From a virus: a stretch of DNA of 41,747 nt. The notes under the pieces were generated by a model. It saw only the letters and a program-made list of their open reading frames with translations, was not told the origin of the DNA and searched no databases. This document shows positions 1 through 41,747 of the stretch, piece after piece (position 1 is the first letter of the stretch; each line of letters opens with the position of its first letter). Both the position numbers and the translations under genes were made by a program. Location of the stretch: positions 1 to 41,747 of IMG/VR virus record IMGVR_UViG_3300015360_000084; one strand, given 5' to 3'.

Positions 1-246
1 AGCACTGGAGTCGACGCGGACCTCACAGGCGGACTCATATTACACAAGGACGATTACTATGTGGTGAAGACTGACGACTGCCGTGCGGTGACGATATTGG
101 CACGGGAGCCCAAGAAGTACACAGAGGAGGACGTCGTTCACATACTGAAGGCCTTCCACATGGACACCGTTCAGGGCAGGTATTCCAAGGAGCTCCTCGA
201 TTGGTGCAACAACTGGATTGAAAAGAACATCAAGAACACGATATGA
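1..246 (+). CDS. hypothetical protein, 5'-truncated by the window edge
   Basis: The reading frame is open from the first base and stops with TGA at 244-246, so only the C-terminal 81 residues are visible. The visible part is a mixed charged sequence ending in Trp/Asn-rich helices (LLDWCNNWIEKNIKNTI). I recognise no domain. Codons favour G or C at the third position, like the next genes up to about 2 kb. It lies just upstream of the gene at 263 in the same direction. The GTG/GTG pair at 61-66 could be an internal start, but the frame continues upstream without a stop, so a partial gene is more likely. Confidence 0.6.
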   Translation, partial: STGVDADLTGGLILHKDDYYVVKTDDCRAVTILAREPKKYTEEDVVHILKAFHMDTVQGRYSKELLDWCNNWIEKNIKNTI

Positions 247-262
247 AAAAAAAAACAAAAAT

Positions 263-619
263 ATGGAAGAAGTTAAATCGAAGAGTTATACGCTGAGTAC
301 CGAAGACGGTTCTTGGCTGGGACAGATAGTGTTGACAAGCGACGGGATGTTCTCGGGCGTCACGGACTGGGGGAACATGTCGTACGCGTGGAGGAGTTAC
401 GGCGACAGGGATTTCAGGAGATTTCTCATTGGATTAAATGTAGATTATTTCGGAGGTAAAATGTACCAGGGCATGTCTTACATCGCGAGCGGCAAGAAGT
501 ACCAGGACGCGTGCAAGCGTTTCGCTGAACGCGTACTTCCGGCGCTGCAGAAACAGTTGATCGCGGAGCTTGAGTCGGAACCAGTCGTGTCCACAGAAAG
601 AGGAGAGAGCCATGAATAG
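263..619 (+). CDS. conserved phage hypothetical protein
   Basis: A 118-residue protein. I chose ATG 263 because upstream codons to 218 overlap the previous gene and are lysine/asparagine filler. The N-terminal half reads like a small beta-sheet protein (TEDGSWLGQIVLTSDGMFSG, then VTDWGNMSYAWRS), followed by a helix with DFRRFLIGL. This pattern matches my memory of a conserved protein found in many phages and plasmids with no assigned function. The stop TAG overlaps the start of the next gene by 8 bases, suggesting coupled translation. The function is unknown. Confidence 0.75.
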   Translation: MEEVKSKSYTLSTEDGSWLGQIVLTSDGMFSGVTDWGNMSYAWRSYGDRDFRRFLIGLNVDYFGGKMYQGMSYIASGKKYQDACKRFAERVLPALQKQLIAELESEPVVSTERGESHE

Positions 620-983
620 GAAGGACCTGGTCAAATTCAACCTGAACTGCCACGTCTACGTGAGCCTGAACGAAGACGGCGTCGTCGCGTTTTTGAAACA
701 TGTCAACAGGTTCGTGGAGTTCTCCGGTCAGATCAAGGCGTGTACGACACTGGAGCTCACGGAGAGATACCTCGACGTGGATACCGGATTGTGGAAGATG
801 CGGATGCACGAATTCATGGACGCGCTCGGTTCGATGGTACACAAGACGTACTTCGGACTGGAAGTCTACTTCGAACCGAGCGATCTCGTGACGCATGTGA
901 CCGCACATAACGGAAACAACAGAAACAACAGACCGGTGCAGTCTCCAGACATAATGCATGATGGCCGCGGGACAAAAGATTGA
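612..983 (+). CDS. hypothetical protein
   Basis: A 123-residue protein starting at ATG 612, preceded by the purine-rich GAGGAGAGAG, a good Shine-Dalgarno sequence that is unusual for this window. It overlaps the previous gene by 8 bases. No known domain is visible. The C-terminus is Asn-rich and probably disordered (about residues 98-112). Codon use is G/C-rich at third positions, like its neighbours. Confidence 0.7.
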   Translation: MNRKDLVKFNLNCHVYVSLNEDGVVAFLKHVNRFVEFSGQIKACTTLELTERYLDVDTGLWKMRMHEFMDALGSMVHKTYFGLEVYFEPSDLVTHVTAHNGNNRNNRPVQSPDIMHDGRGTKD

Positions 984-1064
984 GATATAGCATGTAACAC
1001 AATGATAGGCACCCGGTAAATATGTACATTTTTTTGGCTATAATTTTAAAAAGAACAGAACGAT

Positions 1065-1358
1065 ATGTTAAACAACTTCACCACTCTAGGCATACCCGAA
1101 AAGACCGCTGTCAGGATAATGATATACGAGGTGAGAGACAGACGCCCAGAAGCCGTAAAGTTCATTGTGGACGATTCTGCAGTGACAGAGCTCCTCGAAT
1201 ATCTCAAGTCTCGCGACTACCGTGATATTATACGGGTGTTCGGGCACGAGTTCACCGCCGGCGTCATGCGACTGTTCGAGGAGTACGAGAACTACGAGGA
1301 GTGCAGGCACATCAAAGACGCCATGGACTGCGTTGCCGCGCATGTCCCCGGCGACTAA
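1065..1358 (+). CDS. hypothetical protein
   Basis: A 97-residue, mostly helical charged protein starting at ATG 1065. The 80-base gap upstream contains TATAAT (about 1038-1043) within TTGGCTATAATTTT, a candidate promoter. No domain is recognised. It sits in a row of small co-directional genes with G/C-rich codons. Confidence 0.65.
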   Translation: MLNNFTTLGIPEKTAVRIMIYEVRDRRPEAVKFIVDDSAVTELLEYLKSRDYRDIIRVFGHEFTAGVMRLFEEYENYEECRHIKDAMDCVAAHVPGD

Positions 1359-1428
1359 CGCCGACAACACACTTTACTATAGACGGTAAATGGTAAAGAG
1401 TTAAAAAAATAAAAAAACAAATCGAAGC

Positions 1429-1633
1429 ATGGACACACTGAGAGACGATTACGTACAGGCAGTTGCCGACCGGGCCAGAGCCCGTGGACGCGTCGTTCGG
1501 CATATTCAGGGACAGGCCCAGCGACATGAAGGAACTGCAGGACCAGAACAATCGCCTGTCGCTGGAGCTCGCGAACCTGCGGGCGTACCACGACACGAGC
1601 GGCGGAACGGAAAAAGGAGGAACCGATGATTGA
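1429..1633 (+). CDS. small coiled-coil protein, probably frameshifted
   Basis: The ATG at 1429 opens a frame running to TGA 1629, but after about eight codons its product is implausible (Arg/Gly/Pro-rich). The +1 frame carries G/C-rich third positions typical of the neighbours and encodes a sensible helix: MKELQDQNNRLSLELANLR, then GGTEKGGTDD and TGA at 1631-1633. Joining MDTLRDD to the second frame near GATTACG (about 1447-1453) gives a protein of about 68 residues. Either one extra base is present (error or mutation), or only the short ORF from ATG 1526 is translated. The end overlaps the next start by 8 bases. The function is unknown. Confidence 0.5.
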
Positions 1634-1997
1634 AGAGAGAATTGAACTGGCGAAGGAGATTGTCGCGCTGCTCGAACAGCTCGTCGACTTCTCAGTGACC
1701 GACGACGACGACATGGACATAACCGTGCGCGACGTGCCCGAGTTTTACGCAGTGGAGACGAACGCGAAGATGCAAATCATGGTCGAGAGGCTGTCCGACA
1801 TGTGCGGCGGTGACAACATCCTGAAGTTCGGCTACCTGGCCGTCGCGAAGAACCTGTCGGAAGAGGGCTACGAGAAGACTGACGAGTACATACATTACGT
1901 TCGTGAGCTAGAGTACATAGAGTCCGTGATGAACCTAGACAGCATGATGAAGAGCGTCGCCGCGAACGCGTTCGGCGAGAACCGGCGAAGTGAGTGA
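1626..1997 (+). CDS. hypothetical acidic helical protein
   Basis: A 123-residue protein starting at ATG 1626, preceded by AAGGAGGAACC, a textbook Shine-Dalgarno sequence that is rare in the rest of the window. The sequence is acidic and helical with a DDDD run near residue 26. No recognised domain. It overlaps the previous frame, and its stop lies 9 bases before tRNA-Leu. Confidence 0.7.
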   Translation: MIEERIELAKEIVALLEQLVDFSVTDDDDMDITVRDVPEFYAVETNAKMQIMVERLSDMCGGDNILKFGYLAVAKNLSEEGYEKTDEYIHYVRELEYIESVMNLDSMMKSVAANAFGENRRSE

Positions 1998-2006
1998 CGA
2001 ATGAAT

Positions 2007-2089
2007 GGCCCCGTGGCGGAACGGCAGACGCGCTAGCTTGAGGTGTTAGTGTCCGCAAGGACGTGGGAGTTCGAGTCTCCCCGGGGTCA
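2007..2089 (+). tRNA. tRNA-Leu (anticodon GAG)
   Basis: An 83-nt tRNA with acceptor GGCCCCG paired to CGGGGTC (one G-U), D-arm GGCGGAACGGCAGACGC, anticodon stem CTAGC/GTTAG with loop TTGAGGT (anticodon GAG at 2040-2042), a long class II variable arm (GTCCGCAAGGAC), and T-arm GGGAG-TTCGAGT-CTCCC. Discriminator is A at 2089. CCA is not encoded. The long variable arm and GAG anticodon identify leucine. Confidence 0.92.
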
Positions 2090-2105
2090 CAAAAAAAAAT
2101 AAAAC

Positions 2106-2246
2106 ATGACACATAAATCAATCAAGATAGAAAATAAAACGCGTTTAGACATCGACACTCACAAAGCTAAAGCAATTACCGATTTAGGTAAGCGTCTGTT
2201 GGAAGGCCTCACACATAAAATGAAGGAGGCCGGGTTTCGAGTTTAA
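2106..2246 (+). CDS. small hypothetical protein (46 aa)
   Basis: ATG 2106 to TAA 2246 encodes a charged 46-residue peptide (starts MTHKSIKIENKTRL, ends KMKEAGFRV). It lies 16 bases after tRNA-Leu in the same direction and is preceded by an A-rich stretch. No domain recognised. The 125 bases that follow to the next gene end show nothing I can identify. Confidence 0.45.
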   Translation: MTHKSIKIENKTRLDIDTHKAKAITDLGKRLLEGLTHKMKEAGFRV

Positions 2247-2371
2247 TTGGCTCCTGGCGCATCATCGCGAGCAGCCTCGTTGTTCTATCGGATTCCCCGT
2301 TGAGGTGTAACAGATTGACCAGAAATGATTAAAAATGACCATCCACGAACCTTATGTTCTGTGTGTCGTAA

Positions 2372-2611
2372 TCATTGTCTCTGTATGTTTATATTCAATT
2401 GGCCAGTGCCCTTTATCAGTCTGTGCCAAACACCCGCCGGTATGTGCACACCGTCTACGTCCCTCGGCAGCTCGTTGTCTAACTGTATCTTCCAATCAGT
2501 CGTGCCGATCACTTGAATGGCGCGGTCTTCCGGATCTCGGTGCCACACCAGGTCCATCTGGTCGACGGTCTCCGCGAACGCTCTCTCATCTCTGTCGTCG
2601 GTGTAAACCAT
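2372..2611 (-). CDS. small cupin-like hypothetical protein
   Basis: A 79-residue product if translation starts at the ATG at 2611-2609, which overlaps the stop of the upstream gene as TGATG; this coupling decides the start over longer versions. The C-terminal part reads VHIPAGVWHRLIKGTG, then a beta strand NINI, resembling the final strands of a cupin barrel (His in the IPxGxxH motif). It is short for a complete cupin, so only the fold resemblance is claimed. It is last in its minus-strand operon. Confidence 0.55.
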   Translation of the reverse strand: MVYTDDRDERAFAETVDQMDLVWHRDPEDRAIQVIGTTDWKIQLDNELPRDVDGVHIPAGVWHRLIKGTGQLNINIQRQ

Positions 2612-3174
2612 CACCAGTACCCAGGATAGGTGTTCCCGTTCCATAGATGCGCGTAACGGTTTATGCGGCACGCCCAGTAACCGGCAGTGGTCTTGTCCTT
2701 CTTGAGGTGGCACTTGTGTCTTGCTGCGAAACTCTTTCGTGCTTTCGGGTCGGACACTTTGGCGGTCAGCCCACCGTGCACGTCGCCGAACGAAATCTTC
2801 TTGACATTGCCCGTATCCGGGTTCTTCACGTACACGTAGTATTTTTTCTTAGTCCCACCGCGTCTCGGCACGTTCAGTTCCACGTCTCTGCCCTTGTACT
2901 CTGCCTCGTATACGGATTCGAACGGCAGGTCCAACGGGACTTCACTGCCCTCGCACATTTCGAATCTGCCGATGTCAGTGTTCTCGTACAACTCATTGTC
3001 GACGCCTTCTAGTATTATGCTGCCGGCGTCCAGGAGGTTCCTGGTCTCTCTGACGCACCCTATGTACGCGTCAGAACCGTGCCTGTATATGTTGGCGACT
3101 ATGTCGATGCCGTTCGATACATGGTATTTCAGGGATTCCGAGACCGTCACGAAGTCGTTAATTTTTGTTATCAT
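2611..3174 (-). CDS. leader-bearing phage protein with C-terminal Cys/Trp module
   Basis: A 187-residue protein. Residues 1-13 (MITKINDFVTVSE) match the leader shared by many genes here and end in VSE, like a prohead-protease site. The C-terminal 70 residues contain KKYYVYVKNPDTGNVKK, then KARKSFAARHKCHLKKDKTT and GYWACR, a module I recall from many marine and T4-like phage proteins (DUF5872-like; the name is from memory). It has no assigned enzyme activity. The stop overlaps the next start (TGATG). If the leader works as in T4, this protein is packaged in the head; that is inference. Confidence 0.65.
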   Translation of the reverse strand: MITKINDFVTVSESLKYHVSNGIDIVANIYRHGSDAYIGCVRETRNLLDAGSIILEGVDNELYENTDIGRFEMCEGSEVPLDLPFESVYEAEYKGRDVELNVPRRGGTKKKYYVYVKNPDTGNVKKISFGDVHGGLTAKVSDPKARKSFAARHKCHLKKDKTTAGYWACRINRYAHLWNGNTYPGYW

Positions 3175-3183
3175 AGTCTCTGT

Positions 3184-3690
3184 TTAGTTTTTTGTCGACA
3201 ACACGCCTGCCTCGTAACGGGTCTGTCCGTTTTCGATCAGGTACTTGAATTCGTCGAACTGTTTCTTGCTCAGCTTCTTCTTCTCCTTCAATTGTTTCAT
3301 GACCGATATGTAGAACGGATCGCTGTGGTATTTTATGTGCACCGTGTTGAAGCGTTTCTCCATGCTCTTTATCTGCACGTCGTCGAAACTGATCCACTGT
3401 GCTATCGACTCTCGCATCATGGTGAACGACTCTCGAGACATCACGTACGGGTCTAGGTATGTTATCACCAGGTGGTCGCCTTTCATGGTGACGTCGAACA
3501 GATCAGAGTCGAACAATTCCTGTGCCATGTTGCTCAGCGTGCCGAGCTTGGTATCTCCGGTGGGGAACACGTTGAATATGTACTGACCGCCGTTATCGTC
3601 ATTATCGCCGACGAACTCTATGTTGGCTGCGTCCATTTTGAAGACGTTCCAGAGTACAGTCTTTATCTCTTCTTTTGTGTACTTTATCAT
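3184..3690 (-). CDS. hypothetical protein downstream of a stop-interrupted leader
   Basis: A 168-residue protein from ATG 3690, mixed alpha/beta, with a Lys-rich segment near residue 135 (KEKKKLSKKQF). No domain recognised. The codons directly upstream in the same frame are GTT and then TAA, ending a 15-residue leader ORF (3741-3694) of the MITTINEFRK type. So leader and body are separated only by an in-frame stop. Either the body is translated from its own ATG, or this was once one leader-bearing gene. It precedes the gene ending at 2611 by 9 bases. Confidence 0.65.
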   Translation of the reverse strand: MIKYTKEEIKTVLWNVFKMDAANIEFVGDNDDNGGQYIFNVFPTGDTKLGTLSNMAQELFDSDLFDVTMKGDHLVITYLDPYVMSRESFTMMRESIAQWISFDDVQIKSMEKRFNTVHIKYHSDPFYISVMKQLKEKKKLSKKQFDEFKYLIENGQTRYEAGVLSTKN

Positions 3691-3693
3691 AAC

Positions 3694-3741
3694 TTATTGA
3701 ATATTGTTTAATTTCCTGAATTCGTTTATTGTAGTTATCAT
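3694..3741 (-). pseudogene. isolated leader micro-ORF (15 aa)
   Basis: ATG 3741 to TAA 3694 encodes MITTINEFRKLNNIQ. The first ten residues equal the leaders of the genes at 7456 and 22901. After TAA there is one codon (GTT) and then the ATG of the 168-residue gene, all in one frame. This looks like a leader cut off by a nonsense codon. An alternative is a real leader peptide for coupled translation. The 23 bases upstream of its ATG are A/T-rich (TATAAAAAATAC). Confidence 0.5.
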
Positions 3742-3764
3742 ATCGTTTGTATTTTTTATATTTT

Positions 3765-4883
3765 TTATATTTTTGATTTAAAGAACTCCCTGAATTTGTT
3801 GAACAACAACGGTTTGATAGATTTCCACACGCTGTCTAGCATGTCTTCACTGTCGAATATCGTGTCGAGCACATAATACGCCGCGTCTTCTGTTTCTGCC
3901 GTTGTGTAATCCGGGAACATCGCCTCTATGTCGGCTTTGATCTCATCGTTATTGTATCTGTCGAAAAGACGGTTGACTTCTTTTTCTATATCCTCTGGCG
4001 TCATCTCGTGGTCGTAATTAGAATCAGGGGTTTCATTAATAACTGAGACCTCATTTATGTTCTTGAACCAGTCCAGCTTTGTAATCATGTTGGTCTCATT
4101 TATCCCGTACTTGTTTCTTATCGATTCGAACCTGTTCTCTGTCATATTGTATTCCGATGGCACCTGAGAATTGGGGTCTATGACGGTCTTGCATATGTGG
4201 TCTGAACACACGACGTGTCCGGCACCGCAGACGCTACAGTTTCCAATCTCGATTCCGTCGTTGTTAACCTCGACGTCCGTGAACGTGTCAGCCGCAGGCT
4301 TCTGTAATTTAATTATCTCACCGGCCTGTACCGGCACGATTTCGCCAGATTCGTTTTTGGCGATGTGGTATTTGGCGTTAGACGCGTTAATCTTTCCGGA
4401 ATTGTATAAGTCACGGTCAATGTTGACGATGTGTTTCTTGCCCTTAGTCTGTGCTTCAAGTTTCTCTGCGGTCTCCAAGTCTTTGTACAGACCGACGGCC
4501 TTGCCGTTTGCGTCTTCCACATAGAACAGCTGTATGAGAGTTGGTACATTGAAAGTAGTTGACTCGTTATTGGCAACTTCAATATCGTATTTCTTCTTCA
4601 TAAGTTCGGGCTCCTTCGCAGCGCGGTTGGACCAGTAACCCCCGCCCTCGGCGTCAGCCCATAACACGAGGTATTCTTCCTGTGTCGTAGAGTGGAACCC
4701 GGAACCGTTCTTGAATATGTCGAACTCAGTTATGTCTTGTTCCTTAGCATGGCGCAGCGCCGCGTCTTTGCTGTTGAAACCCTCGGCTGAACGCATGTTG
4801 TTCTTCGAGTGGTACAGCTGTATCGGGAAGTCCTTGAACGACTTCTCGTTTACTTGTCCCAGGTAGTGATTGAAATTCTTCAT
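3765..4883 (-). CDS. 372-aa leader-bearing protein with a second, internal leader
   Basis: Starts MKNFNHYLGQVNEKS, a T4-internal-protein-like leader with a VNE site at 11-13. The middle carries a Cys cluster (NCSVCGAGHVVCSDHIC, about residues 217-233), a possible small zinc site. At Met266 (position 4088) the sequence MITKLDWFKNINEVSVINE restarts the common leader inside the ORF and contains two I-N-E sites; an acidic helical region of about 85 residues follows. This could be a fusion of two leader-bearing genes or a polyprotein cut by the prohead protease. An internal start at 4088 is also possible. No enzyme domain recognised. Confidence 0.65.
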   Translation of the reverse strand: MKNFNHYLGQVNEKSFKDFPIQLYHSKNNMRSAEGFNSKDAALRHAKEQDITEFDIFKNGSGFHSTTQEEYLVLWADAEGGGYWSNRAAKEPELMKKKYDIEVANNESTTFNVPTLIQLFYVEDANGKAVGLYKDLETAEKLEAQTKGKKHIVNIDRDLYNSGKINASNAKYHIAKNESGEIVPVQAGEIIKLQKPAADTFTDVEVNNDGIEIGNCSVCGAGHVVCSDHICKTVIDPNSQVPSEYNMTENRFESIRNKYGINETNMITKLDWFKNINEVSVINETPDSNYDHEMTPEDIEKEVNRLFDRYNNDEIKADIEAMFPDYTTAETEDAAYYVLDTIFDSEDMLDSVWKSIKPLLFNKFREFFKSKI

Positions 4884-4902
4884 ATGTTGTCTGTATTTTT
4901 AT

Positions 4903-5181
4903 TTATTTTTTGAAATGTTCCCTAATCTTCCTGTTCTCACTGTACTCGCGCATCGGGTTTATCACCCAGGCAAAGACTATGAATACCAACGTGTAGAATG
5001 ATAGGATTACTGCGCACACGACGAACAGCACGTAGAACACGGTACCGGTGCAGTCATTTGTGGCGACATCAGAGATGTAGCTGAACAACGGCAGAAGCAA
5101 CAACAGTGCTACGACGCGACCGATGTGCGTAAACACTATGTATTTGAGGGCGTTTCCCATCTTCTTTGAAATGTCTCCCAT
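4903..5181 (-). CDS. small inner-membrane protein, two TM segments
   Basis: A 92-residue protein. Two long hydrophobic stretches are visible, about residues 19-36 (VFTHIGRVVALLLLLPLF) and 47-75 (VFYVLFVVCAVILSFYTLVF onward), followed by a charged tail. It probably sits in the host inner membrane, as lysis or superinfection-exclusion proteins do, but the role is unknown. A TTTTAATATATAA-type element lies 20 bases upstream of its start. Confidence 0.7.
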   Translation of the reverse strand: MGDISKKMGNALKYIVFTHIGRVVALLLLLPLFSYISDVATNDCTGTVFYVLFVVCAVILSFYTLVFIVFAWVINPMREYSENRKIREHFKK

Positions 5182-5201
5182 GATTCGGAGTGTGTTTAGA
5201 C

Positions 5202-5215
5202 TTATATATTAAAAT
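5202..5215 (-). promoter_or_regulatory. candidate phage promoter (ATTTTAATATATAA)
   Basis: Read on the minus strand, ATTTTAATATATAA lies 20 bases upstream of the ATG at 5181. The same string recurs before other genes (6404, 8393, 37398, 40386) and resembles a T4-late-type TATA element. The promoter role is inference. Confidence 0.45.
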
Positions 5216-5239
5216 ATCCGTATTAAATGTAGTAAAATG

Positions 5240-5270
5240 AGAAAACCTTGGAAATATTCCAAGGTTTTCT
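5240..5270 (-). terminator. strong hairpin, probable terminator
   Basis: A perfect 14-bp stem (AGAAAACCTTGGAA) with a 3-base loop lies upstream of the candidate promoter at 5202. On the minus strand the stem is followed by CATTTTAC rather than a long T tract, so it is a weak intrinsic terminator or an RNA-processing hairpin separating the 5352 gene from the next unit. Confidence 0.5.
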
Positions 5271-5351
5271 GCCAAATCTAATATCTGCTCTTTATCTCCA
5301 TTCATTTGCGATTGCTTCGCTGATCGTAATCAACTTTACTTTTAATTTACT

Positions 5352-5616
5352 TCATTTTGTTTTATTTTTATAGAATACCCCCAATGGCGCACGCAGACTA
5401 GAATCATATCTCATACATACGGATGCTTGACTCGTCGAGTATGTGCCGCGCAGTGTGTGTTCGGTCTTGCCGACTTTTTCAACTACTGTACGAAAGAAAG
5501 ATATTGCATCGTCACGCTCTTCGGGCGTCGATTGCTCTGGCACTTTTATACGAACGTCGGCCTTGGTTATAGTTAGCTTAAAAGTCTTTTTTATTCTTGA
5601 CTTCTATGGTTTCCAT
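5352..5616 (-). CDS. small hypothetical protein, probable frameshift in an A6 run
   Basis: ATG 5616 opens METIEVKNKKDF and stops at once. The shifted frame continues from the same A run (six A on the minus strand, 5587-5592) as KKTFKLTITKADVRIKVPEQ and runs to 5352. Removing one A joins the two into about 87 residues. A GTG at 5543 could start a shorter 63-residue product. A/T-rich promoter-like DNA (ATTTTAATTTATAC) lies upstream of 5616, which favours the long form. The function is unknown; a homopolymer sequencing error is a plausible cause. Confidence 0.5.
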
Positions 5617-5670
5617 GATGCAATAGTATAAATTAAAATACGAAAACAAAAATAGATCGTGAATTTAATG

Positions 5671-5742
5671 TTGTCCCAGCCGGGTTCGAACCAGCATTAC
5701 AAGAGTCAAAATCTTGTGTCCTTCCAATTAGACGACAGGACA
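5671..5742 (-). tRNA. tRNA-Gln (anticodon TTG)
   Basis: Minus strand: acceptor TGTCCTG pairs with TGGGACA (two G-U), anticodon stem CAAGA/TCTTG with loop TTTTGAC (anticodon TTG), T-arm GCTGG-TTCGAAC-CCGGC, discriminator A. CCA is not encoded. Confidence 0.9.
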
Positions 5743-5759
5743 TTATGCGATTTCGTTTG

Positions 5760-5831
5760 TTGTCCCTTCAGGGTTCGAACCTGAAACTCCGCAGCCAAAA
5801 TGCGGCGTGATGCCAATTTCACTAAAGGACA
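5760..5831 (-). tRNA. tRNA-Pro (anticodon TGG)
   Basis: Minus strand: acceptor TGTCCTT with AGGGACA, anticodon stem CCGCA/TGCGG with loop TTTTGGC (anticodon TGG), T-arm TCAGG-TTCGAAC-CCTGA, discriminator A. It lies 17 bases from tRNA-Gln and shares its acceptor start, suggesting a common precursor. Confidence 0.9.
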
Positions 5832-5841
5832 GTATAAAATA

Positions 5842-5869
5842 AAAAGCCGCACAATATTGCGCGGCTTTT
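5842..5869 (-). terminator. hairpin terminator
   Basis: AAAAGCCGC / GCGGCTTTT stem around a self-complementary CAATATTG. It lies between the 5890 mini-ORF and the Pro/Gln tRNAs. On the minus strand the stem ends in a T run, consistent with intrinsic termination. Confidence 0.6.
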
Positions 5870-5889
5870 AACGTATCGTCATGAGTCCA

Positions 5890-5976
5890 TCAGGATTTAA
5901 ACAATGCGAGGCCGCAACAATGTGATTGCTGTTGTTGGTTCTGCTGGTTGTTTGTCGTGTTGGTATTCATCATCAT
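5890..5976 (-). CDS. possible 28-aa Gln/Asn-rich peptide
   Basis: Three consecutive ATG codons (5976-5968), then NTNTTNNQQNQQQQ and SHCCGLALFKS, stop TGA at 5890. It lies 7 bases after the stop of the 5984 gene and directly before a terminator, so it is transcribed with that gene. Coding status is uncertain; nothing is recognised. Confidence 0.3.
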   Translation of the reverse strand: MMMNTNTTNNQQNQQQQSHCCGLALFKS

Positions 5977-5983
5977 TTCTAAA

Positions 5984-6385
5984 TTATTTGTTGTTCGCGA
6001 AGTTCTTGTAATCCCTGCTAAGGAATGACTTCGTGTTGGTACTGAGATTGCGACCGTGCGCGTCTAATTCGTTCATCGTCGGTAAAGCCACCACTGTCGG
6101 CGCGACAGACATGTAATATCTGGCAGTCCATTCGGCAGTAGGTATTACATTAGTGTTGAACTGTCCTACCGTATATTCAGCCCGTGTGAAAACGATCGCC
6201 TCGCCGTCCATGTTGAACCCGATCAGTATGAAGAACTGTCTGTAGTCGAATCCGCCGGCAAATGCGCCAGGTAATGGCGGAACCGATGTAGCCTCGGGAT
6301 AGAACGTCTTGCCCGTCAGTATCGCGTATAATTGTGCTGCGTCTGCTCTGTTGGCCGGCACTATTTTGAAATATTTCTTATCCAT
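5984..6385 (-). CDS. hypothetical protein
   Basis: A 133-residue protein (starts MDKKYFKIVPANRADAAQLY). It contains a Pro/Gly-rich stretch near residues 35-47 and looks like a small compact alpha/beta protein. No family recognised. A promoter-like TTTTAATATATAAAG lies 18 bases upstream, so it heads its own unit. Confidence 0.65.
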   Translation of the reverse strand: MDKKYFKIVPANRADAAQLYAILTGKTFYPEATSVPPLPGAFAGGFDYRQFFILIGFNMDGEAIVFTRAEYTVGQFNTNVIPTAEWTARYYMSVAPTVVALPTMNELDAHGRNLSTNTKSFLSRDYKNFANNK

Positions 6386-6403
6386 CGTAATAAAAGTCTT
6401 TTC

Positions 6404-6418
6404 TTTATATATTAAAAT
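6404..6418 (-). promoter_or_regulatory. candidate phage promoter
   Basis: Minus strand ATTTTAATATATAAA, 18 bases upstream of ATG 6385. Same motif and similar spacing as at 5202 and 8393. Confidence 0.45.
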
Positions 6419-6475
6419 CTAAAACCAAATGGCACCAGCGGCTATTATTGTGGGCCAGGCTTTTGAACTTACTTG

Positions 6476-6548
6476 TGGAGAATCCGAGCTTTGCTCTCGG
6501 CTCTATAGATTGCAAATCTATGATTTTTGCTGAATAAACTAATCCCCC
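6476..6548 (-). tRNA. degenerate tRNA-Ala-like RNA (anticodon TGC)
   Basis: A 73-nt minus-strand cloverleaf: acceptor GGGGGAT with ATTCTCC, including the G3-U70 pair that marks alanine tRNAs; anticodon stem ATAGA/TCTAT with loop TTTGCAA (TGC); perfect T-stem CCGAG/CTCGG. The T-loop is AGCAAAG instead of TTCGAAN, the D-stem is weak (GTTT/AAAT) and the D-loop lacks the GG pair, so normal D/T-loop contacts are absent. It could be a decaying gene, an odd functional tRNA or a mimic. The other tRNAs in this cluster are canonical. Confidence 0.5.
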
Positions 6549-6639
6549 CTAATATTATAAAATGCATGAAATTGTTTTGACGCAATTGTTGCCGCGGTTG
6601 GTGAACTCTGTTGTGAGTTCCCTTCCGACTCTGCATGTG

Positions 6640-6710
6640 AGCGACATATCGGGATCGAACCGCATCCCCTGGTTGGAAGCCAGGCGCTTTACCGTTAAGC
6701 TATATGTCGC
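6640..6710 (-). tRNA. tRNA-Gly (anticodon TCC)
   Basis: Minus strand: perfect 7-bp acceptor GCGACAT/ATGTCGC, anticodon stem CCTGG/CCAGG with loop CTTCCAA (anticodon TCC), TTCGATC T-loop, discriminator T as usual for glycine. Only three T-stem pairs are good. CCA is not encoded. Confidence 0.85.
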
Positions 6711-6724
6711 ATTGGCCCTTGTGC

Positions 6725-6740
6725 GTTGTGAGCTCACAAC
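6725..6740. repeat. 16-bp perfect palindrome
   Basis: GTTGTGAGCTCACAAC lies between tRNA-Gly and tRNA-Val. Part of it (TTGTGAG) recurs at about 6610-6618. It could be an operator or a processing hairpin; no evidence decides. Confidence 0.5.
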
Positions 6741-6787
6741 CATCGTATGGGGGGACTAAGTACTAACGGTTCATTACGCCGTGCGAG

Positions 6788-6860
6788 TAGGCATGGAGGG
6801 AATCGAACCCCCGGTAGGTGCGATGTAAACGCACTGCTTTAGCCACTAAGCTACAGACCT
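6788..6860 (-). tRNA. tRNA-Val (anticodon TAC)
   Basis: Minus strand: acceptor AGGTCTG with CATGCCT (one C-T mismatch), anticodon stem GTGCG/CGCAC with loop TTTACAT (anticodon TAC), T-arm GGGGG-TTCGATT-CCCTC, discriminator A. Confidence 0.87.
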
Positions 6861-6865
6861 GTTTG

Positions 6866-6938
6866 TGTTCCCGACCGGACTCGAACCGATGACATTTTGG
6901 ATGTCGACCAAACGCTCTACCAACTGAGCTACGGGAAC
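6866..6938 (-). tRNA. tRNA-Val (anticodon GAC), unusual C33
   Basis: Minus strand: perfect acceptor GTTCCCG/CGGGAAC, D-arm GCTC/GAGC, anticodon stem TTTGG/CCAAA, loop TCGACAT giving anticodon GAC, T-arm ATCGG-TTCGAGT-CCGGT, discriminator A. Position 33 is C instead of the nearly universal U. Confidence 0.82.
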
Positions 6939-6946
6939 GTATAAAA

Positions 6947-6980
6947 GACGAAACCCGAACTTTTCAGCTCGGGTTTCGTC
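6947..6980 (-). terminator. hairpin before the tRNA cluster
   Basis: A 12-bp perfect stem GACGAAACCCGA/TCGGGTTTCGTC with a 10-base loop. On the minus strand it is followed by TTTTAT, so it may terminate transcription after the 7005 mini-ORF, or mark processing of the tRNA precursor. Confidence 0.5.
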
Positions 6981-7004
6981 GTTAATATCTTTACAGTTTT
7001 AACA

Positions 7005-7079
7005 TTACAAATCCGAGCCGGGATTTTTCCCCGCTTGTGCCTGACCGCCGACCACTTGTATGTTAGTTAATGTTTTCAT
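7005..7079 (-). CDS. possible 24-aa peptide
   Basis: ATG 7079 to TAA 7005, reading MKTLTNIQVVGGQAQAGKNP and four further residues. It is preceded by an A/T-rich stretch (CATATATAACAGTATAAC) and followed by a strong hairpin, so a short transcript is plausible. Nothing is recognised; coding is unproven. Confidence 0.3.
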   Translation of the reverse strand: MKTLTNIQVVGGQAQAGKNPGSDL

Positions 7080-7183
7080 TGTTAGTTATACTGTTATATA
7101 TGTAATTTGTTTAACCCGTTTTAATATTATACTGCAAATATACGCATTAATTTCACAACGCGGAAATATTTTTCCAATTATTT

Positions 7184-7456
7184 TCAAGTGCGCGCCGCGA
7201 TGTATTGCTGCCACTCGGTTTTCTGGGTCAGATTTGTATAGAGCCAGGGGTTGTCGTTCAGCCAGTTCTTGACGGTGCTTGCGACGCCGTCTGATAATTC
7301 CGACCACTCCTTGTTCGCGAACTCGTGATTAACCGAGCCTGATTCGGAGCCAAGGAACTTCTTGCGTTCTTCGGGCTTGTAGAACTGCCAGACGGCTTGC
7401 GCTACGTCTGTGTTCTGCTCGTTAATCTTCCTGAACTCGTTTATGGTAGTTATCAT
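7184..7456 (-). CDS. leader-bearing small protein
   Basis: A 90-residue protein if started at ATG 7456, giving the archetypal leader MITTINEFRKINE followed by QNTDVAQAVWQFYK. Another ATG 15 bases upstream would only add MNKKI. The body is helical and Trp-rich (WSELSDG, LNDNPWLY). No domain recognised. If the leader is a capsid-targeting sequence, processing after I-N-E leaves about 77 residues. Confidence 0.65.
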   Translation of the reverse strand: MITTINEFRKINEQNTDVAQAVWQFYKPEERKKFLGSESGSVNHEFANKEWSELSDGVASTVKNWLNDNPWLYTNLTQKTEWQQYIAART

Positions 7457-7484
7457 TATCTTTTTGTTCATTTATATTAACGCT

Positions 7485-7920
7485 CTAGTTAACCGAATAC
7501 GCATTTAATATCTTTTTGAATTTATCTACGTCCGCCAAGAAATTTGACTCGATGAATTGTGGTTCGCCCACATAACCACCGCCGTTTTTATCGATCAGTG
7601 ATTGATTAATACTCTCGACATCTGCGCCGTTTGCGTAATCGAAATTATCGTCGAGAAATCCTTCGTCCATTAAGAACTTCATATTATCTGCCAATTCAAA
7701 TAAATTCATCGCGTTGCTATAATTCGATGCGGCGTCTGAATTTTCGTTAGTCTTCTTTTTCGTTAGTCTTCTTTTTCTTGTCCTTGACAGACTTCGCAAT
7801 CTTGCGACGCTTGTTCAGTAAGTAGAAATCTGACTTGTCTACCTTGCCATCGTTGTTGATGTCTATGTCTTCCTTGCCAGTCTTGTCTAGCTTCTTGAAT
7901 TCGTTTATCTTCGTTATCAC
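7485..7920 (-). pseudogene. leader-bearing gene with Ca-binding loop, frameshifted by a 16-bp duplication
   Basis: GTG 7920 starts [15 protein letters not shown], then a perfect dockerin/EF-hand-type loop ([12 protein letters not shown]), then a Lys-rich stretch ending in an early TAA. The downstream frame from 7799 to 7485 encodes the rest (SDAASNYSNAMNLFELADN onward, ending AYSVN). A perfect 16-bp tandem duplication at 7745-7776 causes the shift: deleting one copy joins the two into one protein of about 139 residues. So this is a recently broken gene, a phase-variable gene or an assembly error. The calcium-loop role is inferred from sequence alone. Confidence 0.6.
7741..7776. repeat. 16-bp tandem duplication inside a gene
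   Basis: CGTTAGTCTTCTTTTT occurs at 7745-7760 and again at 7761-7776, with partial matches at both edges. Because 16 is not a multiple of 3, it shifts the reading frame of the gene at 7485-7920. Confidence 0.9.
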
Positions 7921-7932
7921 ATTAATTAATAG

Positions 7933-8370
7933 TTATTTTTTCAGGTTCTTCTTGAACTCTAATATAGATGTGATAATCTTGCGTTCTGTCGTAGGCGCGT
8001 TAGTAGTCCCGCCTGGATTCTCTATCGCTGCAATCTGGTCTCTCAATTCTGCTGCCTTCTCAAAATTCTGTGCCGCGAGAGCGACAGCCAATTGTGACTT
8101 AAGCGCGGCAAGACTGTCCCCTGTAGGTGTAGCAGACGTTGTCGGTGTCGCATCTTGCGGCGCCTGTTTTTCGACAAGGTCAAATTTGATATTCAGTGTT
8201 GCTAAACCGGCTCTGACAATCTCGATGTTTTCTTCGGTCTGGAATACGGTAATCATAACCCCGGGCAATGTCGTGAAACTAGGCTTCTTGCTTGGTGTCA
8301 CGTATTCGAATAATTTCCCAGAAACCACAGGATTGGGTCTAGTCGCGTATCTTAAAAATATTAATTCCAT
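7933..8370 (-). CDS. hypothetical protein with UVR-like motif
   Basis: A 145-residue protein. The N-terminal half (MELIFLRYATRPNPVV onward) is beta-rich, the middle is Thr/Pro/Ala-rich and probably flexible, and about residues 87-114 read LKSQLAVALAAQNFEKAAEL followed by RDQIAAIE, matching the UVR helical hairpin of UvrB/UvrC. In those proteins the motif mediates protein-protein contact; the phage role is unknown. A TTTTAATATATAA element lies 22 bases upstream. Confidence 0.6.
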   Translation of the reverse strand: MELIFLRYATRPNPVVSGKLFEYVTPSKKPSFTTLPGVMITVFQTEENIEIVRAGLATLNIKFDLVEKQAPQDATPTTSATPTGDSLAALKSQLAVALAAQNFEKAAELRDQIAAIENPGGTTNAPTTERKIITSILEFKKNLKK

Positions 8371-8392
8371 ATGTGTTCGTTATTATTTTTTA

Positions 8393-8406
8393 TTATATAT
8401 TAAAAT
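8393..8406 (-). promoter_or_regulatory. candidate phage promoter
   Basis: Minus strand ATTTTAATATATAA, 22 bases upstream of ATG 8370; the same motif as at 5202 and 6404. Confidence 0.45.
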
Positions 8407-8430
8407 ATTATTTAATATCTCGATCTGTAC

Positions 8431-8544
8431 TCATTTGTTAAACCCATTCGCTGGCACCACGCCGGGACACCTCATCCCTGGGTTCTCCTCGATTTCCTCA
8501 TGAGCTGCGCGTTCGCCGTAGTTATAACACTGAGGCCCGTTCAC
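8431..8544 (-). CDS. small Cys-containing ORF in frame after a stop
   Basis: GTG 8544 to TGA 8431 gives 37 residues (MNGPQCYNYGERAAHEEIEE, then a PGMRCPGVV segment). The frame is the same as the gene ending at 8548, separated only by TAA and one codon. It could be a small gene or the severed C-terminus of that protein. The codons look coding (G/C-rich third positions). No family recognised. Confidence 0.45.
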   Translation of the reverse strand: MNGPQCYNYGERAAHEEIEENPGMRCPGVVPANGFNK

Positions 8545-8547
8545 CGC

Positions 8548-9186
8548 TTATTCTGTGAGAGTTGCAAACTCCATGAAGCTGTTGCCGGCGTCTTTGTCGT
8601 ACTTGAATTTCACGTTCTTGCCGACGTTCGCCTTGAACATATCCGTGTCCTTGCCGCGTATGCAATATTTCTTGCCCATGAAATCAAAGCCCATGCACGT
8701 GTCGCCTATTATGGGGCCCAGTTGCACTTCGTACCAGTCTTCTACAGGCGGCACTGTGACCACCATGATGTTGTGCTGTTCGTTTACTACCGCCTCGCCA
8801 ACGCCCATGAATTTATTGATTATCTTGACTCCGTTTTTCGTCACATCGCCAGCGACGTGGCCGTTATCGTAAAGGTATGAAGTGTATTTCTTGAGTATGT
8901 TGAATAAGTCGTCTTTGTTCATTGCCGCTTCGTTTATCACGACATCCTTCACCGACTGTATATTGTCGCCATAGTCTCCGTCGACAGGGGCGTTGCCCAA
9001 GTTGAACTTCCTTCCAATCCGGAAATAGTCTTTTATCTCGGCGTCTGTAAGATGTGCGGCCATGCTAGTATTTACCTTCGTGCCGTCACTGTATTCGACG
9101 GTCACGCTTCTAAGCTCGGTTGGAGCTTCTGTCGATTCGTTCACACGGTTTCGGACTTTGTCTAAATAATGTTTAAATTGATTCAT
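8548..9186 (-). CDS. leader-bearing protein
   Basis: A 212-residue protein starting MNQFKHYLDKVRNRVNESTE. The leader resembles that of the 4883 gene and ends in VNE, fitting a prohead-protease site. The body is mixed alpha/beta with Gly/Asp turns; a strand-rich segment (NIMVVTVPPVEDWYEVQLGP) lies near residue 139. No enzyme motif recognised. After the stop, 38 more codons remain open in frame (see the 8431 entry). Head-packaged status is inference. Confidence 0.65.
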   Translation of the reverse strand: MNQFKHYLDKVRNRVNESTEAPTELRSVTVEYSDGTKVNTSMAAHLTDAEIKDYFRIGRKFNLGNAPVDGDYGDNIQSVKDVVINEAAMNKDDLFNILKKYTSYLYDNGHVAGDVTKNGVKIINKFMGVGEAVVNEQHNIMVVTVPPVEDWYEVQLGPIIGDTCMGFDFMGKKYCIRGKDTDMFKANVGKNVKFKYDKDAGNSFMEFATLTE

Positions 9187-9203
9187 ACGTTTTATTTATA
9201 TTT

Positions 9204-10316
9204 TTAGTTGTGCGTTATGTATTTGAATACGACCTTGTCACCGACTGGGTCTAACTGGTAACCCGCACTAGAACCAAACCACAACAGTATATCTCCCTGT
9301 TTTATGTTGCCCCATTTCTTTGGTTGTCTTATCGATGTGACGGTGCCGACGACTGGCGCAGACACGGTCAGCGTATTACCAGTCACATTTGTTATGTTCA
9401 GACATTTTATTATTCCATTATCTACGATGATCAGGGAATCAGTATTGGTCAAATCGTGCGTGCCTGATATAACAATTGTTCCACCTATTGCTGACACGAA
9501 TGTGTATTGCTTAGCAAAAAGACCATCCCAATATGGTGTGAGAAAAGATGTAGCATTGCATCCGTCTCCTATTATTGTGTCAATTCCATTGACTTTGACT
9601 TCGACACAGACATTCCCTGCAGGTACGTCATCGAGTGGCGATATGCCTGTATACTGCCCGTCCGTCGTGGTTAGCACCGGAGATTCTATTTTGAAATCTT
9701 TGCTCAATGCCCAGTTGAGTTCAAGCCACGCGAGCCCGCCCCATTTGATAAGCATATTTGCATTGACATCGACGTTGGTAAACATTCCAGATTTTGGTGC
9801 TACGACAATCCACCCGCCGTTTGTTGTCCCGCGTGTTACCGCGTCCCAATAGTGTAATATTGAATTGGCTGGCACCGTAATCACACTGGGCGAATCTGCA
9901 ATGACGTCATATACTGTAGTGAGCGATATTGCGGATTTTGCTATATATCGTTCGCTGTCGCCGGGTGTGGGCGGTAGAATATTCACGAAATCGCGTACGC
10001 TATCTTGCCAATCCCCGAAATTAAATGCCACGTTGCTTATCGGGCCTGGCCCTGGTATGACGCCCAGATTATTAGACAATAATATAAGGTTGTTTCTGAG
10101 TATGACATGCGCGTCTTCTGATTCATCCGCAGATGAGAAATTCAGTGTCAATGTGTTTGACTCGCCTCGTTGCTTGATAAATATATTAACGCCATTCTGT
10201 ATTGTTGTGCAAGATGGGTCTTTTATCATGTGCACGACCAGCGCATTCGTATTACGGATTTTCAAATTCTTGTCATTAGAATTTAACGGCACAATGAAAT
10301 TTAATTTACTGAACAT
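9204..10316 (-). CDS. tail-fibre/structural protein, DUF2793-like segment
   Basis: A 370-residue, beta-rich protein with many Asn/Thr/Gly/Val residues, typical of phage fibres. Residues about 115-200 (GDSERYIAKS, ILHYWDAVTR, GGWIVVAPKSGMFTNV) follow the pattern of the DUF2793 domain found at the ends of phage tail proteins. The last third has TIVISGTHDLTNTDSLIIVD, a beta-helix-like turn pattern. It starts one base after the stop of the Ig-repeat protein upstream, so the two are co-expressed, probably as parts of a receptor-binding structure. Confidence 0.65.
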   Translation of the reverse strand: MFSKLNFIVPLNSNDKNLKIRNTNALVVHMIKDPSCTTIQNGVNIFIKQRGESNTLTLNFSSADESEDAHVILRNNLILLSNNLGVIPGPGPISNVAFNFGDWQDSVRDFVNILPPTPGDSERYIAKSAISLTTVYDVIADSPSVITVPANSILHYWDAVTRGTTNGGWIVVAPKSGMFTNVDVNANMLIKWGGLAWLELNWALSKDFKIESPVLTTTDGQYTGISPLDDVPAGNVCVEVKVNGIDTIIGDGCNATSFLTPYWDGLFAKQYTFVSAIGGTIVISGTHDLTNTDSLIIVDNGIIKCLNITNVTGNTLTVSAPVVGTVTSIRQPKKWGNIKQGDILLWFGSSAGYQLDPVGDKVVFKYITHN

Positions 10317-10317
10317 A

Positions 10318-12012
10318 TTATGGATTAACAGTTAATGCTATATTTTTTATTGTCGTATTAGACGCAGTGTCTATTGCAGTAATATTTATCGTATACACTC
10401 CGGGACTAATTATGTTCGCAGTCGGCGCCAATAATATGTTAGTCATTATAATATTTGCAGGCGTCAACAGGATTATCCCGTCAATATCATCGGTCACACT
10501 GGCGACAAACAGATTGATTGCGTTAGTTGCAGTAAATGCACCGACGCCTGAACCATAATTAACAGACAACGAGATTGTTGCGGTCAATGCTGGCAATGTT
10601 ACGCTGCCTGTAAAATTAATCTGTGGTGCAGTGTTAATCAACGGGTCATTCACGCGTAATGATAATGTACGGATTGTTGTATTGGCTGCAGCATCGGACA
10701 CTGTGAATCTTATGGTATAATCGCCTTCCGATGGTATAGTGGGCACGGTCACACCGTATGCGTCTTTGAAAACAACGGCGACACTCGCCAATGGTATCAT
10801 ACCATCAATATCATCGATTATATTGGTTATACATAAAATTCTGGCGTCATTCGCAGTAAATCCTGTCGGGTACGCATTGATATTTATCGGGTTGACTGTC
10901 AGTACACTGACGTTACCCGTGAAATTAATTACCGGCGGCAGTGTGTCTACAATTATAGCATGCACATCTAGATTCAATACGAGATTTGTTATGTTGCCGG
11001 CAATATCAACCACTTTTATTTCGGCTGTGTATAATCCAGCTGTGAGTATAGTATTTATATATGCTGTTCCCTGTTTAAATAAAATATTATTAGGCAATGT
11101 CAACATGGCGCCATCTCTATTGTCCACGACACTTAATATTGCAGCGTTTATGACGTCCTGTTTTGTTATAGTAGACAGTGCATACAATGACAGATCGAAA
11201 TCTATTGTAGAAGTGATAGTGTTTACCCTATTGGCGTATGTTACAACCGGCGGAACTAAATCTAAGGACTGCGGTAGTGCTCTGGTCGACGGGTCTAACA
11301 GCACCCAGTTTATCGCAGATAACGCCTGTAACGTGTCTGCGGGCGTTAAGAAATCTAATACGATATTGTTTTCAGAACTCTCGTCTAGTATTATACGATT
11401 CTTGCCCGGAACTCTCGATATGTTGATTATATCTATTATGTCGACTGTTCCTGCGAGTACGCCGTCTTTGTTGAAGAACGCTAGAATTTGTGAGTTGGTT
11501 TCGTTATAAGTATGCACCTTATCAAAAGTCAACCCGTCTAAATATAAGAACGCAGTATTATCATTCAGATAATCGTTTGCTAGCGCCGACACCAATACGT
11601 CTAATTGTACAGCGCAGTCAGCATTAGGGTTATCTATTAAGATTGGAGGTATGGGATTGTTGCTCGTGCCTGTCAATGTCATAACATTTGTGAATGACCA
11701 TTTGGCGTCGCCGCTCGACTGGAATTTCCATTTCAGATAATTCAAATCCGTATTGACACCACAATACGTTGGTTTTATTGTTATGAATGTCGTTTTAATG
11801 CCCAACATGGGAAAAGACAGAACAAAGTCTGTTTGTCCTTTTGGTATTTGTACACTTATCCTTTGATATTGTTCGTAATTAATTTTTATACTACACAAAG
11901 GTAACGAATTTACTTTATTTGCCCCACTAATTACCGCAATATCGGTATTGTAGTATTTCAGGTATTTTAGTGACGGTTGGAATATACTGTTCGAATTTAC
12001 AAAAGTTGTCAT
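10318..12012 (-). CDS. Ig-like repeat adhesin/tail protein
   Basis: A 564-residue, beta-rich protein. At least three Ig-like repeats are visible, each starting with a proline/valine signature: LVPPVVTYANRVN (about 254), DTLPPVINFTGNVS (about 357) and NTAPQINFTGSV (about 463). Each is followed by sequence ending like VxDxAxNTTIxxLxLxV (for example SDAAANTTIRTLSLRV). This is the HYR/DUF5011-type domain common in Bacteroidota surface proteins and phage fibres. The N-terminal 250 residues probably attach to the virion. A role in binding host glycans is inference from the family. Confidence 0.65.
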   Translation of the reverse strand: MTTFVNSNSIFQPSLKYLKYYNTDIAVISGANKVNSLPLCSIKINYEQYQRISVQIPKGQTDFVLSFPMLGIKTTFITIKPTYCGVNTDLNYLKWKFQSSGDAKWSFTNVMTLTGTSNNPIPPILIDNPNADCAVQLDVLVSALANDYLNDNTAFLYLDGLTFDKVHTYNETNSQILAFFNKDGVLAGTVDIIDIINISRVPGKNRIILDESSENNIVLDFLTPADTLQALSAINWVLLDPSTRALPQSLDLVPPVVTYANRVNTITSTIDFDLSLYALSTITKQDVINAAILSVVDNRDGAMLTLPNNILFKQGTAYINTILTAGLYTAEIKVVDIAGNITNLVLNLDVHAIIVDTLPPVINFTGNVSVLTVNPININAYPTGFTANDARILCITNIIDDIDGMIPLASVAVVFKDAYGVTVPTIPSEGDYTIRFTVSDAAANTTIRTLSLRVNDPLINTAPQINFTGSVTLPALTATISLSVNYGSGVGAFTATNAINLFVASVTDDIDGIILLTPANIIMTNILLAPTANIISPGVYTINITAIDTASNTTIKNIALTVNP

Positions 12013-12081
12013 ATTTTATTTATATATTTTTAATTCACAATTATGAATTTAATCTACCAATTTTATAATATATATTAATGT

Positions 12082-14352
12082 ATGACAAGTAATTTCTCTA
12101 TTAATCGAATATTTGAAGAAAATATGTTCATTAATTTCAGTATTGATGGCGGGACATTCATGACTAGTGGCCAGACGTTCGTGATCCAACATTTCCCGGC
12201 CATACAAAATATGACGAATTTAACCAAATGGGACCATGCCGTCGTAAATGCAAATGCTGGCAATTACCTGAATGTTGATTATCGTTGGAGTTTTGACACT
12301 TTGACATGGACTCCGTGGGTTTCGATGCCGAATAATTTTAGTAATTTCCTGAACCCCAACACAAACCCCAATATATGGTTACAGGTGAGATACACGTATG
12401 TGACAGACGGCACGAGACAAGTAAAACTCAAAGAACTGAATATCGAGGGTGACAGAAAAATTGCAGAAATATTTCAGCCTGTCGTGATAACCGGGAATGC
12501 TCCAGTGATATACTCAAACCAAGACACGTACAAGGTGTTCACGTTACAAGACTTCAAGATATTCCTCTCATCTGGGAATCTCGTCGACCTGACAGTAAAT
12601 TTCAGGTTTACTCAGACACAGGGCCGGATATGGTCACCGTGGACACCGCTGACTACAAAGAACCTACAGAAGACCAAGGTCGAAAGATTAAAATTTTGCA
12701 ATTTTCAGTTCGCGTTTCAGAACACCGGCGTCGGCGCTATCGGGTTATACGACCTCGAGCTTATTGGCGAATTTCAAAACACGACGGCGAACTATAAGAC
12801 ATCGGCCAAGATGGGTTTGAAATCGCAGTGCAACCCGTTGGCAATCAAGCCAGCACCAACAGGTCCTTGCATTGAAGATTGCATAACTACCGCGGGAAGC
12901 GTCAGTGGCGTGAATTGCATACCGTGCTCCGAGAGCATCACGCCTTGGAATGCAGACATAGACTCATGCTCGGTTTGCGCGGGCTCTGATTTCGTACAGA
13001 TTAACGACACGAAGTTGTGGGCATCACAGATAAACCTATATTCACAATTGAATGACTTCGCGTCGAAGACCAATTCATGGAAGTGCACATACCTATTGAC
13101 CGACCCTGACGGGAAGGGCATCGACCACATATTACACGAACAGCAGATACACAACGTCATATCCATGAAGGACATGAACATCATGATTCCTGACAACCAG
13201 TTTCCGGTAGACAACATGAATTTCGCAGGATTTGACTTAGACCTTATACAGAGTTTCGAGATACACATATTGAAAGACGGTTTCAAATCTACGTTCGGCG
13301 TCGAGTTCAGGCCAAGCAGGAGAGACATCGTGTACTTGTGCGACATCAACCAGCTGTGGGAGGTGGAACAGATGTTCCCGAAGCGCGGGTTCATGAATGC
13401 AGAAGTGTACTACAGAGTGCTCATGAAGAAATACAACGAGAAGTCTTCTCGACAGTATGCCACGACCACAGATGGTCAGACAGCAAAGAATTTCGTCACA
13501 GAACTTACTAAGTACACCACGCTCGACAATCTGTTCGGCATAAATGTAGACGATGAAATAAAGAAGAACACCAAGAATAAAAACAATAAGACAGTGGAGA
13601 ACCCGTCGCAGCAATACACTAACACGTCAATATTGACAATAAGAAAGGCAATGACGTCAGCAGTCATAAAGAAAGAGCCGGTTTGGAACGCATCTCTCAC
13701 CGTCATTAAATCGGTTTACGAAATGCAGGTCAAATCGAAAGGCGTCAAGCACGTGCAGTATAACACAACTGACAGGGTCTTAGGCAAGGGAGATAACAGG
13801 GCTTTCAGTTTCTGGTTGAAGACTTCGGCCTATGACCCGACTTGGGACTGGACGTTGTTGAGCAATTACGATTATGTTGCGAATACCGGGTACAAGATAA
13901 GCATATTCCAGGGCGCATTGACATTCACGTTCAACAGCAACTCGTGGCAGATTCCTTTGATGGGGTTCAATAAAGATGTATGGTACTCGTTCCTGATAAA
14001 TGTGGACCAGGTGCAACAGAAACTAGAGCTGTCAGTCTACAATAGACAGACAGAACTTGGCGAGACGTTACAGAACAGCCAATTGGTACTGTTCAACAAG
14101 ATGATATTCGACATAGCGCCGGGCCAGTTCTCTCACAATGACGAGATATTCATCGGCGGAATAGACACATTCTCTAGTTCCGGTAATAGCCACAATTGGT
14201 ACATGTCAAATATACGGATATACAACCAGGTAATAGACAAGACCGCCAGACACGTCGTACTAAACGAGAACGTAGTCACCGACGCGAACTTGACGATATT
14301 GGTAGACAATGCAGAGGCGGTTCTCGCGTTACCAGACTACGGAAATATATAA
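12082..14352 (+). CDS. large structural/tail protein with C-terminal LamG-like domain
   Basis: A 756-residue protein. The N-terminal part has repeated Trp-containing beta segments (WSFDTLTWTPWVSMPNN, GRIWSPWTPL). A Cys-rich linker follows at about 262-300 (GPCIEDCITT, NCIPCSES, SCSVCAG). Residues about 565-740 form a concanavalin/LamG-like sandwich (AFSFWLKTSAYDPTWDWTLL, EIFIGGIDTF, WYMSNIRIYNQVI). LamG domains bind carbohydrate, so receptor binding is plausible. It is divergently oriented to the Ig-repeat gene; a terminator follows at 14356. Baseplate/tail location is inference. Confidence 0.65.
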   Translation: MTSNFSINRIFEENMFINFSIDGGTFMTSGQTFVIQHFPAIQNMTNLTKWDHAVVNANAGNYLNVDYRWSFDTLTWTPWVSMPNNFSNFLNPNTNPNIWLQVRYTYVTDGTRQVKLKELNIEGDRKIAEIFQPVVITGNAPVIYSNQDTYKVFTLQDFKIFLSSGNLVDLTVNFRFTQTQGRIWSPWTPLTTKNLQKTKVERLKFCNFQFAFQNTGVGAIGLYDLELIGEFQNTTANYKTSAKMGLKSQCNPLAIKPAPTGPCIEDCITTAGSVSGVNCIPCSESITPWNADIDSCSVCAGSDFVQINDTKLWASQINLYSQLNDFASKTNSWKCTYLLTDPDGKGIDHILHEQQIHNVISMKDMNIMIPDNQFPVDNMNFAGFDLDLIQSFEIHILKDGFKSTFGVEFRPSRRDIVYLCDINQLWEVEQMFPKRGFMNAEVYYRVLMKKYNEKSSRQYATTTDGQTAKNFVTELTKYTTLDNLFGINVDDEIKKNTKNKNNKTVENPSQQYTNTSILTIRKAMTSAVIKKEPVWNASLTVIKSVYEMQVKSKGVKHVQYNTTDRVLGKGDNRAFSFWLKTSAYDPTWDWTLLSNYDYVANTGYKISIFQGALTFTFNSNSWQIPLMGFNKDVWYSFLINVDQVQQKLELSVYNRQTELGETLQNSQLVLFNKMIFDIAPGQFSHNDEIFIGGIDTFSSSGNSHNWYMSNIRIYNQVIDKTARHVVLNENVVTDANLTILVDNAEAVLALPDYGNI

Positions 14353-14355
14353 AAT

Positions 14356-14381
14356 AAAACCAGAACGCACGTTCTGGTTTT
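14356..14381 (+). terminator. intrinsic terminator
   Basis: An 11-bp stem AAAACCAGAAC/GTTCTGGTTTT with loop GCAC, followed by T residues, directly after the 12082 gene. Confidence 0.8.
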
Positions 14382-14425
14382 TAAATTAATATGTAAATAC
14401 GCATAATTGTAAAAACGAATTAGAA

Positions 14426-14827
14426 ATGTTAAAAGTCAAAACAAAATTAGACAAAAGCAGAATTGCAGGGATTGGCATTTTTGCTGACCAATTTATACCG
14501 AAGGATTCAATACTCTGGGAATACACTCCCAGTCACGACAAGGAATATACACAGGAAGAATTCGATAAGGCCGAAGGCTTAGATAGAGAGTTTCTTCAGA
14601 CTTATTGTTTTCGTTTTACTGATAAATTCTTCTTGTGTGTTGATAACTCGCGTTTCTTCAACCACTCGGATACGCCGAATTGCTACTCGTCAGATTTCAA
14701 CGAGAACAGTTTGGGTTACACCAAGGCCTTGCGCGATATTAATATCGGCGAAGAGCTGACGGACGATTATCTGGGTTTCGGGTTTAACGAAGCCGACAAG
14801 AAATGGAATACACAAATTAAAAAATAA
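14426..14827 (+). CDS. SET-domain protein lysine methyltransferase
   Basis: A 133-residue protein made almost entirely of a SET domain, like viral vSET. Visible motifs are GIGIFADQFIPKDSILWEY (AdoMet-binding start, residues 15-33), RFFNHSDTPNC (76-86, the conserved NHSxxPNC cofactor/catalytic motif), TKALRDINIGEEL, and the catalytic-Tyr region EELTDDYL (109-116). SET proteins transfer methyl groups from AdoMet to lysine side chains. The target, phage or host, is unknown; a ribosomal or DNA-binding protein is a guess. Its stop is followed immediately by the next ATG. Confidence 0.85.
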   Translation: MLKVKTKLDKSRIAGIGIFADQFIPKDSILWEYTPSHDKEYTQEEFDKAEGLDREFLQTYCFRFTDKFFLCVDNSRFFNHSDTPNCYSSDFNENSLGYTKALRDINIGEELTDDYLGFGFNEADKKWNTQIKK

Positions 14828-15118
14828 ATGAGCGATTTCAGACGGGTTCCCCGGAAACTAAAGAAACAGATACCAGTCGGTGTCTATTGTTATAAACAGA
14901 CGAGCGGTTTCAAGAAATTGAAAGACGGACGTCTCGGATATACTATAGAGCCATGCGTGTTTTACAAGAATGTGCAATGTAAGGACAAGCCAGAAAAACT
15001 CCAAGACGAAATTGATAGAGAATACCCGGAAGAATGGATTGGCTGGTGTAAGCTCATAAAGCACGGCGTAGACGACCAGTGCAAATCGTGCGGTCTGAGA
15101 TACGGCAAGATGAAATAA
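14828..15118 (+). CDS. Cys-rich phage protein, possible zinc binding
   Basis: A 96-residue protein starting right after the SET gene stop. The pattern IPVGVYCYKQTS, then PCVFYKNVQCK, then GWCKLIKHG and DQCKSCGLRYG matches a widespread short phage protein of unknown role (IPxGxYCY...DQCKxCG). Five or more cysteines suggest a zinc site. It is co-transcribed with the SET gene, but no functional link is shown. Confidence 0.6.
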   Translation: MSDFRRVPRKLKKQIPVGVYCYKQTSGFKKLKDGRLGYTIEPCVFYKNVQCKDKPEKLQDEIDREYPEEWIGWCKLIKHGVDDQCKSCGLRYGKMK

Positions 15119-15215
15119 CGGATGGCATAACGCATATATTTAAACAACCGCATACAAACGGCATATAAATTGTATAACTTAACACAAAATAATAAATAAT
15201 AAATAAATAATAACT

Positions 15216-15605
15216 ATGTTTGGACAAGACAACTATTTCTTCAACTTATTAGCCGATGACCTGAAGAAGAAAAGCAAGGACGGATTCTACGAAATCAAGA
15301 ATAAATTCAACGACATCGATTTCAAGAATTTTTTCAAGAATGATTCAGTGAAGAGGACTGCGACAATCGCCGGAGTGTACTCATACCAAGTAGAAGTGCC
15401 AGGTTTCGCAAAAGAAGCGCTTGACATAAACCTGGAAGATGGGATACTGTCAATCAACGGGAAGAACGGCACTCGCACAGTCGGACATGACATATTCTTG
15501 GGAGAAGACACAATCGATAAGGTGACCTTAGAGCTTGGCGTCCTAGAGATCAAAGTTAACGAGGTGAGGTCCAAAGAGAAGTCTACTAAAATAAAGATAG
15601 ATTAA
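15216..15605 (+). CDS. small heat-shock protein Hsp20
   Basis: A 129-residue protein. The alpha-crystallin domain spans about 50-120: YSYQVEVPGFAKEALDINLE, then GILSINGK and VTLELGVLEIKV, and the C-terminal oligomerisation motif I-x-I is present (TKIKID). The N-terminal region is short and charged. Hsp20 is an ATP-independent holdase. T4-like cyanophages also carry hsp20, where it is thought to support capsid or tail assembly. A long A/T-rich leader with TAAATAA repeats precedes it. Confidence 0.9.
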   Translation: MFGQDNYFFNLLADDLKKKSKDGFYEIKNKFNDIDFKNFFKNDSVKRTATIAGVYSYQVEVPGFAKEALDINLEDGILSINGKNGTRTVGHDIFLGEDTIDKVTLELGVLEIKVNEVRSKEKSTKIKID

Positions 15606-15738
15606 TTTTTGTTTTTGTTTTTTTATTTGTAATATTGTAATAACATAAAACAAAACAATAAATATTAGCAAAAATTTAATCATGACACCATCTGTAATTG
15701 TAGTATTGTTAAGGACCGACAAAAACCGGTTTTGACAG

Positions 15739-15752
15739 TTAAATATATAATG
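15739..15752 (+). promoter_or_regulatory. candidate phage promoter
   Basis: TTAAATATATAATG lies about 60 bases upstream of ATG 15811 and resembles the recurring TTTTAATATATAA element. The rest of the 205-base gap before 15811 contains A/T-rich DNA and no gene I can support. Confidence 0.35.
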
Positions 15753-15810
15753 AAAATGAAAATACCGATTATTAATCGGTCTATGATTAACAAAAGTAAT
15801 AAACATTAAA

Positions 15811-16671
15811 ATGAAAAGATTCGATTTATGTGCCGAAACACACAGAGAGGCCGTTAGATACATAAAAAACCGGGCTTTACAAATTGCGCACACCGGAGCA
15901 GCGTTACAGTCAATCGACAAAATATCTGAAGGCGCTTGGGCGACGTTTGAGTTCAAAAGTAATACATATTACGCGCTCTACATATTGAATCACTTCAGGG
16001 GCAAGGGAATATTTCATGAGCTGTGGAAACAGCAGTGCGACGATAAGGGTTACGATATTAAGATGTTGACGACCAGTGCATGTAATCTGGCACCGTATTT
16101 CAGGCACAAGCAGATACCATTTCTTTTGATGAACGGGCTGACCAATACCGCAGAATATAATATAATAGACAACATATACGGAAACACGCGTGCAGAAAGA
16201 AGCGGGGCGTATTACATGAACCACATCGACGAGGGCCTGTATATATTGCACAAATTAGGTGCATCACTGAATGCCAAACTGGGATACATATTACACCCGG
16301 TTTTTCAATCAGACGTAGAACTACGGAATATATATAATCATACGTCGCTTAATGATATTTCGCCACAGTCTATAATAAACGCGGTAGAATACAGAAGCGT
16401 TGCTAATGAGTACCTGAGTTACAGACTGGTGAAAGACACAGACGAGATTAGACTGAGCGCTCTCAAAGATGTCAATGACATGTTGAAAGCAGACAAGATA
16501 CAGAACAGGAAAGATTTCGAGGTGTATCACTTGAACAGACACCAGCGTTCTGAGGAACTTTACAGGTATTTCAATAACTGGATGGAACGTCTGCAGATAG
16601 ATAGGCAATTCTATGAGACAACAAAATATGAATTAATTGCGCTGGATGGCGAGATAAGAGTAGAGATATGA
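15811..16671 (+). CDS. GNAT-like / HD-like two-domain protein
   Basis: A 286-residue protein. Residues about 40-110 look like a GNAT acetyltransferase core (YYALYILNHFRGKGIFHELW, with the R-G-x-G acetyl-CoA loop, then APYFRHKQIPFLLM). Residues about 130-175 look like an HD-type segment seen in phage phosphohydrolases (SGAYYMNHIDEGLYILHKLG, then GYILHPVFQSD). A charged helical C-terminus follows. I infer a fusion of an acyltransferase-like module and an HD-like module; HD metal residues are incomplete (H-I-D and LHP only). The stop overlaps the exonuclease start (ATGA). Confidence 0.5.
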   Translation: MKRFDLCAETHREAVRYIKNRALQIAHTGAALQSIDKISEGAWATFEFKSNTYYALYILNHFRGKGIFHELWKQQCDDKGYDIKMLTTSACNLAPYFRHKQIPFLLMNGLTNTAEYNIIDNIYGNTRAERSGAYYMNHIDEGLYILHKLGASLNAKLGYILHPVFQSDVELRNIYNHTSLNDISPQSIINAVEYRSVANEYLSYRLVKDTDEIRLSALKDVNDMLKADKIQNRKDFEVYHLNRHQRSEELYRYFNNWMERLQIDRQFYETTKYELIALDGEIRVEI

Positions 16672-17241
16672 GTAAAACATTTATCGTAGTTGATTTAGAG
16701 GCTACGTGCTGGGACAAGGCGGACACGAATAAACCGCCAGGATTTAGGAATGAAATTATAGAGATCGGTGAAGTGAAATGTAATGAAGCCGGCGACGTAA
16801 TCGACGATTTCTGCATGTTCGCAAAACCGAAGAAACATCCGATAATCTCGGAATTCTGTACCACACTCACCACAATCAGACAGGAAGATATTGACAATGC
16901 TGAAAATGCTGAAATCGTTCTGCCTATATTTTTTCGGTGGGCGTTAGGTATGCATCACGAGAATAAGGACGCTGTAAAATTTGTATCTTGGGGACATTAC
17001 GACAAGAGACAGTTCAGAGACGATTTACAGTCGAACAAGATGGACCCGGAAGTCATCAACGACTCCAATCATTTAAGCCTGAAGCACCTGCACGGAGAAT
17101 GGAACAAACTACATAAGCCTATAGGCTTGGGCGGCGCCTGCAAGTACGAGAAGATATTGTTCACTGGTACCGCACACAGGGGGTATAGACGATGCCAGAA
17201 ACATCGCCAAGATATTCAAGAAATACATAAACAAATTTTAA
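16668..17241 (+). CDS. DEDDh 3'-5' exonuclease (ERI-1-like), frameshifted near the 3' end
   Basis: Exo I motif at residues 7-14 (VVDLEATCW, Asp9/Glu11), Exo II region with SWGHYDKRQF, and Exo III expected near the end. In the plain frame the end reads HRGYRRCQKHRQ to TGA 17249, which lacks the catalytic Asp. Removing one G from the G5 run at 17179-17183 restores HRGIDDARNIAKIFKKYINK and a stop at 17241, the canonical H-x4-D ending. So either the sequence has a one-base error, the gene is recently broken, or -1 frameshifting occurs on the G run. The family trims RNA or DNA 3' ends. Confidence 0.7.
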
Positions 17242-17318
17242 GAAACTGATGGGGGTATTTGGGGAACTCTATCAAGAATAAAAAAAAAACTCCCCGTTAA
17301 AAACAAAAATAAAGTAAA

Positions 17319-17510
17319 ATGAAAAAAGGAAAAGTAAAGTTCTTTAACGAAGCTAAAGGTTTCGGATTTATTAAAGACGACGAAAATGAAGTAGATGTGT
17401 TTGTACACGCTACTGGATTAAACGAAGAAATTCGCGAGAACGACGAAGTCGTTTTCGAGGTACAAGATGGTAAGAAAGGTTTGAACGCGATTAACGTGTC
17501 CTTAGCATAA
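17319..17510 (+). CDS. cold-shock protein (CspA family)
   Basis: A 63-residue, complete cold-shock domain. RNP1 is KGFGFIKDD (residues 13-21) and RNP2 is VDVFVHATG, followed by EVVFEVQDGKKGLNAINVSL, very close to Bacteroidota CspA proteins. It binds single-stranded RNA/DNA and acts as an RNA chaperone. A strong terminator follows at 17525. It is probably host-derived; it supports a Bacteroidota host. Confidence 0.93.
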   Translation: MKKGKVKFFNEAKGFGFIKDDENEVDVFVHATGLNEEIRENDEVVFEVQDGKKGLNAINVSLA

Positions 17511-17524
17511 TTAGCATAAAAGAG

Positions 17525-17555
17525 AATGCCAGGCCTGGAAAGGCCTGGCATTTTT
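17525..17555 (+). terminator. intrinsic terminator after the cold-shock gene
   Basis: A 12-bp perfect stem AATGCCAGGCCT/AGGCCTGGCATT with loop GGAA, followed by TTTTTC. It may also serve the convergent small gene at 17567. Confidence 0.88.
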
Positions 17556-17566
17556 CATACATTTAT

Positions 17567-17677
17567 TTATCGTTCTTTGATTTGTGGCATCTTAAATTTT
17601 TTCTTCTTGCGTTGTACGTAGTGTCTATTTATTTTCGGATTTGCTACACGCTCGCAAGATGTGTTTGACTTTGTCAT
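17567..17677 (-). CDS. small basic protein (36 aa)
   Basis: ATG 17677 to TAA 17567 on the minus strand gives a strongly basic peptide (starts MTKSNTSCERVANPKINRHY, then a KKKK run and KMPQIKER). It is preceded by an A/T-rich leader and ends beside the shared terminator. No family recognised. The basic charge suggests nucleic-acid or ribosome binding, but that is speculation. The rest of the gap to 17824 holds A/T-rich promoter-like DNA. Confidence 0.45.
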   Translation of the reverse strand: MTKSNTSCERVANPKINRHYVQRKKKKFKMPQIKER

Positions 17678-17823
17678 TTTTGTTTTTTATAATTTTTTTT
17701 TTGAAATATGATAGAAACGCGTATAATTGTATGTATCACAGTTTATCTGGTCCGAGGAGTGGGCGTCTGGAAACAGGTCCAACAACGATAATTAATAATA
17801 AAATACAATAAATATTGAATTGT

Positions 17824-18684
17824 ATGACAGAAGAAATACCACAGGCACCACAAAATGCACTCATACGACAGCCGTATGACAACTACAGGATATACCATCC
17901 TGACGGGACACTGATGTGTTTCTCTTCAAAAAAGAAGGCCAATTGGTATCTCAAAAACGACCTTGCGGTACAGGAGGCTGATTACGACATCAGACTGAAG
18001 TTCATGCCAAAGGGATATGGTGACCCAGAACAGATTCTCGTCGGTCGCAGCAATTGTTGCGTTGTCACCGGCGACACTACTAATCTGACAAAACATCACG
18101 TGGTACCGACGCAGTTCAGGCAGCACTTTCACAATTCGTACAAGGACAAGAACTCTTGTGACCTTGTCGTATTGAACAGGGACACGCACGACGAGTACGA
18201 GGACATGGCCAACGCATTCAAGACGCAGTTGCACAACGATTATGTCGACGAGACATTCCTGGAGGCAAACTCTGCGTGGTGTGAGGCCAGGTCGATATTC
18301 AATTGCATAAAGAATTATTACGACAAGCTGCCACCGGCTCGACAAATATTCATGACGTACCGGCTCGAGGGATTGGTGTCCAGGTGGGGATTCACCGAGG
18401 ACGAACTCAAGTCAAAGACGCTGTCGGGAAACCTAGAGCAGAACAAACTGATAGTATCCAAGATTGGCGTTACCAACGTCATCGTTCTGTGGAAACTACA
18501 CTTCCTGAAATTCAGCAAGCCAGTATTCCTGCCGGCATGGTGGAAACCGAATCTGGTCAAGGTCGTGAACAAGAACGAACTCGACAGAAAGACGGACCTG
18601 ACAGAAATCGACATGACACAACCTGAACTATTATCACTAATAAAAAAATACGACCTATATGAAATCGCCAGTCTATACCTATAA
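17824..18684 (+). CDS. HNH-like nuclease-fold protein
   Basis: A 286-residue protein using ATG 17824 (a TTG 9 bases upstream is possible). Residues about 75-125 hold an HNH/treble-clef pattern: NCCVVTGDTTNLTKHHVVP, then QFRQHF, CDLVVLNRDTHDEYEDMA. The paired Cys, HH and final His match the HNH-like domain in EXD2-type proteins and some phage nucleases. The C-terminal half is helical with a Trp-rich segment (PAWWKPNL). It probably binds or cuts nucleic acid. Its end overlaps the smpB start by 26 bases, so the two are translated from one message. Confidence 0.65.
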   Translation: MTEEIPQAPQNALIRQPYDNYRIYHPDGTLMCFSSKKKANWYLKNDLAVQEADYDIRLKFMPKGYGDPEQILVGRSNCCVVTGDTTNLTKHHVVPTQFRQHFHNSYKDKNSCDLVVLNRDTHDEYEDMANAFKTQLHNDYVDETFLEANSAWCEARSIFNCIKNYYDKLPPARQIFMTYRLEGLVSRWGFTEDELKSKTLSGNLEQNKLIVSKIGVTNVIVLWKLHFLKFSKPVFLPAWWKPNLVKVVNKNELDRKTDLTEIDMTQPELLSLIKKYDLYEIASLYL

Positions 18685-19108
18685 GAAGTTGACATACCTC
18701 TACAACGTGGAGGACACATACACCGCGGGCATCATGCTGGAGGGCTGGGAGGCTAAGTCGCTTCACGAACACGGCGGAAACATCGACACCGCGTACTGTG
18801 GCATGAAGGGCAACAGCTTCTGTCTCATGAATGCCAAGATTACGCCAATGGCCAACCACCTCCTGAATGACATCGTGACAGCGAAAGAGTCACGCGTGCG
18901 CATATTGTTGCTGAACAAAATCGAGCTGGACAAGATTATGTCAAAGTTGTCCACAAAGGGTTGGACTTGTGTTCCTGCCAGGCTTTACAGGAACACGAAG
19001 AACCTGTGGAAGATTGAGATCGCTTTGGTGACAGGCAAGAAGAACTGGGACAAGCGCGAGGACATAAAGAAACGCGACGTAGAGCGTGCGATGAAACGCG
19101 AAATTTAA
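18659..19108 (+). CDS. smpB: SsrA-binding protein SmpB, phage-encoded
   Basis: A 149-residue protein aligning in pattern along the whole SmpB family: YNVEDTYTAGIMLEGWEAKS near the start (family: IEE.YEAGI.L.G.E.KSL), NAKITPM, RVRILLLNKIELDKIMSKL, GWTCVPARLYRN, and the basic tail KKNWDKREDIKKRDVERAMK. SmpB is the obligate partner of tmRNA in trans-translation, and its tail probes the empty mRNA channel. Length and tail are intact, so it should be active. I saw no tmRNA gene here, so it would act with host tmRNA, or interfere with it. It is embedded in a run of phage genes. Confidence 0.93.
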   Translation: MKSPVYTYKKLTYLYNVEDTYTAGIMLEGWEAKSLHEHGGNIDTAYCGMKGNSFCLMNAKITPMANHLLNDIVTAKESRVRILLLNKIELDKIMSKLSTKGWTCVPARLYRNTKNLWKIEIALVTGKKNWDKREDIKKRDVERAMKREI

Positions 19109-19139
19109 ACATTCATGTTTCACGGCGGTATAAATAATA

Positions 19140-19760
19140 ATGAGAATACAAGATATTTATACGAAATTTCCCATCTTAATTAACGCACTGATATACATCA
19201 ACGAAAACAATCCGTCTAACGCATGTCCGTATCACGGCATCGACCACTTATACACCGTTTTCAAATACGCGTGTGACGTTTCGGAATACTGCTCGTGCGA
19301 ATACAGGCTTGAACTGTTGGTTGCAGCACTGTTCCATGACTACGCACACGCCGGCAAGATGGGTAACGACCACAAAAACATATTGAACGCGTGTGACGGG
19401 TTATCTGGATTTCATGCATTATTTCCGGAATTTGACTTGGCATATGCGTGGTATATTATAACGTGCACTGAATACCCGTACGTTGTTGACGATGAAGAAT
19501 TAACAACAGAGGGCAGGATAATTCGCGACTGCGATATGTCCTATCTATTTGAAGACATCGCTATAGTTAAATTGTATTATGGTCTGAGAACTGAATTTGG
19601 GTTCACACTCAAGAAGTTTGTCGAATCGCAGAAGGCATTCTTTGATAGCGTCAAGTTCTACAACAAGGTGCTGCAGATAGTATGGACAGAAAAGAAAATA
19701 GATAGATACACAGAATTAGAATTACTGTCAGTAAAAATGGCCGGTAATCTAATTGTATAA
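19140..19760 (+). CDS. HD-domain metal-dependent phosphohydrolase
   Basis: A 206-residue protein. HD signature residues are in order: YHGIDH (31-36), ALFHDYAHAG with His66-Asp67, and a later Asp in RDCDMSYLF (129-136). This is the pattern of HD-superfamily phosphohydrolases, which cut phosphate esters in nucleotides, including cyclic ones. Substrate is not visible. The end overlaps the next gene by 8 bases. A TATAAATA string sits just 4 bases before the ATG. Confidence 0.8.
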   Translation: MRIQDIYTKFPILINALIYINENNPSNACPYHGIDHLYTVFKYACDVSEYCSCEYRLELLVAALFHDYAHAGKMGNDHKNILNACDGLSGFHALFPEFDLAYAWYIITCTEYPYVVDDEELTTEGRIIRDCDMSYLFEDIAIVKLYYGLRTEFGFTLKKFVESQKAFFDSVKFYNKVLQIVWTEKKIDRYTELELLSVKMAGNLIV

Positions 19761-20100
19761 AATATATCTGATTTATTCAAACACCGGCGAAATTGGTCAG
19801 TGGAAAGTGGGCATAACTACAAACATCGCGAAAAGACTACAGACACTGAAAGTCGGTAACCCGAATATAGTCGGTGTCGAGTCGTATCACGAAATAGAGA
19901 ATCGCATAATAGCGTACAAGACTGAGACGATACTCAAGAATTACTTGAAACCACACCGATTACAGGGCGAGTGGTTTTCAGAAGACTCATTAACACCGCA
20001 TATATTCAAATATTTGTGCGAAAAATGTGAGGCAAACGCAAACATTTGCATAGAAATACAGAATAATATAAATAACGATAAAAACAATACATACAGATAA
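19753..20100 (+). CDS. GIY-YIG-like protein (T5orf172/MUG113 type)
   Basis: A 115-residue protein starting at TTG 19753, overlapping the HD gene. The sequence YKIYLIYSNTGEIGQWKVGI then TTNIAKRLQTLKVGNP matches the T5orf172 branch of the GIY-YIG nuclease superfamily, with Lys/Gly-Ile where Tyr-Ile-Gly would stand and an Arg in the following helix. These are small phage nucleases of mostly unknown role, some tied to gene mobility. The C-terminal 20 residues are Asn/Ile-rich and disordered. Confidence 0.65.
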   Translation: MYKIYLIYSNTGEIGQWKVGITTNIAKRLQTLKVGNPNIVGVESYHEIENRIIAYKTETILKNYLKPHRLQGEWFSEDSLTPHIFKYLCEKCEANANICIEIQNNINNDKNNTYR

Positions 20101-20101
20101 T

Positions 20102-20581
20102 ATGAAAATACTGATAACTCCGACCGATTTGATTAAACGTTTTGTATGGGACAAGTACGAATATTTCTGTTTAGATGGTAAGAACACCGCTGAAGTGAAC
20201 AAGATTATAGACGAAAACCTAGAATTCAAGATTTCCGAAGAAGACGCATTCGTCATAGGGCTCACGAACGTAATCTATACGACAGAGGTGATATACAAGT
20301 TCAAACAGTTCTTGCGAGAGATTCTCGATAACAAGAACTTTGAGCAAGACCAGAAATTGTACATAAACAGGCAGATACTGTTGGACTGCGTTCACGATTT
20401 CAAGAACAAGATTCCAAAGAAATGGACTAGCGACGACGTTATTTTCAACAACGAGCTAAACCAACTAGCAGGGGTGTATGTAGCTTTCGACAAGGGTGTA
20501 AACGGACTGACTACCATAAACGTGCAAGAATGGCCGTGTGTCAAATACGCGCAGGTCAAGAAGATAATAAATAAATTGTAA
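20102..20581 (+). CDS. hypothetical protein
   Basis: A 159-residue protein starting 2 bases after the previous gene. It is helical and charged (LIKRFVWDKYEYFCLD, then VNKIIDENLEFKISEEDAF). No domain recognised. It is last in the plus-strand run; a bidirectional terminator follows and also serves the convergent gene. Confidence 0.65.
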   Translation: MKILITPTDLIKRFVWDKYEYFCLDGKNTAEVNKIIDENLEFKISEEDAFVIGLTNVIYTTEVIYKFKQFLREILDNKNFEQDQKLYINRQILLDCVHDFKNKIPKKWTSDDVIFNNELNQLAGVYVAFDKGVNGLTTINVQEWPCVKYAQVKKIINKL

Positions 20582-20582
20582 T

Positions 20583-20612
20583 AAAAATCCCGAGATTAAT
20601 CTCGGGATTTTT
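20583..20612. terminator. bidirectional terminator between convergent genes
   Basis: A perfect 30-base palindrome: AAAAATCCCGAGATT paired to AATCTCGGGATTTTT. It ends the plus-strand gene at 20581 and overlaps the last codons of the minus-strand gene ending at 20596, so T tracts exist in both directions. Confidence 0.85.
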
Positions 20613-21309
20613 TATTTTCCTTATCCCTGTTCGAATTTATGTCCTTCTCTTTCTGTAGATTATCCTGAATGATTTCAGATAATTTAGACATGTCTAATAT
20701 GACGTGTTTCTTCACTGTATCGTCTTTGGTTTCCGACTCTTGCACAATCTTCTCTTCAGTGTTCTCGAAACCGTACATCGTCGCATACGCAGTCCAGTAC
20801 TTCTCACATTTGTCCAGGTGTTTCTCTTCGGCGTCCATGTTATCCCGCATCTCTTTCTGTGCCTTATTGACGCTGTCGAACATCTCCTTGCTCATGTCAC
20901 CGCCATCTATGCTCTCTTGTAGTTTTATGAGATTGTCTTCAGAAATCTGTACGAGCAACAGCAACCGCGAGTATTTTATGACGTCTTTCTGTTTCAAGTC
21001 CTTGAGCCTCGGAGATTCCAGTAACTGTTTGGACTTAACGTAGTTCTCTATAATGTTGGTTATCACCTGTAATGAGAACGCCATATGACTCTTCTTCTCT
21101 TTCATATAGTCGATGTACTTCGCCTGTTGCGGTGCCGGAAAGTCTGCAGTGTTTGCCAGTATGTTATTGGTGTCCAGCTGTACAGGGTCTGCGATAAGCA
21201 TAGCCTTTAGTCCATCTAGCCTATTCTGTGTAGAATTATCTTTGACCTTCTTCTTTTCGGTCTTGTCGTCGCCATCATTCTCTGGGCTGAGTATATTTTC
21301 GATGCTCAT
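20596..21309 (-). CDS. charged coiled-coil protein, possibly structural
   Basis: A 237-residue protein rich in Lys, Glu, Asp and Leu. Coiled-coil-like heptads occur at about residues 100-165 (for example NLIKLQESIDGGDMSKEMFD). A Lys/Glu tail ends the protein. No catalytic motif. It starts with the last base of the upstream gene's stop (TAATG), so it is made together with the nucleotidyltransferase-like protein. A structural or scaffolding role is inference. Confidence 0.6.
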   Translation of the reverse strand: MSIENILSPENDGDDKTEKKKVKDNSTQNRLDGLKAMLIADPVQLDTNNILANTADFPAPQQAKYIDYMKEKKSHMAFSLQVITNIIENYVKSKQLLESPRLKDLKQKDVIKYSRLLLLVQISEDNLIKLQESIDGGDMSKEMFDSVNKAQKEMRDNMDAEEKHLDKCEKYWTAYATMYGFENTEEKIVQESETKDDTVKKHVILDMSKLSEIIQDNLQKEKDINSNRDKENKKSRD

Positions 21310-22598
21310 TATTTCTTCTTGTCTAATTTTTTCTTCGCTCCGTCAGTGTCGTCGAACAGCTTTCCTATCTCCGGGTAAACGTAGCCCCTGCTGTCCTCTT
21401 CCCATTTTATGTTGGGATATTTGGAGAGGTCTTTCATCTGGTATGCCTGCCTGTTCAGCTTCACATTGTAGTTGAACTGTGAGTCGACCTTAGACTGTAT
21501 CCGTATGACGATGTCGTTCAAGTGCTGTAATGCTATCTCGTTTATGATACCTACGCCTTTCTTGTGCTCGCGTTGAAAAGACGACAGCAGTATCTTGAAC
21601 ACGTATTCCAGTTTAGTATGCTTGTTTATTAAGTCTATCGTCGTCTGGTTCTTTATCAGTTGCTGGTTTATCCTGAACTTGTCGTTGCTGAAGAAAGGCG
21701 GCACTATGAATATGAAATCGATAATGTTCTTCTCGTACTTCTGTATGTACATATTGTAGAGCTTGCTTATTATGTTTATGTACACAAGTTCTCTGGTCGT
21801 GCCGGAAATCTCGATGGTTCCCAGGTCTATCGACAGCACCCACTGCATGAAGTTGAATAGCAATATGGAATAGACGTCACTGAATTCCGAGTCTATCTTC
21901 ATTATCACCTTCTGATACATCGGATTCAGAATCTCCAAAGTGTATTCCTGCTGCGTCTTGGGAAATCTCACGATAATCTTCTCGAGATTGTTCTGGAAAC
22001 CGGAAGACTTTAGGAACGAATTTATGGCAAATGGGTTTAATAATTTGTAAAAGAATTCCGCGAAATTAGTCTCCTTGAAGAACAGCTCGAGGTCTTTCTG
22101 ATTCGTGTGAAGGAAATACGTTATGGCCTTCAGCTGTTTCTCGCCGAGACGTCCCTTGTAAATCATCGGCAGTGTCTCGACACCGAACAAATCGGCATAT
22201 GTCTTTATTTCATCTACGTCGTAAGAGTACTGCTTTGCGTACTTGCAGATACACGTCAGAATCAGGTGGTTCTTGGGAATCCTGTCGTATTTTATGTGTG
22301 CCGGCTGTTCGTCTGGGAAGTACTCGAAACAGAAGTAGTAATTCGGACGCAATAGGTCAGTCACGGCGTCAGGAAGCGACAGAAGGTATGCGTAAGCCCA
22401 TTTATAGTATTTCTGCATAGCCAGGTCAATTATATTGATTGGATTCTGGTTTATGCTCTTCGGGCGTATCACCCAGTTACCACTGACATAGTTCACCCAT
22501 ATCTTTGAGCCTTGCACGTCTTCATATACTATTATCTCGTCGTTAGAGATTAGGTCGATAAACTTATCGGCCTCGATTTGAGTGTTTCTGATTAACAT
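21309..22598 (-). CDS. nucleotidyltransferase/RNA-ligase-like protein lacking catalytic lysines
   Basis: A 429-residue protein. The N-terminal 230 residues follow the order of ligase motifs: a motif I-like site (VYEDVQGSKIWV, residues 24-35) with Asp27 where the nucleotidyl-accepting Lys should be; motif III-like YYFCFEYFPDEQ (87-98); the typical FGVETLPMIYKG; motif IV-like EKIIVRF (206-212); motif V-like YTLEILNPMY with Thr instead of Lys. The fold looks kept but the active Lys residues are gone, so an inactive, structural or binding role is likely. The C-terminal 200 residues are unknown. The assignment is from motif order only. Confidence 0.45.
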   Translation of the reverse strand: MLIRNTQIEADKFIDLISNDEIIVYEDVQGSKIWVNYVSGNWVIRPKSINQNPINIIDLAMQKYYKWAYAYLLSLPDAVTDLLRPNYYFCFEYFPDEQPAHIKYDRIPKNHLILTCICKYAKQYSYDVDEIKTYADLFGVETLPMIYKGRLGEKQLKAITYFLHTNQKDLELFFKETNFAEFFYKLLNPFAINSFLKSSGFQNNLEKIIVRFPKTQQEYTLEILNPMYQKVIMKIDSEFSDVYSILLFNFMQWVLSIDLGTIEISGTTRELVYINIISKLYNMYIQKYEKNIIDFIFIVPPFFSNDKFRINQQLIKNQTTIDLINKHTKLEYVFKILLSSFQREHKKGVGIINEIALQHLNDIVIRIQSKVDSQFNYNVKLNRQAYQMKDLSKYPNIKWEEDSRGYVYPEIGKLFDDTDGAKKKLDKKK

Positions 22599-22652
22599 TT
22601 TTTGTTTTTAATGTTTTTATTATGTTTTTGTTATATTTTTATATATAGATAT

Positions 22653-22901
22653 ATGGATATTTCGTCTTTAAAAGATTTCAAAATAAACGTCTGGTGGAGG
22701 GGTTTCAAGCTGTTGACCGTGGTAAAACTGCAAGACAACGTCATAATATTCTCGAATGCTGACAAAATCTATATTGATAACGACGGAAAGATACACTTAA
22801 ATGGCAAGATGATTTGCAACATGCCCGACATGAACGCTGACAGAATGCTGGACATGTACAAGTGGCACCTGACTAAAAAAGGATACAAATTCTTAGACTG
22901 A
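22653..22901 (+). CDS. hypothetical protein
   Basis: An 82-residue protein using ATG 22653; a start at 22602 would add a hydrophobic, low-complexity stretch coming from promoter DNA. The sequence (MDISSLKDFKINVWWRGFKL onward) suggests a small beta-sheet domain. The stop overlaps the next start as TGATGATAAC. An ATATATAGATAT element precedes the ATG. Confidence 0.6.
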   Translation: MDISSLKDFKINVWWRGFKLLTVVKLQDNVIIFSNADKIYIDNDGKIHLNGKMICNMPDMNADRMLDMYKWHLTKKGYKFLD

Positions 22902-23491
22902 TGATAACAACAATTAACGAATTTCGTAAAATCAATGAAACTAAACAGCAATTAGATTTAATAAATTATGATAACATTGCTAGCATAATGACTGAGAGTT
23001 TGAGTCACAACGAAAATTTATATCGTAATACATCACAGCAGTGGTTAATTAATTTATTGACTGACGGTTCTATTATGACCGAGAACAAAGAATGGATTAG
23101 TATTTCTCAAGACCATAATAGTGGCGGAATGGACAATTATGGTCATTGTCGTATTGTATTTAACGAAGAAATGATATATAATCAAGGAGCCATTGAAATT
23201 GACTACGACGTGGATTTTTTCAGAGAATTTCCAGCTATATGTGCACATGTAACCGGGTTTAGCACAGAAAAAGAGTATTATGCAAATTTGGGATATTCTG
23301 ACGCAGAAGAAGCTGATGAAAACTCGGAGTTAAATTGGGAACAATATTGTGAAACATTTTCGGGTGAGGATGAAGTTGTTATACATGAAATTAAATATGA
23401 ACCAGGATTAATATTATCAATAGAATTAATTAATGAACAATTAGAACCGGAATTAGAACATTTGTTAAAAAAATATAGTATCGTATATTGA
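22901..23491 (+). CDS. leader-bearing protein
   Basis: A 196-residue protein with the full leader MITTINEFRKINE, identical at all 13 residues to that of the 7456 gene, followed by TKQQLDLINYDNIA. The body is acidic and alpha/beta with no known domain. Codons are more A/T-rich than in neighbours. The start overlaps the preceding stop, and its own stop overlaps another leader ORF (TGATG again), as if leader cassettes were stacked. If processed, cutting follows I-N-E13. Confidence 0.65.
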   Translation: MITTINEFRKINETKQQLDLINYDNIASIMTESLSHNENLYRNTSQQWLINLLTDGSIMTENKEWISISQDHNSGGMDNYGHCRIVFNEEMIYNQGAIEIDYDVDFFREFPAICAHVTGFSTEKEYYANLGYSDAEEADENSELNWEQYCETFSGEDEVVIHEIKYEPGLILSIELINEQLEPELEHLLKKYSIVY

Positions 23492-23559
23492 TGATAACAA
23501 TAATTGACAAGTTTAGAATAATAGATAAGACGATGCCGATTTTGGGCCAGTGTTCTTAG
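23491..23559 (+). pseudogene. leader remnant
   Basis: ATG 23491 gives MITIIDKFRIIDKTMPILGQ and two further residues before TAG 23559. The leader pattern is clear, but the downstream part fits better in another frame (DDADFGPVFLELCNEL, ending at TAA 23579). It is probably a broken leader-bearing gene. The start overlaps the stop of the previous gene. Confidence 0.45.
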
Positions 23560-23601
23560 AATTGTGTAACGAACTATAAACACTTAAAAACACATAACGA
23601 C

Positions 23602-23973
23602 ATGATAACAAACATAAACCAATTCCTGATACGAGAAGCGATGGACAACCTGTCCGATGACATACTGATGATCAAGCCTGACACGTTGGAACCGATAGAC
23701 CCGAAAGTGTGGGAGATAGACACGATTCTTTCCGTCATCACCGACCCTAAGGACATCGAGAAATACGAGAACGCCGGCACCAATGTGAGCTCAGACCTCA
23801 CCATAAAGTCCGTCAGCGTGGGCCAGACATTGTGGCTGACCGCACTGTTGAAACCGAGGAACAAGTCTACGGCATATCCGATCGGTGAGATGGGTGTCAT
23901 ACAAGTTAAAGTCGTACAGACTTTCTATGGACTCGGCAAATTAAACCAGCTCAAGAACGCAGGAAAGCTATAA
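23602..23973 (+). CDS. leader-bearing small protein
   Basis: A 123-residue protein starting MITNINQFLIREAMDNLSDD, a leader variant ending in IRE, which fits an [I/L]-x-E site. The body has beta segments (SDLTIKSVSVGQTLWLTALL, GVIQVKVVQTFYGLG). No domain recognised. G/C-rich codons differ from the A/T-rich gene before it. Confidence 0.6.
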   Translation: MITNINQFLIREAMDNLSDDILMIKPDTLEPIDPKVWEIDTILSVITDPKDIEKYENAGTNVSSDLTIKSVSVGQTLWLTALLKPRNKSTAYPIGEMGVIQVKVVQTFYGLGKLNQLKNAGKL

Positions 23974-24024
23974 ATTAAACATTGAATGATTCAGTGGTAT
24001 AATTATTAAAATACCAAGTTAACC

Positions 24025-24708
24025 ATGAATTATATAGGAATAGACCCAAGTCTTACATCTACTGCAATTTTTATCAAAACCCCGGACGCTGAATACTATT
24101 TTAATTTTCGTAATAATGACAAATTATCAAAATGGCATAAAGTATTAAGCCATGTTGATTATGTATATACGGATATAAAAAAATCGTCAGTATATTCAGA
24201 AAATGAAATATTGAAGAACATACAGTACAACTCTATTTCGTTAGCAATAGTTAAAAAAATACTCGACATTTGCAATCCCGAAGATTCCGTTATTTTTATT
24301 GAAGGTTACAGTTACAGTAGTTCTAACACCTCAAGTCTTATTGATTTAATCGGTTTTAGCACGTTATTGAGACATCATCTGATCCAATACAAGTTTGACA
24401 ATATAACAGTCATTTCGCCATCGACACTTAAAATAGAAACGTGTAAACTAACATATCCTGCGATCGAGAAACATATTGGGGGCAAAAAACCAAGAATTGA
24501 ATATATTTATAGGAATTCAATAGGAATTCCGGGAGGCAGTTTTAAAAAACCTGATATGCTTGAGAGTATTTTCGATAATAAAAATATCGATATACAAATA
24601 AAAAGGTCATTATCTTATCATAAAGATGAATTGCTCAAGATGAAGGCAATACCAAAGCCGATTGACGACTTAATTGATGCTGTTTGTTTGGTGTACACAA
24701 ATATTTAA
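24025..24708 (+). CDS. RuvC-like Holliday junction resolvase (RNase H fold)
   Basis: A 227-residue protein. Catalytic acidic residues sit where RuvC needs them: YIGIDPSLTSTA (Asp7), VIFIEGYSYSSS (Glu93), and the C-terminal PIDDLIDAVCL (Asp214/215/218). A conserved SPSTLK stretch follows the second strand. RuvC cuts four-way junctions during phage recombination and packaging. RuvC-like proteins replace T4 gp49 in several T4-related phages. It stands upstream of gp32. Confidence 0.8.
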   Translation: MNYIGIDPSLTSTAIFIKTPDAEYYFNFRNNDKLSKWHKVLSHVDYVYTDIKKSSVYSENEILKNIQYNSISLAIVKKILDICNPEDSVIFIEGYSYSSSNTSSLIDLIGFSTLLRHHLIQYKFDNITVISPSTLKIETCKLTYPAIEKHIGGKKPRIEYIYRNSIGIPGGSFKKPDMLESIFDNKNIDIQIKRSLSYHKDELLKMKAIPKPIDDLIDAVCLVYTNI

Positions 24709-24727
24709 AACAAAAATAAACATTAGA

Positions 24728-24790
24728 ATGCTATTACAAAAATATGAAACAGCTCGTCCTGGAATATACTGTATAGAGAATAATAAATAA
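24728..24790 (+). pseudogene. possible GIY-YIG endonuclease remnant (20 aa)
   Basis: ATG 24728 encodes MLLQKYETARPGIYCIENNK and then TAA. KPGIYCIEN-like strings are the usual start of GIY-YIG homing endonucleases, where NGKxYIG should follow; here the ORF stops. It could be the leftover of a deleted mobile gene between ruvC and the next gene. The match is short. Confidence 0.3.
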
Positions 24791-24801
24791 TATATAATTG
24801 C

Positions 24802-25383
24802 ATGATAACTAGTTTAACCGATTGGCGTGTTTTCGAGAAGAAACAGAAAAACGCAGGAATCGACATAGTGATATGCGATGTACAGGAGCTTTTCCACAAG
24901 TTCTTCGGCGACGAGTACTTAGAAAAACTTATAGAATACTGTGAAGATTACAAAAGGGTATTCCAGATATGGGACGATACATCTTCAGACGCCCCGGACT
25001 ACGATTTTCCGAACCAGGTAGGTACGTACAGTAAGTCATACGGCGGGGAGCTCATGGCCGATGACGTAGAATCATGTTTCCCGGAACCCATGTGGCAGAC
25101 TGTATTCGACAAACTGGATGCAGGTCCTAACAGAGGCGACATGTTTGATACAATACATGGCTACACGTACGTTTATGTCGATGGCTCGCACCAGTGGTTC
25201 ATATGCTCAAAAGAACTGTTGTCGCTGTTCAAGTCTATGAAGACTCAAGAACGACAAGTCATATTAGTTGGCGGCGCCGAAAACGAATGCATAGAAGACA
25301 TATACGTGACAATGCAGGCAGTCGGCGTAAATGTCGAGTACGACACGCAATACGTGTACTCATTTCACGGTAGCAAATTCTGA
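24802..25383 (+). CDS. isochorismatase-like (cysteine hydrolase fold) protein
   Basis: A 193-residue protein. The start MITSLTDWRVFEKK is a loose variant of the common leader. Then IDIVICDVQELFHKFF (about 19-34) resembles the first strand and Asp of isochorismatase-like hydrolases, and QVILVGGAENECIEDIYVTM (about 152-171) resembles the strand and helix carrying the catalytic Cys (Cys164). The catalytic Lys is not clear. Substrate unknown. If the leader is removed it would be a packaged hydrolase; this is inference. Confidence 0.45.
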   Translation: MITSLTDWRVFEKKQKNAGIDIVICDVQELFHKFFGDEYLEKLIEYCEDYKRVFQIWDDTSSDAPDYDFPNQVGTYSKSYGGELMADDVESCFPEPMWQTVFDKLDAGPNRGDMFDTIHGYTYVYVDGSHQWFICSKELLSLFKSMKTQERQVILVGGAENECIEDIYVTMQAVGVNVEYDTQYVYSFHGSKF

Positions 25384-25423
25384 TAATTTTTAAAACTGGC
25401 CAAACTTTTTATCGTTAGTATTG

Positions 25424-25440
25424 TATAATACATATAAATA
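25424..25440 (+). promoter_or_regulatory. candidate promoter of the gp32-like gene
   Basis: TATAAT at 25424-25429 and TATAAATA at 25433-25440, the latter identical to the T4 late promoter core, lie 38-54 bases upstream of ATG 25478. Confidence 0.5.
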
Positions 25441-25477
25441 ATTTAACAGCAATAAAAAGAATTAAAAAAGAAAAATT

Positions 25478-26503
25478 ATGGCAACACAAGATGATGTATT
25501 TAATTTAGGCGAATCAGAAGCTGGTTCGTACTTAAATGACAAACAAAAAAACAATGACGGGTTATTGAGACCCAAATTGGAAGAAGGTAAAGACGGTAAA
25601 CGCGAATTGGTAATTCGCATCCTCCCGAACTTAATGGTAAACGGTAAAATCGGGCCGACCGCAATCGAGAAACACTTGCATTACGCAGACTTCAAGAACA
25701 ACCCAGAGTTACAGGGATATTTCGACTGTTTGAAAAACGCAAACATCGGCAAAGACTGTCCACTATGTAAAGCATATTGGGCTTTGAAAAACTCGAAGAA
25801 CCCGACAGACAACGACAAAGCTAAGTTAATTAGCCGTAATACTAAGTATTACTCATATGCCTATGTTGTTGAAGACAAGCAAGTTCCAGACAATGAAGGA
25901 AAAATTTTTATCTTTCCGTTCGGTTACAAGATTTTTGTGAAAATCAAGACCAAAGCCGAAAGCACACGTAAACCGTGTAAAGTCGAAGATTTAGTATATG
26001 GCGCAAATCTGAACTTAGTTATACAGGAAGTTGGCGGTTACTATAACTATGACGCTTCTGAATTTGAAGCACCTGAGCCTATCACAATTGACGGCAAAAT
26101 GTTGAAAGTTGGGGCTGATGGCAAGATTACACCGGGCGAAAAAGAAAGAATTGTTGAATTCTTGAAATCGAGAGAACACAATTTAGAAGATTTCATGCCG
26201 AAAGATTGGACGCCAGAACAGTACGACAAGGCTAACAAAATAATCGCGTTATTATCTGGTAGTGCTTATGACCCAAGTTCTTCATCAGAACGTAATTCTA
26301 GTAATGCAACGGCATCTAAGCCATTGACCAGTTCAGCGGTATTTGATGATGATGAAGAAGAAGAAGAAGAAAAACCGGCAAAGACCGAAAAGAACGCAAC
26401 TAAAGCAGCGACTTCAGTTTCGGAAGAAGCCGCAGAGAACAAAGCAGTGACTTCTTCTAAGAAGAAAGCTAAGGCGTTTTTTTCAGATGATGACGAAGAT
26501 TAA
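25478..26503 (+). CDS. single-stranded DNA-binding protein, T4 gp32-like
   Basis: A 341-residue protein. The basic N-terminus is followed by the core with RPKLEEGKDGKRELVIRILP, and the zinc site is clear: His66/His68, Cys84, then C-x9-C-x2-C (Cys94, Cys97), the T4 gp32 pattern. The C-terminus is a long acidic tail (DDDEEEEEE and ending SDDDED), which in gp32 recruits replication and recombination proteins. It coats single-stranded DNA during replication, recombination and repair. A promoter with TATAAATA and a strong terminator bracket it as a single-gene unit. Confidence 0.92.
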   Translation: MATQDDVFNLGESEAGSYLNDKQKNNDGLLRPKLEEGKDGKRELVIRILPNLMVNGKIGPTAIEKHLHYADFKNNPELQGYFDCLKNANIGKDCPLCKAYWALKNSKNPTDNDKAKLISRNTKYYSYAYVVEDKQVPDNEGKIFIFPFGYKIFVKIKTKAESTRKPCKVEDLVYGANLNLVIQEVGGYYNYDASEFEAPEPITIDGKMLKVGADGKITPGEKERIVEFLKSREHNLEDFMPKDWTPEQYDKANKIIALLSGSAYDPSSSSERNSSNATASKPLTSSAVFDDDEEEEEEKPAKTEKNATKAATSVSEEAAENKAVTSSKKKAKAFFSDDDED

Positions 26504-26522
26504 GCATAACTTTTATAAATAT

Positions 26523-26552
26523 AAAAAACATCCAATTAATTGGATGTTTTTT
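26523..26552 (+). terminator. intrinsic terminator after the gp32-like gene
   Basis: A perfect 15-bp stem AAAAAACATCCAATT/AATTGGATGTTTTTT followed by further T residues. Confidence 0.9.
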
Positions 26553-26602
26553 TTTAAACATATCGTGAATTTCATAATATAAAATATAAAATATAATATT
26601 TG

Positions 26603-27616
26603 ATGGAAATTTTAGATAAATCATACAAGAGGAAGAACTCAAGCGACTCTGACGTATTTACCGTAGATAAGTTAGACGGCGAGTATGTGATATTTTCCAA
26701 CGGCGCCAGATGCAAGATTGCCACTTTAATAACAGATTTCGACCAAGTTCAAGACTTCACAAACGAACCGACAGATTCTGAGGTGGTAGTAAATCCTGAC
26801 ACATTCTTCGATACACCTATTGTAGACGAGTCGTTGATACAACAGATGGAATCTATAGTAAAGAACTCCAATACTAATATACAGCCGTCTGCACGTCTTC
26901 ACGAGAGCGTGTCTCTGGATGATGATAGTAAATACGAGAAAGTCGCACATGGCGGAAACACTGGTGGTCTCACAGACAGATTGACTGACAACGGCCATAC
27001 ACCAAATACCGAAACGGCATTAAATAATCCAGGTCATCCCAGAGCAATCAGAATGCCGGAATATGACGTGTTCGATAACGTGAAACTGTCCGAGGAGATT
27101 GAGATACTGATACCATTCAAGATAAGACTTCCAAAAGCCGAGAAGATTGACCTATTGAACGACATGTTCAAGACATCATTCACCGCATATCTTTCAAAGA
27201 AATTCATAAACGATGACATAGTCAAGAATTCTGCTAAATTACAAATCACATTTCAGAAATCTATAGAAGACTGGATGGAAGGTGAACTGAATAGCGGCGG
27301 AAACAAGAGACGCAAAACCGTTAAAAAAGGTAAGACTTTAGTACAGGTTGTCGATGCTGGCGATGCAGTCGAAATGCCCGCAGTGTCTACAGAAACCTTT
27401 CCGGTTTCTGATCAGAACGCATCGTCGTTTTTTGGGCGCGGTAACAGTGGTCCTGCGTGGGACGGTGACGTCAAGAAGTTATTCACCATAAGCAGCGAAG
27501 AACAGTATGTCGCAGTAAAAAAGAAATTTATACAGATGAAAGACAATAAAGTCAACAGCCCGGATGTCGATAGATTCGAGGATATGCTGCAAATGTACGA
27601 AGAACAAACGAAATAA
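26603..27616 (+). CDS. hypothetical protein
   Basis: A 337-residue protein using ATG 26603 (an upstream TTG adds one residue). The N-terminal 50 residues look like a small beta domain (VFTVDKLDGEYVIFSNGARC). The middle is polar and probably disordered (about 90-160, Asn/Asp/Gly-rich). A helical region follows at 175-235. A KKRRK-type basic patch (about 236-246) and a C-terminal helix end it. Role unknown. It is followed 1 base later by the coiled-coil gene and may form a unit with it. Confidence 0.6.
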   Translation: MEILDKSYKRKNSSDSDVFTVDKLDGEYVIFSNGARCKIATLITDFDQVQDFTNEPTDSEVVVNPDTFFDTPIVDESLIQQMESIVKNSNTNIQPSARLHESVSLDDDSKYEKVAHGGNTGGLTDRLTDNGHTPNTETALNNPGHPRAIRMPEYDVFDNVKLSEEIEILIPFKIRLPKAEKIDLLNDMFKTSFTAYLSKKFINDDIVKNSAKLQITFQKSIEDWMEGELNSGGNKRRKTVKKGKTLVQVVDAGDAVEMPAVSTETFPVSDQNASSFFGRGNSGPAWDGDVKKLFTISSEEQYVAVKKKFIQMKDNKVNSPDVDRFEDMLQMYEEQTK

Positions 27617-27617
27617 T

Positions 27618-28007
27618 ATGAGGATAGAAACACAATACGTAAAAGAATCTAAACGCATCATAACGAACTATAACAAAGTCGTCAGCGAATTAGCAGTTTT
27701 CGAAAAGACACTAAGCGAGAATAAGGATATTCTAATTAAACTGAAAGACGACATCGACGCACTTAAAGACATGAAAGGCACAGACCTTTTGAAGAAGTCT
27801 AAGTTGGCGGAAGTCATGTCTGGTTATGACAAGGAAATCGGCCGGTTACAGGACATAATGATGCCATACGTCGCACAATTGGAACGACTGAAGAAAGACA
27901 GTACTGTTTTATATGGCGTCTTGAAGGAGAAATATCCAGGCGCGAGCGATACTCAATTACAGCAACAGATATTCAGTCAACTAGACGAAGAAAAAAAGGA
28001 GCTATAA
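27618..28007 (+). CDS. coiled-coil hypothetical protein
   Basis: A 129-residue, almost entirely helical protein (for example VVSELAVFEKTLSENKDILI and KLKDDIDALKD). The start at ATG 27618 directly follows the previous stop; an upstream in-frame ATG at 27564 lies inside that gene. Its stop codon lies inside the terminator hairpin at 27991. A structural or assembly role is likely but unproven. Confidence 0.6.
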   Translation: MRIETQYVKESKRIITNYNKVVSELAVFEKTLSENKDILIKLKDDIDALKDMKGTDLLKKSKLAEVMSGYDKEIGRLQDIMMPYVAQLERLKKDSTVLYGVLKEKYPGASDTQLQQQIFSQLDEEKKEL

Positions 28008-28019
28008 GCTCCTTTTTTT
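27991..28019. terminator. bidirectional terminator between convergent genes
   Basis: A 13-bp stem AAAAAAAGGAGCT/AGCTCCTTTTTTT with a 3-base loop; A and T runs give termination in both directions. The TAA of the plus-strand gene falls inside the hairpin. Confidence 0.88.
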
Positions 28020-28020
28020 A

Positions 28021-28047
28021 TGTGATGATTTTATTAAAATCATCACA
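28021..28047. repeat. 27-base near-perfect palindrome at convergent gene ends
   Basis: TGTGATGATTTTA, one T, then TAAAATCATCACA. It lies directly after the terminator and includes the stop codon region of the minus-strand gene ending at 28043. It lacks a T tract, so it may be a second hairpin or a protein-binding site. Confidence 0.7.
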
Positions 28048-31000
28048 TGTTTATATTTTTAAAGAAACCTGGTATCACCGAGAAAACTTTTCTGTTCAAC
28101 AACACCGCGCTGTATCCAGAATGCCACGACACTTCTATTATGAAATGCGGGTCAATCATACGGTCTACGGTGAATGACGTGCCAGTGTCGTCATAACGAT
28201 AGTCTGCGATGATTTGATTGGCTGCCAACGAATCTATGTTAATCTTTGTCCATGATGACGTTATGCCGGGTTCGTCACCGGGTAGCACTGCGCTGGTGCA
28301 TTTCCATGTCACGCCGTTGTGGTATACATTGTCGTTAACCACATAGTTTATGGAGTCGTTCCACTCTTCGAGATAGAACGTCCTTATGCGGTATCCGAAC
28401 CACTCGATGTCGCCAGCACTGAAGAACTGAACTCCGAGGTTATACGTGTTAGAGCCTACCGGTATAGGAGACAGATAACCAGTGACACCAAAGTCTACAG
28501 GCGTTGCGTATTCCTGAACTTTGAAACTCTTCACGCTGTACGTATCGTGTTTCAATACAAACTCTTGTGGCATCTGATACTTACCAGTTATGTCTATAAT
28601 CTTCGTACCAATCGGAATGATGTTCTCAATCAACCACTTCTTTAACCCGAGTAATTTTATGCGCACCTCGTCAAGAGAATATGCGCTTATAAAATTACCA
28701 TCAGTGTCAGTTATCTTGTAATTCAGCGAGAACAGATTCGTCTTCCTGAAACCCTCGTTGCGAAGGTTTTCGAATGCGAGATTAGAATATTCCCAACCCT
28801 GAACGCTCTTATCGAATATGTTCAATAATTCCATATTGAAGAGCTGTCCGAATTTGGTACTCTCGGGATTTATGTTCTGGAAGTACTCTGTGAACGATAA
28901 ATCGTTATAACCGAAGAAATTTATGGCCTGTATAACAGACTTGTAACTCGCGATGTTATTGAACAATTCCGGGTATATCTCCAACAGCTCCTTGCGCTTG
29001 CGATTCAATATTATCCAGTCTATGCCTTGCTCTTTTATGTCTACCTCTTTGAATATGTAGAAATCCTGTAATTTCAATATGTTTAGATTCTTATTGTTCA
29101 GGCTTATTGCGTGTCTCTCGTCTTCTTCCTCAGATTCTCCATATACGTCGACATATGTGACAACCTTAGGCAGTACGACAAGCGAAACGTTGAGCGTCCT
29201 TTTTTCCATCACCGGATTTCCAGTTATGTCATAATATGGTGGCGATGTTTTCGGCACTTCTTTTATCGATGTCTCTTCTAATATGTCGAGTACGAAAGTT
29301 ATCTTGTGTGGCGCAACAGATGCAATCTTGTGTTTCTTGCCGGTATTGTTGAGCACTCCGAGCTGTCTGCCATCCACGTTTACGTCATTAGAGAGAACCT
29401 GTACGACCTGGCCTTTCTTGAAACCGATAACGTTGAAATCGAAAGCATTAGTAACAGATTGTACCTCTATGTAGTTGTCTTTAAACACCCACAGGTCGTC
29501 TATCAGGTTTACCGATGTAGTCAAATCGAATTTGACATCTACTATTAATTCTAAATATATTCTAGCCTTGTTCCAGCTCTCGAAATCTGCCCTGTACCCC
29601 ATGAATAACTGTAACGGAGCAGGCTCTAATCCTGCTGTTTCGTTATTGTCTATGTACGGTATAATGTATTCTATCTTACTGAATACCGTCTGTTGTGCCC
29701 TGGGCTCTGTGACCAATTGCAACTTGTCGTTCGGTTTATCCAATAATTTCAGTTCTATCTCTCCTTCAGTGCCACACAATGGGGTAATTCCTGAGTACGG
29801 CGGAAAGTTTTCGTATATAGGCTTCAACTGCGTGCCTGTGAAATCGTAGAAGAAGAAGTCTGGAGTCTGTGTGTCTTTCCAAGACCATATCAATTTCGCG
29901 TTGTTCGCATACTCCGACAATCCGTATTTCGGAAATCTTATGAAATAATCTGAAATGATGTTCAACGAAAATGTGGGTAGACCCTGATCCCAGAATGCGC
30001 CCTGGTATGACAGCGATATAGTGTCAGATTCTAACGCGATTATGTTGTATGATTTATTCTGCGTCAGCTTCAGTGCGCCGTGTATCGAAATCTTCTGTCC
30101 TGTGGAATAGCTGTCAAAGAAGTTGTATGTGCCAGGATTTGTCTTTATTTCATTTCCCGCCAATACACTGCCGTTTGCGGCTGTCGCATACAGTGTGTCG
30201 TATACAGACAAATCTCCGGACTTCGGTATGTATCCTATATTGTATGTTATGAGCGCAGTCTTCTCTGGGTCCAGTGTGTCAAAAAATACAGTGCTCAGAT
30301 TAGACGACACCAATATTCCGAGCGTCGACAGAGTGCCCTTGTGTGCTGTTACCCAGTTGGTGACTGTTGTTGTGTCGTTCGTGTTGAACGGTATGTAATA
30401 ATTCTGCTCGTTTATAGTTATTATGAGTTGAGACTTTATGTTATTAAACTGTATAGCACGGTATTTGACTAAATATTGTGAGAAATCGCCCATCTTAAGT
30501 TGCGTGAACACTGGTATGTTGGGATACTCGCATTTTATGTTTAGTGTGTCGCCAGCATTGACTGTTGTGTTCTGTGTGACGATGATGCCAATCTGCGCCA
30601 GGCCGACAGCAAACTGCGATATGAAATCTCCTACCGTGTTAGACACTGTCAGTATCGGAAAGCCTACAACGTAGTCCCGGTCGACATTGTAATCGACTCC
30701 ATTGATTGTGACATTGAGACCAAAATCGTCGATGACGGTGAACACCATGTCTCTGTTGTATATTGTACTGTCTTTGTTTATTATCTCTTCAACCAACAGC
30801 GGCTCTTCGAGCCACAGCGGGTATATGTTGTATGTCGGCGTACTGTATGCTATCGGTGTGGACACGTTAGTGATGCCCACTTTATTTACAGCAACTGTCG
30901 AGTATGCATCTGAGAAATTAGAAGTTATTAATAACTCGTCGCTGTCTGTCAGATATTGTATTGTGCTGCCGCCAGGTAAGGAATTTAATATGTCCGCCCA

Positions 31001-32119
31001 CTTGTTTACCAATACCCAGTATGTCAACGGTAGCGAATACACGTTATTGTTATCCAACACGATGTCCTGCTCCATGCGTAATACGTTAGTCGCCAAATCT
31101 ATAGTACAGTCTACATTTTGCGCGTTCAGTGTCGTCGCTACAGTTATGATGTTAGTGTTCTTGTTTATGCCGGTAACTACCAGCGTTACCGCGTTCGATA
31201 TTGACAACGGCGTAATCTTCTGGAATGCCTGTATCGAATCTCCCATCTTCAGGAACGACGGTATATGCGTCACCTGAATCTCGTTAGGGTTTGAAATGCC
31301 GAATGAAGTTAGCCCGTTATGTACGGGTATGTTACTCACTCGTAATGTCATGTCTATCACCAGCTTGTCTCCTGCCACTGGTATGAATGCGTTGGGCGCG
31401 AGCTTGACTGCATGTCTGACCCTTTTCAATACCGGCTCTTTGTGCGTGTATATTCCAGAATTATCAGAGTTTGCGACAAATGACAATTTCTTGCCAGCGT
31501 ATACTTTAGTGTCTAAGTTTGTCTCGTTCCATGTTGGTTCGGCCGGAATGCCGCTGAGTGCTTGCTGCACTTCCATGATATTCATCGGAATTATCTTCAT
31601 CGACGGCAAAGCCGCGAATGCTGACAGTGGCGTGTTGTTTGGCGTGTTCGTGAATACCAGGGCTCTGCCCGGTTCTACTGCTAAAACTTTGCGTCCCTGT
31701 ATGTATGTCGTGCTGTACTCGTCGAAATCGGTATTGTGGTATCCGTCAAGACCCTTAAAATAAACCCACATTCCCGGGTAAAAAGTTTTCTCGATGCCGT
31801 CGGCATACACCCACTTCGTGTTATATGCCGCAGAGTTGGTAGTCGTCTTTATGCCGAGTACCGGCAATTCCGTGGCGTCGAATTTAGGGAATGCTAAAAA
31901 ATTATTAGTATTGAACACCTGGAACTTCTCTAGGCGTGCCTGGAACGTCAAGTTCGTGCCCTGGACTTTCTCGAATGCGTATACCCCTTGCGTCTTGAAC
32001 GTTTCTGTAGAGTTTTTATCGAAAAACATCTTCCCGCTCCACAAATCCAATGTCTCGTCGTAGTTGAAATTCATGTGGTTTCCCTCTTTATTGAAAAACA
32101 GTAAATCCTTAATATCCAT
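28043..32119 (-). CDS. giant tail/baseplate-like protein with chitin-binding-like module
   Basis: A 1358-residue protein, the largest in the window, rich in Asn, Thr, Val, Ile and Tyr and mostly beta. Near the C-terminus EEWNDSINYVVNDNVYHNGV then TWKCTSAVLPGDEPG matches a CBM5/12-type carbohydrate-binding module (aromatic-rich, GD-P signature). A helical segment before it (KELLEIYPELFNNIASYKSV, then INFFGYNDLSFTEY) resembles baseplate assembly regions of long phage tail proteins. I infer a baseplate/tail-tip component that contacts host glycans. No lysozyme motif seen. The minus-strand leader contains TTAATATATAG. Confidence 0.6.
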   Translation of the reverse strand: MDIKDLLFFNKEGNHMNFNYDETLDLWSGKMFFDKNSTETFKTQGVYAFEKVQGTNLTFQARLEKFQVFNTNNFLAFPKFDATELPVLGIKTTTNSAAYNTKWVYADGIEKTFYPGMWVYFKGLDGYHNTDFDEYSTTYIQGRKVLAVEPGRALVFTNTPNNTPLSAFAALPSMKIIPMNIMEVQQALSGIPAEPTWNETNLDTKVYAGKKLSFVANSDNSGIYTHKEPVLKRVRHAVKLAPNAFIPVAGDKLVIDMTLRVSNIPVHNGLTSFGISNPNEIQVTHIPSFLKMGDSIQAFQKITPLSISNAVTLVVTGINKNTNIITVATTLNAQNVDCTIDLATNVLRMEQDIVLDNNNVYSLPLTYWVLVNKWADILNSLPGGSTIQYLTDSDELLITSNFSDAYSTVAVNKVGITNVSTPIAYSTPTYNIYPLWLEEPLLVEEIINKDSTIYNRDMVFTVIDDFGLNVTINGVDYNVDRDYVVGFPILTVSNTVGDFISQFAVGLAQIGIIVTQNTTVNAGDTLNIKCEYPNIPVFTQLKMGDFSQYLVKYRAIQFNNIKSQLIITINEQNYYIPFNTNDTTTVTNWVTAHKGTLSTLGILVSSNLSTVFFDTLDPEKTALITYNIGYIPKSGDLSVYDTLYATAANGSVLAGNEIKTNPGTYNFFDSYSTGQKISIHGALKLTQNKSYNIIALESDTISLSYQGAFWDQGLPTFSLNIISDYFIRFPKYGLSEYANNAKLIWSWKDTQTPDFFFYDFTGTQLKPIYENFPPYSGITPLCGTEGEIELKLLDKPNDKLQLVTEPRAQQTVFSKIEYIIPYIDNNETAGLEPAPLQLFMGYRADFESWNKARIYLELIVDVKFDLTTSVNLIDDLWVFKDNYIEVQSVTNAFDFNVIGFKKGQVVQVLSNDVNVDGRQLGVLNNTGKKHKIASVAPHKITFVLDILEETSIKEVPKTSPPYYDITGNPVMEKRTLNVSLVVLPKVVTYVDVYGESEEEDERHAISLNNKNLNILKLQDFYIFKEVDIKEQGIDWIILNRKRKELLEIYPELFNNIASYKSVIQAINFFGYNDLSFTEYFQNINPESTKFGQLFNMELLNIFDKSVQGWEYSNLAFENLRNEGFRKTNLFSLNYKITDTDGNFISAYSLDEVRIKLLGLKKWLIENIIPIGTKIIDITGKYQMPQEFVLKHDTYSVKSFKVQEYATPVDFGVTGYLSPIPVGSNTYNLGVQFFSAGDIEWFGYRIRTFYLEEWNDSINYVVNDNVYHNGVTWKCTSAVLPGDEPGITSSWTKINIDSLAANQIIADYRYDDTGTSFTVDRMIDPHFIIEVSWHSGYSAVLLNRKVFSVIPGFFKNINM

Positions 32120-32195
32120 AAACTATATATTAATCATATTAAACTTTCCTAACAGATTGGTGTAAAATAAGTACATAACATTATAGATATTGATA

Positions 32196-33650
32196 ATGAC
32201 AGGTAAATGTGTAAATAATAAATCCGAAATCCAGCTATTGTATTGCGATAAACAACTTAAAAATACTAATAGTTTTTTGTCTTGGCACAATTTATTAAAA
32301 TCTGGGTTATCGCTAGAAACGGCAAATAACTATCTAAATACGAGGTATCTGCAAAAAATTAGATTAGAATTATCGTGCTTCGAAAGCACCGATACTGAAC
32401 AGTTATATAATCACTTAATCTGTGATAATTTTACAGAACATAGAGCCGCTGAATTATCGGCATATTTTAACACTAACAAAATCGAAGGTTATTTAGAATT
32501 TATAAAAATATGGTATGCAATAAAATCTATCAGAAACGTAAAATTAGAATACTGGTTAGAACGCGGGCATAATCCTGAAGATGCCAAGAAAAAAATGCTC
32601 ACATTTTTCCAAGCATGGGCGAATGAAATATCTAGAAAACGTGAGAACTTACAATATAACAAAAAATTCATAGAATCACGAAAAATTGGTGGTGCAGCGG
32701 CGGCAAAATCATTTAAAAATATAAACAAGTCGAAAGTAGAAATTGACATAACAAACGAATTAATAAACGAAAATCATGCAGTAAATACAAATTTTTATTC
32801 GCCCGTTGTAAATATAGAATTACGACAAATACATACAAAATATAATTACCTACATGATATTTTATTAGACAATAAGGTGATTATAGAATATAACGGTATA
32901 TACTGGCATAAAGATTTTACACACTTTAAACAATTTACCGAAAAAGAATATTTTAACGAAATTATAAAAGCGTATAATTGCTTACATGACGTAAAAAACA
33001 GAGAATCGTATAAATATGTGGTTATATGGGAAAACGACATACCCGATGTTAAAGGCATTGTCAATTTCATTAAAGATTGTGTCAAATCTAAGAGTACACA
33101 ACAATTTTTCAGCACCAGACCATACGACATAGCAAAATTTAAACAATACAAAATTGAACAAATTGAATTAAATAAACAAATTATTAAATATAAAAAAAAA
33201 CTTATAAAATTTCAAGAAAATAAATGCGGTGCAACAGAATGTACAAAAAAAAGAGTATATGCAATTGCTGTTAAACATGATAAAATTATTGCAGTAGGTA
33301 ATAATAGAACAATCACACAAAGTTTAAATTGCTACGAACATTTTTTTGCTGTATATAAAACAAAAAAAATAGATATGTCTTTTGACGAATGGAAAAAAAC
33401 AGACGAATACAGCGTTGCACATCGTAAGTGGGCGGAATTATTTGAAATCCACGCTGAGATGTCCATACTAATAAAAACGAATATTGAAAGTTGTGACCTG
33501 TATGTATCACTCAAGCCGTGTAATAACTGTATTAAACATTTGGCAGGGTCGGGAGTAAAAAGAATATATTATATTACTGATCACAATAAGACATCGCCTG
33601 ATTCTATAAAACTTTTGAATAAGTGTGGAATAACATTAAAACAAATATAA
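32196..33650 (+). CDS. Vsr-like homing endonuclease fused to dCMP deaminase
   Basis: A 484-residue product from ATG 32196 (a TTG 6 bases upstream is possible). Residues about 1-170 are helical DNA-binding-like sequence. Residues about 195-300 form a Vsr/EDxHD-type nuclease domain: YNYLHDILLDNKVIIEYNGI then YWHKDF, and YKYVVIWENDIPD. From about residue 350 a complete deaminase follows: KKRVYAIAVKHDKIIAVGNN, HAEMS (His419/Glu421), and the zinc motif PCNNC (Cys442/Cys445). All zinc ligands are present. The DNA is visibly more A/T-rich than its surroundings, a sign of transfer. The truncated resident deaminase lies directly after it. Confidence 0.75.
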   Translation: MTGKCVNNKSEIQLLYCDKQLKNTNSFLSWHNLLKSGLSLETANNYLNTRYLQKIRLELSCFESTDTEQLYNHLICDNFTEHRAAELSAYFNTNKIEGYLEFIKIWYAIKSIRNVKLEYWLERGHNPEDAKKKMLTFFQAWANEISRKRENLQYNKKFIESRKIGGAAAAKSFKNINKSKVEIDITNELINENHAVNTNFYSPVVNIELRQIHTKYNYLHDILLDNKVIIEYNGIYWHKDFTHFKQFTEKEYFNEIIKAYNCLHDVKNRESYKYVVIWENDIPDVKGIVNFIKDCVKSKSTQQFFSTRPYDIAKFKQYKIEQIELNKQIIKYKKKLIKFQENKCGATECTKKRVYAIAVKHDKIIAVGNNRTITQSLNCYEHFFAVYKTKKIDMSFDEWKKTDEYSVAHRKWAELFEIHAEMSILIKTNIESCDLYVSLKPCNNCIKHLAGSGVKRIYYITDHNKTSPDSIKLLNKCGITLKQI

Positions 33651-33817
33651 TCAAAAGCCTAGAACCATGCTTCAACTGCCTTAAACACGCAGTGACCGCA
33701 GGAGTCCGTGAGATATATTTTGCAAAGAAACACAAGTACAACCTGGAGACGAAAGACGCTATCGAATTAATCACGACACTCGGAATAAAAATAAAACACA
33801 TATATATACAAAAATGA
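33651..33817 (+). pseudogene. 3' remnant of the resident dCMP deaminase
   Basis: In the frame ending with TGA 33815-33817 the DNA encodes KSLEPCFNCLKHAVTAG and then VREIYFAKKHKYN, the C-terminal third of a dCMP deaminase including its own PCxxC zinc motif. The 5' two-thirds are missing. The fragment starts within a few bases of the fusion gene's stop and is more G/C-rich than it. An ATG at 33623 could start a short product. Its stop overlaps the ATPase start (ATGA), the original operon junction. Confidence 0.75.
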
Positions 33818-34356
33818 AGACACTATTTGTAAATCTCTTCGGAGGACCGTGCGCAGGCAAATCTACAATCGCGTTAGAGCTGACCGGCGAACTGAAGTGG
33901 AATCGCGTCAGGTGTGAGATAATAACCGAATACGCCAAGCAGTTGGTCTGGGAAGAGTCGTTTCCGAAAATGAAGAACCAGCTGTACATACTCGGAAAAC
34001 AACACGGAAAACAGTTCACGCTGAACGGCAAGGTAGACGTGGCAGTCACAGACTCGCCTTTCATACTATCGCTGGTTTACGACGAGGGCCGGACACAGTT
34101 TCTTACCGAGATGGCGATGGCTGAGTTCAACCAGCTCAGGAACATGAACGTGTTCATAGAGCGTTCCGCGGAATATGACCCTACAGGCAGGATGCAGAAG
34201 ACCATCGTGGAAGCGATGGTTAAAGACAAAGAGATTAAACAATTTCTTTCCGACAATAAAGTGGATTACATGACGGTGCCTTTCGACAGACATGCCACAC
34301 CACATCTGCTAAAACTAATAAAAATAGAAATGCAAAAAAATGGAGATAATAACTAA
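33814..34356 (+). CDS. P-loop ATPase/kinase (AAA_28, NadR-like)
   Basis: A 180-residue protein. Walker A is LFGGPCAGKSTIAL (residues 8-21), followed by EIITEYAKQLVWEES, typical of the NadR/AAA_28 family, and a Walker B-like VAVTDSPFIL. Members are common in T4-like phages and may phosphorylate nucleosides or pyridine nucleotides; substrate unknown. It overlaps the deaminase remnant (ATGA) and the exonuclease gene (17 bases), placing it in a nucleotide/DNA metabolism operon. Confidence 0.75.
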   Translation: MKTLFVNLFGGPCAGKSTIALELTGELKWNRVRCEIITEYAKQLVWEESFPKMKNQLYILGKQHGKQFTLNGKVDVAVTDSPFILSLVYDEGRTQFLTEMAMAEFNQLRNMNVFIERSAEYDPTGRMQKTIVEAMVKDKEIKQFLSDNKVDYMTVPFDRHATPHLLKLIKIEMQKNGDNN

Positions 34357-35143
34357 GGAGAGCATCGTAGAGAAACTGAAGTACTACAACGACCCGTTGT
34401 TCAAGTTCGATGAGCCGTCGCACGTGTACACGTATGACGGGAAAGTGATATACGGAGTAACGTCATTCCTTGAAAGGTTCATAAAGAAATTCGACTCTGA
34501 CTTCTGGTCAAAGAAGAAGGCAGACCAGGCAGGCATAACACAGGAAGAGATACTGGCCGAATGGGATGCGAAACGCGACAGGTCTTGTGACTTGGGACAT
34601 ATGGTACATGACTACATAGAGAAATTCTATGAGGAGGGAAGTACCGCACTGACAGAGGACGCGGAGGCAAACCAACGCATAGAGAAGTTCAAGTCTATTT
34701 ACGAGAGCAGACTCTCGAAACTTGAGAGCGTGGGCTCAGAGATCAGGGTGTTGTCTAAAGTGTGGGGACTCGCCGGGACGATAGACAAACTGTACCTGTG
34801 GGAGAATTCGATAATAGTGGGTGACTGGAAGACCAACAAGAAGATTAAGACAGACAAGGATTTCGCATTCGGTAAGTTATTATACCCATTCGAGAAGTAT
34901 AAGGAGAACGAGATTAACAAGTACTCGCTACAGATTTCGTTGTACCAATTGCTATTGGAAGAAGCAGGAATATACTCGGACTATGGTTTCATATGCCACA
35001 TACCAGACAAGGGTGATGCGATGATTTACAAGCTGAAAGATTTCCGTGCTGAACTGAGGACGTACATGAACCACCAGTTCCTTAACGAGACACCGGAAGA
35101 TGCGGTGATAAAAGAAGCAGCAAAGATTTCTAAACTATGGTAA
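34340..35143 (+). CDS. PD-(D/E)XK exonuclease (RecB/Cas4/MGME1-like)
   Basis: A 267-residue protein. Motifs in order: SHVYTYDGKVIYGVTSFLER, GHMVHDYIEKF (His and Glu of motif I), GLAGTIDKLYL (catalytic Asp), SIIVGDWKTNKK (the D-x-K motif) and YSLQISLYQLLLEE (QxxxY motif). This is the layout of RecB-family single-strand exonucleases such as MGME1 and phage recombination exonucleases. It probably processes DNA ends for recombination. It overlaps both neighbours. Confidence 0.8.
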   Translation: MEIITKESIVEKLKYYNDPLFKFDEPSHVYTYDGKVIYGVTSFLERFIKKFDSDFWSKKKADQAGITQEEILAEWDAKRDRSCDLGHMVHDYIEKFYEEGSTALTEDAEANQRIEKFKSIYESRLSKLESVGSEIRVLSKVWGLAGTIDKLYLWENSIIVGDWKTNKKIKTDKDFAFGKLLYPFEKYKENEINKYSLQISLYQLLLEEAGIYSDYGFICHIPDKGDAMIYKLKDFRAELRTYMNHQFLNETPEDAVIKEAAKISKLW

Positions 35144-35322
35144 ACGACGAATCACAAGACAATACAGAGCCAAAGGCTCCTCTGAACACTAAGTACATAC
35201 TCAAAGGTATAATACAGAAAGCGGACGTTGTATACTGCGGGCGTAGAAATTACAGAATGGAAGACTATCTGCCAGAGATATGTGCACCAAGCATGCCATC
35301 GTCTAAGAAAAAGAAAAAATAA
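35137..35322 (+). CDS. small hypothetical protein with Lys tail
   Basis: A 61-residue protein overlapping the exonuclease gene by 7 bases. The middle has YILKGIIQKADVVYCGRRNY, and it ends in SSKKKKK. No domain recognised. It is possibly an accessory of the exonuclease, judged only by overlap. Confidence 0.55.
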   Translation: MVNDESQDNTEPKAPLNTKYILKGIIQKADVVYCGRRNYRMEDYLPEICAPSMPSSKKKKK

Positions 35323-35357
35323 TTTTTTATGTCAAATAAAATAACTATATTTACAAT

Positions 35358-35948
35358 ATGAATAAAGTAATATTTATCGAAGGTGCGAGAAATGTCGGTA
35401 AGACCTATCTCATCGGCAATCTGAAATCCGACATACAGACGTACAAGTTTCCGTTCGCAAAATACTTCAAGGAGTCATTCTCCAAAGTCCACCGTGACGA
35501 AGCCATGGAAGAAGTTAACTCGAAGAAAGAGTTGTACTACCTGACATTGGGTTACGACATCACGATTTTGGACTTATTCAAGAAGGGACTGATAAGCGAG
35601 AACCTGATAGTGGATCGGGGTTTTCTCTCGAACCTCGTGTTCGGAGTACAGTCAGGTCGCATAACTGTGGAAGAGGGTATCGCAGCATGGTCGTGGCTGT
35701 GTAAGGAATATGAAGACTGTTTCGAAGTCGTCTACGTCTGCGCCCAACCCAATAACGACGGGCGTAACAAAGACGCATGGGACATATACGGCCAGAAGGA
35801 GACCATGGATTTGTATACAGAATTTATGGACACGTCACACTCTAACGTTATGACATTCGAGAACAAGTTCGATGCACGAAGCGTCTACCGCTTCAACAGC
35901 GTCATCGACAACATATTTTATGAGCACGAAGAAATCCCTGGCAGATAA
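35358..35948 (+). CDS. deoxynucleotide-kinase-like P-loop protein
   Basis: A 196-residue protein. Walker A is FIEGARNVGKTYLIG (residues 6-20); ENLIVDRGFLSNLVFG (about 82-97) is the DR(S/G) region of thymidylate and deoxynucleoside kinases; a WDIYG and YTEF segment follows. It probably phosphorylates a nucleoside or dNMP, fitting the deaminase and thyA nearby. The substrate cannot be read from sequence. It ends 16 bases from a convergent gene. Confidence 0.65.
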   Translation: MNKVIFIEGARNVGKTYLIGNLKSDIQTYKFPFAKYFKESFSKVHRDEAMEEVNSKKELYYLTLGYDITILDLFKKGLISENLIVDRGFLSNLVFGVQSGRITVEEGIAAWSWLCKEYEDCFEVVYVCAQPNNDGRNKDAWDIYGQKETMDLYTEFMDTSHSNVMTFENKFDARSVYRFNSVIDNIFYEHEEIPGR

Positions 35949-35963
35949 CGCCAATCGTTTCAT

Positions 35964-37124
35964 TTAAACTGTAGCTTTATTTATTACCGTGAGTATCTGT
36001 CCTACGTTAGACCAGTCTATGTACTTGTGCTCTATCGCCTCTCCCACGGACATCACGTGTATCTCTGTTCTCTCGGAATCCGCCTCGTTGCCAAACACTT
36101 TGTTCTGGTTCGATTTCAGCACGTCGAGCTCATACTTGTCCAATTTGTATGAGTACAGGTGACTTTTATGTGTCAACAGCGTAGAATACACCTGTCGTTC
36201 GCTGACGTATTCGAGTCTGTCAATCTTCGGGATGAAACCTGTCTCCTCCTCTAGTTCGTCTATTATTATTTCCTTCGGGTCAAGCCCGGGCTTCACGCTA
36301 GAACCGCCAGGAACCTCATAGACCTTACCCATGTCATTATTCACAGGACTTCTAAACTCTGAAACCAACACGATTTCACAATCCATCGGGTTCGGTCTCC
36401 AGTAGTACAACACACAAGACGATATGTCAGGTCTAGAGAATATGAACTCGTTGTTCTTGTACCTGTTCTCTGACTTGATGAATACGTTCACCCACATGCT
36501 GAATGCGAACGGCATTCCCTTAGGAGTGCGGTATACGTGCAGTATTTTCGCGTCGCTTATCCAGTTGCCGTTCAGTCTCAGTTGTTTGTACCAGTTCTGG
36601 AACTGTGCAAGCTTCCAAATCTCTTGCGTTATGAATCTCTCGCCGTCCCGGCGTGAGCAGTCTGTCTGTGTGTTGATCACGTATTTGAGGCCGTTGAACA
36701 AATCGTGATAGACTTCCATCTTAAGGTCTTTAGCCCACCACTCCTGGTAGCGGACCTTGTCTGCGTCTAGTTCTGTTATAAGTATGCACTTGCCAGAGGC
36801 TTTCCAGAAACCCCACTCGTCATTTGTCGTGAGCCCCAGTAAGCCATTATCTATATCCCTGTTTATGAAGAACACGATGTTGTCTGCCATGTGCAGGCAT
36901 TTAGATTCCCACATGATCTGGCGTTCGTAGTCGAAATCCTCAAAATTCCCAACTTCGGCTTCTGGCACAAATACGACTCCGTCATATTCTAACAGCTCTA
37001 AAATTTTTAGAGCCGCAATTCTCCACGATGTTCCGTCCTGTCCGGGTCTTAAACTCGGTCCTGCCAAAAAAATTGATTTACTAATCTCATTGGGTATTGC
37101 CTGTAGCGCGTATATTATCTTCAT
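35964..37124 (-). CDS. nucleoside deoxyribosyltransferase-like + Nudix fusion
   Basis: 386 residues from ATG 37124 (an upstream start at 37169 overlaps the previous gene and lacks family match). The N-terminal domain (about 13-130): SIFLAGPSLRPG, SWRIAALKILE, GVVFVPEAE, then MADNIVFFINRDI and LGLTTNDEWGFW, matching the 2-deoxyribosyltransferase-like family PF15891 (name from memory). The C-terminal domain (about 220-386) is Nudix: YEVPGGSSVKPGLDPKEIII then DELEEETGF, with the EExxEExGF core kept but Asp where the usual Arg precedes. The pair may remodel or clean up modified nucleotides or NAD-like molecules; inference. Confidence 0.7.
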   Translation of the reverse strand: MKIIYALQAIPNEISKSIFLAGPSLRPGQDGTSWRIAALKILELLEYDGVVFVPEAEVGNFEDFDYERQIMWESKCLHMADNIVFFINRDIDNGLLGLTTNDEWGFWKASGKCILITELDADKVRYQEWWAKDLKMEVYHDLFNGLKYVINTQTDCSRRDGERFITQEIWKLAQFQNWYKQLRLNGNWISDAKILHVYRTPKGMPFAFSMWVNVFIKSENRYKNNEFIFSRPDISSCVLYYWRPNPMDCEIVLVSEFRSPVNNDMGKVYEVPGGSSVKPGLDPKEIIIDELEEETGFIPKIDRLEYVSERQVYSTLLTHKSHLYSYKLDKYELDVLKSNQNKVFGNEADSERTEIHVMSVGEAIEHKYIDWSNVGQILTVINKATV

Positions 37125-37135
37125 ATCTTTAATTG

Positions 37136-37393
37136 TTATCTTATGTGATTTTTCTGCATATCTCTCCAATGCTTGTAGAACCCTTTATAGGCGATTATAA
37201 TCATCATTAGCGTTGGGATACAAATTGCTACACAAAATGCTACAGTGGCCTCGTATTGAGTCAATACGTATATAAAACCAACTAATGCCAATAAAAATAA
37301 CACGATATAGTTATTTTTGTTCATTAACTTAAACCAATCTTTAAATGTCTTAAATTCTTGTTTTGTATGTTTGCTTAAATCTACATCTTTCAT
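37136..37393 (-). CDS. small membrane protein, two TM segments
   Basis: An 85-residue protein. Hydrophobic segments at about 28-46 (NYIVLFLLALVGFIYVL) and 50-70 (VAFCVAICIPTLMMIIIAY), with charged ends. It probably sits in the inner membrane. Role unknown. A TTTTTTAATATATAAC element lies 5 bases before its ATG. Confidence 0.65.
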   Translation of the reverse strand: MKDVDLSKHTKQEFKTFKDWFKLMNKNNYIVLFLLALVGFIYVLTQYEATVAFCVAICIPTLMMIIIAYKGFYKHWRDMQKNHIR

Positions 37394-37397
37394 AGTG

Positions 37398-37410
37398 TTA
37401 TATATTAAAA
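37398..37410 (-). promoter_or_regulatory. candidate phage promoter
   Basis: Minus strand TTTTAATATATAA, 5 bases before ATG 37393, shorter spacing than at the other sites; a leaderless or near-leaderless transcript would result. Confidence 0.3.
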
Positions 37411-37434
37411 AAGGCCGGTAAACCGGCCTTTTTT
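37407..37434. terminator. bidirectional hairpin terminator
   Basis: A 13-bp stem AAAAAAGGCCGGT/ACCGGCCTTTTTT with a 2-base loop between two minus-strand genes; it would end transcription of the 37462 gene before the next promoter. Confidence 0.82.
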
Positions 37435-37461
37435 AATGTAATAATAAAAATATCTTGATTT

Positions 37462-37647
37462 TTAAGATTTCATAATACCTGGACTCTTCCATTCGTTATG
37501 TGTTCTTATCTCAAGAACTTGTTCAAAACTGAGATTTTCCCTGTCCCATCCCTTGTGTGAGCAATATTTTGATACGAAAATCTCTCGTAATTGCACCGTG
37601 TCAGATTCAGACAAAATTTCATTTCTTATAAGTTCGGATGTTTGCAT
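37462..37647 (-). CDS. small hypothetical protein
   Basis: A 61-residue protein (MQTSELIRNEILSESDTVQL onward), helical and acidic with a KYCSHKGWDRENL middle. No domain recognised. It has an A/T-rich leader and a terminator downstream, so it is a single-gene unit. Confidence 0.55.
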   Translation of the reverse strand: MQTSELIRNEILSESDTVQLREIFVSKYCSHKGWDRENLSFEQVLEIRTHNEWKSPGIMKS

Positions 37648-37714
37648 GTTTTTGATTTATTTTTTATTATAGATTTATTTAAGTTATCGGTCTTGTGCAC
37701 ATTCTATTTTGTGA

Positions 37715-37770
37715 GTTGTGATACTATCTTTTGCCCTCACGGTTTATTACTGCAGGTTGTGATGCTATCT
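37715..37770. repeat. two 15-base direct repeats upstream of thyA
   Basis: GTTGTGATACTATCT (37715-37729) and GTTGTGATGCTATCT (37756-37770), one mismatch, 41 bases apart, in the 245-base noncoding gap before thyA. Four turns of helix separate them, which suits a paired operator, but no function is shown. Otherwise the gap holds only A/T-rich leader DNA. Confidence 0.5.
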
Positions 37771-37892
37771 ACACCGGCCCAGCACTCAATAACTATTTTT
37801 ATTAATATTATATATTGTATTGAATGTTTGAAAATAAACAATAATGACGTTTTGATATATAACAAACTAATAACCAACACGTATATTTTTAT

Positions 37893-38990
37893 ATGAACAA
37901 TTTAGATGAACAATACCGCGCGATAATTGCCGACATATTGGAGAACGGCACCGTATCTGGTGACCGCACCGGGACCGGGACTAAGAAAGTTTTCGGCAGA
38001 ATGATAACACACGACATGAAGGAAGGCTTCCCATTGTTGACGACAAAGAAGATGTTCTGGAAAGGAATACTCGTGGAGCTACTGTGGTTCCTGCGTGGCG
38101 ACACCAACATCAAATATCTCGTCGATAACGGCGTAAACATTTGGGTAGGAGACTGCTACAAGCGTTACAAGACCATCGAAACACTTCACGATGTGGTATC
38201 ACTCAACAGTAAAATTCTTGACGCGACAACTCTTGAATACAGGATCTTGACCGAAAAAGAATTCATCCAGGCGATCAAAGACGATAAACATCTGGGGCCG
38301 ATTGGTCTTACTTTCTCGCAAGCGTACGCTGAACTCGGTACTGTATACGGCAAGGAATGGGTCGACTGGTACGGCATAAACCAAGTGCAGGAAGTACTCG
38401 ACTCATTGAAGAACAACCCGGACAATCGTCGAATGATGGTCACAGCATGGAACCCGGTAAATGTCAAGAAAGCCGTGTTGCCACCGTGTCACTACGCATG
38501 GCAAGTCTTCACACGCGAGCTTACGTTTTCCGAGAGATTAAATCTCATAAAAACTGAGGATGAACAAAAAACAAAAATGATTGTTTCTTATTGTGAGTTT
38601 CCTGGCGACACATGGCTGGAGGGACAAGTAGAAAATATACTTACAGAATACGATATTCCGGTGCGAGAGATTTCTATAATGTTCCAGATGCGTTCTGTCG
38701 ACATGCCACTTGGTTTTCCGTTCGATATTGCGTCATATGCGTTCCTGTTGAGCATGATAGCACAAGTCGTCAACATGGTACCTGGTAAGGTTTCATGTAG
38801 TTTGGGCGACACACACATATACGTCAACCAGATCGACGCAATAAAAGAGCAAATATCACGCGAACCCTATTTACTACCGATGCTCGAACTCAATAAGGAT
38901 ATAAAAAATCTATTCGATTTCAGAGTCTCTGACGTGAAAATCAACGATTACCGATGTCACGATAAGATATACATACCGTTAAGCAACTAA
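37893..38990 (+). CDS. thyA: thymidylate synthase (ThyA family)
   Basis: A 365-residue protein, about 100 longer than typical ThyA. Family motifs: GDRTGTGTKKVFG, FPLLTTKKMFWKGILVELLW, the YGKEWVDW region, the dUMP-binding RRMMVTAWNP, the catalytic Cys199 in LPPCHY, then FQMRSVDMPLGFPFDIASYA and GDTHIYVNQ. Two extra segments occur, about 88-135 and a loop after QVFTRELTF (about 211-258). The enzyme turns dUMP into dTMP with methylene-tetrahydrofolate, feeding phage DNA synthesis. The deaminase and kinase-like genes supply the same pathway. A terminator follows. Confidence 0.95.
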   Translation: MNNLDEQYRAIIADILENGTVSGDRTGTGTKKVFGRMITHDMKEGFPLLTTKKMFWKGILVELLWFLRGDTNIKYLVDNGVNIWVGDCYKRYKTIETLHDVVSLNSKILDATTLEYRILTEKEFIQAIKDDKHLGPIGLTFSQAYAELGTVYGKEWVDWYGINQVQEVLDSLKNNPDNRRMMVTAWNPVNVKKAVLPPCHYAWQVFTRELTFSERLNLIKTEDEQKTKMIVSYCEFPGDTWLEGQVENILTEYDIPVREISIMFQMRSVDMPLGFPFDIASYAFLLSMIAQVVNMVPGKVSCSLGDTHIYVNQIDAIKEQISREPYLLPMLELNKDIKNLFDFRVSDVKINDYRCHDKIYIPLSN

Positions 38991-38995
38991 AAATC

Positions 38996-39020
38996 AAATG
39001 GCCGTTTTTAACGGCCATTT
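38996..39020 (+). terminator. intrinsic terminator after thyA
   Basis: Stem AAATGGCCGTT/AACGGCCATTT with a TTT loop, followed by a TT-rich stretch. Confidence 0.82.
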
Positions 39021-39054
39021 TTAATATATGATTAAAACATATAGAATTTAAGAT

Positions 39055-39228
39055 ATGATAACTACAATAAACGAGTGATGTAAGCTCAATGAGTCAAACG
39101 AAGACGATACTAAATACGCGAATGTTTGGAACGCTATGTCATTACAAGACAAAGAAACACATTCCAGTGACAAGTTTGAAGAGTTCTTTGACGAGTCTGA
39201 CAAATACCGGCTTTTTATTTTGCATTAA
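39055..39228 (+). pseudogene. leader-bearing gene interrupted by an in-frame TGA
   Basis: ATG 39055 reads MITTINE, then TGA, then CKLNESNEDDTKYANVWNAM and 30 more residues to TAA 39228, 58 codons in one frame. Against the standard leader MITTINEFRKINE, TGA replaces Phe and TGT replaces Arg, after which KLNE resumes. So this is a leader gene with a nonsense codon in the leader. It is A/T-rich at the start and preceded by TTTTTAATATATG. The last codons overlap the convergent gp47-like gene by 14 bases. Confidence 0.55.
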
Positions 39229-40312
39229 GTTTCAATAACTCAAAACACTCTTCAATCTTCTCCTTCATCTTGTTCTTGAGCTCTATCTCTGTAAACATGT
39301 CAGTCTCGTCATTGAGTTTTACGCGGTCGGTCCAATCACGGCTGATGTCTTTTATCGACTTGTCCTTGGTGTTCGCCCACGAATTTTTAGTTTTTATTGT
39401 CTTCACGACGTCGTCTATGAACTCTATGTTTTCGATCTTGTTCTTGTTGGCCAACTTGTCCAGTTCCAGTCTCAGGTGCGGCGTGTTTACCAGTAGATTG
39501 TTGCTTATCTCTAAGTCTACGAAATTCTTGTCAAACATGCTGTCAGACAGCGTCTTGAAGTCTTTCTCTGTATAAATCTTTATCTTGTTAAACTCGGGGC
39601 TGAAATCGTTCTCGAAGAAGAAATCTGATTTCTTCTTCGTGTCATATACCCATACGCCTTTACGGTTACCAACGTCGTTGCGGTCCAGGTGGTAAGGACT
39701 GCCGACGAACGTGAAGTTGTTTATCTCCTGCACTATGTGTATGTGCCCAGAGTATATCTTTCCGAAACCCTGGAAATCGTTTATGTCTAATATGTTGCGA
39801 CTTACCGGCCTTGTCGGATACAGCTGTGTCCTGCACCCGTTTAAGTCTGAATGACAAAACAATAGGTCCGTGCCAGTATATTGCTCTAATACTGACTTCT
39901 CATTGTCTTTGCCGTGAATCCAAGGCATCATGAGTGCGTTCATTCCGTCGATGGTAATAATCTTAGGACTGTCGTATATCGTGACATTCTGTATGTTCCT
40001 GATGGTACACACCGAGTTTACTTCAGGGTCAGACATGTTAAAATTATCGTGGTTACCCAATAATACGTGACACTCGATTATTTCGGATAAATCTTCAAAT
40101 AATTTTACAACACAGTCTATAACCTTTATATTAATGCTTGTTCTGTTATCATATAAGTCACCAAGAAAAAATAAAACATCGTCTTTCTTTTTGTGTTTTT
40201 TTAATAACGGTATAAAGAAATCATAAAAGTAAGATTTCATGTTATTTAGCCATTTGTCGGAATCTAAATTATATTTTCCAAAATGTGTATCACTTATCAT
40301 CCAAATTTTCAT
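39215..40312 (-). CDS. SbcD/Mre11-type nuclease, T4 gp47-like
   Basis: A 365-residue protein. Metallophosphoesterase motifs are all present: MISDTHFGK (Asp8/His10), LFFLGDLYDNR, HVLLGNHDNF, LLFCHSDLNG and KIYSGHIHIV. The C-terminal 150 residues are the capping and partner-binding part, including helical repeats. In T4, gp47 works with the ATPase gp46 in resecting double-strand breaks and initiating recombination-dependent replication. The gp46 partner is not in this window. Confidence 0.9.
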   Translation of the reverse strand: MKIWMISDTHFGKYNLDSDKWLNNMKSYFYDFFIPLLKKHKKKDDVLFFLGDLYDNRTSINIKVIDCVVKLFEDLSEIIECHVLLGNHDNFNMSDPEVNSVCTIRNIQNVTIYDSPKIITIDGMNALMMPWIHGKDNEKSVLEQYTGTDLLFCHSDLNGCRTQLYPTRPVSRNILDINDFQGFGKIYSGHIHIVQEINNFTFVGSPYHLDRNDVGNRKGVWVYDTKKKSDFFFENDFSPEFNKIKIYTEKDFKTLSDSMFDKNFVDLEISNNLLVNTPHLRLELDKLANKNKIENIEFIDDVVKTIKTKNSWANTKDKSIKDISRDWTDRVKLNDETDMFTEIELKNKMKEKIEECFELLKLNAK

Positions 40313-40385
40313 ATAAATTATATGGCACTCTGTGTCTTTTGTTTAGGTCACATAATTGACGTATTTCAAAATAAACACAGAATAA

Positions 40386-40399
40386 TTTAATATATAATT
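40386..40399 (+). promoter_or_regulatory. candidate phage promoter
   Basis: TTTAATATATAATT, 46 bases upstream of ATG 40446; the plus-strand version of the recurring element. Confidence 0.4.
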
Positions 40400-40445
40400 A
40401 CTACAGTACAGAAATACACTAAAAATAAATAAAAATACCAATAAC

Positions 40446-40832
40446 ATGGCTAAGAAATCAAAGAAAAAAACTGAAGAACACGTTGAAAATACAGCAATTA
40501 CACCTGAAAATACAACTGAAAATACAACAAAAAATAATTCAGTCGCACCAGAAGTCGCACCAGAAGTCGCACCAGAAGTCACACCAGAAGTCACACCAGA
40601 AGTCACACCAGAAGTCACACCAGAAGTTACAACAGAAGTCACACCAGAAGTTGCCAGTAAGACTGCAAAACAAATTTTTGAAGAAGCTATTGCTAAGATA
40701 CCGTATACTATTTATCAAAACAGTATCATGATTTGTCATTCTAATCCTTACTTGGTTATCAAGACTGAGGCAAAGTGTTTCGAAATCAATTTCAAGAAAT
40801 TCAGTTATGCTGGAATAGAGGTTAAACACTAA
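40446..40832 (+). CDS. repeat-containing hypothetical protein
   Basis: A 128-residue protein. The N-terminus is Lys-rich (MAKKSKKKTEEHVEN), then a run of 4-residue repeats V-(A/T)-P-E, about nine copies (residues 33-68), then a folded-looking C-terminal 55 residues (KTAKQIFEEAIAKIPYTIYQ, NPYLVIKTEAKCFEINF). The repeats come from a 12-base tandem array and should form an extended, rod-like or flexible linker. No family recognised. It precedes the partial gene at 40857 by 24 bases. Confidence 0.65.
   Translation: MAKKSKKKTEEHVENTAITPENTTENTTKNNSVAPEVAPEVAPEVTPEVTPEVTPEVTPEVTTEVTPEVASKTAKQIFEEAIAKIPYTIYQNSIMICHSNPYLVIKTEAKCFEINFKKFSYAGIEVKH
40542..40649. repeat. 12-bp tandem repeat array, 9 copies, coding
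   Basis: Unit GTCGCACCAGAA in the first three copies and GTCACACCAGAA in most others, with one more diverged copy (GTTACAACAGAA). In frame it encodes V-A-P-E / V-T-P-E. Such arrays change copy number by slippage without breaking the frame. Confidence 0.92.
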
Positions 40833-40856
40833 TTTATAAAATAAACTCACTAGCTT

Positions 40857-41747
40857 ATGAAATATCTTTTAAACAGGGATGAGATTATATTAATTAACGA
40901 GAAGGCTGTCGCATGGGATAAGTCGGCACTGGGCATATTGACCGGTGCCGTACTTAGTCCATTGTCATGGCTTGCCGGTTCGATAAAAACAGGTATAAAG
41001 AAAACTCAATTGAATGGTATGTCTCTGCAATGGGGATTGGAATATGTGAAAGCATTAGAAGCATTAGACAAGAAAACTGATGTTCAACAATCAGAAACTG
41101 ATGAAACTGAAGACGATGAAGACGATGCTACTGTAGCGCCAGTTACTCCATCGGCATCGGATGACGATTTTGTAATAACTGACGACAATAAACGGGGAAT
41201 CATAGACGAACTTAAAAAAGAACAAGTGTATTTCAATTCGTTGAATACTGCAGTAAAGTCTATGACTACATGGCCGGTGATTAACAACGACGGCGGTTAT
41301 GCTGCTGTTAAAAAAACACTTACAGCCATAAAAGAAATAGAATCAAGTGTGCTTGCTAATATAATACCTAAACTTGATGCAAAATATTCAGGCACTCCAA
41401 ATAATTTAGAAACCGCCATCGGTTTTGTAAATACAATTAAGCAGGAATTGCTTGACGGGTTTTTAAATAAGTACAAAATAAATGTACCGAAAGACGCTAG
41501 CGGTCGTAAAGACGTGTTGAAAAATCAGTTAGTGTCAACGATTGCAGATTTTACAGGTATAGATAATGCGTGTAAGGCTGCAATAAAATATGTGACAGAT
41601 TTCGTGCCCGGTTCTACATCAACTACCGTAGATTTAAAAGTCGGTAACGAATATATACACACAGACAAGAGCAAGAAACAAGTTAAAGTGAAATTATTAT
41701 CGATAGACCATTCATTAAAGGCTGGTGACGATAAGACATTTTTAACT
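40857..41747 (+). CDS. hypothetical protein, 3'-truncated by the window edge
   Basis: ATG 40857 stays open to the last base (297 codons). The N-terminus MKYLLNRDEIILINEKAV contains an I-N-E site and could be a variant leader. A hydrophobic stretch follows (ALGILTGAVLSPLSWLAG, residues 25-42), then an acidic low-complexity segment (about 82-105) and a helical body. No known domain. It could be a structural, head-internal or membrane-associated protein; this is inference. Confidence 0.6.
   Translation, partial: MKYLLNRDEIILINEKAVAWDKSALGILTGAVLSPLSWLAGSIKTGIKKTQLNGMSLQWGLEYVKALEALDKKTDVQQSETDETEDDEDDATVAPVTPSASDDDFVITDDNKRGIIDELKKEQVYFNSLNTAVKSMTTWPVINNDGGYAAVKKTLTAIKEIESSVLANIIPKLDAKYSGTPNNLETAIGFVNTIKQELLDGFLNKYKINVPKDASGRKDVLKNQLVSTIADFTGIDNACKAAIKYVTDFVPGSTSTTVDLKVGNEYIHTDKSKKQVKVKLLSIDHSLKAGDDKTFLT

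Follow-up and report, generated by a model that had tools for sequence, protein, structure and literature searches.

A Vsr-like nuclease fused to a dCMP-deaminase-like domain next to the C-terminal remnant of a phage deaminase: a possible homing element with its own substitute

Genes at the locus and its uninvaded counterpart

The window, i.e., the whole stretch of phage DNA analyzed, is a metagenomic record of 41,747 nt (IMGVR_UViG_3300015360_000084). An ORF on its plus strand (32196–33650) encodes a protein of 484 aa, in which an N-terminal Vsr/EDxHD-type nuclease is joined in frame to a C-terminal dCMP-deaminase-like domain. To the left lies a divergent tail/baseplate-type structural gene of 1358 aa (28043–32119, minus strand), separated from the fusion by an AT-rich divergent intergenic region (32120–32195). 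To the right, a short frame is followed by a P-loop ATPase/thymidylate-kinase-like gene (33814–34356, plus strand; PF13521, PHROG 2107). The GC content of the fusion was 28.6% in the nuclease part and 29.7% in the deaminase part, compared with 38.2% in the short frame, 43.4% in the tail gene, 45.9% in the ATPase gene and 44.9% in the gene that follows. The fused part had been described as more A/T-rich in the original prediction, and the difference between ~29% and the 43–46% of the flanking genes bears this out. Elsewhere in the window, a SET-domain protein is encoded at 14426–14827 (PF00856, E 7.4e-16), and a short ORF at 40446–40832 contains a run of APEV/TPEV repeats. On the minus strand at 35964–37169, a nucleoside 2-deoxyribosyltransferase-like domain (PF15891, E 4.5e-8) is joined to an apparent Nudix box (GGSSVKPGLDPKEIIIDELEEETGF), which is an unusual pair.

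The short frame directly after the fusion stop (33653–33817, plus strand; 54 aa) reads KSLEPCFNCLKHAVTAGVREIYFAKKHKYNLETKDAIELITTLGIKIKHIYIQK-stop and represents the C-terminal third of a resident deaminase, from its PCFNC motif to the native stop. Its TGA overlaps the ATG of the ATPase gene as ATGA (33814), and the ATPase gene therefore starts inside the end of the remnant. The deaminase third after the stop, with its PCxxC motif and ATGA joint, is thus present as predicted. If the window phage once had an intact deaminase before the ATPase gene, relatives may have kept it, and we found such a relative (L009, on a viral contig of 123 kb) exactly at this place. The gene order of the L009 locus is the same as that in the window: divergent tail gene (58% identity), intact deaminase of 154 aa, ATPase, PD-(D/E)XK gene (71%) and kinase, with a TTGA joint between deaminase and ATPase. 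The L009 site has one deaminase and no nuclease, and two deaminase genes without a nuclease were not seen. The remnant aligned without gaps to residues 104–154 of the L009 deaminase at 61% identity, starting at S/N-LEPC. The neighboring ATPase and kinase of the same two phages were only 44% and 43% identical, indicating that the remnant has not undergone excess decay. This stranded tail is probably untranslated. On the other side, the intergenic region aligned with the 65 nt that precede the intact L009 deaminase, best in its left half on the tail-gene side, and this region is probably the promoter now used by the element.

The L009 locus and its counterpart in the window are the uninserted and inserted alleles of one site. 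Judged by this comparison of sequences, the lineage of the window lost the first ~103 codons of its resident deaminase, and a foreign fusion gene took their place; the last ~51 codons remain as a tail. The same picture could come from an assembly chimera of two phages, as the contig is metagenomic and GC content changes sharply at both ends of the fusion. However, a chimera would need two false joins that return to the same phage at adjacent places, one of them keeping both the ATGA joint and the resident reading frame, and a full-length fusion is independently present in another phage (L003); a chimera is therefore highly improbable. In a more distant relative (L002), the tail gene (49% identity, same divergent place), the ATPase gene and the PD-(D/E)XK gene are kept, and there is no deaminase between the tail gene and the ATPase gene (4890–5010). 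That phage has a deaminase ~15 kb from the locus (L057). Among wider relatives of the ATPase, the order of tail gene, deaminase and ATPase is not kept.

The two halves of the fusion protein

The nuclease core (32730–33095, plus strand) carries a signature at residues ~180–300, comprising D221, E231-Y-N-G-x-Y-W-H238 and W278-E279-N-D, which is also seen in EDxHD/Vsr-like homing nucleases of phages. When aligned with 18 nuclease relatives, D221, E231 and H238 fell in columns that were invariant or more than 90% conserved, and these catalytic D, E and H residues stand intact in the Vsr-type arrangement. Ten of the 18 relatives matched PHROGs 3339 (homing endonuclease) and 559; PHROG 559 proteins are described as Vsr-type intron-encoded nucleases of Bacillus phage terminase genes (PMC11878797). 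The EDxHD enzymes form a well-established group of homing nucleases, whose target sites are long (PMC3943268). The separate fold model of the nuclease was of moderate confidence (pLDDT 70). Its three best structural matches were I-Bth0305I (Z 7.3 over 93 residues), Vsr 1cw0 (Z 7.3) and 1vsr (Z 6.9), all below 8, and Foldseek's own ranking gave no significant match of the model to a nuclease fold. Upstream of the core, a helical motif, LEYWLERGHNPEDAKKKMLTFFQ (32547–32615, plus strand), is presumed to be a DNA-binding module; it is common to intein-borne and free homing nucleases, with tandem copies in L096 and L146. By its residues and relatives, the predicted nuclease is a member of a homing-endonuclease family.

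One relative of the nuclease domain lies within an intein of TerL (L004), where the terminase large subunit gene (4157–7291) is split by an intein carrying a Vsr-like homing nuclease. Another relative, in the phage that has the uninvaded site, is a nuclease-like ORF (L146, 729–2304) that contains several copies of YWL-KGFSEEDAK and follows an ATPase N-terminus ending in GANGNGKC; it apparently sits in an intein at the ATPase Walker A motif. For the fusion itself, we rejected an intron or intein reading: a search for an intron around it gave no Rfam match at the locus, and the N-terminal coding part of the resident gene, which would be the exon, is absent.

The carried domain (33231–33647, plus strand; residues 346–484) matched PF00383 (E 3.6e-10, residues 346–460) and the PHROG 174 dCMP deaminase (E 5.5e-26). 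The zinc ligands and the catalytic glutamate are kept (H419-A-E421 and P441-C442-N-N-C445). In the model of the whole protein, this domain reached a pLDDT of about 90 and was structurally closest to the T4 dCMP deaminase (1vq2; Z 16.4 over 145 residues), followed by the human, S. mutans and S-TIM5 dCMP deaminases. We considered whether the fusion could be a natural base editor, i.e., a DNA-targeted deaminase, and rejected this, as the nearest relatives in fold and sequence are dCMP deaminases acting on free nucleotides. However, at the NG motif the fused domain reads NRTITQ, whereas each of the other 30 deaminases in the alignment, including that of L003, has NG. The P and G positions are also lost, and these changes are unique among the 31 aligned deaminases. 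TadA-type deaminases carry N-R at the position of the NG motif. These changes imply that deaminase activity cannot be assumed; we therefore name the domain dCMP-deaminase-like, and dCMP deaminase activity of the predicted domain is doubtful. The fusion of a Vsr-like nuclease to a complete deaminase, as originally proposed, holds for the joining of the two and for the zinc ligands, all of which are present, but not for the NG motif.

These changes raise the possibility that an ordinary homing nuclease acquired the deaminase by read-in and that the domain is an outgoing passenger, in which case dCMP deaminase was lost and the invasion was costly. The altered NG motif and the lost P and G positions fit this explanation, as does the terminal branch of the fused domain, which at 1.9 exceeds all others in the deaminase tree (0.89 for L003). 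The combination of a long branch and a lost NG motif is the pattern expected of a decaying or re-purposed domain; in contrast, the branch of the nuclease domain is short. The related phage L002, living without a deaminase at the locus, also speaks for a passenger, but that phage retains a deaminase elsewhere. Relative-rate tests were mixed, with the faster rate of the fused domain significant against three of eight outgroups and absent with L009 and L057, and we did not retain faster decay of the fused deaminase as a finding. Against a passenger, the 139 codons of the domain contain no stops or frameshifts, the zinc ligands and catalytic glutamate are kept, the deaminase fold is predicted with confidence, and the L003 fusion has an intact NG motif. 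In addition, the window encodes a thymidylate synthase (37893–38990; PF00303, E 9e-86), which profits from a deaminase. We consider the passenger explanation unlikely. No second deaminase was found within the 41.7-kb record, which is a metagenomic fragment, so that another may lie beyond its ends. A working substitute would make sense in a phage with a thymidylate synthase and this gene content.

Over 33171–33470, third-position GC of the fusion rises from 4–20% to 44% at ~33396, within the deaminase domain. A mosaic domain is possible on the basis of this shift but was not adopted, as the identities show no clean breakpoint.

A second fusion and the origin of the insertion

A second nuclease-deaminase fusion of 472 aa (L003) was found in another phage, on a contig of 72 kb. 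Residues 13–484 of the window fusion are homologous to it, with 38–42% identity over nearly the full length and almost equal ends. Its neighborhood differs from that of the window, the next gene but one being dUTPase-like, and no deaminase remnant was found beside it. The fused domain formed a clade with L003 (95/90) in the deaminase tree, whereas in the C-terminal tree the remnant grouped with L009 (99/99). The occurrence of an independent fusion with nearly equal ends in another phage and another gene neighborhood indicates that the fusion forms one unit and also moves as one. Together with the trees and the GC content of ~29% against flanks of 43–46%, it also indicates that the fusion is foreign and moved as one gene. 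Among viral contigs, L003 was the sole other full-length fusion found, and no further fusion covering 80% of the query was present in 50,697 phage records or in genome contigs; the degenerate-pattern scans miss distant relatives, and the true count may be higher. Matches in T4 phages over residues 243–479 were rejected as fusions, as they consist of the cd gene and an unrelated neighbor. As only two fusions are known and the displaced gene is seen at one of them, the target is read from a single junction.

In the proposed course of events, the nuclease would have cut the resident gene close to its conserved S-L-E-P-C codons in a mixed infection, after which a donor with the fusion would have served to repair the broken phage. 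On the left side, the join may have been made in or near the promoter region, so that the divergent promoter region of the resident gene was taken over. On the right side, the join would have been non-homologous or by microhomology, just past the stop of the donor gene. The carried deaminase, with DNA too diverged for cutting, would then stand in for the broken one and keep up the dUMP supply for the phage thymidylate synthase. Over the PCxxC codons, only 29 of 60 bases of the carried copy match the resident tail, and that copy would probably escape the element's own nuclease.

Two facts limit this account, namely the carried domain with NRTITQ instead of NG and the need for a non-homologous right join. 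A cut at the SLxPCxxC codons followed by two-sided homologous repair would yield a seamless hybrid deaminase, whereas the actual junction consists of a complete foreign domain, then a stop, then the native tail; an extra, non-homologous step is therefore needed. A match of 20 of 23 nt between the 3' ends of the two deaminases was considered as a recombination footprint and rejected as not significant, because ~15% of synonymous-codon shuffles reach it. The invasion of a resident deaminase, as first proposed, is favored by the intact L009 gene, the resident lineage of the remnant and the foreign fused domain, but the right junction is no simple homologous crossover.

The non-homologous junction would also fit an origin in which illegitimate recombination independent of the nuclease had placed the fusion, with random ends and a junction that fell at conserved codons by coincidence; the fused deaminase would then have become the deaminase of the phage. 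The different neighborhood of the L003 fusion, without a remnant, agrees with such an event. However, chance insertion into a gene of the very family that the element carries is unlikely, and the nuclease is of a homing family with intact catalytic residues. We consider this explanation unlikely, if somewhat less so than the passenger. The best and most economical explanation is that a nuclease bearing a stand-in deaminase homed into the resident deaminase gene, and we rate it at roughly even chances; on the same footing, 32196–33650 may be a free-standing EDxHD (Vsr-like) homing-endonuclease gene with a foreign dCMP-deaminase domain fused to it. A stronger form, natural home-and-rescue, in which one polypeptide would cut resident deaminase genes with its N-terminal half and supply a recoded, uncuttable and working substitute with its C-terminal half, is tentative. 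If it is true, an element could occupy a gene of use to the phage with neither intron nor intein.

Comparison with known systems

Homing genes normally spare their target, as they are hidden in introns or inteins or sited beside the gene. If a phage homing nuclease came joined to a substitute for the very enzyme that it displaces, this would add another way around the problem and would help to explain the swapping of metabolic enzymes between unrelated phages. With both an invaded and an uninvaded locus in hand, the hypothesis is directly testable. In our searches of papers, no nuclease-deaminase fusion was found. The original prediction held that homing genes bringing a substitute for the gene they break are rarely described; for phages, this agrees with the literature searched, but a precedent is known from fungal mitochondria (PMC3630166).

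The carried domain resembles the T4 dCMP deaminase (gp cd, 1vq2) and PHROG 174 proteins in fold (Z 16.4), zinc ligands and domain length, and differs from them in having NR for NG and in its position behind a nuclease. Similarly, the nuclease resembles I-Bth0305I and the PHROG 559 and 3339 intron and intein nucleases in its core, where D, E and H are conserved, and shares the helical motif of the intein-borne members. Unlike these enzymes, the fusion lies outside an intron or intein and has a C-terminal metabolic enzyme domain. Free-standing phage homing genes such as those for SegF and MobE adjoin or interrupt genes of nucleotide metabolism (PMC2988022), and in Aeh1 a homing endonuclease splits the ribonucleotide reductase gene into pieces that reportedly still function together (Friedrich 2007, cited in PMC2988022). 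The window resembles these in having a promoter-less nuclease gene in or beside a phage nucleotide-metabolism gene; however, the SegF, MobE and Aeh1 elements bring no substitute for the broken gene. Phage homing genes can also carry neighboring genes as cargo in HEG islands (PMC10448857).

The closest likeness is to endonuclease ORFs of fungal mitochondria, which supply atp6, atp9, cox2 or nad3 with a foreign C-terminus, while the native one remains downstream as a stranded piece (PMC3630166). Such gene-hybrid elements occur in Allomyces atp6 and in Glomus atp6, atp9, cox2 and nad3, and their stranded pieces group with uninvaded relatives (PMC3630166). In the window, likewise, an endonuclease element lies in a gene, a foreign version has been brought and a displaced native C-terminal piece groups with its uninvaded relative (99/99). 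In the fungal elements, however, the resident N-terminus receives the foreign C-terminus and the nuclease is encoded in an ORF of its own, whereas the window has a whole catalytic domain attached behind the nuclease and no longer has the resident N-terminus. No deaminase N-terminus was found upstream of the fusion, which works like a fungal element but is not a member of that group. The nuclease families also differ, being LAGLIDADG or GIY-YIG in the fungi and EDxHD in the window, as do the hosts of the elements, mitochondrion and phage. Synthetic home-and-rescue and Cleave-and-Rescue drives (PMC7968924, PMC7951863) follow the same logic, in which a gene is cut and a recoded, uncuttable copy is supplied. 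Those drives are engineered and CRISPR-based, whereas the logic proposed for the window is read from anatomy alone; if it is correct, the fusion would be a natural counterpart of engineered home-and-rescue drives.
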